A DNA stretch of 64,000 nucleotides, from positions 1 to 64,000 of the forward strand of contig MEPU01000008.1 in NCBI GenBank assembly GCA_001771815.1, read 5' to 3'. The position numbers and the translations under genes are program-made. Source of the stretch: Bdellovibrionales bacterium RIFCSPHIGHO2_01_FULL_40_29 (lineage in GTDB: Bacteria; Bdellovibrionota; Bdellovibrionia; Bdellovibrionales; Bdellovibrionaceae). Shown here piece after piece: positions 1 to 64,000 of the stretch (its first letter is position 1; every line of letters begins with the position of its first letter). The notes beneath the pieces were generated by a model. The model saw only the letters and a program-made list of their open reading frames with translations. It ran no database searches and was not told the DNA's origin.

Positions 1-117
1 GTTGCGTGAATAGAAATCTCAATTATTTATTAAGATTATAACTGCAATGCGCAAGTGGAATGCGGATAGGGCTCAGTTTTTTTCGTGTCTGGAAGACCCA
101 CTCATGTGGGGCAGTTT

Positions 118-327
118 CTACTTTTTAGATTGTGGAACTGAGGCTATCTCGCGCGATGGAGCTTGGTTCATAGAACCCAAAAAAATTCCAAGCCCTAAAA
201 TCAAAAACGCAAATAAGGCAGCCATCAGATGTTGTTTTTGGTTCAGAAGACTCTCATTTTTATAAACCACACTCACATCCTGAACCATCGATTCAATCTG
301 TGGCTGATCTCTGTAGGCCTTTGTCAT
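118..327 (-). CDS. Small single-pass membrane protein, unknown function
   Basis: A 69-residue reading frame follows the symporter gene on the same strand. Residues 1-30 are polar, then comes one hydrophobic helix at about 34-52 (HLMAALFAFLILGLGIFLGS), then a short polar tail. This N-in or N-out single-pass pattern is typical of small inner-membrane proteins, but no family is recognised. The spacing of about 50 bp after the symporter stop allows cotranscription. No clear Shine-Dalgarno sequence precedes the ATG, so the start is uncertain. It is called real because of strand, position and a plausible membrane topology. It could still be a chance frame. Confidence 0.42.
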   Translation of the reverse strand: MTKAYRDQPQIESMVQDVSVVYKNESLLNQKQHLMAALFAFLILGLGIFLGSMNQAPSREIASVPQSKK

Positions 328-374
328 AGTGACTTATCGGTAAAATAAAAAATCTCTGAAGATTTTCGGATGTC

Positions 375-1742
375 CTAATATGAAACGAACTCAAATAATT
401 GAAACCCAAGCCCCAGCAAAATAACAATAGGGACGACCCATTTTAATGCAAATCTCCAATGCGTGTACATATTGTAACTTGTTGGACTAGCATCTTGAAC
501 AAAAAGTTTTTTCCGATCAGCTTCTGTCAGAGATAAAAGAGCTATAATAACCATTCCTAAGCCTGCAATAGGTAACAGACCATTAATAAGGAATGAATCC
601 ATAGTCTCGATAAATCCCTGTCCATGAACTTTGAAACTCTTAAAAAGCGTGCCTGAAAAAGCTGGGATCACTGTTAATCCCAAAATGAAAAAACCCGCTA
701 TCCACGCGGAAAGAGATCTTTTTAATTCCGGTTTTTTTTCAACTAAGTTCGCCGTCACTGTTTCTAGCAATCCAATACTGGCATTCAGGGCTGCTAACCA
801 CAAACAAAGAAAAAAAATCAGTCCAAAAAAAACGCCACCCTTTTCCCTAGCTAAAAACTGAGGAAGCACTTCGAAAAGCAAACTCGGATCTGTCAGCGGC
901 TTCTTTGAACTTGAAAAAGCAATCGGAAAAATAAGTAACACGGCTAGAATGGATATCAACGTGTCTACAAAAGTTACTCGAAAGCCAATAACCGGCAGTT
1001 TTTCATCTTTTTTAAAATAGGATCCAAATGTAACCATGGTTCCAAATCCTAAAGAAAGCGTAAAAAACACATGTCCCACAGCATGACCAATCGATGCCCA
1101 TGTCAGTTTAGAAAAATCGGGATAAAATAAAAATCTTAAAACATCGGGCGTGGAATCTAAGGACAATGATTTGACTAAAAGAATAATAACAAGAATTCCA
1201 AATAACGGAAGAATCGAAGCAATCCAGCGCTCCACACCTTCGGCAAATCCTTTTACAACAATAACAATTGAAATCAGCAAATGCACACTCGCCAACAGAA
1301 ACTGCAACCAAGAGTTTTGATAGAGAGTCATCATAGATGTTTGACTCAGATATGAAATGGGTTGAGCCTGAAATAAACTCAATAAAAACTGCGTCAAGTA
1401 ATGAAGAACCCATCCGCAAATGACCGAGTAATAGGCCAAAGTCACAGCACTGATAAAAACACTCAGCCATCCAAAAAGATGAATAGGTCTCTTGTACTGC
1501 AATGCCACACGTTTAGATGCTTTTAAAATGCTGACACCCGTAAAGTGCCCAATCATCAATTCTGCGATCAACAATGTTAGTCCCACCGTGAATGCTAAAA
1601 AAACGTAAAGCAGCAAGAAGGCACCACCACCATTTTCTCCAACAATATACGGAAATCGCCATAAATTACCTAGGCCACAGGCGCTACCAATAGCTAAAAG
1701 ATAAAATGACAGCCGATTCCGCCACGAAGATTTTCGAGACAT
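375..1742 (-). CDS. Neurotransmitter:sodium symporter (NSS/SNF) family transporter
   Basis: The 455-residue protein is a Na+-coupled importer of the LeuT-fold NSS family, which usually carries amino acids or related amines across the inner membrane. The first helix carries the family signature GSACGLGNLWRFP at about residues 18-30. This includes the unwound-helix Gly and Asn that in LeuT bind sodium and substrate, and ENGGGAF follows. A TM6-like segment HVFFTLSLGFGTMVTFGSY lies near residue 225. About eleven or twelve hydrophobic segments are visible, the usual number for bacterial members. The ATG overlaps the der stop (TGATG), so it is the last large gene of the tRNA-modification/GTPase operon. 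Its substrate cannot be read from the sequence. Confidence 0.9.
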   Translation of the reverse strand: MSRKSSWRNRLSFYLLAIGSACGLGNLWRFPYIVGENGGGAFLLLYVFLAFTVGLTLLIAELMIGHFTGVSILKASKRVALQYKRPIHLFGWLSVFISAVTLAYYSVICGWVLHYLTQFLLSLFQAQPISYLSQTSMMTLYQNSWLQFLLASVHLLISIVIVVKGFAEGVERWIASILPLFGILVIILLVKSLSLDSTPDVLRFLFYPDFSKLTWASIGHAVGHVFFTLSLGFGTMVTFGSYFKKDEKLPVIGFRVTFVDTLISILAVLLIFPIAFSSSKKPLTDPSLLFEVLPQFLAREKGGVFFGLIFFLCLWLAALNASIGLLETVTANLVEKKPELKRSLSAWIAGFFILGLTVIPAFSGTLFKSFKVHGQGFIETMDSFLINGLLPIAGLGMVIIALLSLTEADRKKLFVQDASPTSYNMYTHWRFALKWVVPIVILLGLGFQLFEFVSY

Positions 1743-3112
1743 CAGTCTGGCGCCTTGCCACCACTTCGAGTTTTCATACAGAAAATTCGAATCGGTGTTC
1801 CGTGAAGATTGTATTCTTGCTTCAAGTGCTTGATTAAGAATCGTCGATAAGATGGACTCACGCCATCAGGATGATTGGCAAAAGCAATGAATGCCGGTGG
1901 TTTTTGATATGTTTGAGTGACATAATAGAACTTCACATTCTTTACACCCCAAACTGGAGCCGGTGTTTTACGAATCGTATCAAAAAAGAAAATATTCAAT
2001 TCATTCGTTGAAATGCGGAAATTCACATTGTCAGTGACTTTTTCGATCATTTTAAAAAGATCTGGAATGCCAGCACCTGTTTCAGCCGAAGTGAAAACAA
2101 TATTCACATCCGTAAAGAAGTGAAATACTTTTTCAACTTGCGCTCTAAAGGTTTCTCGATAGTTTTCAACCTCATGACCTGCCAGATCTGATTTATTGGC
2201 AACAATAATAACACCTTTATGGTCATCTAAGATAGCTTCCATAATTTTAGCATCTTGCTCTGATGGTCCAGTCACGCCATCAATAACCAAAAGCACCATA
2301 TCCGCTCGGCGGATGGATTCTTTGGATTTAAATGCCGAAATAATTTCAACATCTTCTTCCCGTTTTGATTGTCGACGAAGTCCCGCAGTATCCACAATCA
2401 CATAATTTCTGTTATTATAAATAAATGGAGAATCCACAGAATCAACTGTGGTTCCAGCAACTTCTGAAACCAGCATACGATGAACACCTAAAAGACGGTT
2501 GCACAACGAGCTTTTTCCAACATTGGGCTTTCCCACCATAGCAATACGCATTCCCTCTTTCATGTGTGCCGTTTGCTCTGGAATATTCTTGTGCAGCCAT
2601 TCCATGATCTCTGCCAAACCCCCACGTTGTTCAAAAGACGCCGCAACGATATCCAGTCCAAATTCATAAAAATCGGCTTTTGCAATATCTTGCTCGTGCT
2701 GTTTATCGACCTTATTGATAATCAATAACATAGGCTTACCTGTTTGCTTGGCAATTTTAATGATATCACGGTCTTCAGGCACCAACCCTGCTCGGCCATC
2801 CATCACAAGCAATATAAAATCCACTGTGAATAAAAAATCAGTCACCTGCTCTTTGATGAGCTTCGAGAAAAGATCTTGCGACTCAGTCAATCCACCCGTA
2901 TCGATCAAATCAAACTTCTTCCCCCACACATCGACGGGTTCAATCAAGATATCCCGAGTCACTCCAGGTTGATTCTTCACGACTGATTTTCGAGAATTTG
3001 TTAAAATATTAAAGAGCGTCGACTTACCTACATTGGGTCGCCCAATAATGGCAACCTTTGTAGCAAACTGCGCATCATAATCTAAAATCATATTATTTTC
3101 GTTCGATGACAT
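1742..3112 (-). CDS. der: Ribosome biogenesis GTPase Der (EngA)
   Basis: Der is the double-domain GTPase needed for maturation of the 50S subunit. The 456-residue protein has two consecutive G domains. The first has GRPNVGKST near residue 24, DTGG and NKVD. The second has GKPNVGKSS near residue 194, DTAG and NKSD. A C-terminal KH-like domain of about 110 residues follows. Length and domain order match the family. It overlaps the end of era by 20 bp and the start of the NSS gene by 1 bp, so the three are probably translated in a coupled way. Two other ribosome/RNA genes (era, rnc) lie immediately upstream. Confidence 0.97.
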   Translation of the reverse strand: MSSNENNMILDYDAQFATKVAIIGRPNVGKSTLFNILTNSRKSVVKNQPGVTRDILIEPVDVWGKKFDLIDTGGLTESQDLFSKLIKEQVTDFLFTVDFILLVMDGRAGLVPEDRDIIKIAKQTGKPMLLIINKVDKQHEQDIAKADFYEFGLDIVAASFEQRGGLAEIMEWLHKNIPEQTAHMKEGMRIAMVGKPNVGKSSLCNRLLGVHRMLVSEVAGTTVDSVDSPFIYNNRNYVIVDTAGLRRQSKREEDVEIISAFKSKESIRRADMVLLVIDGVTGPSEQDAKIMEAILDDHKGVIIVANKSDLAGHEVENYRETFRAQVEKVFHFFTDVNIVFTSAETGAGIPDLFKMIEKVTDNVNFRISTNELNIFFFDTIRKTPAPVWGVKNVKFYYVTQTYQKPPAFIAFANHPDGVSPSYRRFLIKHLKQEYNLHGTPIRIFCMKTRSGGKAPD

Positions 3113-3995
3113 AACCGAGTTCCTTCATGGTTTGTAAATGTTCAAACCAGTTATCTTTGACGACCACATTAACTTCTAGAAATATTTTTTCACCAATAAT
3201 TTTTTCAAGTTCTTGACGGCTCTTTTGTGAAATCTTCTTAATTAATTCTGCGCCCTTGCCGATAAGAATAGGCTTCTGACTGTCCTTAGCGACCAATACA
3301 TCCACATATATCTTGGGACATGGTTTTGCTTCTTCATCATACTTCCGAACCTGAACAGCCAACTGATAAGGAATTTCATAGTTTAAATTTTCAAAACACT
3401 GCTCTCGAACAATCTCAGCCACAAGCTCGCGCATATTTTCAGTTGTATAAATATCATCCTCATAAAGCGGATGAGTGGCCTCAGGCAAAATGTCTTCGAT
3501 CGCTTTCAGAAAGTCTGTTCGGTAATCATCTTCTGGCTTCTGTGTTGAAATCAAAATAGCTTTTCCACCGAATTTTTGGATCATTTCTTTTAAAATCAAA
3601 ACGCGATGAAATTTCTCATCCAAATCAATTTTGTTAATAACCGCAACCCATGGTTTTCTTGAACTTTTCACCATCTCGAGAATCTGCTCAGCCTCTTCGG
3701 CTGTTCCTTGGTCTAAACTGAGTACCGCAACAAGGGCATCGCTCTCTCGAATGACATCCATGGCTTCTTTTTCAAGGAATGAATTCAATCCTTTTGTTGC
3801 CTTGATCACTCCAGGGGCATCAATGAAAACAATCTGGGCCTGCTCTGCCGTATGAATTCCCAAAATACGACGGCGGGTGGTTTGAGGTTTATTGGTAACA
3901 ATAGATACTTTTTCTTTTATAATGTAGTTCATCAGAGAACTTTTTCCAGCATTCGGCTGCCCGATTAAACCTACATATCCAGCTTTGTAACTCAT
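3093..3995 (-). CDS. era: GTPase Era
   Basis: Era is a membrane-associated GTPase that binds the 3' end of 16S rRNA and checks 30S maturation. The 300-residue protein carries GQPNAGKSS (G1) near residue 12, DAPG (G3) near 60 and NKID (G4) near 122. A C-terminal type-II KH domain follows with the GKGAELIKKI loop that contacts rRNA. Length is normal for the family. The order rnc-era, with rnc 11 bp upstream on the same strand, is a widespread arrangement. The der start codon lies inside the last codons of era. Confidence 0.97.
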   Translation of the reverse strand: MSYKAGYVGLIGQPNAGKSSLMNYIIKEKVSIVTNKPQTTRRRILGIHTAEQAQIVFIDAPGVIKATKGLNSFLEKEAMDVIRESDALVAVLSLDQGTAEEAEQILEMVKSSRKPWVAVINKIDLDEKFHRVLILKEMIQKFGGKAILISTQKPEDDYRTDFLKAIEDILPEATHPLYEDDIYTTENMRELVAEIVREQCFENLNYEIPYQLAVQVRKYDEEAKPCPKIYVDVLVAKDSQKPILIGKGAELIKKISQKSRQELEKIIGEKIFLEVNVVVKDNWFEHLQTMKELGYVIERK

Positions 3996-4006
3996 TTATT
4001 TTCCTA

Positions 4007-4714
4007 TCACGATTTCTTTTCGTTTTTTAATATTGTTAAGTAAAACTCAGCAGCTAACTGTTCTGCGCGCTTTTTGCTGCTTCCTTCAGCGCGGGTTTTT
4101 TCTTCGTTATTTAATTTCAGTGCCACTAAAAAACTGGGCTGATGCGGTGGTCCCATCGTCATCACGATCTCGTAGGTCGGTGTTCCCATTTTATACTTTT
4201 GAGTGATTTCTTGAAGTCGTGTTTTATAATCCGTTTCAAAACCACTTTCCTGATCCAACTTAAAATTTAACTTTTTGAAATGACTCATTACAAAACTTTG
4301 AGTGACTTGATAGTTTGAATCCAAATAAACAGCACCAACAATGGCTTCAAAGCACGAGGCCAGAACGCGCGGTTTTAAATGAGAATTTTGTTTGCGTTCG
4401 CCGGAACCCAGAATGATTTCATCTTCCAGATGACAATTCAGTGCCAACTGATTCAAGGTGTTTTGATTAACCAGGCTGGCACGCTTTTTACTGAGCAAGC
4501 CCTCGTTATCCTGCGGATAAATCTTGAATAAGTCTTCTGCGATAATGAAATTAAGAATAGAATCCCCTAAAAATTCAAGACGTTCAAAATCTGGAATCCC
4601 TTGATTTGAATCCACGCAAAAACTTTTATGAGTCATCGCTTCAATAAGGAACTGCTTGTTCTTGAACGCATATCCAATATTTTTCTCAACGGGACTTTTC
4701 AACACATCAAACAT
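4007..4714 (-). CDS. rnc: Ribonuclease III
   Basis: RNase III cleaves double-stranded RNA, including pre-rRNA. The 235-residue protein has the catalytic domain with the signature ERLEFLGDSILNF near residues 44-56, which carries the conserved acidic metal ligands. A C-terminal dsRNA-binding domain runs from about 160 to 230 and ends in the typical GSSKKRAEQLAAE helix. AGGAG lies 6 nt upstream of the ATG, which supports this start although it overlaps the mtaB end by 8 bp. Its place between mtaB and era fits a ribosome and RNA maturation operon. Confidence 0.97.
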   Translation of the reverse strand: MFDVLKSPVEKNIGYAFKNKQFLIEAMTHKSFCVDSNQGIPDFERLEFLGDSILNFIIAEDLFKIYPQDNEGLLSKKRASLVNQNTLNQLALNCHLEDEIILGSGERKQNSHLKPRVLASCFEAIVGAVYLDSNYQVTQSFVMSHFKKLNFKLDQESGFETDYKTRLQEITQKYKMGTPTYEIVMTMGPPHQPSFLVALKLNNEEKTRAEGSSKKRAEQLAAEFYLTILKNEKKS

Positions 4715-6029
4715 GAAGATCTCCTAAAAGAATCACATCTGAATTATTCAATACCTGAACATCGCGAATTAAAACCTGGCGAATTTCATTTTTTTCAACT
4801 GACAACGAATTAAACTTTACAGACCAGTAATCTGCCGACAGTCCATCATACCTTTTACTCTCGCTATTTAATGTTAAAATGGATTTGATTTGCCCCCGCT
4901 GCTTGAGTGCTTCACTTTGATGACGGTGTAAACTCAACTCACGCAGACGAGCTCCACGTTGTTTACGAATATGAAATGGAATCTGTTTCATCTGCACAGC
5001 TCGAGTCCCTGACCGCTCGCTGTAGGGAAAGACATGCAATCGTGTCCATGGAGAATCCGATAACACACGGTACGTGTTTTCAAATTGCTCATCGCTCTCT
5101 GTTGGGAACCCTGCAATAACATCCATACCTACAAAAGCATTTGGCACATGCTTTTGTATCTGTTCCAAAGAATTCTGAACTTCAAGAGACGTGTACTTCC
5201 GTTTCATCTGGTGCAAAACTTCCGTATCTGCACTTTGAATACTCATATGAAAATGAGCGCAGAGTCGAGGATCCTGATACAATTGCAATAATCGATCACT
5301 CAGCTCGATGGGCTCTAGAGAAGACAACCGAATCCTCTGAATTTTAGTTTTTTTCAAAACATTCTCAACCAGATCCTCTAGATTTTTTTTATTTCCGAAT
5401 ACGAGATCCTCGTAATCCCCAATATGGACACCCGTCAGAACTACTTCTTTAATCTGTTGTGTTTCCAGTTCGCGAATTTTCTGGACGATCAAATCCATTG
5501 GAATTGATCGACTTTTCCCGCGTGCATAGGGAATAATGCAAAACGTACAGAAGCTATTGCAACCATCTTGAATCTTTAAAAAACTTCGCGTGTGAAGTGT
5601 TTCTGTTCCTCCACCCGCTTCCAAATCATCTTTATGAAAAATATTTGACTTGAAAACCTTTTCCTTCACTTCACCCTTGAAGTACTGGTCCATAATCTGT
5701 GGCAGCAAACCCTTGTGAGAATTCGCAACAACCAAATCGGCACCTGGTAAATTTTTAAAAGCATCGGTATCCACCTGTGCTGCACATCCAGTAACCACAA
5801 TGGTTGCGAGTGGATACTCAGCTTTTATTTTTCGAATCATACGGACAGCCTGCTGAGTGGCCTCAGCTGTCACTGCACATGTATTCAAAACGTGTATTTG
5901 AGTCTTTCTCGAGGTCAAATTCTGACTGAGATTTTTTTGAATCAACCCCGTGTCGTAAGTATTCACCTTACAACCGAAAGTATGCATAATGAAATCACCA
6001 GATTGAGTATTCATGTGAGAGTTATCCAT
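4707..6029 (-). CDS. mtaB: tRNA (t6A37) methylthiotransferase MtaB
   Basis: MtaB is a radical-SAM enzyme that adds a methylthio group to t6A37 of tRNA. In this 440-residue protein the N-terminal MTTase domain provides three cluster ligands (FGCKVN, NTCAV, TGCA). The radical-SAM triad is [16 protein letters not shown] near residue 155, and a TRAM-like C-terminal part follows. The FGCKVN spelling and the RGKSRS stretch fit the MtaB branch better than MiaB or RimO. It lies directly after mnmA with a 19 bp overlap, so two thiolation enzymes sit together with a sulfur donor. TsaE, needed for its t6A substrate, is also encoded in this window. Confidence 0.92.
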
Positions 6030-7114
6030 CCACCACCAATAAGTTTTTGATTTTGATAAATCACTGCCGCCTGCCCAGGAGTTATCGCTCGCTGTGGCTC
6101 TGCAAAGTGAATTGTAAATCCACTTTCATTTTTCTTAATTTTTGCGGGTGCACCTTGATGCTGATATCGGACCTTCACTTGATAGTCCGCATCTTCAGAC
6201 AAATCTGAAAGCAAATGAGCTTCAATAATTTGAACTTCATTTTTGTAAAGATACTTTTCCTCACCAACCCAAACGGAATTATCTTGAGCATCAATCTTGA
6301 TCACAAATAATTTCTCGTGATACGTCATCCCTAGACCTTTACTTTGTCCAATCGTGTAAAGATGAATTCCATCATGAGGTGCCATGATCTCACCATCAGG
6401 AAATCGCTTTAATAAACCTTTCTTCGTCGCTAAAATCTCACTGGAGACATTTTCCTTGATAAACACATCGTATCCCTTGTTGCCAACAAAGCAGATCCCT
6501 TGCGAGTCTTTCTTCTTAGCTACAACCAATTGCTTTGCTTGCGCGATCTCGCGCACTTGTGGTTTCTTCAGGTGACCAATTGGAAACAACAACTTGGGTA
6601 CAATTTCCGGATCAATCGTGAAAAGGAAATACGTTTGATCTTTCCAGTCATCAGTTGAAGTCATGATGTGAGATTTTTGATTTGAGTCCGTTACGATCTG
6701 AGCATAGTGCCCCGTCGCTAAATAATCGCAATCCAGTTCTTTCATTTTTTGAATCAGATGATCAAATTTTAAATACGTATTGCAATTCACGCAAGGAAGC
6801 GGCGTTTGCCCCTGCAAGTACGCATTCAAAAATGGATCAATCACACTGGCTTTAAACTTAGCTTCACAGTTTAAAACATAAAATGGAATACCCAGAAGAT
6901 CGGCAACACTTCGTGCGTCGTCAACATCAACGCTGGAGCAACAAGTTCCGCTACCTTCTGTAATATCACAACTCGAGTAATCCCAAACCTGCATGGTCGC
7001 ACCAATGACATCGTACCCTTGGTCCACCAGAAGGCTTGCCGCAACAGAGCTATCCACTCCGCCGCTCATGGCAACTAGAACTCGACCTTTTGAATTTTTC
7101 TTAACTAATGGCAT
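6011..7114 (-). CDS. mnmA: tRNA-specific 2-thiouridylase MnmA
   Basis: MnmA activates U34 of tRNA with ATP and inserts sulfur to give s2U34. The PP-loop [11 protein letters not shown] lies near residue 15. The first catalytic cysteine is in PCVNCN near residue 108 and the second in GICFVG near residue 208, as expected for the disulfide-relay mechanism. The 367-residue length and C-terminal beta-barrel region are normal. The start overlaps the end of the cysteine desulfurase gene by 14 bp, which suggests translational coupling to its sulfur source. Confidence 0.97.
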
Positions 7115-8294
7115 ATTGTTTTTCTTCTTTTTTAAGAGCTCTTAATTTTTCAACAACTTCAGTCAGTGTGCTGACAAATTTTTGAATCTGTGATTCATCT
7201 GTCCCCCATCCCAAGCTGATACGCAGCGAATGTTGCGCTTCAGCACGGGTTAATCCCAACGCCAGCAATACAGGGCTTGGCTCAGGATTTCCGCTACTGC
7301 AAGCAGCTCCAGTACTGACTGAGAAGCCTTTTAAATCCAAACTCATCAACATCGTTTCACCGTCAGCATCATCAATAATCAAACTGGATGTATTACTTAA
7401 TCGAGGTGATTTTTGAGCTGTCACAGTCACTCTCGGAATTTTTTCAAGAATCATTTTTTCCATGAGATCACGAAGACGTGTCATTTCTAAAATTTTCCGA
7501 TCTGCCTGTCCAAATGAATCCAACACAATACCTAAACTTGCAATACCCAGAATATTTTCCGTTCCTCCGCGCCGTGATCGCTCTTGACCGCCACCATGAA
7601 TCAGAGGAATCCAGGGAGCGCTTTTTTTAGCAAAAACAATTCCAGTTCCCTTAAGAGCATAAAACTTGTGAGCCGAGAACGTAGCATAATCGACACCTAA
7701 TGAATTAAAATCTAATTTCATTTTTCCGGGCATTTGAACACAGTCCGAGTGCATCAAGGCGCCATGAGCATGTGCGATCTGACTTAATTCTTGAATTGGA
7801 AACACTGTGCCCGTTTCATTGTTTGCAATCATCACTGAAATAAGAGCCGTTCGATTGGAAATTTCTGCGCGAACAAAATTTAAGTCTAAAGCACCATCCC
7901 TAGATACGGGAATCAATTTTAAAACAGCTCCCAGTGATTTCAGATACTCTGCAGATTTCATAACACTTGGATGTTCAATTTGACTGATCATAATTTCGGA
8001 TCGATCTAAGCCCCGTTCTAACCAAACTGATTTTAAAATGGTGTTGTTTCCTTCACTCGCACCAGAATTAAAAATAATTTCAAGTGGCGAACACCCTAAA
8101 AACTCGGCAAACTTTTGACGAGATTCACGCAGGTGTTTTTTTCCAGGACGACTGCTGGCGTGAATGGAAGATGGATTTCCCCAGAGTTCAAATAATTCCA
8201 TCCACTTTTCTTTGAGCGAACTTGAAAGCGGAGTCGTCGCATTATGATCTAAATAAATGCGCTGTGGAGGTGTATTTTCAAATTCATTTTGCAT
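7101..8294 (-). CDS. iscS: Cysteine desulfurase (IscS/NifS type)
   Basis: This PLP enzyme takes sulfur from cysteine and carries it as a persulfide. The 397-residue protein starts its fold with [11 protein letters not shown]. It has the PLP lysine in the [12 protein letters not shown] segment near residue 208, and the mobile loop with the active cysteine in [14 protein letters not shown] near residue 332. The loop spelling is as close to NifS as to IscS, so the symbol indicates function class rather than strict orthology. It is the first large gene of the operon, and mnmA follows immediately, so its most likely local job is to supply sulfur for tRNA thiolation. No iscU or iscA gene is next to it. 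Confidence 0.93.
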
Positions 8295-8347
8295 AGCGTC
8301 TCTATGTACACGAAATTGAAATATTTGAAAAGTTTTAAGGTGTTAGC

Positions 8348-8566
8348 TTAGGCTTTAAAGGTTTTTTTCTGATAGGGACGTTCTCGGAGCGGAGGGCAAA
8401 CTGGACCTTTGGGCTGCATTTTACGGTACTCGGACTCACTTGGAAGCGTTAGAGCCTGTTGAGGGTCATCGACCCTAATGACTGAAAATACCAAAATCGT
8501 GAGTATTATTAGCAGTATAGGCAACTTTCTATCACAGTTTTCTAGTTCCATACCAATAAGAAACAA
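8348..8566 (-). CDS. Small membrane-anchored protein, unknown function
   Basis: A 72-residue frame lies 53 bp upstream of the desulfurase gene on the same strand. It has one hydrophobic segment (LPILLIILTILVFSVI, residues about 15-30) and a proline- and charge-rich tail of about 40 residues. An internal ATG at codon 6 is an alternative start. No family is recognised. Position and topology make a small inner-membrane protein plausible, but a chance frame cannot be excluded. Confidence 0.42.
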   Translation of the reverse strand: MFLIGMELENCDRKLPILLIILTILVFSVIRVDDPQQALTLPSESEYRKMQPKGPVCPPLRERPYQKKTFKA

Positions 8567-8638
8567 ATTTCAGTATGGGCGGTTAATCGCCTTATAGTTT
8601 TTTCAAGAACTATCTCCAGTAAACCGAAGAGTTCCTTA

Positions 8639-9619
8639 ATGAATTATGAAAATATCAATCTCAACTGGGAAGAAGTCTTTCTGCAAGAATCTATCGATCT
8701 TGAAGAAAAAATGATATCTCTTCATTTAGAAGACTATAAAAAATCCCGACTTCGCATTTCACTCGAGAATAATATTCTCAATTGGAGCAAATACCAGTCT
8801 TGGGTTTCAACTCAAATGGGCTGCCCCAGCATCAATCCAAAGATCACATCATCTCAGTTAAGCCAACTTCGCGAACAGGCACAGAACACATTTGAAACAT
8901 ATAAGAACCATGATTTTTGGAATGAAGATCTCATCCCCCTGCAAGTTTGGGATGATCATTTGATTGTCGTTGGACTTGCTTACAATGAAAAATTAGCTAA
9001 AATTCCAGGTTGCATTTTTATTTTAGCCGAACCTTTTATTCTGACTTTTATAGGTGAACAAATTTTTTCAGATACGGAGTCGAGTCAAATCGACCAAGAC
9101 CATTTATCATCACCTGGTTTAAAAGAAGAACCATCAATGCTTGATGGAATCGATTTTGATATATCAGCCCCCGATTTTGATTTTTCAAATACAACTTTGG
9201 TAAAACTAACACCTGAATCCAATTCAAATGGAATTTGGGATTATCTGACGGAACGCCATGACGAGTATACTTTTGAAGCTAAAAAACAGTTTAGCGCCTT
9301 TGTTGTTCTTAAGATTATCAATCATAAAACCACAGTTTTTAAAATGGATTCCGACTTAGAAAAGAAACTAAAGAATCCATCTCTTTTTGAGTATGATCTC
9401 AATGATGAAAGTCCTTTTAAAAGAATCTTTGAAACCGGGGCTTCTGAGTCGTTCAACATTTCGCAAATGCACACTGAAATTTTAGATTATAAATATATTT
9501 GTATCACCGCTCTGAAGCGTGGATCGATAACTGTTGGATTCCTTGTGGGACTTAAATCCAATCAACTTGCAGAAAATGATCAGACTTTATTAGAAGATCT
9601 GGCAAAAGAGTCAGCCTAA
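8639..9619 (+). CDS. Unrecognised acidic protein with GAF-like C-terminal half
   Basis: This 326-residue cytoplasmic protein has no signal peptide and no membrane segment. The N-terminal 110 residues are mainly helical. A strongly acidic linker follows (about residues 140-185, with repeated IDFDIS and PDFDFS-type strings). The last 130 residues read like a small-molecule-binding GAF domain and end in the helix DQTLLEDLAKESA, a common GAF ending. The GAF assignment is inference from pattern only. It is a lone plus-strand gene between two minus-strand operons, and its stop lies 6 bp from the converging tsaE stop. A weak TATAGT -10-like element is seen at 8594-8599. Confidence 0.8.
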   Translation: MNYENINLNWEEVFLQESIDLEEKMISLHLEDYKKSRLRISLENNILNWSKYQSWVSTQMGCPSINPKITSSQLSQLREQAQNTFETYKNHDFWNEDLIPLQVWDDHLIVVGLAYNEKLAKIPGCIFILAEPFILTFIGEQIFSDTESSQIDQDHLSSPGLKEEPSMLDGIDFDISAPDFDFSNTTLVKLTPESNSNGIWDYLTERHDEYTFEAKKQFSAFVVLKIINHKTTVFKMDSDLEKKLKNPSLFEYDLNDESPFKRIFETGASESFNISQMHTEILDYKYICITALKRGSITVGFLVGLKSNQLAENDQTLLEDLAKESA

Positions 9620-9625
9620 TTCAAT

Positions 9626-10075
9626 TTAGTTCAACAAATTCACAGTTACAATTCGTTTTTCACCACTCACCACTTGAAACTGCACATCAAATAATTTCCA
9701 GTCCAATGGTAAATCTTGAATTTCAATTCGAGAAGGCCACTCGATAAAGATCAAACCTCGATCTTTCGCAAAGACATCCCAAAGGCCCGATGTTTCAATG
9801 TCTTCTGCATTCTCCAGTCGATAAAGATCAAAGTGATCAATTTGAATCTGAGTATTTTTATAGCTCTGATGAATAGAAAATGTTGGAGATGATACATTTT
9901 CTATTGCAAAACTTCTGCAGAACTCTTGCACAAAAGTTGTCTTTCCCGCAGCTAAATCTCCATGAAGCAACACGCATGTTTTGACTGATAAAAATGCTTT
10001 CATCGCATGAATAATTTTTTGATAATCGGAGATCTGATCAACTTCAAACTGAAAAAGTGATTTTTTATCGGACAT
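9626..10075 (-). CDS. tsaE: tRNA t6A biosynthesis ATPase TsaE
   Basis: TsaE is the ATPase subunit of the TsaBDE complex that makes t6A37 on ANN-decoding tRNAs. The 149-residue protein has the Walker A motif GDLAAGKTT near residue 40. SSPTF and the DLYRL motif follow, and then IEWPSRI, the family's WPxR signature. Its length is normal. It is the last gene of the long minus-strand cluster, one base after the pdxJ stop. TsaB and TsaD are not in the window. Its product t6A is the substrate of MtaB, encoded nearby. Confidence 0.95.
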   Translation of the reverse strand: MSDKKSLFQFEVDQISDYQKIIHAMKAFLSVKTCVLLHGDLAAGKTTFVQEFCRSFAIENVSSPTFSIHQSYKNTQIQIDHFDLYRLENAEDIETSGLWDVFAKDRGLIFIEWPSRIEIQDLPLDWKLFDVQFQVVSGEKRIVTVNLLN

Positions 10076-10076
10076 G

Positions 10077-10802
10077 CTATCTGATTTGCCGACGCATTTT
10101 TTGAACAGCTAACTTGATTCCATCTGTCAGTGCATAACAAATCAATGAATGTCCGATATTCACTTCTCGAAGATGCGGAAGTTTAACGATGCTTTTTGCG
10201 TGAGAGTAATCCAAACCGTGTCCAGCATGAACTCGCATCCCCAGATGATGGCCCCATTGGGCCGCTTCAACAAGATGATTCCAAACTTTTTTCTTTTGCA
10301 CTCCTTGGCTCAACACCCATTGCCCGGTATGAAACTCAATTGCATCTGCACCCGCTAAGGCTGAAAGTTCAACCTGTTTGAGCGATGGCTCAATAAAAAA
10401 GGAAACTTTAATTCCAGCGCTCTGAAGCCTCAATGTTAATTTCTTGATCTGTTGAAAACAACGCTCGATATCCAAGCCACCCTCAGTGGTGAGTTCTTGT
10501 CGCTTTTCCGGTACAAAACAAACCCAATGAGGCTTATTTTTTAAGGCCATATTCACCATCTTAGAATCCACTGCAATTTCAAGATTAATTGGTAATTTTG
10601 ATTTTGCACAGAGCTGGACAACATCGTGATCCTGAATATGGCGACGGTCTTCCCTCAAATGAATGGTGATTTGGCTTGCTCCACCTTGTTTTGACAACTG
10701 AACCATTTCTAAAAGACTCGGATATGCAGTTGTATTCCCACGCACTTGCCGCAATGTAGCTACGTGATCGATATTTACTCCAAGTGAAATCTTATGTTTC
10801 AA
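10077..10802 (-). CDS. pdxJ: Pyridoxine 5'-phosphate synthase PdxJ
   Basis: PdxJ condenses 1-deoxy-D-xylulose 5-phosphate with 3-amino-2-oxopropyl phosphate to form pyridoxine 5'-phosphate in the DXP-dependent B6 pathway. The 241-residue TIM-barrel begins with LGVNIDHVATLRQVRG, the family start. It has HLREDRRHI near residue 50, EFHTG near 151, HAGHGL near 192 and VNIGHSL near 215. Length and motifs are complete. It lies 17 bp after glmM on the same strand. The glmM-pdxJ order is also seen in other proteobacteria. Confidence 0.97.
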   Translation of the reverse strand: MKHKISLGVNIDHVATLRQVRGNTTAYPSLLEMVQLSKQGGASQITIHLREDRRHIQDHDVVQLCAKSKLPINLEIAVDSKMVNMALKNKPHWVCFVPEKRQELTTEGGLDIERCFQQIKKLTLRLQSAGIKVSFFIEPSLKQVELSALAGADAIEFHTGQWVLSQGVQKKKVWNHLVEAAQWGHHLGMRVHAGHGLDYSHAKSIVKLPHLREVNIGHSLICYALTDGIKLAVQKMRRQIR

Positions 10803-10819
10803 TTCCTATTCCCTTTGCT

Positions 10820-12205
10820 CTAAGAAATTTCTTTTTCTAAAAATGAAGCCATCTGTTCAGCTATTGCAGAAATCTTTTGCTTGCTTGATCCTTCAACAAG
10901 AATCCGAATCAAAGGCTCAGTTCCTGAGTAGCGAATAAAAATGCGACCTTCACCATTTAAATCAGCTTCATTTTTCGTTAAAAGCTCAGAATATCCTTTA
11001 ATATTTTCTAACTCAACCCGACTCCGCACCCGGCAATTGATTAAAACTTGTGGAACTTCTTCGAATGTATTTGTTAACTCGCTGATTTTTTTACGTGTTT
11101 CACGCATCACGGACAAAACGTTCAATGCGGCGACTGTACCATCACCCGTTGTGGAGTAATCCAAAAAGATCACATGACCTGATTGCTCACCACCCAGGTT
11201 GAATCCACCTTTTCGCATAGCTTCGACCACATACTTATCTCCAACATTTGTTTTGATCACATTGATTCCATGGGATTTCATTGATTTCTCTAAACCAAAA
11301 TTACTCATTTGCGTCACAACAACTGTATTATGACTCAGCTGTTTTTTCTGCTTCATGTGAATTGCGCAAATGGCAATGATATGATCGCCATTAACCATTT
11401 TACCTTTTTCATCCACCATAATCACTCGATCAGCATCTCCATCTAAACCAATGCCCACGTCAGCACGATACTGAACAACCGCCTGAGACAAAAGACTGGG
11501 GTGCAAAGCGCCCACTTTATCATTGATATTCGTTCCATTGGGTTGATTGCCGACATGAATGACTTCAGCACCCAGCTCTTCAAAAATAGCGGGAGCCACC
11601 TTGTACGCAGCACCATGTGCGGTATCCAACACAATGCGAAGCCCATCCAAAGTATGTTCCAATGGAAATGCACTTTTTGCATAAACTACATAGCGACTTT
11701 GAGCATCTTCAATTCGCTTGGTTCTTCCGATATCTTTTGCCGGTGGCAATAACTTTGTTAAATCTTCATCCGCAACTAATCGTTCGATTTCTTGTTCTAA
11801 AATATCATCTAACTTAAAACCATCTGGGCCAAAAATTTTTATTCCATTATCCTGATAAGCATTATGAGATGCCGAAATAACGATGCCTGTTGCCGCCCGC
11901 ATTGTTCGGGTTAAATATCCAATTCCCGGAGTTGGCAGTGGTCCAACTAATTGAACAGTAATTCCCATCGAATTTAAACCACTCGAGAGAGCCTGTTCAA
12001 TCATATAGCCTGATAAGCGCGTGTCTTTTCCAATAACGACTTTGTTTGTAAGTGATGGCGATGATATTCTTTTGGTTCGAATAAGGTATCCAATCGCCTG
12101 TCCAATTCGAACCACAACATCAGGAATCATAGGGAACTGATTCGAAGTTCCGCGAATTCCATCTGTGCCAAATAACTTACGTGTTTGTGTGGTGATTTCT
12201 GCCAT
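10820..12205 (-). CDS. glmM: Phosphoglucosamine mutase GlmM
   Basis: GlmM interconverts glucosamine 6-phosphate and glucosamine 1-phosphate on the way to UDP-GlcNAc, peptidoglycan and LPS. The 461-residue protein has the start FGTDGIRG, the phospho-serine loop SASHNAYQDNGIK near residue 107, the metal loop DGDADR near 253, the sugar loop GEQSGH near 338 and the phosphate loop RYSGTEP near 427. It follows cdaR by 11 bp. In Firmicutes the order cdaA-cdaR-glmM is typical and the proteins interact, so the same module is inferred here. Confidence 0.97.
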   Translation of the reverse strand: MAEITTQTRKLFGTDGIRGTSNQFPMIPDVVVRIGQAIGYLIRTKRISSPSLTNKVVIGKDTRLSGYMIEQALSSGLNSMGITVQLVGPLPTPGIGYLTRTMRAATGIVISASHNAYQDNGIKIFGPDGFKLDDILEQEIERLVADEDLTKLLPPAKDIGRTKRIEDAQSRYVVYAKSAFPLEHTLDGLRIVLDTAHGAAYKVAPAIFEELGAEVIHVGNQPNGTNINDKVGALHPSLLSQAVVQYRADVGIGLDGDADRVIMVDEKGKMVNGDHIIAICAIHMKQKKQLSHNTVVVTQMSNFGLEKSMKSHGINVIKTNVGDKYVVEAMRKGGFNLGGEQSGHVIFLDYSTTGDGTVAALNVLSVMRETRKKISELTNTFEEVPQVLINCRVRSRVELENIKGYSELLTKNEADLNGEGRIFIRYSGTEPLIRILVEGSSKQKISAIAEQMASFLEKEIS

Positions 12206-12216
12206 GATGATTTTCC

Positions 12217-12615
12217 TTAGTTTTTAACTGCTGTTATTTCTACTCGAATTTGACTGGGTTTTACACCTAAAATTTTAACCCCCGGAGGGACATCAATTCG
12301 TGACGAGTTCATATCAATTTCATACAATCCTGGCGCTCGATCCGACAAATTGATCTGCAAAACCTGCTGGGATTCTTTATACTTTTTCAAAACAGGCTGC
12401 GAGCCTGATAGTTTAACTCGAATTTTATCTGATGACTGTCCTGCAATCAGAACAGATGATGAAACTGTAAACTCCACTTCGATCTCTTTGTTAACGACAA
12501 ACTCGCGTCGCCCCAGAATTGTTAACCAAAGAATCAATGAGATAAATAATGCCACCAGTTTATAAGATCCATTCTCAAACAGACCTTTTCCAAAGTAACC
12601 AATTCTTTGCTTCAT
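12217..12615 (-). CDS. cdaR: CdaR/YbbR-domain protein, regulator of CdaA
   Basis: CdaR proteins are membrane-anchored and expose YbbR repeats outside the cytoplasmic membrane, where they modulate CdaA. This 132-residue form has one N-terminal helix (LVALFISLILWLTILG, residues about 20-36) and then a single YbbR-like beta domain with the typical VxVKLSGS and VPPGVKILGVKPSQIRVEI strands. Firmicute CdaR usually carries three or four repeats, so this is a minimal version. Its start overlaps the cdaA stop by 4 bp and glmM follows. The assignment rests on both domain pattern and gene order. Confidence 0.85.
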   Translation of the reverse strand: MKQRIGYFGKGLFENGSYKLVALFISLILWLTILGRREFVVNKEIEVEFTVSSSVLIAGQSSDKIRVKLSGSQPVLKKYKESQQVLQINLSDRAPGLYEIDMNSSRIDVPPGVKILGVKPSQIRVEITAVKN

Positions 12616-13433
12616 TTTAGTTGCGCCTCTTGCTGATAATTCTTGTATTTAAATCCAAAAACCTCATACAGCGCCTGCCGAACCTCTGACAGTTCAACAT
12701 GAGGATGCATATGTCCACCTAATACTATACTGATCGATTTTGTTTCTTCAGAGACAACAAGAACAAGGGCATCTGTTTCTTCGGTTAAACCAATCGCAGC
12801 ACGATGACGCGTTCCCAAGTTTTTATCCAATGCTGGATTCTTACTGAGTGGTAAAAATGATCCAGCCGAAACAATTTTTGATCCGCGAATAACAACAGCT
12901 CCATCATGCATCGGAGCTTGGGGATGAAAAATAGACTCAATGATTTCTGCAGAAATCTTTGATTCCAATTCTGTTCCAGTTTCAATATGGTAATCCACTA
13001 AAATATCTTTTTCAATAACGATCAAAGCTCCATAACCTTTTTGAGCAGCAGCAATGACACCTTTTGCAATTTCTTCGATAATATGAGTTTCCATGACGGA
13101 GGACACATCAGCAAATAAAGGGTGGCTCCCAATATGAGCTAATGCACGACGGATTTCTCCCTGAAATAATACAACCACAATGACAAATAAATTGGAGAAG
13201 AATTTCTCAAGCAACCAATTCAATGTGTAGAACTCAAACCACTGACTTCCAACATAGGCGATCGCCAAAATACCCAATCCGGATAGCATTTGTATGGTAC
13301 CCGTTCGACGAATAAGATTCAGAACCCGGTAAACAATCAGCCAGACTAGCGTGATATCGACCAAGTCCTGCCATCGCAAATGAGTGATGATGAAAAGCGT
13401 ATTCTCTAAAAATTGTGAAAACACAGATGACAT
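12612..13433 (-). CDS. cdaA: Diadenylate cyclase CdaA (c-di-AMP synthase)
   Basis: CdaA joins two ATP molecules into the second messenger c-di-AMP at the inner membrane. The 273-residue protein has three N-terminal hydrophobic segments (about 24-40, 48-64, 80-92) and then a DAC domain. The catalytic DGA motif is at 177-179 and RHR at 209-211, so the enzyme looks active. Length equals that of Firmicute CdaA. Upstream is ftsH, with a 6 bp gap; downstream are cdaR and glmM. No dedicated GdpP or PgpH phosphodiesterase is in the window. The DHH protein at 48489-49481 is a possible degrader of the product or its linear form. Confidence 0.95.
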   Translation of the reverse strand: MSSVFSQFLENTLFIITHLRWQDLVDITLVWLIVYRVLNLIRRTGTIQMLSGLGILAIAYVGSQWFEFYTLNWLLEKFFSNLFVIVVVLFQGEIRRALAHIGSHPLFADVSSVMETHIIEEIAKGVIAAAQKGYGALIVIEKDILVDYHIETGTELESKISAEIIESIFHPQAPMHDGAVVIRGSKIVSAGSFLPLSKNPALDKNLGTRHRAAIGLTEETDALVLVVSEETKSISIVLGGHMHPHVELSEVRQALYEVFGFKYKNYQQEAQLK

Positions 13434-13439
13434 TAACGG

Positions 13440-15389
13440 TTACGTTACCGGAGCCGTTTTAGAGCCCACCGGAGTTGCTGCCTCTCCAGAGTCTGTTGCC
13501 TTCGCAGCTAGTCCACCACCACCTGATGACACCTTATTAGCCCGAATTTTTGCAACTTCACTGACTTCTGCACCATTCACCAACATCTCAACTTCATTGC
13601 TATCGATTGTTTCAAACTCAACCAAAGCTTGTGTTAAACGCTCGAGTGCATCTTTGTGAGTATTCAAAATATTCAAAGCCTTTTTATAGCCTTCATCAAT
13701 AAAACGGGTTACTTCAGCATCAATTTCCAAAGCTTTCGCATCCGAGTAATTTTTTGATTTTTGACCATATCCCATACCTAAAAATACGGGGCCTTCGCTT
13801 TTCTCGTAAGCTTGAGGTCCTAGTTTTTCACTCATACCCCATTCGGTCACCATACTTCGAGCTAATGCGGTCGCGCGCTCGATGTCGTTACCAGCACCTG
13901 TTGTGAAATCTTTGTAAATAATCTCTTCAGCTGCTCGCCCTCCGAATAAAAAGGCGATCATATTTTCAGCTTTGCTTTTTGATAAATTCAACATTTCTTT
14001 TTCAGGCAATGTTTGAGTCACACCCAAAGCCATCCCCCGAGGAATAATAGTCACTTTGTGAATAGGATCAAGACCTGCTAACTTTTTACCAACTAGGGTA
14101 TGACCCGCTTCATGATAAGCTGTTATACGTTTATCTTCATCGCTGATGACCATTGATTTACGTTCAGCACCCATCAGGACTTTGTCTTTGGCTTTTTCAA
14201 AGTCTTCCATCTCAAGATACTTTTTATCCGCACGAGCGGCGACAAGAGCCGCTTCATTCACTAAGTTTTCTAAATCCGCTCCAGAAAACCCTGGAGTACC
14301 TCGTGCAATTTTTGAAATCTCAACATCTGGTCCAATCGGAGTTTTTCGAATATGCACATTTAAAATATGCTCGCGTCCCTTTAAATCAGGCTTTCCAACT
14401 ACAACCCGTCGATCAAAACGACCTGGTCGAAGCAATGCGGGATCCAGAACATCTGGACGATTTGTGGCCGCAATAAGAATCACACCTTCTGTGGATTCAA
14501 AACCATCCATTTCAACTAATAATTGATTCAATGTCTGTTCACGCTCATCGTGACCACCACCCATGCCTGCACCACGATGACGTCCAACGGCATCAATCTC
14601 ATCGATAAAGATTAAACAAGGTGCATTCTTTTTCCCTTGCTCAAATAAATCTCGAACTCGACTGGCACCAACCCCAACAAACATCTCAACAAAATCAGAG
14701 CCCGAAATAGTAAAGAACGGAGCACCAGCTTCACCTGCAACAGCACGAGCCAATAATGTTTTACCAGTTCCCGGAGGACCCACCAATAAAACACCCTTAG
14801 GAATACGACCACCTAATTTGGTGAATTTTTTTGGATCTTTTAAAAAATGAACGATCTCTTGTAAATCTTCTTTGGCTTCATCGACCCCAGCCACTTCTTT
14901 AAACGTGATGCGATTTTTATTCTCGACAAGCTTGTGTTTTGATTTACCAAAACTCATGGCTTTACCACCACCAGCTTGAACTTGGCGCATGATAAAAATA
15001 AACATCCCGACGATTAAAATCAACGGCAACCAATTGATCAGAAAAGACGACATCATATTATTCGCTTCAGCCGTTTCATAGCTTGGCGTGATCCCTTTTG
15101 ATTTCAGTTCTTCATAGCCTTTATCAGAGATGTTACCTGGAATCACAAACTGCGTTCCACTATACTTCTTTTCAAACTCAGGTTTAATTTCGCCGCGAAT
15201 CTCACCACGATCTTGAACGAAGACCACCTTGTCAGGTACAACCTCTTCCATCTCCACGGCTTGCAAGAATTTAGGATAATTGAAATCAGCAATCACTTTT
15301 TGATGCTTCATATCCCATGCTCGAAAAAAGAAAATAGCCATCACGAGCAGGAAGAACCACAACGCAAACGTTTTTTGGTTAGCTTTCAT
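13440..15389 (-). CDS. ftsH: ATP-dependent zinc metalloprotease FtsH
   Basis: FtsH is the membrane-bound AAA+ protease that degrades misfolded membrane proteins and selected regulators. The 649-residue protein has TM1 at about 8-23, a periplasmic domain, and TM2 at about 114-134. Walker A GPPGTGKT is at 204-211, Walker [12 protein letters not shown] follows near 260, and the second region of homology is [21 protein letters not shown]. The zinc site HEAGH is at 426-430, with the third ligand in [11 protein letters not shown]. The C-terminal tail is Ala/Gly/Ser-rich. It sits 50 bp after tilS; tilS-ftsH neighbourhood is widely conserved. Confidence 0.98.
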
Positions 15390-15439
15390 GTACTTAGAAC
15401 CCTTTCTTCCAGAATCATTCCAGAATACTGTATCAGATG

Positions 15440-16378
15440 TCAGACTAACATAATCTGAGTCTCATTTATAACCCATTTTACATGGGCTACCGTAAATGTG
15501 ATATCTTTTTGATTTTTGTCGAGGCGCTTTTGTATTTCCGCAAGCTGACCAGAAGAATACTCAAAAATGCTGTGATGCCTCATATACAGAGCCAATGCTT
15601 TTAATTGCAACTTGTCGGTTAAACTTGAATACCACTGACGGTCGAGCCCTAACACAGGACTGTCGCCAAAAAACCGCAGTTCTAAAGGCTGGGTTTGATT
15701 CAACTCCTGACACAGTCTCAGTAAAGAACGCGAGTAATTTTGATACCCAGCTGGGACTTTCTCATCCAATTGCGCAAACCAATGATGACGGACCCAATTG
15801 CGAAGATAATCCGCTGATTGATTAGATGGATCTTCCAACCACTGCAATTGGTTCTCTTGAGCATAGGCAAGCAGTATATCTTTTGATGTTTCCAAAAATG
15901 GCCTCAGGATTTCCCTGTCCCACATTTTAAAGGCTTGAAACCCATCCGCAGCGACCCCTCGAATCATCTTTAACGTCACCGTCTCGACCCAATCATCCAA
16001 GTGATGTGCCGTAAGAATAGGCGATGCACTCTTTTGGCAGGATCTTAAAAATTCCCACCGCGCCTGTCGCATTTGATCTTCTGAACTCAATAACTTCAGG
16101 CTTTCAGCGGTTTTAAATTCAACATTATTTTTCAAACAGAGCGTCTGGACTAAGTCACGACATTGATTGCGGTAATTCACCTGTTCTGGATCCAATGCTG
16201 GTCCATGATGAAAATAGCAAACAGTCAGCTGTGCTTGAGGTTTCAATCGTCGCATGATCTGAAAAAGACAGACCGAATCCACTCCGCCAGAGACCGCCAA
16301 TATAAAATGGCTCTTCTTATCTAATTCTAGATCCTTCAGACGTTTCCAAATGGAATGTTCGAACTCATTCCAAGCCAT
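15440..16378 (-). CDS. tilS: tRNA(Ile)-lysidine synthase TilS
   Basis: TilS attaches lysine to C34 of the tRNA-Ile that reads AUA. The PP-loop [11 protein letters not shown] lies near residue 30, and [17 protein letters not shown] marks the N-type ATP pyrophosphatase domain. At 312 residues it is closer to the short TilS type than to the long E. coli form with an extra C-terminal domain. The start is placed at the ATG ending at 16378 because GGAG lies 5 nt upstream. An in-frame ATG 33 bp earlier would overlap the upstream gene and lacks such a site. ftsH follows. Confidence 0.93.
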
Positions 16379-16391
16379 CAGGTCTCCATTT

Positions 16392-16703
16392 TCATTTTTT
16401 TTCAGTATCACCCGCCGGGGTCATGTCTTTCTTGATGATTTCAATTTCAGCACTGACTTTAAACTTGTGATTCTCTGCAAATTTTGAAAACTCATTTACG
16501 AAGTCAATTTTCCTGACCAAAGCGATCATTTCATTTGTGACCCTTAATGTGACATCGTCTTTGGCTTTTAAGGCTTGATTGAACACTGTTCCAATAAGCT
16601 CTTTTGAGATATCTGTCGGCGAGCCCGCTGTGATAATTTTTCGAATGGTATCCGACAACTGAGACGATGTGGAATCTTTTTTATCGTTTTTATCATTTGC
16701 CAT
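16392..16703 (-). CDS. Conserved-looking small cytoplasmic protein, unknown
   Basis: A 103-residue protein of charged, helical character without membrane segments. The N-terminal 20 residues are Lys/Asp/Ser-rich and look disordered. The middle carries an amphipathic helix (SDTIRKIITAGS) and a longer helical stretch. The end is again charged. It overlaps the SRPBCC gene by 11 bp and precedes tilS by 13 bp, so it is clearly part of the operon. Some resemblance to phasin-like or scaffold-type small proteins is possible, but no family is claimed. Confidence 0.75.
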   Translation of the reverse strand: MANDKNDKKDSTSSQLSDTIRKIITAGSPTDISKELIGTVFNQALKAKDDVTLRVTNEMIALVRKIDFVNEFSKFAENHKFKVSAEIEIIKKDMTPAGDTEKK

Positions 16704-17130
16704 AAACTTCTTTAACTCTCTTTTTAAAGTTGGCCATCATGATGGGTAAATTAACAGAAACCAATGTTTTTGCCATAGCACTCGGGACCAACATACCAAA
16801 TGAAGCTTCCACTTTGTACTCGACATGGCATTTGCCATTCTTTTCGCTAAGTTTCCAACACCCAGACATCGTTTTAAACACGTCTCCCTTAACAAAGGTA
16901 AAATCCACTTGCGTCATTGGAGTTTCTTTCACCTTTAACGTGTATTTAAATGTTTTAATCAAGGAGATCGAGTACTCCATTTCCTTCTCATTACCAGATG
17001 ATTTTAAAATTTTAATAGCTTTGACCTCAGGTAAAAACTCAGAATACTTTTCATAGTCCGAGACGATTGCAAAAAATTCGGCCTGGGAACAATTAAATGT
17101 CTCTTTGGTTTCAGCCACTGCATTTGCCAT
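16693..17130 (-). CDS. SRPBCC/START-like lipid-binding protein (COQ10/RatA type)
   Basis: The 145-residue protein shows the compact helix-grip fold pattern of COQ10/RatA-like proteins. It has an N-terminal strand TFNCSQAEFFAIVSDYEKY, which matches the family's F-x-Y-x-D-xxxYxxFLP start, followed by FLPEVKAIKI and a long C-terminal helix (LPIMMANFKKRVKEVYGK). Members bind hydrophobic ligands such as quinones or act on ribosome association; which applies here is not visible. It is in the operon between the zinc-ribbon gene and the 103-residue hypothetical. SRPBCC assignment is fairly firm; function is open. Confidence 0.85.
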   Translation of the reverse strand: MANAVAETKETFNCSQAEFFAIVSDYEKYSEFLPEVKAIKILKSSGNEKEMEYSISLIKTFKYTLKVKETPMTQVDFTFVKGDVFKTMSGCWKLSEKNGKCHVEYKVEASFGMLVPSAMAKTLVSVNLPIMMANFKKRVKEVYGK

Positions 17131-17150
17131 TTGAAAATCCTTTCGTCAGT

Positions 17151-17438
17151 TTATGATTTTTTAAATAACGCTTCAGCCGCAGCTCTTAATTGAGCCGCCT
17201 TATCTGTCACAGAATTCTCATTTTGATGGGGACTAAAAAAATCACAAAATTGAGAGCGCTCTTTGTCGCGAACAATATCCGCCGCTGTTTCCCGGCATTC
17301 ATTGTAAACTTTGGGATCGTAAAATTCGCAGTTTTTGCAAACATGCAAATCAGAACGACAATGACTGCATTCCTCGCGAAAGCCAATTTTGCTTTCAAAT
17401 GTGGATGTTTTTTTACAATGAAAACAGGTTACTTTCAT
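17151..17438 (-). CDS. Zinc-ribbon protein, unknown function
   Basis: A 95-residue cytoplasmic protein with two cysteine pairs typical of a treble-clef or zinc-ribbon site: CFHCKK at 5-10 and CSHC near 24. A third set (CKNCEFY and NECRE) and a terminal CDFF follow. The last 25 residues are a helical, Ala-rich tail. The motif pattern suggests one or two bound zinc ions. No enzymatic domain is present. It lies 2 bp after glpX and is cotranscribed with it. Confidence 0.82.
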   Translation of the reverse strand: MKVTCFHCKKTSTFESKIGFREECSHCRSDLHVCKNCEFYDPKVYNECRETAADIVRDKERSQFCDFFSPHQNENSVTDKAAQLRAAAEALFKKS

Positions 17439-17440
17439 AG

Positions 17441-18406
17441 CTAAGACAATGCCTTTTTTAAAGAAAAATTATGATACGCATCCACTGTTCGAATTGTTCC
17501 GGTTTGTGAGCGCATAACAATAGATTGTGTTTGTGCACGACCGCCAGCCAGAAGCTTAACACCCTTTAATAAGGGACCATCCGTAATTCCTGTCGCACAA
17601 AAAATAACATGTCCTTTTGCTAAATCTTCCATGGCGAATTTTTTATCTAAATCCATAATTCCCATTTTCTTGGCGCGTTCTTTTTCATTCTCGTTTCGAA
17701 ATTTGAGTCGACCTTGAAAATCGCCGCCTAAACACCGCATCGCTGCTGCGGATATCACACCCTCAGGTGCACCACCAATACCAATAAGCAGATCTATTCC
17801 AGATTCTGCCCAGGCTGTGGCAACAGCTGCTGAAACATCACCATCTCCAATCAAATGAATACGCGCGCCTGTCTTACGAACTTCGGCAATCAAATCCTTG
17901 TGTCGAGGGCGATCTAAAATCACCACTGTCACATCGCCAACAGGTTTTCGATTTCCCTCGGCCACGCGGTGAACATTTTCACGGGGTGAAAGATCGATAT
18001 CAATCAAGCCTTTTGCCATAGGACCTGTTGCAATTTTGTCCATATAAGTGTCAGGAGCATGTAAAAATCCACCGTGCTGAGCTGCTGCAATAACTGAAAT
18101 GGCACCCACGCCACCTGTCGCACAAATTGTTGTGCCCTCAAGAGGATCCAAAGCAATATCCACTGCCGGAGAGTCTTCCGTCTTCAAACCCACTTTTTCG
18201 CCAATAAATAACATGGGCGCTTCGTCGCGCTCGCCCTCTCCAATCACAACTGTTCCATCGATTCTCACAGAATCAAAAGCTTTCCTCATGGCATCAACAG
18301 CGGCTTGGTCCGCGGATTTTTCGTCTCCCCGCCCCATCCATTTAGCCGATGAAAGTGCTGCCGCTTCGGTGATACGTACAAATTCTAAAGCCAGGTTTCG
18401 GTCCAT
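17441..18406 (-). CDS. glpX: Class II fructose-1,6-bisphosphatase GlpX
   Basis: GlpX removes the 1-phosphate of fructose 1,6-bisphosphate in gluconeogenesis. The 321-residue protein has the metal and substrate motifs of the class: GEGERDEAPML near residue 57, ALDPLEGTT near 86, and GGAPEGVISAAAMRCLGG near 207. Length is normal. No other glycolytic gene is adjacent, so control is probably through the operon promoter upstream of ybgC. Its start lies inside the 3' end of ybgC (22 bp overlap). Confidence 0.97.
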   Translation of the reverse strand: MDRNLALEFVRITEAAALSSAKWMGRGDEKSADQAAVDAMRKAFDSVRIDGTVVIGEGERDEAPMLFIGEKVGLKTEDSPAVDIALDPLEGTTICATGGVGAISVIAAAQHGGFLHAPDTYMDKIATGPMAKGLIDIDLSPRENVHRVAEGNRKPVGDVTVVILDRPRHKDLIAEVRKTGARIHLIGDGDVSAAVATAWAESGIDLLIGIGGAPEGVISAAAMRCLGGDFQGRLKFRNENEKERAKKMGIMDLDKKFAMEDLAKGHVIFCATGITDGPLLKGVKLLAGGRAQTQSIVMRSQTGTIRTVDAYHNFSLKKALS

Positions 18407-18792
18407 AGTTCTTTCTCCACAATTGCCGTTAAATTTTTATCTAAACGTTTTACTTTAAAATTTGTGTCCAGTCGACAATGCACTGTTTTAACCAAAGCAA
18501 TCCGTTGATCCCCTGCAGAAAGTCGATACTGAAAAAATAATTTTGCCAAATGAACTCGGACCTGCAGTTCGATGCGAAGCTCGTCACCATATTTAGCTGG
18601 AGCTAAATGGCGAACTTGAGTTTCATAAACAGTCAGCGCAAATACTGACTCGACACTGGTATCAAAGCTATCCTGAGATCGAAACCACGCAATACGGGCC
18701 TCTTCACAGTAGCGTAAATAGTTTGAATGGTGCACGATGCCCATCAAATCCGTTTCATAGACATGTACAGAACGTTTAATTTGAAACACCAA
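18385..18792 (-). CDS. ybgC: Acyl-CoA thioesterase, YbgC/4-hydroxybenzoyl-CoA thioesterase family
   Basis: A hot-dog-fold thioesterase of 135 residues. The family motif YETDLMGIVHHSNYLRYCEEAR at residues 12-33 includes the catalytic Asp. In many Gram-negatives ybgC heads the tol-pal operon, but here it is the first gene of the glpX-tilS-ftsH-cdaA cluster. The start is unusual: the frame opens with TTG then GTG, and neither has a clear Shine-Dalgarno sequence. A 12 bp palindrome (18790-18801) covers the TTG. The exact first codon is therefore uncertain by one or a few residues. Confidence 0.92.
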   Translation of the reverse strand: MVFQIKRSVHVYETDLMGIVHHSNYLRYCEEARIAWFRSQDSFDTSVESVFALTVYETQVRHLAPAKYGDELRIELQVRVHLAKLFFQYRLSAGDQRIALVKTVHCRLDTNFKVKRLDKNLTAIVEKELWTETWL

Positions 18793-18801
18793 GATATCTT
18801 G
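18790..18801. repeat. 12-bp perfect palindrome at ybgC/pgsA divergence
   Basis: CAAGATATCTTG reads the same on both strands. It overlaps the TTG start of ybgC and lies 29 bp before the ATG of the divergent pgsA. A consensus-like TTGACA (18799-18804) partly overlaps it on the plus strand, but no matching -10 follows. It may be an operator or a fortuitous palindrome. Confidence 0.5.
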
Positions 18802-18830
18802 ACAGAGCTAGGGGACGCAAACAACACTTT

Positions 18831-19397
18831 ATGAATCGCATGAGCACTTTACCACTCTATCTTACTATTTCTCGCATTATTTTGGTTGTCCCCACTATTT
18901 ATTTTATGACTTGGGATACAAATTGGGGGCGCGCGTTTGCGACTTTTTTGTTTATTGTTGCCTCGATTACAGATTACTATGACGGCTATTACGCTCGAAA
19001 ATTAAATGCTGTCTCCAATCTTGGTAAATTTTTAGATCCTGTTGCTGACAAAATTTTAGTCAGTAGCGTCTTAATTATGCTTGTTGTTCAACATATCATT
19101 GATCCATGGATGGTTATTCTCTTTGTTGCTCGTGATACGATCATCGGTGGAGTTCGAGCTGCAGCATCCGCAAACGGAGTGGTTATTGATGCCCAAACCA
19201 CTGGCAAATGGAAAGCGGCCTTACAAATGGTCGCTATTCCGTTAATTATACTGAACGATTTACATTCTAGCTTTCCAAATCGAAATATTGGTTATGGACT
19301 TCTATGGCTCAGTGTATTATTGAGTTTGAAAAGCGGTTTTGACTATTGCAGAGTTTATCAACAAGGCATGCAAAAAGCCAAAACCCCAGCTTCATAA
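18831..19397 (+). CDS. pgsA: CDP-diacylglycerol--glycerol-3-phosphate 3-phosphatidyltransferase
   Basis: PgsA makes phosphatidylglycerol phosphate, the first step towards phosphatidylglycerol and cardiolipin. The 188-residue integral membrane protein has the CDP-alcohol phosphotransferase motif starting at DGYYAR near residue 47 and ending FLDPVADK, with all three conserved Asp residues. About four to five hydrophobic helices are visible. A second in-frame ATG lies three codons downstream. An AGGGGA is present but about 15 nt upstream, so translation initiation is not well explained. The gene is divergent from ybgC with only 38 bp between them. Confidence 0.95.
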   Translation: MNRMSTLPLYLTISRIILVVPTIYFMTWDTNWGRAFATFLFIVASITDYYDGYYARKLNAVSNLGKFLDPVADKILVSSVLIMLVVQHIIDPWMVILFVARDTIIGGVRAAASANGVVIDAQTTGKWKAALQMVAIPLIILNDLHSSFPNRNIGYGLLWLSVLLSLKSGFDYCRVYQQGMQKAKTPAS

Positions 19398-19408
19398 ACG
19401 GGAATAAC

Positions 19409-19549
19409 ATGTTGTTTTATATGCAAATGCGAAATTGGTTTTTAATTTTTCTTATGCTGACCGTTGTGTATTTGATTCAGCAAAAAACAAATGCCTCTCA
19501 CAAAATGTCATATCGGGCTTCGCTTCCAGCGATGACCCTTATCCGGTAA
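19409..19549 (+). CDS. Possible very small membrane protein
   Basis: A 46-codon frame opens with ATG after GGGA at a 5-6 nt distance, 11 bp beyond the pgsA stop. It encodes one strong hydrophobic helix (WFLIFLMLTVVYLI, residues about 9-22) and a basic tail. Nothing else in 19398-19563 explains the stretch. There is no family match and the length is close to what arises by chance, so this is a low-confidence call. Confidence 0.3.
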   Translation: MLFYMQMRNWFLIFLMLTVVYLIQQKTNASHKMSYRASLPAMTLIR

Positions 19550-19563
19550 AGCCCTTCTAAACA

Positions 19564-19767
19564 ATGATAGCAATCAAACGTCACTTTTTTTGGTTCAAAA
19601 CGCTCTTTGTAGAAATGAAAACTACCTGGAAAAAAGATGGACTCAAAGGTCTTTACCGAAAATATGGGTTTAAACTTTTTATCGCCTTTTTCTTTTACTA
19701 TCTGATTCGAGATTCTTTTTTATACCTGATTCTACCTTGGTTTTTTGCCACGCAATTGATGAATTAG
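19564..19767 (+). CDS. Small membrane protein, unknown function
   Basis: A 67-residue protein with a basic, amphipathic N-terminal half (KTTWKKDGLKGLYRKYG) and a hydrophobic, aromatic-rich C-terminal half (FIAFFFYYLIRDSFLYLILPWFF). A second in-frame ATG occurs at codon 18. The combination of a Lys-rich cytoplasmic part and a terminal helix resembles small inner-membrane accessory proteins. It converges with the next gene and shares 4 bp with it. No family is recognised. Confidence 0.6.
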   Translation: MIAIKRHFFWFKTLFVEMKTTWKKDGLKGLYRKYGFKLFIAFFFYYLIRDSFLYLILPWFFATQLMN

Positions 19768-20213
19768 TTCATTAAAAAAAAGAACTTCAATTTTTCAACA
19801 AATCCATCTTCTTTAGGAACCTGATCACAGGATGAAAAATTTCGCAAAAGTCGCGCATTGTGATTGGTCATACCTTTATCTAGCATTCTCCAAGGTGGGT
19901 AAGGAAAGAATGCAGCCACCACGCAGTTCCCTTTGCTAACGGCGGCCCACTGGCGATCCTCGCTAGAAGCCATATGAATTTCACCCGTTTTCAAATCCTT
20001 AACAGCCACTGAAAATGAAAAAATTTGAGGATTTAAAACCTGATTGCCGCTGCCGACAATAGCCAGAGGTCCAGCGACTCTCTCAGAAGCCACAACCTCG
20101 CCGATGATTTTTGATTTAAAAACAAAAGACCAATTGGCGAAAAAAAACCATCCCAAAAGAGCCACAACGACTGTAGGCAATATCCATTTTTTTAATAAAT
20201 TTATATATGTCAT
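19764..20213 (-). CDS. Membrane-anchored extracytoplasmic protein, unknown
   Basis: This 149-residue protein has a short positively charged start, one uncleaved-looking helix (ILPTVVVALLGWFFFANWSF, residues about 11-30) and a beta-rich outer domain. The outer domain has two cysteines (GNCVVA and SSCDQV) that could form a disulfide outside the cytoplasm. No lipobox and no known domain are seen. It is divergent from the RNase Y gene, with about 100 bp between the starts. Confidence 0.7.
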   Translation of the reverse strand: MTYINLLKKWILPTVVVALLGWFFFANWSFVFKSKIIGEVVASERVAGPLAIVGSGNQVLNPQIFSFSVAVKDLKTGEIHMASSEDRQWAAVSKGNCVVAAFFPYPPWRMLDKGMTNHNARLLRNFSSCDQVPKEDGFVEKLKFFFLMN

Positions 20214-20314
20214 ATGAAACTTTATAATATTACTAACGCAGCTTGTATAGTGGTTTCTCTATTGTCGCAGGAGACCTGGGTCGATAGACTGAAAAGACTT
20301 ACTTTAGGAATGAA

Positions 20315-21928
20315 ATGATTATTTTAATTTATATTTTGATTGGTTTTTTTATTGGCGCCTCAGTGATTGCCGGCCTGTTTTTTTTCGTGCGTCGACATAT
20401 TGTTAAAGAGGCTCAAACTGAGGCCGCTGAAATGGTGCAAGAGGCGCAAGAGCAATTCAATCTTGATGAACAAGAACGCCTTCAAAAAACAGAAGAAATG
20501 GAGCTCGATCTTTGGTCAAAGGTCGAAGAAGCCCATTTACTCATTGAACAGAAGTGCGAAGATCTTGAGGCACTGGTACAAACTCGAAAAGCCACCCAAG
20601 ACGAAACGGCTAAAGCTGCTCGTGCGGCCTTGATTCAAAAAGAAAATGAACTTCGCGACCACTCAATCAAACTCAACCAAGCGCAAGCTGCTTTTAAAAA
20701 AATCCAAGATGAAAAGCTAACCCAAGAGCAACACTACAAGGGACTTCTTCTTCAAAAAACTCAACTGGAAGAACCCGAAGTTTTACAATCCCTGGCTGCA
20801 AAACTCATCCAGACTGCTGAAACCGATCGGGATCAGCTGATTTCATCTGTGGAATCAGAAACAAAAGAATTTGCCGAACAAAAGGCGAAACGTATCTTAG
20901 GGCTATGTATTGATCGCTTCGCCAAAGAGATGAGTACTGAACGCGGTATTTCAGCTAGTTATTTCCCTTCAGAAGATGTGCGCGCTATTTTTTGCCAAAA
21001 ATTAAAAGAAATTGTTACTGTCATTCAAACAACAAGTGGTTGTGATATTCATATCGAAGAGAATCCAGAGCCTGATCGTTGGCATTACATTCAAATTATT
21101 GGATACGATCCAGTTCGTCGCGAACTCACGCGTCGTATTTTTGAGAAAATTTTTAAAGACATCGAGAAAACAAAACGCTGTCCAAATCCCGTTGATTTGC
21201 AGCGAACTGCCGAGAATATCAAAACGGAATTACTTCGACAGATCAAACGCGATGGCGATTTGATTGCAAAAGAACTTGGCCTTCAGAATCTGCATCCTGA
21301 AGTTCGTCAGGTCATGGGGTCTCTGCGTTTTCGATACTCTTACACACAAAATCAGTATTTTCACTGCGCAGAAGTGGGTTGGTTTGCAGGTTTACTTGGT
21401 GCTGAAATTGGAGTGGATGTTAAACGCGCTCGTCGTGTCGGTATGCTTCATGATTTAGGTAAGGCCTTGGATCATGAGTTGGATGGAAGTCATGCTATCA
21501 TTGGAGCTGATTTTATCAGCGCGCGTAATGAAGATGTTGATACCATTCATGCTGTCCGCGCCCATCACTATGATGTGCAGCCCGAAAATGAATTGGATTT
21601 CTTAGTGATTGCCGCAGATGCTATTTCAGGTGGTCGTCCTGGTGCTCGTCGCAGCACGATGGAAACCTACACACAAAAAGTTTCTGGGTTGCAAGAAATT
21701 TCAAAACGCTACCAGGGCGTGACGGATGTTTTTGTTCTCAATGGTGGTCGTGAGTGCCGCGTTCTTGTGAATTCAAAAGTTGTTGATGATATGACGGCAT
21801 TAAAACTTTCCGAACAGATTGCAAAAACAATTGAAGATGAAATGCAGTATCCTGGTCAAATCAAAGTTGTCGTTGTTCGAGAATCCATTGCCTCTGAAAG
21901 CACCTCAGGAAAACACGCCAGTCGATGA
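20315..21928 (+). CDS. rny: Ribonuclease Y-like endoribonuclease with degenerate KH domain
   Basis: RNase Y is a membrane-anchored endoribonuclease that starts mRNA decay. The 537-residue protein has one N-terminal helix (about 3-25), a long charged coiled coil (about 30-150), a KH-like region (about 217-290) and an HD domain. MLHDLGKALDHE holds the catalytic His-Asp at 379-380, and AHHYD and AADAISGGRPGARR follow. Alignment by eye to canonical RNase Y puts the KH GXXG loop (GREG) at residues 227-230, where this protein has CQKL, so RNA binding by KH may be lost or altered. AGGA lies 5 nt before the ATG. The stop overlaps the next gene by ATGA. Confidence 0.9.
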   Translation: MIILIYILIGFFIGASVIAGLFFFVRRHIVKEAQTEAAEMVQEAQEQFNLDEQERLQKTEEMELDLWSKVEEAHLLIEQKCEDLEALVQTRKATQDETAKAARAALIQKENELRDHSIKLNQAQAAFKKIQDEKLTQEQHYKGLLLQKTQLEEPEVLQSLAAKLIQTAETDRDQLISSVESETKEFAEQKAKRILGLCIDRFAKEMSTERGISASYFPSEDVRAIFCQKLKEIVTVIQTTSGCDIHIEENPEPDRWHYIQIIGYDPVRRELTRRIFEKIFKDIEKTKRCPNPVDLQRTAENIKTELLRQIKRDGDLIAKELGLQNLHPEVRQVMGSLRFRYSYTQNQYFHCAEVGWFAGLLGAEIGVDVKRARRVGMLHDLGKALDHELDGSHAIIGADFISARNEDVDTIHAVRAHHYDVQPENELDFLVIAADAISGGRPGARRSTMETYTQKVSGLQEISKRYQGVTDVFVLNGGRECRVLVNSKVVDDMTALKLSEQIAKTIEDEMQYPGQIKVVVVRESIASESTSGKHASR

Positions 21929-22965
21929 TTTCAAAAATAAGCTGCGGGGTTGTGATTTATGATGAAATCAGCGATATCAAACGCTTAATCCCCCTTTTGA
22001 AATCCGAATTGTCACAGATTCAAGTGGAATGGGTCTTTATTTTAAATCACGAAGAATCTGAAATTCGTCAGTGGATAAAAACCTGGATTCTCCAGAATTT
22101 GCCAGAAGCTATTTGTTTAGAGAATCCCTCCAATAATCTCGGATATGCCCGCCAATTGGTTTTAGAACAGGCCAGCCTAGATTACATCTACATGACGGAT
22201 CCAGACATAGAATTAATTCCAGGCAGTTTAAACCAACTTATACATCTGGCAGAATCCGATGATATTTTAAAAAACCAGCCCCCAATTATTGGTTACAGTG
22301 GAACTCTGCTTCATAAATCAAACAACTCGTTCTTACAAAATACCTATGATGTCATTTTGAAAATTTCAAAAAATATTCCATTCGCTTTTCAAACTCAACA
22401 ACACTCTGGCTTAGAAAAAGTTGACCATATTCCTTCATGTCATATTCTTTTAAAAAAAAATGATGCCTTGAAAATTGGTGGGTTTTCACCTCTTTTTTCG
22501 AAGGTCGGCGAGGACTTGGATTTCAGTCACCGCGCTTATAATGAAAACTATCGGTTTTCTTTTTTACCGACTTCACAAGCCATTCACTATCAAAATTTTG
22601 GATTTGATAAGTGGCTTTATAAAGTTTTTTTGTTTGGCAAAGTTCAAATTGCTGTTCAAAAGAAAAATCATTCAAAAGGACTTCGGTATTATCGCCTTCT
22701 TCCCTTAGTCTGCCTGTTAGGGCTTGTTGGATTCTCTATCTTATGGACTGATTTATTTTATCTCTTTATGTTTATTGCTTTTATGATTGGTTTTTTAAAT
22801 ATTGGTTTTTTAGGATTTATTTTAACCTTCTTAAGTTATTCCTTGGGCGAATTTTTTGAAATCCTCTCCCCAACCACAGAACTAAAAAATGAAGCAGCAC
22901 TGCAGGCACTAAACCACGATTTAGCTTCGCAAGTTCTGAAAACCAATACTTCGAGTTCTCGATAG
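21925..22965 (+). CDS. GT2-family glycosyltransferase with C-terminal membrane helices
   Basis: A 346-residue GT-A type transferase. It begins directly with the GT2 fold (KISCGVVIYDE), has the nucleotide-sugar metal motif DPDIEL near residue 93 and an acceptor-side GEDLDFSHRAY near residue 193, and ends with two or three hydrophobic helices (about 250-310). That architecture suits a transferase acting on lipid-linked glycans at the inner membrane face. The start overlaps the rny stop (ATGA), so it is likely cotranscribed with rny. Its last 149 bp lie opposite the 3' end of the next, convergent glycosyltransferase. Sugar and acceptor are unknown. Confidence 0.85.
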   Translation: MISKISCGVVIYDEISDIKRLIPLLKSELSQIQVEWVFILNHEESEIRQWIKTWILQNLPEAICLENPSNNLGYARQLVLEQASLDYIYMTDPDIELIPGSLNQLIHLAESDDILKNQPPIIGYSGTLLHKSNNSFLQNTYDVILKISKNIPFAFQTQQHSGLEKVDHIPSCHILLKKNDALKIGGFSPLFSKVGEDLDFSHRAYNENYRFSFLPTSQAIHYQNFGFDKWLYKVFLFGKVQIAVQKKNHSKGLRYYRLLPLVCLLGLVGFSILWTDLFYLFMFIAFMIGFLNIGFLGFILTFLSYSLGEFFEILSPTTELKNEAALQALNHDLASQVLKTNTSSSR

Positions 22966-23575
22966 ATTTTCGTGACGAACGTCCACGACTGAAATTTGAA
23001 TTCTGTCCCTGTTTAAATGCCCGTCTTAAAAAGTGAGACCATGTTTTTTGAGTGGCATGCGTGACAACAAAATCAGAATCAAACTGAATCTCGTACTGAT
23101 TTTGAACCAACTGACGAGCTAAAAATGAATCTTCGCCTCCCCAAAATAAAGCTCCGGACTCAATTTTTTCTAATCTCTGAGGATCGCAATACATAGCAAA
23201 GGCCCCACCCAATAGAGTTTTTTCGGACTGACTGAATTGAAAATGAGATCGCAACCAAGTATTGGCAATAAAATTATGAACTTTTTGAAGATAACTGGTA
23301 TCCTCTGGATCCATGTACGTTCCTGTATAAACATGGGATTTTACCCATTGCTGAGACTGGATGCGCTGACACATTAATTTAAAAACTTCACTTGAAATAT
23401 AACAATCACTGTCTATAAAAATAACCCAGCCTGTATTTTTCTTTAAATAGTGCATTCGATTTTCAGTTGACTGACAGTACTTCATTTCAACATCTAAAAT
23501 ATTTTCCGCCAGAAGCCTTTGACATCTTTGGTAGTCACTCAGATTTGCAGAAAAAACAAATATTCTTGGTTTCAT
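22817..23575 (-). CDS. GT2-like glycosyltransferase
   Basis: A 252-residue protein with a shortened Rossmann start. It lacks the usual SVIIPTYN opening but has the metal-binding FIDSDCYIS near residue 54 and GGEDSFLARQLVQNQ near residue 144, where GT2 enzymes carry the ED(x)L catalytic region. The C-terminal part has a hydrophobic helix (LVPAVLLHFLVLWLG) and a basic end. Its ATG overlaps the stop of the upstream GT2 gene by 4 bp. The last 149 bp overlap the plus-strand GT2 gene on the other strand, which is unusually long for two protein-coding frames. Confidence 0.8.
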   Translation of the reverse strand: MKPRIFVFSANLSDYQRCQRLLAENILDVEMKYCQSTENRMHYLKKNTGWVIFIDSDCYISSEVFKLMCQRIQSQQWVKSHVYTGTYMDPEDTSYLQKVHNFIANTWLRSHFQFSQSEKTLLGGAFAMYCDPQRLEKIESGALFWGGEDSFLARQLVQNQYEIQFDSDFVVTHATQKTWSHFLRRAFKQGQNSNFSRGRSSRKSIENSKYWFSELAKLNRGLVPAVLLHFLVLWLGRGFQKIRPRNNLRRLK

Positions 23576-24288
23576 TTAATAAGTCGCACTCGAATCAATA
23601 CAAATAGAAATGCAAATCCATCTTGAATCACTGACAGTTTTGAAGGCCCAATTCTTTCGCGGTACTGAATATTGAACTCGGACCTGGGCCATTTTTGTTT
23701 CAAACACACGGCAGTGAATTCAATCGAAAAGTTCAATCCCTCTGATTTCAGCTTTAAAATTTGCGGTAGTCTCTGAGCCGTAAAAACTCGTAATCCTGAA
23801 CACATGTCATGGATTGAGTTTTGAAAAAATAACTGAGACAATCCTGAATAAAAAAGATTACCTAACCGTCGAAGAAATGGCATTCCCGTTTGTAAACGCA
23901 AGCGATTGGCATACACAATATCCAGATTCTGATCACGCAAAAGGGTAAACATAGTAATGATATCCTGAAGCGGATAGGTATTATCCAGATCAGCAAAACT
24001 ATACCACGTGGCATTCACACTGGAAAATCCTGCTTTGAGAGCCGCTCCGTATCCTTGTTTTGGACAATTTATAACTTGAATACCAACACTCTCTTTTACC
24101 ATTTTGTGTAGGAGTGATGCTGATTGATCTGTTGAATTATTATTCACAAATATCACACCCAATTCAATTTCAGGAAATTGAGCCTGGAACTGATCCCTAA
24201 ATTGTAAGAGCTCCCGCTGAAATGGTGGAATTGCCTTTTCTTCGTTATAACATGGGATGATAAGTGCAAAACTAGATTTTTCAGCCAT
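23572..24288 (-). CDS. GT2-family glycosyltransferase, DPM1/polyprenyl-phosphate type
   Basis: A 238-residue GT2 enzyme starting FALIIPCYNEEKAI, with VNNNSTDQS, GYGAALKAGF, the metal motif DLDNTYP near residue 101, and DMCSGLRVF near residue 158. This order matches dolichol/undecaprenyl-phosphate sugar transferases, which load a sugar on a lipid carrier for later use by membrane GT-C enzymes such as the one at 28518-29945. The frame is open for another 165 bp upstream, but that stretch overlaps the divergent gene. The ATG at 24288, directly before the conserved fold, is chosen. It leaves a 21 bp gap to the divergent start. Confidence 0.86.
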   Translation of the reverse strand: MAEKSSFALIIPCYNEEKAIPPFQRELLQFRDQFQAQFPEIELGVIFVNNNSTDQSASLLHKMVKESVGIQVINCPKQGYGAALKAGFSSVNATWYSFADLDNTYPLQDIITMFTLLRDQNLDIVYANRLRLQTGMPFLRRLGNLFYSGLSQLFFQNSIHDMCSGLRVFTAQRLPQILKLKSEGLNFSIEFTAVCLKQKWPRSEFNIQYRERIGPSKLSVIQDGFAFLFVLIRVRLIK

Positions 24289-24309
24289 ACAGATGTAGCC
24301 TATTCGCTG

Positions 24310-25842
24310 ATGCAAAAAGTGTCTAGCCCGAATTACTATCGCTATCAAATAATGACTGCTGAGGATCTCTATCCCGCAACGGTTCATCGACGACTGAAAA
24401 AAATATCTCAAAGCCATGCGCAATCCATTCTCTTTGATTGGACGGACTGCCAAAACCCATTGCCTGTTTATGATGGGATTTGGGCGCTATTCTCAGGATA
24501 TAAAACAGAACACTTGCTGACATCTTTCATTCAGCTGTCGCAATTAAAACACCTGACTGAATCTCCTCGTCCTGTTCATTTTCAAATCCGCAATAGTGAA
24601 AACCTCATCGCACTTGATTTCGCACTTTCTCAGATGGATGATTCACCCAAGTGGTCCGTCTCGATTCATTTTTCACCACGCACCCAAGATGACATAGCCA
24701 GTCTGAAGATGCCTTTTCAACCCCGATTTTTCAATTATCAACATTATTTTTGGGACTTTCGAGTTTTCAATCCAGCCCTTAAAAGAAGCCTCACCATCAA
24801 TGATATTCATCACGCACTTCAATTTCAAAAATCCTGGTCCATTCTTAAAATTTTTCAATTTGGACATTGTCGACAGCTAGAAATCTGGAACGATGCCATT
24901 CCAACTCGTCATGAATTAGAGGCCGTGACCACTCCAGCCTGGGAATTTTCAACTTCAGAAAAGAAATTAAAAATCAGTATTGTCATCCCCAGCTTTAATA
25001 ACAGCCCATTTTTAGCCAATGTTATTGAACATCTTGTTAAACAAACTCTTGATCCGGAATTCTATGAGATCATTGTTGTCGAAGATGGCGGCACTGACAA
25101 TTCAAGCGAAGTTATTCAAACCCTTTTTGCAAACTATTCCCAGAGTCTCAATTTGAAGTTTATTTACTGGAGCAAATCTCATCCCACACGTGGAGATCAA
25201 AATTTCTTTCGCGCTGGTTTGGCGCGTAATTTAGGTGTTCAATTTTCTAGTTCTGATCATCTGATTTTTTTAGATTCTGATATCCTTGTTCCCCCTGATT
25301 TTCTAGAAATTTGTTTACAAGAATTAAAGACCAGCGATTTGATTCAATTTCAAAGATTCCATATTCAGCAAGAGTTGAGTTTAAAAAATCCCAGTTACGC
25401 ACAAGTTCAAATCAAGAAGCAAACCTACATCGAAGAGCACAGTTATTGGAATCAACTTTTCCAGTCTCCTCACTGGCAAGATCTTCCCCAGCATTGGAAA
25501 TACACCTGCACCTATGCTCTTGGAATGAAGAAGTCAGATTTTCTGAGCATTGGCCGCTTCAAGAAATATTATGTTTCTTATGGATTTGAAGACACAGACT
25601 TAGGTTACGAATTTCACCGCTTAAATAAAACTTTTAAATTGGTAAAAACGCCGCTCTTGCATCTAACAGCCTATAATCATATGCAGTATAAAAATTCTCA
25701 ATTCAAGCGGACTCAGCTTCTTCGGAAAACGGCAGCTCTTTTTTATCTACAACACTTAGATTCCGAAATTCACCAGACTCTGGGTAATTTTTATCGTTTT
25801 GAACGCAGCCTTATTGATTCTTTTAAAAATTTATTATTATAA
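24310..25842 (+). CDS. Two-part glycosyltransferase: unknown N-domain plus GT2 domain
   Basis: A 510-residue protein. The first 215 residues have no recognised fold: they are mixed alpha/beta, have few charged clusters and no membrane helix. From about residue 220 a GT2 domain begins (KISIVIPSFNNSPFLANV), with VVEDGGTDNSSEV, the metal motif LDSDIL near residue 322, and YGFEDTDLGYEFHR near residue 423. The last feature is common in galactosyl- or chondroitin-synthase-like GT2 enzymes. An alternative ATG lies at 24352. Neither start has a good Shine-Dalgarno sequence. The gene is divergent from the DPM1-like gene and converges with the next one, sharing 6 bp. Confidence 0.83.
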   Translation: MQKVSSPNYYRYQIMTAEDLYPATVHRRLKKISQSHAQSILFDWTDCQNPLPVYDGIWALFSGYKTEHLLTSFIQLSQLKHLTESPRPVHFQIRNSENLIALDFALSQMDDSPKWSVSIHFSPRTQDDIASLKMPFQPRFFNYQHYFWDFRVFNPALKRSLTINDIHHALQFQKSWSILKIFQFGHCRQLEIWNDAIPTRHELEAVTTPAWEFSTSEKKLKISIVIPSFNNSPFLANVIEHLVKQTLDPEFYEIIVVEDGGTDNSSEVIQTLFANYSQSLNLKFIYWSKSHPTRGDQNFFRAGLARNLGVQFSSSDHLIFLDSDILVPPDFLEICLQELKTSDLIQFQRFHIQQELSLKNPSYAQVQIKKQTYIEEHSYWNQLFQSPHWQDLPQHWKYTCTYALGMKKSDFLSIGRFKKYYVSYGFEDTDLGYEFHRLNKTFKLVKTPLLHLTAYNHMQYKNSQFKRTQLLRKTAALFYLQHLDSEIHQTLGNFYRFERSLIDSFKNLLL

Positions 25843-26793
25843 CCGGTCACCACGATCACGTTTATTTTTTAAAATCTCATCCGCCTTCGTAAGCCACTGA
25901 TGTCTATAATACTGAAACGTATTCAGAGTGATTCTTGTAACATGCAAAAAGAAATCTTTTACTTTTTTACGCTCACGGTGATATCCAAACCAAAAGACTA
26001 AACTTAAATACACATCTAAAGCTCGATACCAATAATCCAGACTAGCACCTTCTTTCGAAATCCCGATGCTTCCATAATCGATATCATCCCTTATTTTAGC
26101 CTTACCCCGCCCCTGTTTATATAATTTTTTTGTTAGTGAACTTAAACTTTCAGAAGTATTATGTATCACTGTTAAATTTTCGAGACGCATTTTTAGACCC
26201 AAATGATAGGCCAATAAAAATAATCCCAGCTCACTTCCTCCATAGACAATTTGTTCATCAAACCGCAATTGATGAGTTGTCACCAGATCCTTTTTTACCG
26301 AGAAATGTCCGCCGATTAGATACCGCGTTTCATTACCAGATAAACCATAGGTTCCACGCAGCAACCAGCGCATCTGATTGGTATGATAGGATTTATCAAA
26401 GTATCCCGCATTTTCTGGTAAAGCATAATACCCCCCAATACCAAAAACAGCTTTATCTTGCTGATGCCATGAAATATGTTTTTCGAGCAGAAGCGAATCA
26501 TGAAGCCAACAGTCATCGTCAATAAAAAGGCAAAGATTTGATAGACTCAAATCAAGGCCTTTATTTCGTGCGATATTCACACCTTTTTTTTCAGTCTTAA
26601 CCAATCTCAGGAATAAGCGGTATCCAGACACCAATTTCTGCAACTGCGAATGTTTGTTTTCATCACATGAGTTATCGATGATAACCACTTCAAAATCAGA
26701 TTTCACTTTTTGATTTTGCAAAGAATCCAACAGTATTTTAATTTTTTTAAGCTCACCCAATGTCGGGATAATGACAGTAATAGAATATGTCAT
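25837..26793 (-). CDS. GT2-family glycosyltransferase
   Basis: A 318-residue GT2 enzyme with a standard start (SITVIIPTLGELKKI), IDNSCDENKH, the metal motif FIDDDCWL near residue 90 and GGSELGLFLLAYHLG near residue 183, where the catalytic acid lies. A hydrophobic segment near residues 255-270 may associate with the membrane. Its start shares 4 bp with the stop of the tandem-repeat gene (ATGA), so the pair is translationally coupled and possibly acts together. Donor and acceptor are unknown. Confidence 0.86.
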   Translation of the reverse strand: MTYSITVIIPTLGELKKIKILLDSLQNQKVKSDFEVVIIDNSCDENKHSQLQKLVSGYRLFLRLVKTEKKGVNIARNKGLDLSLSNLCLFIDDDCWLHDSLLLEKHISWHQQDKAVFGIGGYYALPENAGYFDKSYHTNQMRWLLRGTYGLSGNETRYLIGGHFSVKKDLVTTHQLRFDEQIVYGGSELGLFLLAYHLGLKMRLENLTVIHNTSESLSSLTKKLYKQGRGKAKIRDDIDYGSIGISKEGASLDYWYRALDVYLSLVFWFGYHRERKKVKDFFLHVTRITLNTFQYYRHQWLTKADEILKNKRDRGDRL

Positions 26794-27854
26794 CTGAACT
26801 TCTTTATTCGCTTATTGTATTGAAACTGCAGAAACCAGAATACTTTTCGAAGCGGATAGGCCAAATAATTCCACATCAAATGACAACTGAAATAAAAAAT
26901 GCGAATACTCCAACCATGACTTTTATATAGACTCATCAAAACAATGTGCCGAATAAAATAACCCGCTACTAACGCCTGAATTGCGTTTCTCTTCAGAAAC
27001 TGATAACTATCCACAATCAGACCAAACGATTTAAATCCGCTCATCAAAACAATGTGCCGAATAAAATAACCCAATCGCATCGCGTTTCTCTTCAGAAACT
27101 GATAACTATCCACAATCAGACCAAACGATTTAAACCCACTCATCAAAACAATGTGTCGAATAAAAAATCGCACCTGAAAAAGTTCATTTAAAAAATAAAG
27201 TACAACAGAGATCAATTCTTTAAACCGTAAAAACCAAACAAAGTTTGAAATTTTAGCCTTTTGATAAATATGTTTCACATAAGAAAGAGGCGATAGAATA
27301 ATTTTTAAAACCTGAATCAAAAAATAAGCCTGAAACCACGTTCGTTGACGTGAACTCTGTTTTTTGATTTTAAATTCAGATTTTGAATAGAACACTTCAT
27401 TGTACTTAATCTCAGAAATTTTAGCCTTTAAATACTCTTTAGAATGCAGAGCACTTCGATCGAAATCCGCCCCCACAATAAAAGTCACACGAGATAGATC
27501 CATATCGTGATCCCTCAGTTTTTTAAATTCATCAAAAACATTAAAAAAATAATGGCAAATCAGATAAATTCGAAATTGCAGGTCTTGGTCCATCTTCTGC
27601 TTCAACTCAAAAAGATTCTGACTAGAAGCCTTGATAAAATACAAAAAACCTCGCACCTGATGATTCTGAGATATCCGCTCTAGTGAATTTTCGACTTGGA
27701 TCTCTTGGATGCGGCCAAAATGATTGATCTTTATAACCAAAGCATTCTGAGCTTCAAAAGTATCAACAACAGCAAAGGACACTCCTGTTTTCTGCAGAAA
27801 AACGGCTTCAGGAGTCTTTGGGTCACGATGATATATAAGATCAAGAGTATTCAC
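26790..27854 (-). CDS. Unknown protein with C-terminal in-frame tandem repeat
   Basis: A 354-residue protein without a known domain. Residues 1-175 are mixed and soluble-looking. A hydrophobic stretch near 170-215 follows (WFQAYFLIQVLKIIL and similar). From about residue 230 comes a repeated unit beginning FIRHIVLMSGFKSFG and continuing to YQFLKRNA. It occurs twice in full and a third time in part, with linkers of four (MRLG) and seven (IQALVAG) residues. The unit is basic and amphipathic or membrane-interacting. The gene is first in a two-gene unit with a GT2 enzyme. A role in surface-glycan assembly is guesswork from context. The DNA identity of the copies suggests recent duplication. Confidence 0.72.
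   Translation of the reverse strand: MNTLDLIYHRDPKTPEAVFLQKTGVSFAVVDTFEAQNALVIKINHFGRIQEIQVENSLERISQNHQVRGFLYFIKASSQNLFELKQKMDQDLQFRIYLICHYFFNVFDEFKKLRDHDMDLSRVTFIVGADFDRSALHSKEYLKAKISEIKYNEVFYSKSEFKIKKQSSRQRTWFQAYFLIQVLKIILSPLSYVKHIYQKAKISNFVWFLRFKELISVVLYFLNELFQVRFFIRHIVLMSGFKSFGLIVDSYQFLKRNAMRLGYFIRHIVLMSGFKSFGLIVDSYQFLKRNAIQALVAGYFIRHIVLMSLYKSHGWSIRIFYFSCHLMWNYLAYPLRKVFWFLQFQYNKRIKKFR
26932..27166. repeat. In-frame tandem repeat, units of 108 and 99 bp plus a partial copy
   Basis: Copies begin with CTCATCAAAACAATGTG at 26932, 27040 and 27139. The first spans 108 bp and the second 99 bp; they differ mainly by 9 bp of linker, so the reading frame is preserved. The third is only about 28 bp before it diverges. 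Outside the linkers the first two copies are nearly identical over about 75-80 bp. The whole repeat lies inside the coding sequence at 26790-27854. Confidence 0.92.
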
Positions 27855-27942
27855 TCATCCATCATGTCCAAATTCACTTCAGAAGTAAATAAATTGAAAA
27901 AAATATTGCGTGCTTCTAACAGAGATGAAAGTATACTTTTGT

Positions 27943-28521
27943 ATGCAATTAACCATTCCCAGCGACGCTTTTTCTGATGGACAAGTTCGATCTAAAATGT
28001 GGCTCACGCACAGCTTCAATTCGTGGGCAGCAAAGCATTTAAATCCAGAAGTAAGGCTGACACTCAATTGGTATGGCTCCTGGGTTGGAATTGGTCCTTT
28101 GCTTTTACTGTCATCGACGACAGTTCATTTTAACCAGATCAATGTCTTTGACCAAGATCCGACATCTTTAAAAACTTCGTTGATGGTACTCAATCATTGG
28201 TTTATCCAAAACCGTGTTCATGGAGATTCTAAAGACGTTAATACCCATATTCCCGCTCAAGACCCCCACCAATTATTTATTAATACGGCCTGCGAGCATT
28301 TTACCAGTGATAATTGGCTGAAGCTTATTCCAAAAGATTCCTATGTCTTACTTCAATCCACCAATATGACCCATGACGAGCATCTGAATTGTTCTCAAAG
28401 CCTCGAAGATTTTAGAAAGAGATACCACGCGCTGGTCGATATCTTTGAACTGTCGCAATTGGATTTTCACTACACGAATAAAGAGTTCTCGCGATTTATG
28501 CTTTTTGGTCAAAAAAAATGA
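27943..28521 (+). CDS. SAM-dependent methyltransferase-like protein
   Basis: A protein of about 192 residues. An early segment (RLTLNWYGSWVGIGPLLLL) sits where class I methyltransferases bind SAM. It is followed by an acidic strand INVFDQDP (motif II position), LFINTACEHF (motif IV position), a YVLLQSTNM strand and a final RFMLFG strand. The order fits a Rossmann-like methyltransferase, but the first glycine loop is atypical, so activity is not certain. The frame is open further upstream from a GTG at 27910, and an ATG also occurs at 27925. The ATG at 27943 is preferred because the conserved region starts there. The stop overlaps the next gene by ATGA. Confidence 0.72.
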   Translation: MQLTIPSDAFSDGQVRSKMWLTHSFNSWAAKHLNPEVRLTLNWYGSWVGIGPLLLLSSTTVHFNQINVFDQDPTSLKTSLMVLNHWFIQNRVHGDSKDVNTHIPAQDPHQLFINTACEHFTSDNWLKLIPKDSYVLLQSTNMTHDEHLNCSQSLEDFRKRYHALVDIFELSQLDFHYTNKEFSRFMLFGQKK

Positions 28522-29945
28522 TCTCGGATTTTTTTAAGAGTTTCAAACTCAGATCTTACAGCCTTTATATAATGTTTGGGGTTGCAACTGTTTTACTTTT
28601 CCTAAAGGGCATGTCGTCATTTATTACATCGTCAGAGTTTTGGTCGATCTTTTTATCGCAACACCTGCTGCCATTCCAAGATGTTTGGCCATCTGTTTTT
28701 ATGAAGCCCATTTTTCATAGTGTTTTGGCTCTGATTCATCTGCTTGAATTCAGCGACACCAATCATATTTATTTTGCAAAATTATTATTCACATTAAATG
28801 GTATTGCCCAATTCTTCTTGGTTTACTTCCTACTGAATCAGCTTTTTAAAAAATCCTCGTTCTTGAATCTCCTTTTAACTGCATTTCTTTTTTTATCACC
28901 ACTGATTTTGACTCACTTTGATAGAATTCGCAGTGATCAACTGGCTTTAACAGTTATGCTTTTTTATCTTTATTTCATTTATTCACGCCCCTCCGTCCAA
29001 TTTCGGTATCACTTCGCTTTCCTGATGATTTTTCCTTTGATTGGTTTCAAACATATTTATTTTTCTATTCTAGTGCTTTTTTTTATTCCTCTGAAATCAA
29101 CTTTTGATTATTTTAAAACGCTTTCTTTTTTCAAACGCTTCATTATTATTTTGCTTTTTGCAAACGCTCTTGTATGGGGGATTTTTTTAGGGATTCCATC
29201 CTTGAGTTATTTTTTAGCGATTCTGCGCTCAGATTTGAATTTTCGTGGACCTTTGGTTTGGTTAAAAACAGAATGGTTTTTTATTTACTTATCCTTGATC
29301 CCCTTTTTCATTGCACCTTTTCGAAAGTATTTAAAGAACAAGGGCCTTTCAATCCTATGGAAGATACAATGCGTAAGCCTACTGATCATTGTGATCCATC
29401 CTCAAAAGTTTCCCTTTTTCATTGCCAGCTTTCTGCCGCTTATTTACCTAAATGGACTATTTTTTATTCATTACTTAAAAGACACTCAGTTGATTCCCCG
29501 CAGAATTTTCATCACTACAGTTGTAGGGATGTCCTTTTACAATCTCTATTTAGCTCAAAAACACTATCGCATTCTGACAACGAACCAACAGCAATTTGAA
29601 ACTATTAGCGCTCTGTCAAAGATCATCACAGAAAACAATCTGACTTATTTAGATGGAATGGGAGTTCTTCCCACTGGGAAAAACGTGGGTTGCTTTGTCT
29701 CTCCGGAAGATGATCTTTCCAATCAAGCGTGTCTTCAATTTATCAAAGCAGGAACTGCCGACGCTATCATTGTTACCAATCGATTGATGACTTTGGGTTT
29801 TGATTTTTCAACACTGGGAAAATATCAATACCATGCCGCTGGACCAAATCTTTTTATTCATGAACGAATTAAAAAAGATCTCGCCATTGAAAATACGAAT
29901 TGGGCGCCTCCGATTCTGATTTTCAGCTCGGAGCAATTAAACTAG
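28518..29945 (+). CDS. Multi-pass membrane protein, GT-C-like
   Basis: A 475-residue protein with about nine to ten hydrophobic helices and a soluble C-terminal domain of about 120 residues. An early loop carries DVWPSVFMKP after TM1, a place where GT-C enzymes (PMT/ArnT-like lipid-linked sugar transferases) have an acidic catalytic residue. HFDRIRSDQLAL lies in a later loop. The overall topology resembles GT-C transferases that use polyprenyl-phosphate sugars, and a DPM1-like enzyme that could supply them is encoded 4 kb away. The family assignment is inference from topology. It is coupled to the methyltransferase-like gene by a 4 bp overlap. Confidence 0.7.
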   Translation: MISDFFKSFKLRSYSLYIMFGVATVLLFLKGMSSFITSSEFWSIFLSQHLLPFQDVWPSVFMKPIFHSVLALIHLLEFSDTNHIYFAKLLFTLNGIAQFFLVYFLLNQLFKKSSFLNLLLTAFLFLSPLILTHFDRIRSDQLALTVMLFYLYFIYSRPSVQFRYHFAFLMIFPLIGFKHIYFSILVLFFIPLKSTFDYFKTLSFFKRFIIILLFANALVWGIFLGIPSLSYFLAILRSDLNFRGPLVWLKTEWFFIYLSLIPFFIAPFRKYLKNKGLSILWKIQCVSLLIIVIHPQKFPFFIASFLPLIYLNGLFFIHYLKDTQLIPRRIFITTVVGMSFYNLYLAQKHYRILTTNQQQFETISALSKIITENNLTYLDGMGVLPTGKNVGCFVSPEDDLSNQACLQFIKAGTADAIIVTNRLMTLGFDFSTLGKYQYHAAGPNLFIHERIKKDLAIENTNWAPPILIFSSEQLN

Positions 29946-29948
29946 AAA

Positions 29949-31190
29949 CTAATCCACTAAATGACAAGATACTGAAGCCAATACAGTGGAGTCCCCCGTA
30001 GTCGCCACGCCACCCAACCCATCACCAGTCCCTGTTTCCTCGCAGGACTGTAAAACTTCAAATTCTTTATCGACGATTGATGTTGTAAAACTGGTGTCAA
30101 ACTCAGCAGTACTTTGAATACCCACAGGGGCATAGCCTGTTGCACTTCCAACAGCATTTGCATCCCCAACACCCTTTAAAGAAACATTAAATCCTTTAAC
30201 AGACTTCCCCACGGCGGAAACGTCACAGACATAGGTTCCTTTTTTTCTGAAGGTGATTCGATCTGCAGAAACAGAAATCAGGTCAAAGGGATCACTGCCT
30301 CCAACGCTGGTGGCTTCTGACCAGGATACTCGTGCGGTCATTGTCCCCACCACACAATTTCCGGGACTAACCGTCGTGGAAATAACGGCTCGAAAGGCCT
30401 GCATGTTCGATGAAGCCGTTCGCCAAACTACCACATCATGCTTTCCATTATTGGGATCATGGATCTGTCGATCCGGATCCGGTGGAATATTTGATGTGGC
30501 CGTCGCGTTCACTGGTGATTTCGTGGAATCATCTGAAGCTATGGCTAATACAACATCAGGATTTCCCAATCGAATCGGCGTTTTACTCAGCGGATTGGTC
30601 GATGGATTGTAAATAAACCGCGCTGTGATTCGAATTGCAGGATCAATACACGATGGCGGAGATGCTGCACAATAAGGCTCCCAACTGATTTTATATGAAA
30701 AAGGGCATGCATCCACACCGCTTGAATCCGCACCATTAAAAGTCGAACAGGGCTGCCCACTCGGAGTAAAACCACCAGAGGGATATGTTGGCGACAACCA
30801 CTCGGGTGTATTGGTAATTAAAATATTACTAGCCCCGCCTCCGCCAGCATCATAAATAGTATGAATTCTATTTTGCAAACCATCCAGTGCACTGCATGTT
30901 GTTTTTGCTCGCAAACAATTCATCGTGGTATTATTGACCGCATCCCCTAATGTTTGCGCCCATGAAGACGGATCTGTTAATAAGTTAGATAATTTTTTTT
31001 GAATTTCAACAGCGTTAGCCAACATCGTTTGCATTTGTTGCTGTCTGGCCGAATAAATCAAAAGCGTGATCATTACGTAGATCATTAAAAACATCAGAGC
31101 TGCAGCCCCTAAAACTTGAATCAAACTCATGCCTTTTTGGCACTTAAGTTTGTTTATAAAAAAAGAAAACTTTAATTTGTCTGAGTGCAT
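29949..31190 (-). CDS. Prepilin-like secreted protein (atypical class III signal)
   Basis: A 413-residue protein with a type IV prepilin-style leader. A basic N-terminus ends in KCQKG at residue 20, followed by MSLIQVLGAAALMFLMIY. Cleavage would fall after Gly20. Position +5 is Gln rather than the usual Glu, as seen only in some minor pilins. The exported part has several cysteines (CSTFNGADSSGVDACPF, WEPYC, SCID) and a beta-rich, Ig-like second half. It is a tandem paralogue of the upstream gene, sharing the CPF-W-P-C core, and overlaps it by 19 bp. No pilus motor or secretin gene is in the window. Confidence 0.78.
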   Translation of the reverse strand: MHSDKLKFSFFINKLKCQKGMSLIQVLGAAALMFLMIYVMITLLIYSARQQQMQTMLANAVEIQKKLSNLLTDPSSWAQTLGDAVNNTTMNCLRAKTTCSALDGLQNRIHTIYDAGGGGASNILITNTPEWLSPTYPSGGFTPSGQPCSTFNGADSSGVDACPFSYKISWEPYCAASPPSCIDPAIRITARFIYNPSTNPLSKTPIRLGNPDVVLAIASDDSTKSPVNATATSNIPPDPDRQIHDPNNGKHDVVVWRTASSNMQAFRAVISTTVSPGNCVVGTMTARVSWSEATSVGGSDPFDLISVSADRITFRKKGTYVCDVSAVGKSVKGFNVSLKGVGDANAVGSATGYAPVGIQSTAEFDTSFTTSIVDKEFEVLQSCEETGTGDGLGGVATTGDSTVLASVSCHLVD

Positions 31191-32389
31191 GAAAATGTAC
31201 CATATACGCTGGGCTGATCATAGTTAGGTGTTGGCATACCCATTGTAAACGTTGGACCAGGAGCGATCAAGCCTGTCGCTGTCTGACATGTTTGCTCCAC
31301 CACGTAGACCGCTGGCACAGATCCTCCAACGCTCACAATCGGAGTGCTTGTTGCTGTTGCTTGAACCAAACTGGCTTGAGCCGCCGTACCTGTGGCTATA
31401 GAACCTGGAACAACTACCGATGGCGATACCGCTCGAAGTTGAATAGTAAAAGTATTCACAGCCCATCCTACAGCTGTAATTCGACAACTGTAAGTTCCTG
31501 GCATGATGGAAATCTCGCCAGTGGCTATATCCACTGTGACCAAATCAAAACTATCATCCACTTCATTCCAACTTGTTCCGGACTCCGGAGCTGAGGTTTT
31601 ACCTCGAACCCCAAATGTTGGGGATTGCTGGCAATTACCCCCAGGAGTGGCTTCGCCTGTGGGAAGTACGCTATAATTATTTGTCATATTCAGTGTGAAC
31701 GACTTATTAATCGCCTTCGCAGAACGCTTCATCACCACGTCATATTTTCCAGTATTATCCGCGACAGAATCATCAGTATCAAAAGCGCTGGTCGTTAAAT
31801 TTCCTGATCCCAGTGGTAAAGCCGGTGCTTTTGATCCCGGATTGTAAATCAAACGAACTGTGACTCGAATCAGTGGATTAATACAAGTTCCTGTACAGAT
31901 TGGCTCCCAAACAACTTTATAAGTAAAAGGGCACGTATCAACACCGGCTCCCGTGTTGCCATTAAAACCCGTGCATGGTGAACCTTTATCTGAAAAACCC
32001 GCACTATTTCCCGGCCAAGAAGGACTGACTAATGTATTCGCCGGAGGCACAAAATACGGATTTCCCGCATTATCATGCAGAGTTAAATCGCTGACCACAC
32101 CAATCAATGCCGCACAGGTTACTTGATCGCGAATACATACAGCCAAGGGATCCCCTGCCGAATACATCCGCTCCAGAGTTTTATTCCAAGAGCCCTGATC
32201 TGAAATTAAAAATTGAAACCGTGTTTTGAGTTCTCGTAAGGCAGATAACCGATACTGATTATTTTGTTCCTTATTCATGGAGGTGACTAATCCAATCATA
32301 CCGGATGCCACTAAAGCCATTAAACCGGCGGAGATCAAGACTTCAATCAAACTGAAACCTTTACTATTTTTCAGTTTTGTTAACCACAT
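31172..32389 (-). CDS. Prepilin-like secreted protein
   Basis: A 405-residue protein with a canonical type III leader. Eleven residues end in KNSKG, then FSLIEVLISAGLMALVASG, with Glu at mature position +5. It would be cleaved by PilD-like peptidase and inserted in the inner membrane as a (pseudo)pilin. The outer part contains CTGFN, CPFTYKVVWEPIC and CINP, matching the downstream paralogue in spacing, and ends in a beta-rich domain closing with CTQTN. It is much larger than major pilins, so a minor pilin or adhesin-like tip protein is likely. GGGGG lies just upstream of the ATG. Confidence 0.82.
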   Translation of the reverse strand: MWLTKLKNSKGFSLIEVLISAGLMALVASGMIGLVTSMNKEQNNQYRLSALRELKTRFQFLISDQGSWNKTLERMYSAGDPLAVCIRDQVTCAALIGVVSDLTLHDNAGNPYFVPPANTLVSPSWPGNSAGFSDKGSPCTGFNGNTGAGVDTCPFTYKVVWEPICTGTCINPLIRVTVRLIYNPGSKAPALPLGSGNLTTSAFDTDDSVADNTGKYDVVMKRSAKAINKSFTLNMTNNYSVLPTGEATPGGNCQQSPTFGVRGKTSAPESGTSWNEVDDSFDLVTVDIATGEISIMPGTYSCRITAVGWAVNTFTIQLRAVSPSVVVPGSIATGTAAQASLVQATATSTPIVSVGGSVPAVYVVEQTCQTATGLIAPGPTFTMGMPTPNYDQPSVYGTFSCTQTN

Positions 32390-32482
32390 GAATCCCCCAG
32401 CATTCTCATATTAGAATGACTCACTGTTAAAAAGTGCGCAAGTACAATAAGAAGCTATTTAGTCTAGATGAAATGAGATTCG

Positions 32483-32527
32483 ATTCGTCATTAGCATGTC
32501 TCATCTTGAGAATCACTAATGACGAAT
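32483..32527. repeat. Inverted repeat downstream of fadE (12-bp arms with inner hairpin)
   Basis: ATTCGTCATTAG at 32483-32494 is the exact reverse complement of CTAATGACGAAT at 32516-32527. Inside the 21 bp between them a second hairpin, TCTCA-TCT-TGAGA (32499-32511), is present. The structure begins 11 bp after the fadE stop. No T-run follows on either strand, so it is not a classical intrinsic terminator. It may be a 3' stabilising hairpin or a protein-binding site. Confidence 0.75.
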
Positions 32528-32537
32528 ACTTTTAAGA

Positions 32538-35039
32538 TTACTTTAACTTTTCTTGATAAGCTGTTTCTGTAAAATCATCGACTAAAATCGCATCGTATCG
32601 CACCTTATCGGCTTCCCGAAGCAATTGATGCTCGTCATCGCTGATTACTTTTTTCGCCAAAGCATCATCCCAGCTTGCAGGACCTTTTTTCTTTGGAATA
32701 ACCCCTGATTTAATCGCAGATCTAATTTTTTTCTCGGCTATTTCTGCTTTTGTCACAACGTTGAATGCATTTTCCAAACGAGCTGTTTGATCCCCCACTT
32801 CAGCGCGGGCTTTGACAGCAGCGGTACCATGGGTTGAATCCATCACCCAATAAATACCACTTGTTAAACGATCCCGCTGAGCACCAGCTGTCATCATGCT
32901 TGATGAAATCAAGTGAGACCAGCCATCCGTCGCTTGGGATTCGATCGAGTTGATTCGTGACCAGGCTCCAAAAAATCCTTTAATAATCCAACGAACAGGG
33001 CCAAAAATTTTCAAATTATCAAACAAACCATCAAAACCCTTTTGAATTTCACACATGGAATTTTTAACGTAAAACTGCAAGTACGGCAGATCTTCTTTGG
33101 GTTGACCATCTTCTTTGAAACGACGAAGAGCACAGGTCACCATATACATATGAGAAAAAATATCAGCAAAACGGCCTGTGATTTTTTCCTTCATTTTCAA
33201 CTGACCACCCAAGCCACCCATTGCTAAATCCGCTAAAATTGCAAAAGTCGCAGAGGCCCATGACAGGCGACGGTAGTGAATACGAATCTTAGGATGAGTT
33301 CCCGCCGGAGCTGAAGCCAAATAACCGCGTGTGACTGATAATAAAATAGAACGACATAAATTTCTGACAACGTGTCCGATATGTCCCCAGAATGCTGTAT
33401 CAAAACGTTTTGCATTGCCGCTTTCAACGGCAGCCACTTCTTCAAATGCAAAAGGATGACATCGAAGGGCTCCTTGACCAAAGATAATCAATGTTCGAGT
33501 CATGATGTTTGCACCCTCAACTGTAATTCCAATCGGAGTGGCAACATAACCTTCGGCAATTAAATTACGTTGTCCTAATGAGATTCCAGCGCCACCCATC
33601 ACATCCATGGCGTCATTGACTGTGCGTCGCCCAGCTTCCGTACATTGATATTTAGCAATTGCAGTGACAACTGGTGGTTTCAGACCTTTATCTAAAGCTC
33701 CTAAAGTGAATCGACGAACTGCCTCAATTCCGTAAGCTGTTGCGCCAATGCGGGCCATGGGTTCTTCAACTCCTTCAAACTTTCCGATACTGACACCAAA
33801 CTGTTTGCGCACCAATGCATGAGAAGAAACTGTTCGATACGCCAGCTTCACTCCGCCGGTTGCCTGAGCTGGCAAAGAAACCCCGCGGCCTGCTGCTAAA
33901 CACTCCATCAACATGGTCCAGCCATTACCAACGCCTGACAAACCACCTACAACAGCATCTTCAAGGACAAGTTCGACATCTTTTCCAGTCGTAGGACAAT
34001 TATGAAATGGAATTGTTAATGGATCATGACGACGACCAATCTCAACTCCTGGAGTTGAAGCTGGAACCAAAGCGCACGTGATGCCTAAGTCCTCTGTATT
34101 TCCTAATAATTTATCTGGATCACGTAATCTGAACGCCAATCCAAGAACTGTGGAAATTGATGCCAATGTAATCCATCGTTTATTCCAACTAACCCGAATA
34201 GCCAACTGACCCGCTGCATTTTTAAAAACAACACCACTTGAAGTGATAGAACCAGCATCCGATCCCGCAGTTGGCTCGGTCAAACCAAAACAAGGAACTT
34301 CTTGTCCTGACGACAAACGTGGCAACCAGTATTTTTTTTGCTTATCAGTTCCGTAATGAGCCAATAACTCCGCAGGCCCCAAAGAATTGGGAACCATCAC
34401 GGTAATTGATAATGGCAACGAACGAGAGGCCACTTTCATGACCACTTCAGAATGTGCCATCGCCGAAAAACCTAACCCGCCATACTCTTTGGGAATAATC
34501 ATCCCCAAGAATCCTTTTTGTTTTAAAAAAGCGATCACATCATCAGGAATATGACGATTTTTCCAAATTTTCCATGGTTCACACATTTTACAAAGCTCTT
34601 CAACAGGCCCTTTTAAAAAGGCTTCCTCTTCTGCAGTGAGTTTACCGTAAGGCTCTTGCATGATTTTTGTAAAATTGGGTTTTCCAGAATAAAGATCTTT
34701 TTCGATCCAAACAACTCCGGCCTCTAGAGCCACACGCTCTGTCGCTGAAATCTTGGGAATAAATCCCATCTTCTGCATGATCTTCATCAGAGGCGCCGAA
34801 ACCAACACTGTTCGGAGTGGCTTTATGAGGAAGAAAACAACCAACGCCACAAAAGCAATTATTAAGCCTTGCGGGGCTGCAAAGCCTATCAACAACAAAC
34901 CACCGACGATCCCCCAAACTATCAGAGGCGATCCAAAAAATCCGACGAAAAGTAGTATGATGAGCGAGCCTATGAGCGATTGCCAAAGCGGCAATGACTG
35001 AGTGAGGTACCCGTAGCACGATCCAAATATAGATTCCAC
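32538..35039 (-). CDS. fadE: Acyl-CoA dehydrogenase, FadE type
   Basis: FadE carries out the first oxidation step of fatty-acid beta-oxidation and differs from short ACADs by its extra domains. The 833-residue protein has two to three N-terminal hydrophobic helices (about 14-75). The ACAD core follows, with FGLTEPTAGSDAGS near residue 250 (FAD binding), a central domain, and the TVEGANIMTRTLIIFGQGA segment near residue 510 with a conserved Glu. A C-terminal FadE-specific domain completes it. Length is close to the E. coli protein (814). The frame starts with GTG, supported by AAGGAG 7 nt upstream. The gene is monocistronic, with a direct repeat in its leader. Confidence 0.95.
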   Translation of the reverse strand: MESIFGSCYGYLTQSLPLWQSLIGSLIILLFVGFFGSPLIVWGIVGGLLLIGFAAPQGLIIAFVALVVFFLIKPLRTVLVSAPLMKIMQKMGFIPKISATERVALEAGVVWIEKDLYSGKPNFTKIMQEPYGKLTAEEEAFLKGPVEELCKMCEPWKIWKNRHIPDDVIAFLKQKGFLGMIIPKEYGGLGFSAMAHSEVVMKVASRSLPLSITVMVPNSLGPAELLAHYGTDKQKKYWLPRLSSGQEVPCFGLTEPTAGSDAGSITSSGVVFKNAAGQLAIRVSWNKRWITLASISTVLGLAFRLRDPDKLLGNTEDLGITCALVPASTPGVEIGRRHDPLTIPFHNCPTTGKDVELVLEDAVVGGLSGVGNGWTMLMECLAAGRGVSLPAQATGGVKLAYRTVSSHALVRKQFGVSIGKFEGVEEPMARIGATAYGIEAVRRFTLGALDKGLKPPVVTAIAKYQCTEAGRRTVNDAMDVMGGAGISLGQRNLIAEGYVATPIGITVEGANIMTRTLIIFGQGALRCHPFAFEEVAAVESGNAKRFDTAFWGHIGHVVRNLCRSILLSVTRGYLASAPAGTHPKIRIHYRRLSWASATFAILADLAMGGLGGQLKMKEKITGRFADIFSHMYMVTCALRRFKEDGQPKEDLPYLQFYVKNSMCEIQKGFDGLFDNLKIFGPVRWIIKGFFGAWSRINSIESQATDGWSHLISSSMMTAGAQRDRLTSGIYWVMDSTHGTAAVKARAEVGDQTARLENAFNVVTKAEIAEKKIRSAIKSGVIPKKKGPASWDDALAKKVISDDEHQLLREADKVRYDAILVDDFTETAYQEKLK

Positions 35040-35074
35040 AGTTGAACTCCTTGATGAAATATCTCTATCAATAA

Positions 35075-35092
35075 TTGGATCATGCTTGGATC
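35075..35092. promoter_or_regulatory. Possible operator: TTGGATC direct repeats upstream of fadE
   Basis: TTGGATC occurs at 35075-35081 and again at 35086-35092, so the units are 11 bp apart start-to-start, about one helical turn. The second runs into the palindrome TGGATCCA. The element lies 36-53 bp upstream of the fadE start codon, a suitable place for a transcription factor site such as a fatty-acid regulator. No -10/-35 pair could be fixed with confidence. The function is inference. Confidence 0.3.
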
Positions 35093-35165
35093 CATGTTGG
35101 CAAGAAGAGCGAAAACTCTAGACGCAACAGAGGGGATAGAGCTCATCACAGAGCCTTAGAAGAAT

Positions 35166-35195
35166 AAAAAAAACCCAGGTCTTTCCGCCTGGGTT
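35166..35195 (-). terminator. Rho-independent terminator after the small lipoprotein gene
   Basis: On the minus strand an 8 bp perfect stem AACCCAGG/CCTGGGTT (arms at 35188-35195 and 35172-35179) encloses an 8-nt loop. It is followed at once by a run of eight T residues (the A-run at 35166-35173 on the plus strand). It lies about 35 bp after the lipoprotein stop and before fadE, so it separates the two transcripts. This is the clearest terminator in the window. Confidence 0.92.
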
Positions 35196-35229
35196 AATTT
35201 GAAACATATAGAGCAAATACTTTAACTCT

Positions 35230-35418
35230 TTATTTTGTTTCAGTTGCTGGAGCTTCAGTTGGAGCTGCTACTGGAGCACCTTCAGTTGGAGCAGCCATCT
35301 CAGCAGGAGCTGCAGCTTCAGTTGGAGCCGCTTCTTGTTGAGGAGCGTTCTTTGAACATGTAAATCCTGTTGCAAAGCAAAGTGACAACAACACAGCTGT
35401 AACCGTGATTTTTTTCAT
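35230..35418 (-). CDS. Small Ala/Pro/Thr/Glu-rich lipoprotein
   Basis: A 62-residue protein with a signal sequence (MKKITVTAVLLSLCFATGFTC) whose last four residues GFTC act as a lipobox, so Cys21 would be lipidated. The mature part is low-complexity: repeats of APTEA, AAPAE and APTEGAPVA without hydrophobic core, so it is probably unstructured. AGAGG lies 6 nt upstream of the ATG. At DNA level a string close to CTTCAGTTGGAGC occurs three times. It has its own terminator (35166-35195). An Asp is not at +2, so outer-membrane sorting is possible. Confidence 0.85.
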   Translation of the reverse strand: MKKITVTAVLLSLCFATGFTCSKNAPQQEAAPTEAAAPAEMAAPTEGAPVAAPTEAPATETK

Positions 35419-35534
35419 AAAAGACCTCTTTCATATATTAAATTGGTTGAAGATAAACAGTACCGAAATCCATAGTCTTTGCCAAACTGTATTTTGCATT
35501 TGGCTATTGACCTCATTTCGCACTAGGATAATGC

Positions 35535-36233
35535 ATGCAAAAAAACGACAGCTTCAGCAATATTTTATTTAATATCTTAATTCCTGTTCTCATCTTAAAC
35601 AAAGGTCATAAACTCGGACTTGAACCCCACTACGCGGTCATTATTGCTTTGGCATTCCCCGTCTATTTCTCGGTGCAATCTCTTCGAGAAACAAAAAAAA
35701 TCAACTTCATTGCTGTACTAGGCTTGATGAATGTTTTGGTCTCAGGCGCGCTGACTTTGCTGGCCTTAGGAGGCATTTGGTTTGCTATAAAAGAGGCTGC
35801 TTTTCCTCTTTTAATTGGAGTCTTTGTCCTGATCTCGAGCTGGACGACAAAACCATTTTTTAAAACATTGTTCATGAATCCATCTACATTTGACATCGCC
35901 AAAATTGAATCCAAACTTGAAACCGAAACCAATCGCCAGCGATTTCACCAACTGATGAAACATACAACCCAACTGCTTTCTGTTTCATTTTTAATGAGCG
36001 CTCTCTTAAACTTTGGCTTGGCTCTAAAAATATTTGAACCTCTGGCCGAATCCTTAACGGACAGCCAAAAACAAGAACTCTTGAATCAGCAACTCGGTCA
36101 AATGACACTTTATTCGCTGGTTGTTATTTTAGTTCCGTCTATTTTATTTTTGGGTGGAATCATGTTCTATACATTCCGACGGATTCATCAATTGACCGGA
36201 CTTACCACCGAAGAACTCATTATTAAATCGTAA
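35535..36233 (+). CDS. VC0807-family integral membrane protein
   Basis: A 232-residue membrane protein with about six hydrophobic helices. The N-terminal motif ILFNILIPVLILNKG and the later FAIKEAAFPLLIGVFVLIS are typical for the VC0807 family, whose function is not known. The C-terminal two helices flank a loop rich in Glu and Gln. AGGA lies 6 nt upstream of the ATG. It is a monocistronic plus-strand gene that converges with the proline-rich gene, with 12 bp between their stops. Confidence 0.82.
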   Translation: MQKNDSFSNILFNILIPVLILNKGHKLGLEPHYAVIIALAFPVYFSVQSLRETKKINFIAVLGLMNVLVSGALTLLALGGIWFAIKEAAFPLLIGVFVLISSWTTKPFFKTLFMNPSTFDIAKIESKLETETNRQRFHQLMKHTTQLLSVSFLMSALLNFGLALKIFEPLAESLTDSQKQELLNQQLGQMTLYSLVVILVPSILFLGGIMFYTFRRIHQLTGLTTEELIIKS

Positions 36234-36245
36234 ACATTTTCCGCT

Positions 36246-37040
36246 TTAAAAATCCCCATCTAATGATGGAGGCGGAGGTGGTGGTGGAATATCACCAAAA
36301 CCCGAATCAATTCCATACCCCGGTGAACTATACCCTGGTGAACTATCATAATTTATTGGCGGAGGTGGTGGTGGAATTTCCTCAAAACCATCGGTAGCCG
36401 GTGGTTGAAAATCAGGTTGCGGAGGAAATTCATCAAATGCAGCTGGTGGAGGCGGGGAAAATCCACTTCCACTACTACTGCTCCCACTGCTGCTCTGAGA
36501 GCCAGTCGATGTAGCCCCTTTTGCCCATTTGCTTTGTCCCCGTTTTCGAGTTTCAAACCGAGGGCGCTTTTGCACCAAATCCAATTCTTCCATTTCATTG
36601 GCATCACGATTTGGATCAAACTTTTGAGCGATTCTTTCCCGGGTCCGCACCACCTGAATTCGAGCGGATTCACGTTTCTTTTCAATATCTAATTTAGCTT
36701 TTAAATCAGCCTTAAATTCAGGTCCATCATCTGATGGAGATTGCACTTTTTTTTGACGTCGGTGCTCGATCAAACCGCGCTCACGAATGAGCTCCCATTT
36801 TTCTTGATCCTCTAAAAACAGAGAGAGATCCTTTTCACGCTCGTCTTCGAATATTTTTTTTGAAGACTTGTCTTTCTTGAAACTTTGACGACGATTTAAA
36901 TCGTGCTTTGCCTCAGAATTGAGCGATTGCAATAATTGTTCGTCCACGCTTTCAGCACCAAAAACCATCGAGGCTGCAAACTGAGTTGTCAGTAAAATCA
37001 CAATAAAGAATAGATCTAAACTTTTAACCTCAGACTTCAC
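36246..37040 (-). CDS. Secreted Lys/Arg-rich and poly-proline protein, unknown
   Basis: A 264-residue protein with a signal-like N-terminus (FFIVILLTTQFAASMVFG, residues about 11-28; cleavage probable after FGA). A highly charged helical region follows (30-170), then a Ser/Gly spacer (about 175-195) and a tail rich in proline stretches PPPP, PPPPPP and PPPPPPP with tandem SPGY units. Such tails often serve as flexible spacers in envelope proteins or as binding sites. No enzyme domain is present. The opposite strand shows long frames, but composition and signal peptide make this one the real gene. Confidence 0.72.
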   Translation of the reverse strand: MKSEVKSLDLFFIVILLTTQFAASMVFGAESVDEQLLQSLNSEAKHDLNRRQSFKKDKSSKKIFEDEREKDLSLFLEDQEKWELIRERGLIEHRRQKKVQSPSDDGPEFKADLKAKLDIEKKRESARIQVVRTRERIAQKFDPNRDANEMEELDLVQKRPRFETRKRGQSKWAKGATSTGSQSSSGSSSSGSGFSPPPPAAFDEFPPQPDFQPPATDGFEEIPPPPPPINYDSSPGYSSPGYGIDSGFGDIPPPPPPPSLDGDF

Positions 37041-37125
37041 CAGTCAAGTTTAGTTTGGAAAATCGTCTTTAGACATTCCATTTTAAAAATACTCGACCTT
37101 TGTCTTTACCTTCGTCCCGTAATCA

Positions 37126-37137
37126 GATAACGTTCTC
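37126..37137 (+). promoter_or_regulatory. GATAACGTTCTC element 6 bp before the sohB start
   Basis: GATAACGTTCTC ends 6 bp before the ATG of the protease gene. The same element with one change (GATAACGTTATC) sits at the same distance before the Na/Pi gene at 55313, and the following bases TCxGACxTATG also agree. If GATAAC acts as a -10 box the transcript would begin only about 5-6 nt before the ATG. No convincing -35 is visible. Confidence 0.35.
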
Positions 37138-37143
37138 GGACTT

Positions 37144-38175
37144 ATGGAAATGTTAGAAACAATTGGAATATTTTTTGCGCAAACTTTTATCATCGTTCTG
37201 GCTATTATTGCAATCCTGCTCACTCTGGCCAGTCTTGCTCTTAAGAACCGACATAAAGATTCTTTTGAAATCGAACTGTTGCATGAAAGATTTGAAGATC
37301 AAACTCAAGCCCTGAAGGAATCTTTTTTAACGGACCAAGAGATTAAAAAAGAACACAAGCGTCTTAAAAAAGAAGCCAAACAAAAGCAAAAAGAAGATTC
37401 AGACAAAAAACAGCGTCGTATTTTTGTTGTTCATTTTTTAACGGGCGATATCAAGGCCTCAGATTCTGAAAATTTAAAAGAAGAGATCAATACGATTCTG
37501 GGCGTTGCCACAAAAGATGACGAAGTTGTTGTTAAAGTCGAAAGCCCCGGAGGCCTAGTTCACAGTTACGGCTATGCCGCAGCTCAGTTAATTCGTGTTC
37601 GCGATGCCGGAATTCCACTGACTGTCTGTGTGGATCAAGTCGCTGCCAGTGGTGGTTATTTGATGGCTTGCGTAGGAAGCAAGGTCATTGCGGCCCCTTT
37701 TGCATTGATTGGCTCGATTGGCGTTGTTGCACAAGTCCCTAATTTCAACCGTTTGCTTAAAAAACATGATGTCGATTACAAAGAATACACTGCTGGTGAT
37801 TACAAACGCACCGTCAGTATTTTTGGAGAAATCACAGAAAAAGGGGAAGCCAAATTCAAAGAGCAATTAGAACTCACCCATCAGTTATTTAAGTCATTTG
37901 TCTCTCGATTTCGACCACAGCTTGATCTGAACAAAGTTGCCACCGGTGAGTTTTGGTATGGTGAAACTGCTATATCCCTAGGACTTATTGATGAAATTAA
38001 AACAAGTGACGAGTACTTACTGACCTTATCAAAAGATCATCATGTCGTGAAAATCTCTTTTGAACACAAACCCACTTTGATGGAGAAAATTTCAGAAGGT
38101 ATTTCAGGAGCAATCTCCAAGGGAATCAGTTTAGCCATTCGTAAATTGGCTGATCAAAATACACTTGTAAAATAA
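37144..38175 (+). CDS. sohB: Membrane-bound S49 peptidase SohB
   Basis: SohB is an inner-membrane serine protease of the SppA clan that acts on membrane-derived peptides. The 343-residue protein has one N-terminal helix (about 10-33), a Lys-rich linker, and the protease core. ESPGGLVHSYG is at 133-143, the nucleophile Ser169 lies in VAASGGYLMA, GSIGVV near 190 follows, and the general-base candidate is Lys221 in GDYKRT. The Ser/Lys pair and spacing match SohB rather than the longer SppA. It lies alone between a divergent gene and the ABC importer. Confidence 0.93.
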   Translation: MEMLETIGIFFAQTFIIVLAIIAILLTLASLALKNRHKDSFEIELLHERFEDQTQALKESFLTDQEIKKEHKRLKKEAKQKQKEDSDKKQRRIFVVHFLTGDIKASDSENLKEEINTILGVATKDDEVVVKVESPGGLVHSYGYAAAQLIRVRDAGIPLTVCVDQVAASGGYLMACVGSKVIAAPFALIGSIGVVAQVPNFNRLLKKHDVDYKEYTAGDYKRTVSIFGEITEKGEAKFKEQLELTHQLFKSFVSRFRPQLDLNKVATGEFWYGETAISLGLIDEIKTSDEYLLTLSKDHHVVKISFEHKPTLMEKISEGISGAISKGISLAIRKLADQNTLVK

Positions 38176-38258
38176 CTGTGACGCTGTTAGCTAAATGGTG
38201 GGCTTTCTTCCATTTTTCCACGCAGTCTTGTAAACATTCTTTACTGACGAGGTAACTA

Positions 38259-39221
38259 TTGAACCCAGTGGTTGACGTTAAAGATTTAGAGACAACTTTC
38301 TTTTTAAAATCGGGGCCCTTTCGCGCCGTAAATCGAATTTCTTATTCCATCAATCAAGCTGAAACTTTGGGCATTGTTGGTGAATCTGGCTGTGGAAAGT
38401 CAGTCACTTCTTTTTCTTTGATGCGCCTGATTGACCGCCCAGGCAAAGTCACCCATGGGCAAGCTCTTTTAAATGGCAAAGATTTGTTTAAATTAAGTGA
38501 ACCCGAGATCGAATCCGTTCGTGGTGGTCAAATGGCTATGATCTTTCAAGAGCCCATGACTGCTTTAAACCCAGTGCTCACAATTGGCTTTCAAATGAAT
38601 GAGCAAATTGAGAAGCACTTAAAACTCACAAAAAAAGATGCCAAAGATCGCGCCATCGAGATGCTTCAACTTGTTGGCATTCCATCCGCTGCGGAACGAT
38701 ATGACAATTACTCCCATCAATTATCAGGTGGTATGCGCCAGCGCGCTATGATTGCTATGGCACTTTCATGCAACCCACAATTTCTGATTGCTGATGAGCC
38801 CACCACCGCTTTGGATGTCACGATTCAAGCTCAAATTTTAGAGCTCTTTCAGAACCTCCAAGAAAAATTGAAAATGTCCGTTCAGTTTATCACACATGAT
38901 CTGGGTGTTATTTCTGAAGTTTCGGACAAAGTGCTTGTGATGTATGCGGGACAAATGTGCGAGACCGGCCCCACTCAAGAAGTCCTCACTTCACCTCGAC
39001 ATCCTTACACCGCCGCATTGATTGAATCTCGACCACAAATGGGTCACCGTATTGACCGCCTTAAAACAATTGAAGGCAGCGTTCCGGCTCCCCATGAGCT
39101 TCCGGTAGGTTGCCCGTTTTCAAATCGCTGCTCACGAGTCAAATCGGAGTGCTGGACTATTAAACCCGCTTTTGTCAACATCACGCCGACCCGAAAAATT
39201 GCGTGCTTTAATCCACTTTAA
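38259..39221 (+). CDS. Peptide ABC transporter ATP-binding protein, OppD/DppD type
   Basis: One of two ATPase subunits of a di-/oligopeptide importer. The 320-residue protein has Walker [12 protein letters not shown] near residue 42, signature LSGGMRQR near 155 and Walker [13 protein letters not shown] near 175. The C-terminal oligopeptide-specific extension holds cysteines in [15 protein letters not shown], as in DppD/OppD. The start is TTG: GAGG lies 7 nt upstream and the frame is open from there. The gene opens a five-gene operon with order ATPase, ATPase, binding protein, permease, permease. Confidence 0.93.
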
Positions 39222-39239
39222 GAAAAGGCTTTGAAACAA

Positions 39240-40256
39240 ATGAGCGATATCATTTTAGAAACAAAAGGTCTTAAAAAACATTTCCCGATAAAAAAGGGAT
39301 TTTTTCTGCGTGAAGTGGGATCAGTCAAAGCTGTTGATGATATCGATTTAACCGTTTATCGGGGCGAAACTTTAGGTTTAGTCGGAGAATCAGGTTGTGG
39401 AAAATCCACCCTGGGTCGCGCCTTGATCCGACTGTATGAACCCACAGCAGGCACTATTCAATTTGATGGCGCTGATTTTCTTCACGCTAAAGGTGAAACC
39501 CTTAGAAAATCCCGCAAAGACTTGCAAATGATCTTCCAGGACCCCTATGCCTCGCTGGATCCGCGAATGACTGTGGGACAAATTATCGAGCAGCCTTTTC
39601 ATATCCACAATATGCTTAATCAAACAGAGCGCCGTCAGCGTGTGAAACAGCTTTTGGAACTTGTCGGGCTGAAAGCCTCTCACGTGAATCGTTATCCGCA
39701 TGAATTTTCAGGCGGACAACGTCAACGCATTTCAATTGCCAGAGCCATTGCCTTAGATCCCAAACTCATTATTTGCGATGAACCCGTCAGCGCTCTGGAT
39801 GTTTCAATTCAAGCTCAGATTCTAAATTTATTAAAAGATCTTCAGGCCCGTTTGAAGCTGACTTATGTTTTTATCTCTCATGATTTGTCAGTCATCGAGC
39901 ATGTTTGTGATCGTATTGCGGTTATGTATCTTGGTCGTATCGTTGAAATCACAAGTCGAGATGAACTTTTTAAGAATCCTCAACACCCTTACACTCAGGC
40001 ATTGATGCAATCCATTCCGGCAATTGGACTTGGAAAAAAGAAAATGTCTAAGATATTAACTGGAGAAATACCTTCTCCGATTAATCCCCCATCTGGATGC
40101 ACGTTTCATCCACGCTGTCCGTACAAGATGGACATCTGCGTGAATACGACTCCAGCTCTTCGTGGCACACCTGATCACTTGCGATCCTGCCACCTGGATT
40201 CAAATATGGAATCGAAGTTCAAAACAAATACAACAACACAAAAGGAGTTGTTATGA
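39240..40256 (+). CDS. Peptide ABC transporter ATP-binding protein, OppF/DppF type
   Basis: The second ATPase subunit. Walker [12 protein letters not shown], signature [14 protein letters not shown], and Walker [14 protein letters not shown] are all present. The C-terminal zone again has the [15 protein letters not shown] cysteine cluster. The ATG at 39240 is preferred because AAAAGG precedes it at a workable distance; the in-frame TTG at 39231 lies too close to that site. It overlaps the start of the binding-protein gene by ATGA. Together with the preceding gene it would form the cytoplasmic ATPase heterodimer. Confidence 0.93.
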
Positions 40257-41983
40257 AAAAAATCGGTCTAGTTACCACCGTTCTCGCATTGTCTTTATTT
40301 GTGGGTTGCACAAAAAAAGATGCCACGACAACAGCGGAAGCACCAAGTACAACGACAACAACGCTTACAAACAATGAGCTTAAAGTTGGAATCTCACAAG
40401 AGTTCGAAAACTTTAACCCACTGATTGCCAGCATGATGGCGACAACTTACATGCAGCGTATGGTTAACCGCACTTTGGTGGTTATTGATGCTGATGGAAA
40501 ATGGGTTCCGCAGTTAGCAAAGCAAATTCCAACATTGGAAAATGGCGGAGCTAAAATCACTGAAAAAGGTGGCAAAAAAATCTTAACAGCTGATTGGGAA
40601 ATTCTGGAAAATGCAGTTTGGGGTGATGGAAAACCTGTGATTTGTGAAGATTTTGAATTCGCTATCAAAGTGGCTTCTTCTCCAAACGTTGGTGTTGGCG
40701 AAAAAGAAACTTACACTCAAGTAAAAAGCATGGTCATTGATTCAAAGAATCCTAAAAAATGTACTTTTACTTACGATAAAGTTAAATGGGATTTCTATCA
40801 ATTAGGCACACTTTTTCCATTACCAAAACATCTTGAAGAGCCCGTATTTAAAAAATTCGGTGGCCAAAAAGAAGGTTATGAGAAAAATTCAATTTACTCA
40901 AAAGAGCCCACAAATGTTGGCCTTTACAATGGACCTTACGTTTTAACAGAAATCCAATTGGGTGACCATGTCACATTCACACCGAATCCAAAATTCTATG
41001 GTGAACAAGCCAAAATTAAAAAAATTATCGTAAAATTGATTCCAAATACCGGAACTTTAGAAGCTAATTTACGTTCTGGAACAATTGATTTGATTTCCGT
41101 TCTGGGTTTAGCTTTAGATCAAGCTTTAGCTTTTGATAAAAAAATTAAAGAAGAAAAATTGGGATACACTGTTTTATTCCAACCATCAGCCGTTTATGAA
41201 CATATTGATTTAAACTTGGACCATCCCGCACTGAAAGATATCCGTGTTCGTAAAGCTTTGCACTTTGCAATCAACAAGGAAGATCTTGTTAACGCTTTAT
41301 TTGAAGGCAAACAGCAACCTGCTTTACATAACATCACACCTAATGATCCTTGGTACACGGCTGACTCAAGCAAGATTGTCACCTACAAGTATTCAAAGCG
41401 CGAAGCGGATCGTTTATTAGATGAAGCTGGCTGGAAAATGGGTACAGATGGTATCCGCACAAAAGACGGTAAAAAATTATCTTTCACATTGATGACAACA
41501 GCTGGAAACAAAACTCGTGAATTGGTTCAAGTTTACTTACAAAACCAATGGAAACAAGTTGGCGTCGAAGTGAATTCAAAAAATGAACCCGCTCGCGTGT
41601 TCTTTGGTGAAACCACTAAAAAGCGTAATTTTGATTCAATGGCATTGTTTGCATGGATTTCGTCTCCGGAATCATCTCCGAAATCAACGTTCTCTAGCAA
41701 AAATATTCCTACAGCTAAAACAGGCTGGTCTGGTCAAAACTACATGGGCTGGAAGAATGCCAAAGTCGACACATTGCTTGAAAGTTTAGATACAGAATTC
41801 AAACCTGAAAAACGCGTTGAAATTATTCATGAAGTTTTAAAAGCCTACACTGATGAAGTTCCGGTTTTACCTTTGTACTACCGTTCCGATGTCGCTGTTA
41901 TCCCAACTCAAATGAAGGGCTACAAGTTAACTGGTCATCAGTTTCCTGAAACCAACGAAGTTGAAAAGTGGACTGTTGAATAG
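40253..41983 (+). CDS. Peptide-binding lipoprotein of ABC importer (SBP family 5)
   Basis: This 576-residue periplasmic solute-binding protein captures peptides. A signal sequence ends in the lipobox LFVGC (Cys near residue 19), so the protein is membrane-anchored. A Thr-rich flexible linker follows. The SBP_bac_5 core shows LKVGISQEFENFNPLI, the internal FNPAW-like region and DIRVRKALHFAINKEDLV near residue 328, which is highly typical of DppA/OppA. AAGGAG lies 5 nt upstream. The AACAAC/GTTGTT arms flanking that site could form a small hairpin with the Shine-Dalgarno sequence in its loop. Confidence 0.94.
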   Translation: MKKIGLVTTVLALSLFVGCTKKDATTTAEAPSTTTTTLTNNELKVGISQEFENFNPLIASMMATTYMQRMVNRTLVVIDADGKWVPQLAKQIPTLENGGAKITEKGGKKILTADWEILENAVWGDGKPVICEDFEFAIKVASSPNVGVGEKETYTQVKSMVIDSKNPKKCTFTYDKVKWDFYQLGTLFPLPKHLEEPVFKKFGGQKEGYEKNSIYSKEPTNVGLYNGPYVLTEIQLGDHVTFTPNPKFYGEQAKIKKIIVKLIPNTGTLEANLRSGTIDLISVLGLALDQALAFDKKIKEEKLGYTVLFQPSAVYEHIDLNLDHPALKDIRVRKALHFAINKEDLVNALFEGKQQPALHNITPNDPWYTADSSKIVTYKYSKREADRLLDEAGWKMGTDGIRTKDGKKLSFTLMTTAGNKTRELVQVYLQNQWKQVGVEVNSKNEPARVFFGETTKKRNFDSMALFAWISSPESSPKSTFSSKNIPTAKTGWSGQNYMGWKNAKVDTLLESLDTEFKPEKRVEIIHEVLKAYTDEVPVLPLYYRSDVAVIPTQMKGYKLTGHQFPETNEVEKWTVE

Positions 41984-42011
41984 TTAACTCATTTAGGAAT
42001 TTGGGATTTGC

Positions 42012-42983
42012 ATGACGACATTTATTTTACGCAGACTTCTTCAAACACTCGTAGTGATCGTGATTTTATCATATGTGTGTTTTGGCTTAATGACCTTAAT
42101 GCCAGGAGATCCTGTGGAAATGATGATTTCTGCAAATCCTAAAATCTCTACTGAAGACATTGTTCGTCTTCGAGAATTTTATGGTTTAGATCAACCTGTT
42201 TACAAACGGTATCTGACATGGGTATCCGATATCACCAGCGGTGATCTTGGATATTCTAGAACTTACCGGATTCCGGTCACTGAAATGATGGGGCCTTCTT
42301 TACGGGCGACTTTCATTTTATCTGTGACTTCGTTAGTTTTTTCTTTGCTTGTTGCCATTCCCCTTGGAATTGCATGCGCTTTAAAACCAAATTCAAAGTT
42401 AGATTACACCATCAATCTTTTTAACTTTGCAGGCATTTCGCTTCCTTCTTTTTGGTTGGGCATTGTTCTTATTATTATTTTTGCCGTCAAACTGGGGTGG
42501 CTCCCAGCCGGTGGTTATCAAACAACGGGAATGTCTTACCCATCCTGGTGGAATGAGGTTCTTGATAAAGGTAAATATTTGATTTTACCGGTCGTTTCTT
42601 TGTCTATCCAATCCATTGGACGTTTTTCACGATTTGTTCGATCCTCGATGCTGGAATCATTACGCAATGATTTTATTCGTACTGCGCGCGCCAAGGGCAT
42701 GAGTGCTCGGGTTGTTATTTGGCGCCATGCTTTTAGAAATGCTTTGATTCCCCTAGTGACAATCATTGCCATTAGTTTTTCTTCCATTTTTTCAGGAGCC
42801 CTGATCACGGAAACCCTGTTTGCCTATCCGGGTGTTGGTCGTTTGATCTATTCATCAATTATGGGAAATGATTTCAATGTGGCTATGATTTCGTTTGTGA
42901 TTTCAGTCAGTATGGTTTTAATCATGAATTTGGTGGCCGATATTCTTTACGGCGTGGTGGATCCACGTATCTCTTACAAGTAA
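42012..42983 (+). CDS. Peptide ABC transporter permease, DppB/OppB type
   Basis: An inner-membrane channel subunit of 323 residues with six hydrophobic helices. The N-terminal FILRRLLQTLVVIVILSYVCFG and MPGDPVE are characteristic of DppB/OppB. The EAA loop that docks the ATPases is FIRTARAKGMSARVVIWRHAFRNALIP near residues 220-246. GGGA precedes the ATG by about 5 nt. It pairs with the following DppC-like permease. Confidence 0.94.
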   Translation: MTTFILRRLLQTLVVIVILSYVCFGLMTLMPGDPVEMMISANPKISTEDIVRLREFYGLDQPVYKRYLTWVSDITSGDLGYSRTYRIPVTEMMGPSLRATFILSVTSLVFSLLVAIPLGIACALKPNSKLDYTINLFNFAGISLPSFWLGIVLIIIFAVKLGWLPAGGYQTTGMSYPSWWNEVLDKGKYLILPVVSLSIQSIGRFSRFVRSSMLESLRNDFIRTARAKGMSARVVIWRHAFRNALIPLVTIIAISFSSIFSGALITETLFAYPGVGRLIYSSIMGNDFNVAMISFVISVSMVLIMNLVADILYGVVDPRISYK

Positions 42984-42993
42984 GGATTCAAAA

Positions 42994-44223
42994 ATGACAG
43001 CACCACAAAGCCCTCTTCAAACAGAAAGCACTATGACAACCGAAATTGGCCCTAATAAAACTCAAATTGCGCAAATGGAAAAAGCGCAAAGTCTTTGGCA
43101 AATTGTTTACACCCAGTTCAAGGACCACAAGGCCGCCGTCATCGGAGCTTACACAATTTTATTCTTTGTTATTGTAGCCCTCTCTGCCCCCCTCATTGAA
43201 ATGGCTTTGGGTTTAGATGCGGATTCTCAGAATGTTTTCAATCGTTACAAACCCCCGATGTCCCGCATTCAAGCCAGCAGCGATACCAAAGAAAGTGCCA
43301 TTCAAAAATTTATTAACATCAATCCCAGTGATGCTGCTGAAATTCAAAAACAGATTCTTGATAAAAATTTAATCAATCCAATTCGTCCCGAAGACACTCT
43401 GTATGACTGGGCCCAAATGGATAAACTCAAAGCCATTGGAATTGTCGATCAAATTGAAACACCTAAAAAATCTGATTTAAAAAAGATGATTAAAAGTTTT
43501 GAAACATTTCATATTCTGGGCACTGATGAATTGGGACGCGATGTCTTGATGCGCCTTATTTACGGCACACGTGTTTCTATGGGTGTTGGAATTTTAGTTG
43601 CCGTATTCTCGGCGTTGATTGGTTTAATTATTGGTTCGGTGGCAGGTTTCTATGGGGGCATTATTGATACATTATTAATGCGCATCACAGATGCTTTGCT
43701 TTCTCTTCCGTTAATGCCAGTCCTTATCGTGGTCGCAGCTATTGATTTACAAAAAATCCCTGTGATGCAAGCTCTAATTTCCACAGGTAATGAAAGCATC
43801 CTTAAGCTGGTTTTCATCTTTTGTCTTTTTTCATGGATGACAGTAGCCCGTTTGGTTCGTGGTAGTATTTTGTCCTTGCGTGAACGTGAGTTTGTCTTAG
43901 CTGCTCGTACTCTGGGGGCTCGAGATCGCACCATTATTTTTCGACATATGTTCCCCAATGTGATTGCACCGCTATTAGTCTCTGTCACTTTAGGTGTTGG
44001 CGAATCAATACTGTTTGAGGCCGCCCTGAGCTTCTTAGGTTTGGGAATACAGCCTCCGACTCCAAGCTGGGGCAATATGCTATTTAATGCCCAGGAGTTA
44101 ATTTACCAGGCTCCTTATTTAGCTATTTTACCGGGTCTTTTAATTTTTGCTGTTACAATCAGTTTCAATTATTTAGGTGATGGTTTGCAGGACGCGATCG
44201 ATCCAAAAGCTATTCGCCGCTAG
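42994..44223 (+). CDS. Peptide ABC transporter permease, DppC/OppC type, with long periplasmic loop
   Basis: The second permease, 409 residues, is clearly longer than the usual 280-310. TM1 (about 49-70) is followed by about 100 residues of soluble periplasmic sequence before HILGTDELGRDVLMRLIYGTR, the family's start of the second half. Normally this loop has 25-40 residues. The remainder is standard, with an EAA loop FVLAARTLGARDRTIIFRHMFPN and ALSFLGLGIQPPTPSWG near the end. The insertion might help docking of the binding protein. The gene ends the operon; no strong terminator is seen in 44224-44366. Confidence 0.93.
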   Translation: MTAPQSPLQTESTMTTEIGPNKTQIAQMEKAQSLWQIVYTQFKDHKAAVIGAYTILFFVIVALSAPLIEMALGLDADSQNVFNRYKPPMSRIQASSDTKESAIQKFININPSDAAEIQKQILDKNLINPIRPEDTLYDWAQMDKLKAIGIVDQIETPKKSDLKKMIKSFETFHILGTDELGRDVLMRLIYGTRVSMGVGILVAVFSALIGLIIGSVAGFYGGIIDTLLMRITDALLSLPLMPVLIVVAAIDLQKIPVMQALISTGNESILKLVFIFCLFSWMTVARLVRGSILSLREREFVLAARTLGARDRTIIFRHMFPNVIAPLLVSVTLGVGESILFEAALSFLGLGIQPPTPSWGNMLFNAQELIYQAPYLAILPGLLIFAVTISFNYLGDGLQDAIDPKAIRR

Positions 44224-44306
44224 GTCATAGTCAAAATACTGTTCACCTTTGTTATTTTTACCTGCTTTGATGGCGGTGAATTGCGCCGCTCTTGCGTATT
44301 CGCGAT

Positions 44307-44336
44307 TTGAATCTGGCACTTGTTTTGGAATAGAAA
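44307..44336 (+). promoter_or_regulatory. Candidate sigma70-type promoter for 44367-45154
   Basis: TTGAAT (44307-44312) and TAGAAA (44331-44336) are separated by 18 bp and lie 30 bp upstream of the next ATG. Each hexamer matches the sigma70 consensus at four of six positions, so the call is weak. The rest of 44224-44366 shows a short GGCG/CGCC inverted repeat and no frame that looks coding. Confidence 0.28.
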
Positions 44337-44366
44337 TTCCTATCGCTAACTTTAGCAGGGGGTTCT

Positions 44367-44888
44367 ATGGAACAACGACTCACATTAACATCCACCAATA
44401 TTGTATTTATTCTGATGGCATTCATCGCCTCTTTGCTTGTTGCTCATACGTCTTCGGCCCAGCAGTCGCTTGAACTCAGCTGTCGCGTAAAGGCCAAAGA
44501 AATCGCCGCTGAAACCTATAAAGGCTGTATCACCGAGGGTCGACAAACTCAAATTGAACAGATCCGCAAGGACTACAAAGAAAAGCTCTCTGATTTAAAG
44601 AACCACTATGACAAACAACTGAAAGAACTGGCTCCTTCAGTGAATACAAAATCAAAGGCTAACGCTGAAGTCAAAAAAGCAGAAACCAAAACAAAAACAC
44701 GTGTTTCAGGTGCTCGCAGTCTGCCACAAAAAAAGACCACTGCTACAGTGATCGATTTCACGACTCCCACAACAGATTCTCAGATCAATACAACTGAAAA
44801 CCAACCCGTAGAAGAACAACCTCAAATCGTTAGAGACGACACCAGTTCGGATGATCTTGAAATAGTTGAACTCCCTACTCAAGAGTAG
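44367..44888 (+). CDS. Secreted coiled-coil-like protein, unknown
   Basis: A 173-residue protein with a signal-like start (FILMAFIASLLVAHTSSAQQ, residues about 13-32; cleavage after SSA or AQQ). A charged helical region with two cysteines follows (ELSCRVKAKE and YKGCITEG), then a disordered Lys/Thr-rich tail with TTPTTDS-type strings and an acidic end. The two Cys, 17 residues apart, may pair. GGGGG TTCT precedes the ATG, a good ribosome binding site. It is followed 26 bp later by tatA. A functional link to Tat is only suggested by position. Confidence 0.7.
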   Translation: MEQRLTLTSTNIVFILMAFIASLLVAHTSSAQQSLELSCRVKAKEIAAETYKGCITEGRQTQIEQIRKDYKEKLSDLKNHYDKQLKELAPSVNTKSKANAEVKKAETKTKTRVSGARSLPQKKTTATVIDFTTPTTDSQINTTENQPVEEQPQIVRDDTSSDDLEIVELPTQE

Positions 44889-44914
44889 TAGGATCTGCCT
44901 TAAAGGGGTGTTTT

Positions 44915-45154
44915 ATGGGTGAGTTTAGCATTGCACATTTACTGATTTTAACAGTCATTCTTTTGATTTTCTTTGGACCAAGTCGTCTTCCTGCATTAGG
45001 CCAATCGATCGGTAAAGCGATCAAAGGCTTCAAACAAGGTTTATCTGAAATCGATGCTGAAGTTAAAGATGTCAGTCCACAAAATCAACTGAATCAAAGC
45101 CAACAAGCTATGAATCAAGAGAACAAAGTTGATTCTAAGGTTGAAAAGAAATAA
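44915..45154 (+). CDS. tatA: Sec-independent translocase subunit TatA
   Basis: TatA forms the pore-like component of the twin-arginine export system. The 79-residue protein has the N-terminal helix (FSIAHLLILTVILLIFFGPSR), then the conserved FGPSRLPALGQSIGKAIKGFKQG amphipathic helix and an unstructured acidic/Gln-rich tail. GGGTG precedes the ATG. tatB and tatC are not in the window, so tatA is separated from its partners. The gene converges with the GDPD gene with 3 bp between, and a strong hairpin follows its stop (45174-45199). Confidence 0.95.
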   Translation: MGEFSIAHLLILTVILLIFFGPSRLPALGQSIGKAIKGFKQGLSEIDAEVKDVSPQNQLNQSQQAMNQENKVDSKVEKK

Positions 45155-45157
45155 CGA

Positions 45158-45883
45158 TTACCCTATTTGCTCTGGTGTTATTTCATCTGAAATAACACCG
45201 TGAACTTTTGTCAGAATATATTTCACATCTTTCACACTATTGAACGTCCATAAAATCACTGGAATTTTTTTTGCGATCCGTTGCATTCGTCGATTCGACC
45301 AATCGACATATCTCAAGTTCAGCATATGAGGCTTTGCTAAAAAATTTAAAACCATTCCTCGTAAGTACCATTTATTAAATGGATGGGATTCTAGAGTCAG
45401 CAGCAATGCTCGAAATATTTTGGAATTCAATTTTCGAACACGCATCAAGGCCAGCGGATTAAAGCTTGATACCAGAACGCGTCCTTCAAAATGATATTTT
45501 TCGATAAGTGCAACAACCCATTTTTCAAGTGTTGCATCTTTTTTTTCAGCAGTTTTAAGTTCAATATTAAATTTTATTTGAATGTCAGAATTTTTTTGTG
45601 CCCATTCAAAAATTTGTTCCAATGTATTCATCTGAACGACTGTCACCAATTCAGAATAGGGAGTATGACGGATTTGATAACTTGTAATGCTCTCGTCATG
45701 AAATAATACAACCTGATCATCGGAAGTCAGTCGGACATCAAACTCAACCATCTGATAACCTAGGCGTGCAGCCTCTTGAATGGAAGCCAGCGTATTCTCG
45801 GGCAATCCCTTAACCCAATAACCACGATGGGATTGCAACCGAGGCAACCAGGATCGCAGATCTTTTCGAATTTCCCACATCAT
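45158..45883 (-). CDS. Glycerophosphodiester phosphodiesterase (GDPD)
   Basis: GDPD enzymes split glycerophosphodiesters from phospholipid turnover into glycerol 3-phosphate and an alcohol. The 241-residue protein has QSHRGYWVKGLPENTLAS near residue 17, EFDVRLTSDDQVVLFHDE near residue 47, and KFNIELKTAE near 103, the full metal and substrate set. There is no signal peptide, so it acts in the cytoplasm like UgpQ. The start overlaps the stop of the AsmA-like gene by 4 bp, which points to coupled expression. Its last codons form a perfect 12 bp inverted repeat. Confidence 0.93.
   Translation of the reverse strand: MMWEIRKDLRSWLPRLQSHRGYWVKGLPENTLASIQEAARLGYQMVEFDVRLTSDDQVVLFHDESITSYQIRHTPYSELVTVVQMNTLEQIFEWAQKNSDIQIKFNIELKTAEKKDATLEKWVVALIEKYHFEGRVLVSSFNPLALMRVRKLNSKIFRALLLTLESHPFNKWYLRGMVLNFLAKPHMLNLRYVDWSNRRMQRIAKKIPVILWTFNSVKDVKYILTKVHGVISDEITPEQIG
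45174..45199. repeat. 12-bp perfect inverted repeat, 2-nt loop, after tatA / in GDPD 3' end
   Basis: GGTGTTATTTCA (45174-45185) pairs with TGAAATAACACC (45188-45199). It begins 20 bp after the tatA stop and encodes GVISDEIT at the C-terminus of the GDPD protein on the other strand. A loose T-rich stretch (ACTTTTG) follows on the plus strand, so it may stop tatA transcription inside the converging gene. The minus strand has no T-run. Confidence 0.7.
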
Positions 45884-47871
45884 AACGGCGAGATTGAAAA
45901 AGGTGTGTTTTCCTTTTTCACCAGTTCAAATTTTTTAATTCCTGTAGGACTTGCAAAAGACAAAGATCCCGCAAAAACCTCATTCTCCTGCCAATCTCCA
46001 CGCCCCTTAACCATTTGAATATCTTTAGGCAAATGATCTGGCCTCAGGCGAGTTTCTATTTCGAAACTCATATTTTTCCAATCAGCACCTTTAAGATTTA
46101 AATTCAAAGCATCCGCTGAATATCGTTTTTCGTTCAGATGGGCTGTTGGATTAAATATTTGGGTAAGCGCCTCAACTCGTAACGACTCGGGATCAATCTT
46201 CACCGAACTGGCTTTCAGCGAAAGGGCTAAAGCCTGACTGATTCCATCGCTATGGGATTGCAACATCTGAATAGCAGGTTGAATAAACTGAACTCCATGA
46301 GTTTCAATAGCATCCGCAGAAAAATCCAATTGATGACGTTCTTCACTGGTTTTTTTAAATATCCAATGCAAATTCACTATTGGCTCTTGCGAAACCTGTG
46401 TCAGCAATGTCCAAATTTTAGGGTTCAGCAATTTACCAGACAACCGGGCCTCAGCCTCTGTATAAGAATTATTCAAATGATGCTGAATTTTAGCGACTCC
46501 TTGAACTGGTTTTTCATCAATTGAAAATTCTGAAATATTCAATGTCACCAAATCACGAACAATATCCCCCTTCAGATTAAAAGAATCTAAATGCTGAATC
46601 TCTCGACGCCCTCGATTTGAAAAAATAAATCCAACACCAGATATTTTCCCTACCAGAGACATATGCTCGTTATCTTTAAACTTAAATATGCCATTCATCT
46701 CGCCAAAATTTTCAATACTTTGTGAAATGCTTTTTATCTGGTCCAAATTTGCTAATTTATTCAAATTCAATTTTTCAATTTCAGCCTCAAAATCAGAAAG
46801 ATAAGCACCCTTTTTTTCCGATTTGTACTGCACCTCAGGAATACGAACCAAAGTCTGATCTCCTACGATTTGAATATCTTTCAGACTGATTAAATTCATT
46901 TGGGCGCCACTCAATTGATGCTGACTAAAACCGTGAAAATTTAAAGCCACTGGAAAATTCAACCAGGTGGACTCAACCCTATTCAACTGAGTCAATGGCT
47001 TTAAGGCAATATTCTTAGCTGAGAAATCCAATTTCAAACTCTGCTCTAACGAATTAAATAAGGCATATACCTGCAATTCACCATCAAGGAGCCGGCCATT
47101 CAGCTTTGCCTCGGCCTCAATATTTTGACTGTTCTGTGATGACGTGAAAACCATCATCATATCCCCTTTAAAATAGAGAACATTACTGAGAGGATCTTTT
47201 AAGGCATATATCTGAGAATTAAGTTGAATTTTTTCAAGTCGTTTATCTGCGTATGATAAATCAATTTGTACCTGTCTAAAATCCAATGCCTGTGAAGGGA
47301 AGTTTTTATAAATCACTTTCAATTGATCGATTTTTATTTTCTCGAGCAACGCAGAGGAATGAACTTCAAAAATAGATTTTTTTTCAGGAACTTCCGTTCG
47401 GGTTTGAGCCATCGCCATATGATGAGCTGCTCCACCCTGAACTCTTTTGTTTGCAAACTGAGGCGAAGAGCCAGTTAGGCAACCTTTCATCTCAGCAATT
47501 CGAAGCTCAATATTTGAAGCTGAAATTTCAGTGATCAAACTTCGAGATGTCACCAATGAAATAATACTCAATGGAACTTTTAAACTTTCAATATAAACTT
47601 GTGAATCTTGACAACTGGCTTTCTTAGGACTCATCCGAATTTGAGAAATTTCAAGATACGGAAGCGGTAGCCCCCAGTTCGAAAGACGAACTTCTGCTGA
47701 TTTGAAATCAATAATAAAATCTTTATCTAAACGACTGATTGATACTTGAAGAATAGATTGAATCCGCCGGGGTGCGATTTGGCTCTTAAGAGCCAAACCA
47801 AACACGAGCGAAAGCACCAGACCAATAAAGCAAACTCGAAAACCTGCTTGATCAATGACGGCTCGACTCAT
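45880..47871 (-). CDS. AsmA-like membrane-anchored protein
   Basis: A 663-residue protein with one N-terminal helix (about 9-27) and a very long beta-rich extracytoplasmic part full of repeating amphipathic strands, such as VRLSNWGLPLPYLEISQIRM and later VQIDLSYADKRLEKIQL. This pattern is that of AsmA/TamB-like proteins, which lie in the periplasm and are linked to lipid transport and outer-membrane integrity. The family call is inference from architecture. It overlaps the GDPD gene, which acts on phospholipid-derived products, a context that suits a lipid-related role. Codon use is like its neighbours. Confidence 0.68.
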   Translation of the reverse strand: MSRAVIDQAGFRVCFIGLVLSLVFGLALKSQIAPRRIQSILQVSISRLDKDFIIDFKSAEVRLSNWGLPLPYLEISQIRMSPKKASCQDSQVYIESLKVPLSIISLVTSRSLITEISASNIELRIAEMKGCLTGSSPQFANKRVQGGAAHHMAMAQTRTEVPEKKSIFEVHSSALLEKIKIDQLKVIYKNFPSQALDFRQVQIDLSYADKRLEKIQLNSQIYALKDPLSNVLYFKGDMMMVFTSSQNSQNIEAEAKLNGRLLDGELQVYALFNSLEQSLKLDFSAKNIALKPLTQLNRVESTWLNFPVALNFHGFSQHQLSGAQMNLISLKDIQIVGDQTLVRIPEVQYKSEKKGAYLSDFEAEIEKLNLNKLANLDQIKSISQSIENFGEMNGIFKFKDNEHMSLVGKISGVGFIFSNRGRREIQHLDSFNLKGDIVRDLVTLNISEFSIDEKPVQGVAKIQHHLNNSYTEAEARLSGKLLNPKIWTLLTQVSQEPIVNLHWIFKKTSEERHQLDFSADAIETHGVQFIQPAIQMLQSHSDGISQALALSLKASSVKIDPESLRVEALTQIFNPTAHLNEKRYSADALNLNLKGADWKNMSFEIETRLRPDHLPKDIQMVKGRGDWQENEVFAGSLSFASPTGIKKFELVKKENTPFSISPL

Positions 47872-47880
47872 GAAATCACT

Positions 47881-48360
47881 TTACACAAATCGAAATGCCA
47901 GAATTTCGTACTCTTTATCTCCTCGAGGACTTTGCACAGTAACAAGGTCACCAACTTTTTTTCCAATCATTGAGCGTGCAATGGGTGACATAACAGAAAT
48001 CATATTTTGTTTTACATCAGCCTCATCAACCCCAACAATTTGATACGTCGATTTTTCATCCGTCTCTGTATCGACAATATCAACAGTGGCTCCAAAAACA
48101 ATGCGATCTGATTTAATTTCTGAAGGCACAACAACTTCAGCACCAGCCAATTTACCCTGAAGTTCGCCAATTCGCCCCTCAATCATAGATTGACGTTCTT
48201 TGGCCGCATCATACTCGGCATTTTCACTGATATCTCCGTGCGCACGAGCCTCTTCAATCGCACGGATAACTGCGGGTCTTTCCTCAAGCATGAGCTTCTT
48301 CAGTTCAGTTTCCATCATTTGTTTACCGCGAAGGGTAATTGGTAATACATCTTGAGCCAT
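47881..48360 (-). CDS. greA: Transcription elongation factor GreA
   Basis: GreA rescues backtracked RNA polymerase by stimulating transcript cleavage. The 159-residue protein has the coiled-coil finger with EEARAHGDISENAEYDAAKERQ near residues 35-56, including the acidic tip (D and E), and a C-terminal FKBP-like domain. The ATG at 48360 is chosen over an earlier in-frame one because AAAGG lies just upstream and the protein then has the usual length and MAQ start. It is separated from nrnA by a divergent region that carries a short leader frame. Confidence 0.96.
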   Translation of the reverse strand: MAQDVLPITLRGKQMMETELKKLMLEERPAVIRAIEEARAHGDISENAEYDAAKERQSMIEGRIGELQGKLAGAEVVVPSEIKSDRIVFGATVDIVDTETDEKSTYQIVGVDEADVKQNMISVMSPIARSMIGKKVGDLVTVQSPRGDKEYEILAFRFV

Positions 48361-48462
48361 GTTTGACCTTTCAGGTTGCAATCTAAGCACTAATTTTAAA
48401 CTCTACGAAAGCCCTATTTTATACCAAAATTTCCCGTATGGAACAATCACTGAGGACAGACC

Positions 48463-48489
48463 ATGCTGCGTCAAAGTAAGCTAATCTAA
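48463..48489 (+). CDS. Eight-codon leader ORF coupled to nrnA
   Basis: ATG at 48463 opens a tiny frame (MLRQSKLI) that ends in TAA at 48487-48489. Its A overlaps the ATG of the next gene (TAATG). GAGG lies 7 nt before this small frame. No such site lies directly before the nrnA ATG, and the upstream codon in the nrnA frame is blocked by a stop. Translation of the leader is therefore a likely way for ribosomes to reach nrnA. Evidence is sequence-level only. Confidence 0.5.
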   Translation: MLRQSKLI

Positions 48490-49481
48490 TGCTAATTATT
48501 GAAGCCATATCAAAAGCAAAGTCGATAATCCTCTCTACTCATAAAAGTTCCGACGGCGATGGACTCGGCAGCGAAATCTCCATGTATTATGCTCTAAAAA
48601 GCTTAGGTAAAAATGTACGCTTTGTTCATTCTGACGCCATCCCCACTCGGTACCACTTCCTGATCGAAAAAATTCCAAAAGAAGCTTTTTGCAGCACTCA
48701 AGATCTCCAAAGCGATTCCGTTGATTTAGCACTAATTTTCGACACTCATGACCCAAAACTTTGCTCGCCACTTTATGAAATATTAACGAAACAACATATC
48801 CCCTTGTTTTTCATAGATCACCATGTACCCACGGAATATCCTGTCAGCCCCACAACAAAGATGCTGATTGATGAATCCGCATCCTGCACTGGAGAAATTG
48901 TTTTTGGATTAATTAAAAAACTTCAAGTCCCCTTAAATCCACTCATGGCCTCAGCCCTTTATGCCAGTCTTATTTTTGATACACAAAATTTTAAGCTCAT
49001 CCGTGACCATCAAAAACCTTTTCTAATGGCCAGCGAGCTCCTGGCTTCAGGCATTAATTATGAGCGCATTCAAAATCAAATGTTCGCCAATTGGAATATT
49101 GAAAAAATGAATTATCTCTCATACTTAGTCACTCAAGTTAAATATTATCATGACAACACGATCGCTATTATCAAAATACTCAAAACTGATTTAGAGCGTT
49201 TTCATCTGGACGTTGAGCAAGTCAGCGACCTGGTTGATTTATTTATGCAAATTCAAACCTTATCTATGGCTATCGTAATCCGTGAAGATTCACACCAGTT
49301 CCATAAAATGAGTTTCAGAAGTCGTCATTCGTCGGAAGCTTTGGATTGGGCTCGCGCTTTTGATGGGGGTGGACATGCTCTCTCATCAGGGGCATGGGTT
49401 CCAAAAACGATGGCCGAAATTGATCTGATCATCAAAGAACTGATGACAACCCTGACCTTTAAGAAAACTGGAACTGTTTAA
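48489..49481 (+). CDS. nrnA: DHH-family phosphoesterase, NrnA-like
   Basis: NrnA-type enzymes degrade 2-4 nt RNAs and 3'-phosphoadenosine-5'-phosphate, and relatives cleave pApA or c-di-AMP. The 330-residue protein has the DHH domain (STHKSSDGDGLGSE near residue 17, DTHD near 77, FIDHHVPT near 103) and the DHHA1 domain with AFDGGGHALSSGAW near residue 298. All metal ligands are present. Translation seems coupled to the leader at 48463. Because the window also encodes a diadenylate cyclase, a role in c-di-AMP turnover is possible but not shown. It converges with the BFD-type gene (23 bp overlap). Confidence 0.88.
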   Translation: MLIIEAISKAKSIILSTHKSSDGDGLGSEISMYYALKSLGKNVRFVHSDAIPTRYHFLIEKIPKEAFCSTQDLQSDSVDLALIFDTHDPKLCSPLYEILTKQHIPLFFIDHHVPTEYPVSPTTKMLIDESASCTGEIVFGLIKKLQVPLNPLMASALYASLIFDTQNFKLIRDHQKPFLMASELLASGINYERIQNQMFANWNIEKMNYLSYLVTQVKYYHDNTIAIIKILKTDLERFHLDVEQVSDLVDLFMQIQTLSMAIVIREDSHQFHKMSFRSRHSSEALDWARAFDGGGHALSSGAWVPKTMAEIDLIIKELMTTLTFKKTGTV

Positions 49482-49857
49482 GTAATTTTTCAATATCCGG
49501 CCGGCAGGAACCACAACCCGTTCCAGCTAAAGTTGTGCGACCAATATCATTCACTGTGCGACATCCCTGCTTGATGGCATCATACACTCGTTCAGCAGGA
49601 ACCATTCGACAATGACAAAGTTCAGCATGCTCATAAGCCAACTGAAATCGCGATTGGCATTTAAGAATGAATTCATTAATCAACAATTCATCTGCTGATT
49701 TTATTTTTTCGAGCTCCGGCCATTTGACAGGGTTGGAACCATACTTTTCTTTGAGCTCATTCATTTTATGAATGAGCTCAAAAGAACCCACTATATGAAG
49801 AGATCCTTGGCGCAATGTGATTTCAGATTGAAACTTGCTTTTACAAGTGATTTCCAT
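49459..49857 (-). CDS. BFD-type [2Fe-2S] domain protein with N-terminal extension
   Basis: A 132-residue protein whose last 55 residues form a bacterioferritin-associated-ferredoxin-like domain: CHCR near residue 83, then a helix (VYDAIKQGCRTVNDI), and AGTGCGSCRPDI near residue 115. The four Cys of the CxC...CxxC pattern can hold a [2Fe-2S] cluster. Plain Bfd proteins are about 60-70 residues, so the first 75 residues are an extra domain of unknown kind. The 15 bp inverted repeat at 49750-49782 lies in this extension. Its 3' end overlaps nrnA by 23 bp on the opposite strand. Confidence 0.8.
   Translation of the reverse strand: MEITCKSKFQSEITLRQGSLHIVGSFELIHKMNELKEKYGSNPVKWPELEKIKSADELLINEFILKCQSRFQLAYEHAELCHCRMVPAERVYDAIKQGCRTVNDIGRTTLAGTGCGSCRPDIEKLLKQFQFS
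49750..49782. repeat. 15-bp perfect inverted repeat with 3-nt loop, inside coding sequence
   Basis: TTTGAGCTCATTCAT (49750-49764) pairs exactly with ATGAATGAGCTCAAA (49768-49782) around a TTT loop. On the minus strand it encodes FELIHKMNELK of the BFD-type protein, beginning 75 nt downstream of the start codon. No T-run follows on either strand. As RNA it would form one of the most stable hairpins in the window. Confidence 0.85.
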
Positions 49858-49894
49858 TTTTCTATCTTACGGATATTCAAGAAGGTGCGCAAGT

Positions 49895-50797
49895 CTAGCT
49901 CAGCTCAGCTTTAAAGACATCCGACAGATTCGGATACTTATATTGATAATGACATCGCAGCAAAGCTGCTGGCTTCATTCGGACTGAATTTAAAACAATT
50001 GAAGCCATTTCTCCCAAAATCAACTTTAATGCAAACGCTGGTATACGTGGCCATTGCATCACCCTCAGCTCCTTGCACAATTGCTTTGTCCACTGCTTGT
50101 TCTGAACCGGATTCTCTGTGGAGATATTAAAAACGCCCTCATAGGTTTTATTTTGCAGGGCCTCAGTGATAATTCCAACAACATCATCTCGATGAATCCA
50201 ACTGATCCATTGATCACCTGAACCCACAACAGCTCCTAAATTACTTTTATAAATCGAAAGCATTTTCTTCAAAGCCCCACCTTGAGAGCTCAGCACCATT
50301 CCCAAACGTAAAATAAGAACTCGGTTTTTTGCTTGGCGTCGCATCTCATGAACCGGCGCTTCCCATTGCTGACAAACCTCAGCCAAAAAGTCGTGACCAT
50401 AGCTACTGGATTCATCTACCAAGGATTCACCTTGGTCCCCATAAATTCCTTGGGCTGATGTGGAAATAAAAACCAAACCCTCCCGTGGAATATTCGCCAG
50501 CAAATTTTGAGTTGATACAACTCTTGAACTTAAGATATTTTCTTTCTTTCTCTTTGTCCAACGGGCATCAATGCTTTCACCTGCCAAATGAACAATTGCA
50601 TTTAAATTTTCAAAATACCTCTTGGGAAGGGGTTCTTGATTTAAATTCCATTCGATAATATCAACGGTTTTCCCAAATTTTTCCTGTGCCTGTGGCATGC
50701 TTCGAGTCAGAACACAAACGTGGTGTCCAGCTTTTAACAAGGACTGAGTGACTGCTTTACCCACAAAACCAGTTGCACCTGTAATAAGAATTTTCAT
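49895..50797 (-). CDS. TIGR01777-family NAD(P)-dependent epimerase-like protein (YfcH)
   Basis: An SDR-fold protein of 300 residues. The Rossmann start is MKILITGATGFVGKAV, with TGATGFVG binding NAD(P). HLAGESIDARWT near residue 70 and STSAQGIYG near residue 112 are typical of the YfcH/TIGR01777 group, which are annotated as epimerases without a defined substrate. The C-terminal domain (DUF1731-like) contains VQNKQWTKQLCKEL. It is monocistronic and divergent from the AarF-like gene, with 55 bp between starts. Confidence 0.92.
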   Translation of the reverse strand: MKILITGATGFVGKAVTQSLLKAGHHVCVLTRSMPQAQEKFGKTVDIIEWNLNQEPLPKRYFENLNAIVHLAGESIDARWTKRKKENILSSRVVSTQNLLANIPREGLVFISTSAQGIYGDQGESLVDESSSYGHDFLAEVCQQWEAPVHEMRRQAKNRVLILRLGMVLSSQGGALKKMLSIYKSNLGAVVGSGDQWISWIHRDDVVGIITEALQNKTYEGVFNISTENPVQNKQWTKQLCKELRVMQWPRIPAFALKLILGEMASIVLNSVRMKPAALLRCHYQYKYPNLSDVFKAELS

Positions 50798-50810
50798 TTT
50801 AACATATTAG

Positions 50811-50840
50811 CTTACATCCTTTCTAAAAAGCGACTAGAAT
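50811..50840 (+). promoter_or_regulatory. Candidate sigma70-type promoter upstream of the AarF/UbiB gene
   Basis: CTTACA (50811-50816) and TAGAAT (50835-50840) are spaced 18 bp, matching the consensus at four and five positions. The -10 ends 12 nt before the ATG, so the RNA would have a leader of only about 5-6 nt. This agrees with the absence of a Shine-Dalgarno sequence before 50853. Confidence 0.38.
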
Positions 50841-50852
50841 ATCTCTTAACGT

Positions 50853-52205
50853 ATGTCTGAGAGCAAAAAATTAACATTAAAATCGATTCGGACCTCACTC
50901 TTTTCGCGAGGACTCAGCGTTGCTCGATTGGGCGTCGGCGCCGGATTAAAGTATGCCAGCACAAAAATATCCAGCTCATCGATGGATGATTTCTTAACAG
51001 ATCAAGCCGTTCTTTTCAGCAAAGAATTCGGTGAACTCAAAGGCAGTCTGATGAAAGCGGGTCAGATGCTTTCAATGTACGGAGAATACTTTTTTCCACC
51101 CGCCGCAAATCAAATTCTCAAATCACTGCAGTCTGATTCTCCGGCTCTGGATTGGTCTGTTATGCGTCAGCATCTCGAACTCTACTTATCAGAGGATAAG
51201 CTCTCCGAACTCGATATTGACCCAGTGGCCATCGGATGTGCGTCCCTGGGGCAAGTCCATAAAGCAAAAATTCGTAGTACGGGTGAATGGATCGTGCTGA
51301 AGATCCAGTACCCTCATGTTGATAAAGCCATTGATTCTGACTTGAAAACCCTAAAGACACTCTTAAAAATTTCGCGACTCTTGCCTGAAGGGATTGATTT
51401 GGATCCCGTTTTTCGTGAAGTTAAAAAGATGCTTTTGCAGGAACTCGACTATATTGCTGAAGCGAGATTGACAAAACAGTATGCGGATAAGCTTTCTGGG
51501 GACAGTCGTTTTCGGGTTCCTAAAGTTTATGATAATTATTCAGGTCCCAAAGTTCTAGCCACTGAGTTTTTAGAGGGATTTAAGGCGGATCACCCCTTGG
51601 TTCAAAGTTTAAGCCAAAAACGACGCAATCAATTGTCTGAAAATTTCTTACAACTTTATTTACGAGAAATTTTCGAGTGGAACCTGGTTCAAACTGATCC
51701 CCATCTTGGTAATTACAAAATCCATATTGATCCCCTTGGTCAGGATCAATTGGTGCTTTTGGATTTTGGAGCTGTTTCAAATTTTTCAGAACTTTTCATT
51801 AGCGCTTATCGACGCATGATCAAAGGCTCTGTTGAACACAACGAGGCTGTGTTCTTGGCCGCAGCTCGCGATTTAGGGTTTGTCATTGATTCAGATTCTC
51901 CGGAATACATTCAAACCTTTTCCACTTTTTGTTATGAAACAGTCGAGCCATTTTGGACCACGGATGATCCTCGCAACACCAAGGGTAAAGTCAAGGCCGA
52001 CAATTTGTACAATTGGAAGCAAACTGATTTACCAGGCCGTGTCGTTCAACGAGCATGGCAATTCAAAAACTTTGACTTAAGATCTCCACCCCAGGAAATC
52101 TTATTTCTTGATCGAAAAACAGGCGGTGTTTTTATTTTTCTATCTGTTCTGGGCGCTGAAATTAACGCACGAAAAATCATTGAACCTTTTTTATCTAAAG
52201 TTTAA
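50853..52205 (+). CDS. AarF/ABC1/UbiB-family atypical kinase
   Basis: Members of this family are protein-kinase-like ATPases that support ubiquinone synthesis or other lipid functions. The 450-residue protein has the family KxGQ element (GSLMKAGQMLSM near residue 70), the Ala-rich nucleotide loop ASLGQVHKAK near residue 129, ELDYIAEARL near 195, QTDPHLGNY near 283 and LLDFGAV near 305. There is no C-terminal membrane helix, unlike E. coli UbiB, so it may be a soluble branch. No Shine-Dalgarno sequence precedes the ATG. A GT2 gene follows 8 bp after the stop. Confidence 0.92.
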   Translation: MSESKKLTLKSIRTSLFSRGLSVARLGVGAGLKYASTKISSSSMDDFLTDQAVLFSKEFGELKGSLMKAGQMLSMYGEYFFPPAANQILKSLQSDSPALDWSVMRQHLELYLSEDKLSELDIDPVAIGCASLGQVHKAKIRSTGEWIVLKIQYPHVDKAIDSDLKTLKTLLKISRLLPEGIDLDPVFREVKKMLLQELDYIAEARLTKQYADKLSGDSRFRVPKVYDNYSGPKVLATEFLEGFKADHPLVQSLSQKRRNQLSENFLQLYLREIFEWNLVQTDPHLGNYKIHIDPLGQDQLVLLDFGAVSNFSELFISAYRRMIKGSVEHNEAVFLAAARDLGFVIDSDSPEYIQTFSTFCYETVEPFWTTDDPRNTKGKVKADNLYNWKQTDLPGRVVQRAWQFKNFDLRSPPQEILFLDRKTGGVFIFLSVLGAEINARKIIEPFLSKV

Positions 52206-52213
52206 AAAAGGAT

Positions 52214-53050
52214 GTGTTTGATTATGGTATCGTTATTCTCAGCTACAACCACCCTGAACTGACTGCAAAAACTGTCCGATCCGTTTTGCAATTCCATTTC
52301 CCAAAAAATAAAATTCTACTGGTTCATAATGGAAGTGATCTCAAGCATCGACAAATGCTCACCACTCAATTCCCAGATATCAATCATCATGAAATACAGT
52401 TCAATCAAGGCTTCACCGGCGGAGCCAATGCTGGTTTAACAGCCGCATTCAACACTCATTCTGAAATACTTTTTTTAACAAACGATACCGAAGTTATCAC
52501 TTTGCCACCGTCATTCCCCAAAAATCTTGATTATTTCTCGATCAAGATTTGGAAACGAAACACCAACACGATTGATTCCATCATTGGTGAAATCAATTTG
52601 AAGACCGGACAACTTCGCCATATTCGTGAAATAAATAGTCCCCTTAAAAAAAATTGCGCCTGGTATATTCCAGGAACAGCATTTGGAATCAAAAAAACGG
52701 CTTTTTTAACATTAAAAGGTTTTAATGAATCCTTTCACACCTATTGGGAAGATGTCGACATGAGCCTTCGAGCTCATCATCTGGGTCTAAGAATTGGGAC
52801 TGAGCCTGATTTTGAAGTGAAACACCGAATTGGAAAAACCTGCCACAAACATCGGTTTTATACTCTTTATCTTTTTCAGCGAAATCGGCAGCGGGTTTTA
52901 AAAATTCACGGCCAGTCTGAGTTTCATTTTTACATTCATTTTTATTTTGATATGTTGAAATTACTTTTACGAATTTTATCTGAATCAAACAAATCAACCA
53001 ATCTTCGATTTTGGTGGAAGGCGCTTCGTGACACAATCATCACAGCTTAG
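52214..53050 (+). CDS. GT2-family glycosyltransferase
   Basis: A 278-residue GT2 enzyme resembling rhamnosyltransferase-type members. It has DYGIVILSYNHPELTAKTVR at the start, NQGFTGGANAGL near residue 74, the TNDTEV metal site near 95 and TYWEDVDMSLRAHHLG near 180. The GTG at 52214 must be the start because it directly precedes the conserved fold and a stop lies just upstream in frame. A purine-rich AAAAAAGG sits unusually close to it. It overlaps the heme A synthase gene by 23 bp, so coupling with an unrelated function is likely for reasons of compactness. Confidence 0.88.
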   Translation: MFDYGIVILSYNHPELTAKTVRSVLQFHFPKNKILLVHNGSDLKHRQMLTTQFPDINHHEIQFNQGFTGGANAGLTAAFNTHSEILFLTNDTEVITLPPSFPKNLDYFSIKIWKRNTNTIDSIIGEINLKTGQLRHIREINSPLKKNCAWYIPGTAFGIKKTAFLTLKGFNESFHTYWEDVDMSLRAHHLGLRIGTEPDFEVKHRIGKTCHKHRFYTLYLFQRNRQRVLKIHGQSEFHFYIHFYFDMLKLLLRILSESNKSTNLRFWWKALRDTIITA

Positions 53051-53897
53051 GCTTTACTCAAGAATTTTATTCTATTTCTGGATCTACACTTTGCTTGTTA
53101 TTCTTTGGGGTGCTTGGGTACGAATCTCTCATTCCGGAGATGGCTGTGGTGACCATTGGCCGCTTTGCGCTGGTGAATTTATTCCAGAATTTAAGCTTCA
53201 GAAAACTTGGATTGAGTATGCTCATCGATTGATGACCGGTATCTATGGCCTTTTTGTTTTATTTCTTTTTTTTAAAATTCGAAACTGGACAACATCACTT
53301 TTGAGTCAACGGCTCAATGTCTCACTATTGGTCCTTATGATCACAGAAGCCCTTCTCGGAGCTATTCTTGTAAAAGGTCAATTGGTAACCACCGATGACT
53401 CAGTCATGCGATTAATTGCTATGCTTTTTCACCAGCTCAATAGCTTTTTACTAACAGGTGTAACTTATTTATTCTATCTCAGTTTAAAAAATGAACCGCA
53501 AACACTTCGCATGCTGAGCTGGAAACCACTGGCGCTTTTTATTTTATTGCCAATATCAGGGGCTATAGCAGCCTTATCCGTGACACTCTTTCCAACAATT
53601 TCATTGCTGGAAGGGATTCTTCAAGATTTTGCTACGGATTCACATGTCTTTGTTCGACTTCGCATTGTACACCCGACATTAGCCCTAACTCTTGGCGGTG
53701 GTTTAATGATTTGGTTGTTCATCCGGAACCATCATCGAGCCGGTCTTGAATTCTTATTGGCAATAGCTATTGGCATAATGACACTTGTCACCCTTTCGCC
53801 TGTTGCTTTAAAGATGACACATTTATTAGTGGCTCATCTCCTCTGGGCACGACTTATTTACTTATTTGTCAGCTCACCAGACTCTAATAATCGATAA
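53028..53897 (+). CDS. ctaA: Heme A synthase, COX15/CtaA family
   Basis: Heme A synthase oxidises heme O to heme A for aa3-type oxidases. The 289-residue membrane protein has about seven to eight helices. The first extracytoplasmic loop carries the cysteine pair in GDGCGDHWPLCAG near residue 38. EYAHRLMTG near residue 63, MLFHQLNS near 131, RIVHPTLAL near 215 and MTHLLVAHLLW near 263 supply the histidines for heme binding. GTG start, with GGAAGG 6 nt upstream. ctaB and oxidase genes are not nearby. The 3' end overlaps the LON-domain gene by 40 bp on the other strand. Confidence 0.9.
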   Translation: MTQSSQLRLYSRILFYFWIYTLLVILWGAWVRISHSGDGCGDHWPLCAGEFIPEFKLQKTWIEYAHRLMTGIYGLFVLFLFFKIRNWTTSLLSQRLNVSLLVLMITEALLGAILVKGQLVTTDDSVMRLIAMLFHQLNSFLLTGVTYLFYLSLKNEPQTLRMLSWKPLALFILLPISGAIAALSVTLFPTISLLEGILQDFATDSHVFVRLRIVHPTLALTLGGGLMIWLFIRNHHRAGLEFLLAIAIGIMTLVTLSPVALKMTHLLVAHLLWARLIYLFVSSPDSNNR

Positions 53898-54463
53898 AGA
53901 AATTGAATTTGGTTGGTCAATGAATGGATCTGAATCAATTCATATTGAAGATCATAATCACTGACCAAGTAGGCTGAAAATGCAGAAACCACTTCTCGGG
54001 GGCCAATCAAACTGCGCATAAAAATTTCTTGCTGTGCCATATTGGGAACATGTTGCTTAATCCACCTCACTAGAACATGGCTAAGCTTGACATACATTTC
54101 CTGGCATTTGTCCTCAACGGCCAGATCCTCATCGATAATTTGACCTTCCGCCACGATATAAGGATCGATGGATTTAAGATTCTGTAAATCCAAATGAGCT
54201 TTTCCAATACAGTTTATAAAAATTAAAAGTGTTCCATCGGGACGAGTTTCAATAATTTGAGGATGACCATAGCCTGCAATGGGCTGGATCTCATGTGAAC
54301 CCTCGGGAACAAAACATAATGCAATGGCTGTTTTATTTGCCATCGCATCTTGTATCATTTGAATATAGCGTTCCTCAAAAATCTGCAGTGGCTTAGTCGT
54401 GCTCGGAAATAAGTTCACATTAATCAGAGGAAATAAAAAAAAGACTGATTTTTGGCGCGGCAC
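53858..54463 (-). CDS. Stand-alone LON substrate-binding-domain protein
   Basis: This 201-residue protein matches the N-terminal substrate-binding domain of Lon protease, without ATPase or protease parts. FFLFPLINVNLFPSTTKPL, IFEERYIQM and a long C-terminal helix bundle are visible. The start is assigned to GTG (minus-strand, 54463) because AAAGGAG lies 8 nt upstream. A longer frame from 54580 overlaps the divergent gene and lacks such a site. Function of single LON domains in bacteria is not defined; binding of unfolded peptides is possible. Confidence 0.87.
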   Translation of the reverse strand: MPRQKSVFFLFPLINVNLFPSTTKPLQIFEERYIQMIQDAMANKTAIALCFVPEGSHEIQPIAGYGHPQIIETRPDGTLLIFINCIGKAHLDLQNLKSIDPYIVAEGQIIDEDLAVEDKCQEMYVKLSHVLVRWIKQHVPNMAQQEIFMRSLIGPREVVSAFSAYLVSDYDLQYELIQIHSLTNQIQFLYRLLESGELTNK

Positions 54464-54500
54464 GAATAGCACTCCTTTAAAACTAGTGTACATTAAAGAG

Positions 54501-54890
54501 ATGAAAAGAATTATCTTTTTTGATGGCATCTGCCCTTTGTGCAATGGTTTTGTTGATTTTGTCTTAAAAAAGGATTCCAAAAGACATTTTCAGTACGCCT
54601 CTCTTCAATCTGACTTTGCAAAAACAAACCTGCCCGAGCAGAACTTAAGTCTAGATAGTGTTGTTCTTTTGGAAAATTCTCAGATTTATATGAAATCAAC
54701 AGCTGTCCTTCGAGTGCTTTTCCAACTGGGGGGATATTGGACACCTCTCTGTATCATTGCCTCCATAATCCCCCGCCCGCTCCGCGATTTTTTTTATGAT
54801 ATTATCGCCAAAAACCGCTATCGTGTTTTCGGAAAATACGAAACTTGTCGATTGCCTTCTTCAGAAGAACGATCTTTATTTTTAGATTAA
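54501..54890 (+). CDS. DCC-family thiol-disulfide oxidoreductase-like protein (DUF393)
   Basis: A 129-residue thioredoxin-like protein with the family start IIFFDGICPLCNGFVDFVL near residue 4, in which the DGxCPLC motif holds the redox-active cysteines. The YASLQSDFA segment follows, and the C-terminal RVFGKYETCRLPS is standard. The ATG at 54501 is used, with AAAGAG just before it, although the frame is open earlier. It is divergent from the LON gene with a 37 bp gap and overlaps the Nudix gene by 9 bp. Confidence 0.9.
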   Translation: MKRIIFFDGICPLCNGFVDFVLKKDSKRHFQYASLQSDFAKTNLPEQNLSLDSVVLLENSQIYMKSTAVLRVLFQLGGYWTPLCIIASIIPRPLRDFFYDIIAKNRYRVFGKYETCRLPSSEERSLFLD

Positions 54891-55280
54891 TTTTTCAATA
54901 AAAGGAATATCCGCCGCGCTCATTGGATACCCTTGCATTTCCTGAGGATAACACCAAGTCACTTGATCATGCTCCGAAAGCACAAATACAGGCTCCACCG
55001 CAATAAGAGCTCTCCACAAATGCAACCGAATAACTCTTTCAGGGTAGTTATGCTCTCTTGTACCGACAAAAACCAACTTCTGTTCATCAAGTTGAAAAGC
55101 GAACTCTTCGTTGATTTCACGAATCAACGACTCAGTCTGGGTTTCTTGAGGCTCTATTTTACCACCAGGAAACTCCCAGTCTCCAGCACCATTTTGACCT
55201 GGACCACGTCTAGCAATCATGAACTTCAAGTCTGATTGTCTTTGTAAAGCTAAAGCAACAACTTCGATGACAGATGACAT
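54882..55280 (-). CDS. Nudix hydrolase, MutT/8-oxo-dGTP type
   Basis: A 132-residue NUDIX protein. The Nudix box is GGKIEPQETQTESLIREINEEF near residues 39-60, with the GX5EX7REUXEE pattern; the small residue normally Gly after EE is Ala. RRGPGQNGAGDWEFPGG precedes it, as in MutT. Likely role: removal of oxidised nucleotides. The ATG at 55280 is preferred over an upstream GTG because GGAG precedes it by 5 nt. It is divergent from the Na/Pi gene; a palindrome sits in the 32 bp between their starts. Confidence 0.9.
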   Translation of the reverse strand: MSSVIEVVALALQRQSDLKFMIARRGPGQNGAGDWEFPGGKIEPQETQTESLIREINEEFAFQLDEQKLVFVGTREHNYPERVIRLHLWRALIAVEPVFVLSEHDQVTWCYPQEMQGYPMSAADIPFIEKLI

Positions 55281-55293
55281 AAGCACTCCGGTT

Positions 55294-55307
55294 TGATAAC
55301 GTTATCA
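55294..55307. promoter_or_regulatory. 14-bp perfect palindrome between Nudix and Na/Pi genes
   Basis: TGATAACGTTATCA is self-complementary. It lies 14 bp from the Nudix ATG and 5 bp from the Na/Pi ATG, so a bound protein would block both starts. The inner GATAACGTTATC differs by one base from the sohB-upstream element at 37126. Its left half also resembles a -10 box (GATAAC, 12 nt before the plus-strand ATG). Operator, promoter part or both are possible. Confidence 0.5.
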
Positions 55308-55312
55308 GACCT

Positions 55313-56950
55313 ATGCTAGATTTTCAAAACTCATATCTCATTATTTTATTAGCCGGAGTCTGTTTTTTTCTTTTTGGTAGCACGATGGCTTCCAATAGTT
55401 TGGAAAAACTATTGGCCGCTCGCATCACTTCTTTGATGAATCGCGTATCAAAATCATCCCTATTGGCCATATCTGTAGGTGTCGCACTGACAACAATTTT
55501 GCAAAGTTCTGGAGCTGTGACATCCATGCTGGTTGGGCTTGGAACAGCACGCGTGATTAAACTTCCGCAAGTGATGGGTATTATCATTGGAACAGCTATC
55601 GGCTCGACATTAACCGTACAATTGATTTCCTTTGATTTAACCGCCTATGCCCTGCCTGTTTTTATTTTGGCATTCTGTGCTCTATTTCTGACTAAAAAGC
55701 CCTCTATCAAAAATATGGCGACAGTGCTGATTGGTTTTGCTCTAATATTTATGGGAATCAAAATGATTTCCGATAGCGCCCATTACTTTTCAAAAATTGA
55801 ATTGCTAGCTGATTTTTTCAAATCCCTCCAGGATAATTCTTTTTATTCTTTTCTGGCAGCGATGATTTTTTGTGCTTTTGTTCATAGCAGCGCTGTCACC
55901 ATTGGACTAGCTATGGGATTGGCATCAGCCGGAGTCATTTCAGTTCATGATGCTGTTCTTTGGGTTTATGGAGCAAATATTGGAACAACTTCTACGGCTC
56001 TTTTTGCTGCTGCCGGCAGTAACTATATTGGAAAGCAAGTGGCCTGGGCTCATTTTTTCTACAAAGTCCTGAGTGTTGTGATTTTCTATCCCTTAACAAA
56101 ATACTTTTTAGAAGTGCTTGAGCAATTCAATACAACTCCTTCGCGCATGATCGCAAATTCTCATTTTTTCTTTAATATTGCCTCGGCTATTATTTTTATA
56201 CCCTTTATAAAAAAAGGTGCTGAACTTATTGAGAAGATGTATCCCAAAACAGCTGCAGATGAATTCGGTGCCGAGTTTTTAAGTTTGAACACATATCAAA
56301 ATTCCGCATTAGCTATTTCCTACTCACAACGAGAAATCATGCGCATGGCAGATATTGTTATCGGCATGATTAAGGATTCCGTTGTTCTTTTTGAGCAAGA
56401 AGATCCTGTATTGATCCAGTCGATCAAAGACCGAGATAATCAGGTTGATTTTCTCTACCGCGAAATCAAAATGTTCTTGCTGGATCATGCCAACAAAAGC
56501 TCAACAGTGGTGCATCAAAATATCATGAATATGATTATGTTTGTCAGTGATTTAGAGCGTGCGGCTGACTCTATTGATATTAATATAAGAGCTCTGGCAA
56601 TTAAGAAAAATGCTTTAAAGTTAGAATTTTCTGTCGAAGGCTGGAGCGAAATTCAAACTATGCATCAGCACGTGGTCAAAGTGGCCTCGATGGGAATCAA
56701 TGCCTATGATAATCCCCAAATGTGTGAACATGCTATTCAGCTTAAACGCGAGTTAGCAAAATTAGAAATTTCTTTACGTGAAAATCATATCTCACGATTA
56801 AATCGTGGCCTGCGCGAATCGATCAATACCAGTTCGATCCATTTAGACCTTCTCAGCGAATACCGTCGAATTGCCAGCTTGATTTGCAATCATGCCTACG
56901 CAACGACCAAAGTTAAACCCACCTCAGGAACGCAGGAAGATCTGTCGTGA
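55313..56950 (+). CDS. Na+/phosphate symporter with PhoU-like domain (NptA/PNaS family)
   Basis: A 545-residue inner-membrane protein. The two inverted Na/Pi cotransporter repeats are seen by their QSSGAVTSMLVG near residue 64 and VHSSAVTIGLAMG near residue 187 signatures. GTAIGSTLTVQ and GANIGTTSTALF also lie in the membrane part (about 8-310). A helical PhoU-like domain occupies about residues 340-530. The protein probably imports phosphate or related anions, with the PhoU part sensing or regulating. No Shine-Dalgarno sequence precedes the ATG. The stop overlaps the next start (GTGA). Confidence 0.92.
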   Translation: MLDFQNSYLIILLAGVCFFLFGSTMASNSLEKLLAARITSLMNRVSKSSLLAISVGVALTTILQSSGAVTSMLVGLGTARVIKLPQVMGIIIGTAIGSTLTVQLISFDLTAYALPVFILAFCALFLTKKPSIKNMATVLIGFALIFMGIKMISDSAHYFSKIELLADFFKSLQDNSFYSFLAAMIFCAFVHSSAVTIGLAMGLASAGVISVHDAVLWVYGANIGTTSTALFAAAGSNYIGKQVAWAHFFYKVLSVVIFYPLTKYFLEVLEQFNTTPSRMIANSHFFFNIASAIIFIPFIKKGAELIEKMYPKTAADEFGAEFLSLNTYQNSALAISYSQREIMRMADIVIGMIKDSVVLFEQEDPVLIQSIKDRDNQVDFLYREIKMFLLDHANKSSTVVHQNIMNMIMFVSDLERAADSIDINIRALAIKKNALKLEFSVEGWSEIQTMHQHVVKVASMGINAYDNPQMCEHAIQLKRELAKLEISLRENHISRLNRGLRESINTSSIHLDLLSEYRRIASLICNHAYATTKVKPTSGTQEDLS

Positions 56951-57282
56951 TTCTTCCGATTGGATTGTTGTTGGTTGCAAATGTATTCATGACATTTGCT
57001 TGGTACGGGCATCTAAAAAATCTGCGTGAAACTCCACTACTTTATGTGATTCTTATCAGCTGGGGTATCGCATTTTTTGAATACTGTTTTCAAGTTCCAG
57101 CAAATCGCCTTGGAGCTCAATATTTCACACTTCCACAACTAAAAATTCTGCAAGAAGTTATTACCATCGCCGTATTCGCTGGTTTCAGTTATTGGTATAT
57201 GAACGAACCTCTGAAGTTAGATTACCTGTGGGCTTCATTATGCCTTTTAGGTGCTGTGTACTTTGTATTTCGTGGACTATGA
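56947..57282 (+). CDS. DUF486-family (DMT-like) small membrane protein
   Basis: A 111-residue protein with four helices (about 2-16, 28-45, 64-83, 88-108). The family motifs TFAWYGHLK and ISWGIAFFEYCFQVPANRLG are complete. GTG start overlaps the Na/Pi stop by 4 bp. DUF486 proteins look like half-size drug/metabolite transporters, but their substrates are not known. It converges with the DUF366 gene (6 bp overlap). Confidence 0.93.
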   Translation: MILPIGLLLVANVFMTFAWYGHLKNLRETPLLYVILISWGIAFFEYCFQVPANRLGAQYFTLPQLKILQEVITIAVFAGFSYWYMNEPLKLDYLWASLCLLGAVYFVFRGL

Positions 57283-57855
57283 AAGCGGTCGCACCTTTTG
57301 AGTAGCCGCAAGAATTGACTCATACTCTTCACTCAGTTTTTTCATAAACTCTTCTGCAAAATCTTGTGGAGAGATTTTAAAATCTTCAAGCGCACATGTT
57401 CTAACGGGCGTGCCTTGATTAGTCACATTGATTGCAAAATGAATCATCGCTGAAACAGCCGAATTTGAAGCGATTGATATCGTCAATTTATGAGTTTTTC
57501 CATGGAGATCATAATACAAATCATCCCCATCGCGTCGCAAAGGTTGCTTTTTAAGAACCGCTGACTTTTGATTCAAAATTCCTTGAGCCATGGATACCAT
57601 CAACCGTTGCAATGTCACAGCTGTTGTCAGAGTTTGATTAAATATTTCGACAATAAAATGCAACATTTTATCGCCTTCAATTTTAGCTTCAGCAACAAGA
57701 TCCTCAGCATCAATCATTTTTTCAAAATGGACAGAGCATGATCCTATAAAACCCACAACAGAGTCCCCTGCCATCTTATGGTGCATATAGGAATACAAAG
57801 GCTTCAGTTGAGATCCATCATAGTCTATTCTTTTTGTGACAAATTTCTTCTTCAT
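57277..57855 (-). CDS. DUF366-family protein
   Basis: A 192-residue cytoplasmic protein that matches DUF366 closely: RIDYDGSQLKPLYSY near residue 9, AGDSVVGFIGSCSVH near 29, DKMLHFIVEIFN near 62, RRDGDDLYYDLHGK near 107 and SAMIHFAINVTNQGTPV near 135. The biochemical role of the family is unknown. It directly follows queC with 8 bp between and shares its operon, so a role near deazaguanine/queuosine metabolism can be suspected. This link is inference from context only. Confidence 0.9.
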   Translation of the reverse strand: MKKKFVTKRIDYDGSQLKPLYSYMHHKMAGDSVVGFIGSCSVHFEKMIDAEDLVAEAKIEGDKMLHFIVEIFNQTLTTAVTLQRLMVSMAQGILNQKSAVLKKQPLRRDGDDLYYDLHGKTHKLTISIASNSAVSAMIHFAINVTNQGTPVRTCALEDFKISPQDFAEEFMKKLSEEYESILAATQKVRPLS

Positions 57856-57863
57856 AAAATCCT

Positions 57864-58550
57864 TTATTCCGCAAAGTATCCCATCGCATCCACATGCGAA
57901 ATTTTAAAAGCCCGCTTGGCACGCTGACAAGATTCACAGCGACCACACCATTTTTCTTGATCTAAATAACATGGCCAAAGGTCTTTAAATGGAACTTGCA
58001 AATCCATTCCCAGTTTTGCAATTTCGGGTTTTGTCATACTGATTGTAAAACATTTAACCTCAACCTGATTAGCCGTAGAAAAAGTAAATGATTTTCGAGT
58101 TGCACGAATAAAGTCAAAACTGTTATCTGGAAATGTTGAAGCCTCTTCAGCATTAAAACCAGGAATAACAAATTTTGAGTGAAGGCTTTCAGCAAAGCCA
58201 GCAGCAATATTCAAAAAAATTCCATTCCGATTAGGCACCCATACCGCCTTGGCTGTTTTCTCTGAAGTCGCCTTATTATCCATAGCGACTTGTCGTCCTT
58301 GTGGAATAATTCCGCGATCATTGGTTAGTCCTGATTTTCCCAAGTTTTTCAACCAAGGCAGCTCCACAACCAAATGCTCTACACCTAGTGAACTCGCTAA
58401 TATTTTTGAACGAGCGATTTCTTTCTCTGCTGATTTTTGACCGTAATTAAATGTCAATGCTAATGCGATATCAAATTCGCGGCGAGCCGCATATAAATTT
58501 ACAGTTGAATCTAATCCTGCTGATAATAACACGACAGCCCTATTGATCAT
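57864..58550 (-). CDS. queC: 7-cyano-7-deazaguanine synthase QueC
   Basis: QueC turns 7-carboxy-7-deazaguanine into preQ0 on the way to queuosine. The 228-residue protein has the PP-loop LLSAGLDSTVNL near residue 9, TFNYGQK near 33, and the C-terminal zinc cluster CYLDQEKWCGRCESC near residue 201 with four Cys. The loop has Ala instead of the usual second Gly (SGGxDS), a mild deviation. The start overlaps the recJ end by 11 bp. tgt, which uses the final base, lies 5 kb upstream in the same direction. queD, queE and queF are not in the window. Confidence 0.9.
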   Translation of the reverse strand: MINRAVVLLSAGLDSTVNLYAARREFDIALALTFNYGQKSAEKEIARSKILASSLGVEHLVVELPWLKNLGKSGLTNDRGIIPQGRQVAMDNKATSEKTAKAVWVPNRNGIFLNIAAGFAESLHSKFVIPGFNAEEASTFPDNSFDFIRATRKSFTFSTANQVEVKCFTISMTKPEIAKLGMDLQVPFKDLWPCYLDQEKWCGRCESCQRAKRAFKISHVDAMGYFAE

Positions 58551-60246
58551 TCGCTTTAAAATCCTTTATCAAAAGTTGGATTGTTTTATTTCCATTAAAA
58601 TAATTCCATTGCAGCTCCACCAAGACCTGGTAGATTTTTCCGACATGAACTTGACTAACCTGCGCAGGCGATGGTGAAAAAAGCAGTGCTTCTAAAGTGG
58701 CGTCTCCCGCATTTGTCGACAAGCTTAATTTCAAATGCCCGCCTTTGAGTTCTTTTTTTCCCGAAAGTTTAACATGGGCAATTTGAATCAATGGAACTTG
58801 GAACCCCATACCAAATGGGCCGATGAAATCATGCCATTTCATCGCTTGAGCATTAATTTCAGAAACCTCGGCCATGGTATCAAAATCAATTTGAATGGGC
58901 TTGGGCTCCGATTTTGACAACACAAAATACTCACGTAGAAACTCAACCATTTGAGATTCCTTCGCGCCATGCAACTCAAACCCTGCCGCTGCTGCATGTC
59001 CACCAAATCGATTCAATACAGATTCACATGACTTCAGTACTTCGACTAAACTCACGTCCGATCCATTGGGGGCACGTCCACTTCCCACAATCATGCCTTC
59101 GGAATTCTTTGATCCCACAAACGCGGGACAGTTGAAATGCTGACTTAACTTTGTTGCGATCAATCCCACAACTCCTCGATGAAAAAATTCAGAACTTACA
59201 AAAACAAAATCTTTGTCTGGCCAGTTCTGCAAAATTTCAAAGGCTTTTTTTTCTGCATCACCCTGCAAATTTTGTCGTGTCTGATTATTCTCTAAGATCA
59301 GCGACACCATTTGATTGGCTTTTTGCATATTGGTCTCGAGATAAATTTGCGCAGGTAAAATATTATTCTCTAAACGTGAAAGCGCATTGAGCTTAGGAGC
59401 AAACCGAATCGCCACGTCCTGCGACGTGAGCTCACGCGAATCTAATTTTAAAGCTGATAACAAAGCCCGGAGGCCTGGCTTCTGTGTTTGCGCTAATGCC
59501 AATAGGCCGTGCTTAACTAGGACTCGATTATCTTGAATCAATGGAACCATATCCGTCAGTGTTCCGATGCAGAAAAATTCAAGAACTTCCTTTAAATCCC
59601 ATTCGTTGTGTGGCAAATCAGGATCAGAAAAAAAAGCCCTTTTGGCTGCTCGCAAAAGATAAAATGCAACACCGGCACCACACAAATACCCTAATCCAGA
59701 TGTACAGTCTTTCTGGTTTGGATTCACAACGACAAAGGCATCTGGCAATTTCTCCGCTGGCAAATGATGATCCGTCAAGATCACATCCAATCCCAGTTCT
59801 CGAGCTCTCTCGAAGGCCTTAAATGAAGTAATTCCCACATCAACTGTGATAATCAATGAAATTCCCAAGTGATGTAGTTCTGTCACGGCATCGGCATGAA
59901 AACCATAACCTTCACTCAGGCGTTTAGGCTGATAATAGGCCACATCTTGAAAGCCAAGCTTCTCCAAACCAACTTTCAAAATAGCCAGTCCGCTGGTTCC
60001 ATCTAAATCAAAGTCCGCATAAACACAGATTTTTTCATTATTTTTATAAGCCTGAACCAATCGATCAACAGCTTTCTGCATTCCCAGCATCAACAGTGGA
60101 TCTTTCAATTCGCTCAATTTAGGTTGTAATAAAAAATCCAGATTATCTTGAGAAATTTCACGCGAGGCTAAAACTCGCGCGATAAGATCCGGGAAAGGTC
60201 CTTGGGGTTTTGGAGTCTGAGTTTGCCTCTGTTTCCAAATTTGCAT
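58540..60246 (-). CDS. recJ: Single-stranded-DNA-specific exonuclease RecJ
   Basis: RecJ is a 5'-3' ssDNA exonuclease for recombination and mismatch repair. The 568-residue protein has the DHH-superfamily motifs VYADFDLDGTSGL near residue 78, VDVGI near 136, ILTDHHLP near 157, GAGVAFYLL near 190, and the DHHA1 motif FGGHAAAAGFEL near 412. An OB-fold C-terminal domain is present. Length is normal. It lies 34 bp after secF, with AGGAAAGG near its ATG, and overlaps queC. Confidence 0.95.
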   Translation of the reverse strand: MQIWKQRQTQTPKPQGPFPDLIARVLASREISQDNLDFLLQPKLSELKDPLLMLGMQKAVDRLVQAYKNNEKICVYADFDLDGTSGLAILKVGLEKLGFQDVAYYQPKRLSEGYGFHADAVTELHHLGISLIITVDVGITSFKAFERARELGLDVILTDHHLPAEKLPDAFVVVNPNQKDCTSGLGYLCGAGVAFYLLRAAKRAFFSDPDLPHNEWDLKEVLEFFCIGTLTDMVPLIQDNRVLVKHGLLALAQTQKPGLRALLSALKLDSRELTSQDVAIRFAPKLNALSRLENNILPAQIYLETNMQKANQMVSLILENNQTRQNLQGDAEKKAFEILQNWPDKDFVFVSSEFFHRGVVGLIATKLSQHFNCPAFVGSKNSEGMIVGSGRAPNGSDVSLVEVLKSCESVLNRFGGHAAAAGFELHGAKESQMVEFLREYFVLSKSEPKPIQIDFDTMAEVSEINAQAMKWHDFIGPFGMGFQVPLIQIAHVKLSGKKELKGGHLKLSLSTNAGDATLEALLFSPSPAQVSQVHVGKIYQVLVELQWNYFNGNKTIQLLIKDFKANDQ

Positions 60247-60280
60247 AAGACCTTTCCTACAGTTCTGTGACCAATTAAAA

Positions 60281-61219
60281 TTAAACTTTACGCGGTGCTA
60301 AAGATAATTTTTCAACAATCATAATAAACGGTGATGCCACATAGATCGAAGAATATGTTCCAAAAAGAACTCCCACGCAAATAGCAAAGGCGATATCTGA
60401 AACAACTCCGCCTGCAAAAATATACAAGCACAATGCGGATATAAAAACGGTACCTGAAGTGATCAATGTGCGAATAAACATATCGTTAATAGCTTTATTA
60501 ATAATAAAAGCCATTCCTTTAGTTTTATATGCCGTTTCCGTTTCACGAATTCGGTCAAAAACCACAATTGTGTCATTCAATGAGTAACCTATAAGTGTTA
60601 GCATCGCAGCCAAAATTGGAACATTCACTTCTTTGCCGACTAAAATAAAAATAGCCAGAGTGATGATCACGTCATGGATCAAACACACAACTGCACCGGG
60701 TGAATATTTGTAATCAAAACGAATCGCTACATAGATGAGAATGACTAATAAACAATAAAATACAGCCAAGAATCCATTTCGCTTCAGTTCGGCTCCAACC
60801 TGAGGACCAACTGTATCAACACGTCTGATATCAGCCCCAGCTGCCGAAAAATCAGTATTGATATGATCCCGAACCTTTGCGATAGATTCATTTAATTTTT
60901 CATTTGTCTCTTTATCTGTGGCGCCTTTTTCACCCTGGAAGCGGATAATGAATTCATTACCTTCTCCAAAAGCTTGCACTCCCACATCACCTAGGCCCAG
61001 AGATCCCACTGAAGTTCGCACCTGATCAATACTAACGGGATTTGCAAATTTCACCTGAATTTCTGTACCACCCTTAAAGTCAATTCCGTAAGAAATTCCT
61101 TTAAAAGCAATAAAAATAAGCGAGGCCACAACCATCAAAAGTGAAAAACCACCCATCAAGCCAATTTTTCCAACGAAATCAAAACGACCAAAGGATTCTT
61201 GTGTTTCTGTACGTGACAT
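60281..61219 (-). CDS. secF: Protein translocase subunit SecF
   Basis: SecF, with SecD, uses the proton gradient to pull exported proteins out of the Sec channel. The 312-residue protein has six predicted helices. FVGKIGLMGGFSLLMV starts TM1, FKGISYGIDFKGGTEIQV follows, and VGPQVGAELKRNG, GYSLNDTIVVFDRIRE and a C-terminal hairpin are characteristic. The ATG at 61219 is preferred: AGGA lies 8 nt upstream, and it starts 10 bp after the secD stop. An earlier ATG at 61252 would lie inside secD. Confidence 0.96.
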   Translation of the reverse strand: MSRTETQESFGRFDFVGKIGLMGGFSLLMVVASLIFIAFKGISYGIDFKGGTEIQVKFANPVSIDQVRTSVGSLGLGDVGVQAFGEGNEFIIRFQGEKGATDKETNEKLNESIAKVRDHINTDFSAAGADIRRVDTVGPQVGAELKRNGFLAVFYCLLVILIYVAIRFDYKYSPGAVVCLIHDVIITLAIFILVGKEVNVPILAAMLTLIGYSLNDTIVVFDRIRETETAYKTKGMAFIINKAINDMFIRTLITSGTVFISALCLYIFAGGVVSDIAFAICVGVLFGTYSSIYVASPFIMIVEKLSLAPRKV

Positions 61220-61229
61220 ATTTCCCATC

Positions 61230-62921
61230 CTACACCGAAATTTTCTGAACACCGAAACGGTGAACTAAATTATCAACAATAACTTTTGAAACGAAAACAT
61301 TTGAAAACAATGTGGTCACAATGCCCACTAATAATGTGACAGCAAATCCTCGAACCGGACCTGTTCCAAAGTATAATAAAATAATGGCTGTAGCGGCAAG
61401 AGTGACATTGGCATCTAAAATAGCTGACATGGCTTTTGAATACCCTTCAGCAATAGCTGCTTTGGCAGAGGATCCTTTATGAAATTCTTCGCGAATTCGC
61501 TCGTTAATCAAAACATTCGCATCCACTGCAAAGGCAACTGTTAATGCCATACCCGCAATTCCAGGTAAAGTTAGTGTCGCTCCCAGCGATGCCAAAAGTG
61601 CAATCACACAAACAATATTAACTATTAACGATAGGGATGAAACCACTCCCATTGATTTATAGTAAAACAACATAAAAAGAATAATTAAAATAGACCCAAC
61701 ATAAGAAGCCATTTTTGCTTTGTCCAAAGCATCTTTTCCCAATGATGGTCCAACACGACGCTCTTCTAATTGTTCAAGGGCTGCAGGTAAAGCACCAGCA
61801 CGAAGTGCTGTTGAAATGAGTTTGGCTTCATTCATGGATTCCTCACGATTTCGTGAGCTTCCTAAAGTGATAACCGCTTGACCATTTGGAATTTTAGTAT
61901 TGATTTTAGGAGCTGTTTTAACAACTTTATCCAAGACAACAGCCATTTGTTCGTTGATATGCTTTTCCGTCAATTCACCAAACTTCACAGCACCTGCTGG
62001 ATTAAATCGGATAGAAACTTCGGGCTCTCCATACTGACCAAATGTAATCGTTGCATTATCCAAATAATCACCCGTTAAGTCTGTATCTGTTTTTAACAAA
62101 TACGGAGTATTTCCGGCTTCCATGGTTTTAGCATTCTGCATTTTCTCAAAAAAGACCGTTGTTTTCGGTGGTAACTTTGTTTGCAAATCAGCATTCAATC
62201 GATTGATGTATTCCGTGTATTTAATTGTCCCCATTGTATAACCACCCGCTTTTTCAGCGTCAGCGATCATCTGGCGTAATTCGTCCTGAGATTTCTCATA
62301 AGAAACAATCATGAAATCTAATTTTGCAGTGGTATTGATCAACTGCTTCGCCTTTTCAGCATCAGCCATTCCAGGCAACTGCACTAAAATACGGTCCGCA
62401 CCTTGCTGAGTGATAGATGGTTCAGCTACACCAAACTCATCAATACGATTACGAAGTGTCTCGATCGCTTGACGAATCACATTCTGCTTTTGCTCCATCA
62501 AATACGCGTCGAAATACTTCACTTCGACTTTTTCAGCATCTTTTGAAATAACCTGAAGACTACCTGGATAATTTTTTTGAATTAACGTTTCCACTTTTTT
62601 TGCATCATCAGCACTTGATACAAGAATATCAAATTCGCCTGCTTTGGCATTTGCTATACTAAAATCCTTAACAGCAACTGATTCTTTAGCCAATTCAGCT
62701 TTGAGTGCCAATGTCTGACGAACAACAGTTGTTGATACAACACTGTCCACGTCCACACCCATCACAAGATGAAGTCCACCTTGAATATCCAAACCATAAT
62801 TCAATTTCTTAGATGGCCACCATGTGAGTTTAGAAACATCCATAAAATTAGGGACTATCAAAAATACGGCGAGCAAAACTCCCAGTGCCGCAATCCACGT
62901 GCGAGATCGTATTCCTTCCAT
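61230..62921 (-). CDS. secD: Protein translocase subunit SecD
   Basis: SecD is the larger subunit of the SecDF motor. The 563-residue protein has TM1 (about 8-26), LNYGLDIQGGLHLVMGVD (P1 domain start) near residue 41, then the large periplasmic region. The C-terminal membrane half carries LEERRVGPSLGKDALDKAK and AFAVDANVLINERIREE near residue 465, which holds the conserved Asp of proton transfer. It follows yajC by 2 bp. Length is in the normal 500-620 range. Confidence 0.97.
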   Translation of the reverse strand: MEGIRSRTWIAALGVLLAVFLIVPNFMDVSKLTWWPSKKLNYGLDIQGGLHLVMGVDVDSVVSTTVVRQTLALKAELAKESVAVKDFSIANAKAGEFDILVSSADDAKKVETLIQKNYPGSLQVISKDAEKVEVKYFDAYLMEQKQNVIRQAIETLRNRIDEFGVAEPSITQQGADRILVQLPGMADAEKAKQLINTTAKLDFMIVSYEKSQDELRQMIADAEKAGGYTMGTIKYTEYINRLNADLQTKLPPKTTVFFEKMQNAKTMEAGNTPYLLKTDTDLTGDYLDNATITFGQYGEPEVSIRFNPAGAVKFGELTEKHINEQMAVVLDKVVKTAPKINTKIPNGQAVITLGSSRNREESMNEAKLISTALRAGALPAALEQLEERRVGPSLGKDALDKAKMASYVGSILIILFMLFYYKSMGVVSSLSLIVNIVCVIALLASLGATLTLPGIAGMALTVAFAVDANVLINERIREEFHKGSSAKAAIAEGYSKAMSAILDANVTLAATAIILLYFGTGPVRGFAVTLLVGIVTTLFSNVFVSKVIVDNLVHRFGVQKISV

Positions 62922-62923
62922 GA

Positions 62924-63298
62924 TTACTTTCCTTCTTTCTTATCTTGAAGAACAGCTTGTGATGTTAAAACTTGAGACCGCATCACTTTGATTTGAACAT
63001 TATTAGCTACTTCTAAAGTTACTAACTTATCTGTGAGTGCAGCAATCCGTCCTAAAATTCCAGATTGAGTGATCACTTGATCTCCGACTTTCAAACCTGA
63101 TAAAAAAGTTTGCGTCTCTTTTTGTTTTTTTGCTTGAGGGCGAATCAAGAAAAAATAAAAGACTCCAATAATAATCACAAACGGGACAAACTGCATGTAA
63201 GCAGGAGGCGCCGGTTGAGCGGCAGTTGCTGTTGCTACCTCGGTGGTTTGAGCCAAAACAGTTTGACCAAATAAAAATAGATTCACAATCAGATCCAT
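62924..63298 (-). CDS. yajC: Sec translocon accessory protein YajC
   Basis: YajC associates with SecDF-YidC at the inner membrane. The 124-residue protein has an N-terminal hydrophobic signal-like part, a helix FVPFVIIIGVFYFFLIRPQ with the family's RPQAKKQKE motif, then the beta-rich LKVGDQVITQSGILGRI segment. All are typical. It precedes secD, and tgt lies upstream, the classical tgt-yajC-secD-secF order. Confidence 0.96.
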   Translation of the reverse strand: MDLIVNLFLFGQTVLAQTTEVATATAAQPAPPAYMQFVPFVIIIGVFYFFLIRPQAKKQKETQTFLSGLKVGDQVITQSGILGRIAALTDKLVTLEVANNVQIKVMRSQVLTSQAVLQDKKEGK

Positions 63299-63375
63299 GG
63301 TGTTCCTTCCAAATCGACGTAAAATTTAAAATGTCGAAATAAAATTGAACACTTAAACGGGTTTTTGATCAACTA

Positions 63376-64000
<625 letters not shown>

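Follow-up and report, generated by a model that had tools for sequence, protein, structure and literature searches.

What might a protein with a tandemly repeated tail do within a group of glycosyltransferase genes, and could the length of that tail matter? The question is raised by a gene at 26790-27854 of a 64,000-nt stretch of Bdellovibrionales DNA (this whole stretch is called the window), which belongs to a genome of 2.93 Mb in 13 contigs (G000). A first-pass annotation had placed the gene in a glycan island and had described a duplicated unit in its otherwise unknown, basic and partly hydrophobic product, and had suggested a recent duplication, possible copy-number variation between strains and, as a hypothesis, length- or phase-variable surface assembly. 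The gene and the parts of its product are listed below.

26790..27854, minus strand: repeat-tail protein of 354 aa from the ORF list, with a GTG start and homologues in the genus and beyond
27351..27854, minus strand: N-terminal alpha/beta domain, residues 1-168 (AF2 mean pLDDT 76, pTM 0.75)
27168..27350, minus strand: tail start, residues 169-229 (alignment; low-confidence predicted helix)
27066..27164, minus strand: repeat unit 1, residues 231-263 (33 aa)
26958..27065, minus strand: repeat unit 2, residues 264-299 (36 aa)
26889..26957, minus strand: partial, diverged unit 3, residues 300-322
26793..26870, minus strand: C-box, residues 329-354, NYLAYPLRKVFWFLQFQYNKRIKKFR (alignment; profile match E 1.7e-13)

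A genuine in-frame repeat and its protein

The repeat in the window gene is genuine. At the DNA level, 26980-27073 and 27079-27172 are ungapped copies of 94 nt (93%), a 43-nt repeat family starts at 26922, 27030 and 27129 with spacings of 108 and 99, and the TRF score of the array (345) is far above those of the other three of 4 arrays in the 64-kb window. In the protein, the motif FIRHIVLMS begins at residues 231, 264 and 300, residues 231-258 reappear identical 33 residues on, and a partial third copy follows after another 36. The internal-repeat score reached 150, with a mean of 34.8 and a maximum of 43 for shuffled sequences, which excludes a chance repeat. The duplicated unit of the first-pass annotation is therefore real, and the 33/36-residue spacing agrees with its remark that a 9-bp difference between units keeps the frame. 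Phase variation is unsupported, because whole-unit changes of 99 or 108 bp are unable to shift the frame.

Over 28 residues, copies 1 and 2 are identical, and the 4 of 84 nucleotides that differ are all synonymous (NG86 dN 0, dS 0.27). Such change at silent sites with the protein kept suggests that the unit is selected and that the duplication is not very fresh; judged from these copies, it took place some time ago and is not a fresh slippage event. As a sign of an old and fixed repeat, the first-pass annotation had named equal copy numbers in relatives and strong synonymous divergence, and the outcome is mixed: the repeat number is unequal in relatives, and the dS of ~0.27 between the best two copies argues against a very recent date. 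Elsewhere in the window, minor short tandem repeats were detected by TRF at 35253-35328 and 36315-36346 (scores 57-69), and a 456-aa ORF at 1742-3112 with an internal duplication at a 170-residue offset ranks second of 161 ORFs in repetition.

No usable match to the window protein could be found in Pfam, NCBIfam, PHROGs or PDB sequences, and no Pfam GT2 match was obtained for it or its genus homologues. When the window protein and the stand-alone tails examined were compared with curated families and solved sequences, only weak matches of a composition type appeared. A PSF1_C match (0.011) was set aside as a composition effect, as were the F-box-like_2 and phrog_1813 matches in G117. A small-GTPase fold of the N-domain, suggested by the first model, was not upheld by a model of the N-domain only, whose best structural matches are TIM-barrel-like with Z of 6.1 or less. 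The description of the protein as otherwise unknown is thus correct for the libraries searched, and needs amending in that it is a member of a recognisable phylum-level family.

The glycosyltransferase cassette

The following neighbours of the repeat gene were annotated.

25837..26793, minus strand: GT2-318, GT2 glycosyltransferase (PF00535 E 4.8e-18), ATGA overlap with the repeat gene
24310..25842, plus strand: GT2-510, GT2 glycosyltransferase (PF00535 E 9.7e-24), homologues elsewhere fused to tail and C-box
21925-22965, plus strand: further cassette GT2 gene (Pfam; synteny)
22817-23575, minus strand: further cassette GT2 gene (Pfam; synteny)
23572-24453, minus strand: further cassette GT2 gene (Pfam; synteny)
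27910..28521, plus strand: conserved 203-aa protein (alignment), methyltransferase-like by eye only, with no match in a Pfam search
28518..29945, plus strand: multi-spanning protein (alignment), GT-C-like from an SSEFW motif that follows its first hydrophobic segment and was read by eye, with no confident Pfam match
29949-31190 and 31172-32389, minus strand: two prepilin-like genes (N_methyl PF07963)

Six genomes of the genus carry this cassette, flanked, within the limits of the contigs, by an RNase Y-like gene on one side and an acyl-CoA dehydrogenase-like gene on the other. It contains five GT2 genes, the repeat gene, the GT-C-like membrane protein and prepilin-like genes, with the methyltransferase-like gene found in three of the six. 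The repeat gene is therefore part of a conserved GT2 cassette, as the term glycan island had implied. Its coupling to the adjacent GT2 gene by ATGA, also noted at first pass, was confirmed in the window and in eight of nine pairs overall; the junction in G072 differs. Both the repeat gene and GT2-318 are present in 6 of 14 genus genomes and both are missing in 8, including one (G005) in which the start of the cassette is present on a contig that ends before the two genes.

An empty site was observed in G003 (L038:2274-2345): only ~70 bp separate the RNase Y-like gene from the acyl-CoA dehydrogenase-like gene, and the entire cassette, including the prepilins, is missing. This implies gain or loss of the glycan and prepilin-like genes together, in a single block of roughly 10 kb. 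The RNase Y-like HD protein of the window (20315-21928) is one of two copies in most genus members, the second being located elsewhere with ~30% identity; only the second is found in G001. N_methyl PF07963 was detected in 5 of 7 members of the prepilin-like family (best E 4.8e-6), and prepilin-like genes also occur near the cassette in G072, G083 and G115. The cassette glycan may decorate a pilus-like structure.

Tails and C-boxes across the phylum

Alignments revealed that homologues keep the N-terminal part, the tail start (K184 and P189 are invariant across six genus members) and the C-terminal box, and differ in the middle. The best repeat periods are 20 residues in G002, 33/36 in the window, 44 in G007, 51 in G010, 28 in G012 and, in another genus, 14 in G072, and no significant internal repeat was found in the G034 and G083 homologues by shuffle-tested scoring. 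An RHxxLMxxYKSYG motif shows the window units to be related to those of G007 and G010, whereas G002 and G072 have unrelated units. Using an off-diagonal scoring script, the six genus members ranked 1, 3, 4, 5, 6 and 12 in internal repetition among 161 locus ORFs. Outside the genus, a stand-alone protein in G048 contains sixteen 16-residue units, LHLWKYSPVRLKHWLN, with adjacent units up to 100% identical in DNA, and the corresponding gene of its congener G041 lacks the array (N-terminal part 23% identity, box 76%). Seven 26-residue units were found in G117, where neighbours differ at 37 synonymous and 13 non-synonymous codons, and the array of G112 is broken by a stretch of N where the assembly has a gap. 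Repetitiveness is conserved and the repeats themselves are not, being mostly lineage-specific (14, 16, 20, 26, 33, 44 and 51 residues). The suggested length variability is likewise seen, as genus homologues of 368-520 aa with different internal repeats; with one genome per species, these are comparisons between species.

The tails are much more alike in composition. The window tail, with 21.6% F/Y/W, 2.3% D/E and a net charge of +22, is indeed basic and partly hydrophobic, and 21 tails of about 93 to 376 residues with mostly unrelated repeats contain 14-29% F/Y/W and 1-6% D/E, with net charges of +9 to +66. What the tails have in common is their composition and not their sequence, and composition is probably what selection keeps. 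On the Wimley-White interfacial scale, the mean score per residue is -0.11 for the tail and +0.22 for the N-domain; the score, like the composition, points to the membrane surface for the tail, and for the N-domain it does not. A multi-spanning protein scores the same as the tail, which means that the scale cannot separate surface-lying from inserted segments, and a few homologues contain windows near the membrane-span threshold. When the tails were examined as amphipathic helices, the pattern was not consistent from member to member; the units of G072 seem closer to strands (z 4.2 at 160 degrees).

The C-box (consensus YPFRKVYWFxxFQYxKRIKK) was captured in a 26-residue profile built from eleven of the sequences, the other matches being independent; 21 of the 369 phylum genomes contain a match. 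The match in the window protein, itself one of the profile builders, finishes at its last residue. Of the 27 matches in the fetched loci, 26 lie at the protein C-terminus, ending no more than 28 residues before the stop, and the other is an internal duplicate in G112. A scan of 84,980 species genomes with the window protein alone gave no match, and a scan with a profile yielded four members, all in MAGs that correspond to genomes already in the set. No relatives were found in phages, viral contigs or plasmids, the plasmid search being one with the repeat DNA only.

Fusions of tail and C-box to GT2 enzymes occur in other families of the phylum: the partner is a GT2-510 homologue in G047, G052, G056, G113, G115 and G304, and in G112 it is a homologue of GT2-318. 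Elsewhere, tail and box stand alone. Among genomes of the family, the C-box was detected in 9 of the 10 that have a GT2-510 homologue and in 0 of the 56 that lack one, counts that are uncorrected for shared ancestry. Taken together, the fusions, the ATGA overlap and this co-occurrence tie the tail to glycosyl transfer.

Several further C-box arrangements were observed. A second kind of stand-alone C-box protein (family f10: L072:4163-5293, L097 and L098) has few or no repeats and an N-terminal WLSFE-type domain, for which no Pfam match was obtained in the one member scanned. Neighbouring proteins that are radical SAM-like by eye occur in L101, L102 and L110 (G048, G041 and G117) and in L109 (G304), and in G304 one such protein has a C-box fused to it. 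An orphan C-box fragment in G002 (L011:1500-1632; G002:C1:2377860), a 57-codon open frame on the minus strand between transglycosylase-like and BipA-like genes, is probably the relic of a second copy.

A putative membrane tether and its rivals

The reading that we prefer, with roughly even chances of being right, is that the gene product is a cytoplasmic protein that tethers or scaffolds surface-glycan glycosyltransferases at the membrane surface, with a reach that varies. The N-terminal alpha/beta domain is followed by an F/Y/W- and K/R-rich, D/E-poor tail, which would lie along the cytoplasmic membrane on its inner side, and the C-box would dock either to a common partner or to the membrane itself. 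Tail length would set the reach of the cargo, and in-frame tandem duplication would lengthen the tail, with selection holding its composition and not its sequence. Support comes from GT2-318 as a fixed partner (eight of nine overlaps, identical presence and absence in the genus) and from purifying selection on the duplicated units (synonymous to non-synonymous, 4:0 in the window and 37:13 in G117), together with the GT2 fusions, the C-box co-occurrence, the shared composition and the interfacial scores described above. The lack of consistent amphipathicity, the equal interfacial score of a multi-spanning protein, the near-threshold span windows and the AF2 model of the window tail, a helix of low confidence, speak against it.

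The main rival is a WbdD-like molecular ruler, in which the tail would hold polymerising enzymes docked at the membrane apart from an N-terminal domain that ends or modifies the chain, and tail length would determine glycan length. WbdD of E. coli O9a and its counterparts in Klebsiella O3, O4, O7 and O12 have been described as having an N-terminal domain joined by an extended spacer of variable length to a docking region at the C-terminus, and are encoded in glycan clusters as stand-alone proteins or fusions to GT modules (PMC11231755). The window protein, with its presumed docking region, GT cassette and the fourfold spread in tail length among its relatives, resembles this layout. However, WbdD-type proteins are coiled-coil rulers of ABC-transporter-dependent O-antigen assembly, whereas the tails, with few acidic residues, no consistent amphipathic period and a low-confidence predicted helix, appear unlike a coiled coil. 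Pfam gave no match to a kinase, methyltransferase or other terminating domain in the window protein, and the N-domain fold matches stay at the low Z values given above. In addition, neither an ABC transporter nor a terminator activity was identified, genus members with tails of different length have the same number of GT genes, and the aromatic, cationic spacer of lineage-specific repeats favours lying on the membrane, not standing off. A ruler of this type is considered unlikely.

Neutral drift, in which a duplication-prone, low-constraint sequence at the protein end would vary in length without any role, could account for periods and unit sequences that differ in nearly every lineage and for the difference of a whole 16-unit array between the congeners G048 and G041. 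It is rather improbable in view of the purifying selection on duplicated units, the composition shared by unrelated repeats and the C-box, which is always kept beyond them. Slightly less probable still is a cationic aromatic tail that binds the pyrophosphate and isoprenyl parts of lipid-linked glycan intermediates and so feeds or counts substrate, like PglH on a larger scale: the tails are enriched in the residue types of the PglH ruler helix of Campylobacter jejuni, which combines membrane attachment and pyrophosphate binding by basic residues with a Phe-isoprenyl contact at the membrane face of the glycosyltransferase (PMC5792488), but that helix is short, amphipathic and single within the catalytic domain of a GT-B enzyme, whereas the tails are long C-terminal repeats without overall helical amphipathicity on GT2 or partner proteins, sometimes on a separate protein. 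GT2 glycosyltransferases themselves (PF00535) are neighbours and fusion partners of the tail, and the window protein differs from them in having no GT2 domain.

Returning to the tether, a broader interpretation is possible, although less probable than the tether itself: Bdellovibrionota may possess a new class of modular, membrane-lying C-box tails. Recurrent tandem duplication would adjust their length, and glycan-assembly reach or product length could thereby change quickly between species, with the sequence free and the composition selected. An aromatic, positively charged and rapidly re-duplicating tail next to or fused onto Bdellovibrio-type sugar-transferring enzymes is apparently undescribed, and no account of such tails was found in the papers searched on Bdellovibrio for glycosyltransferases with tandem repeats or for pilin glycosylation. 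Most of the length-tuned modules known from glycan assembly are coiled-coil rulers. A tail of unrelated sequence that is regrown from varied units, and that moves between GT2 enzymes and stand-alone proteins in a phylum with many predatory bacteria, would represent a natural series of length variants, which would allow a direct test of protein length against glycan architecture, and the C-box provides a searchable 26-residue marker for these cassettes.
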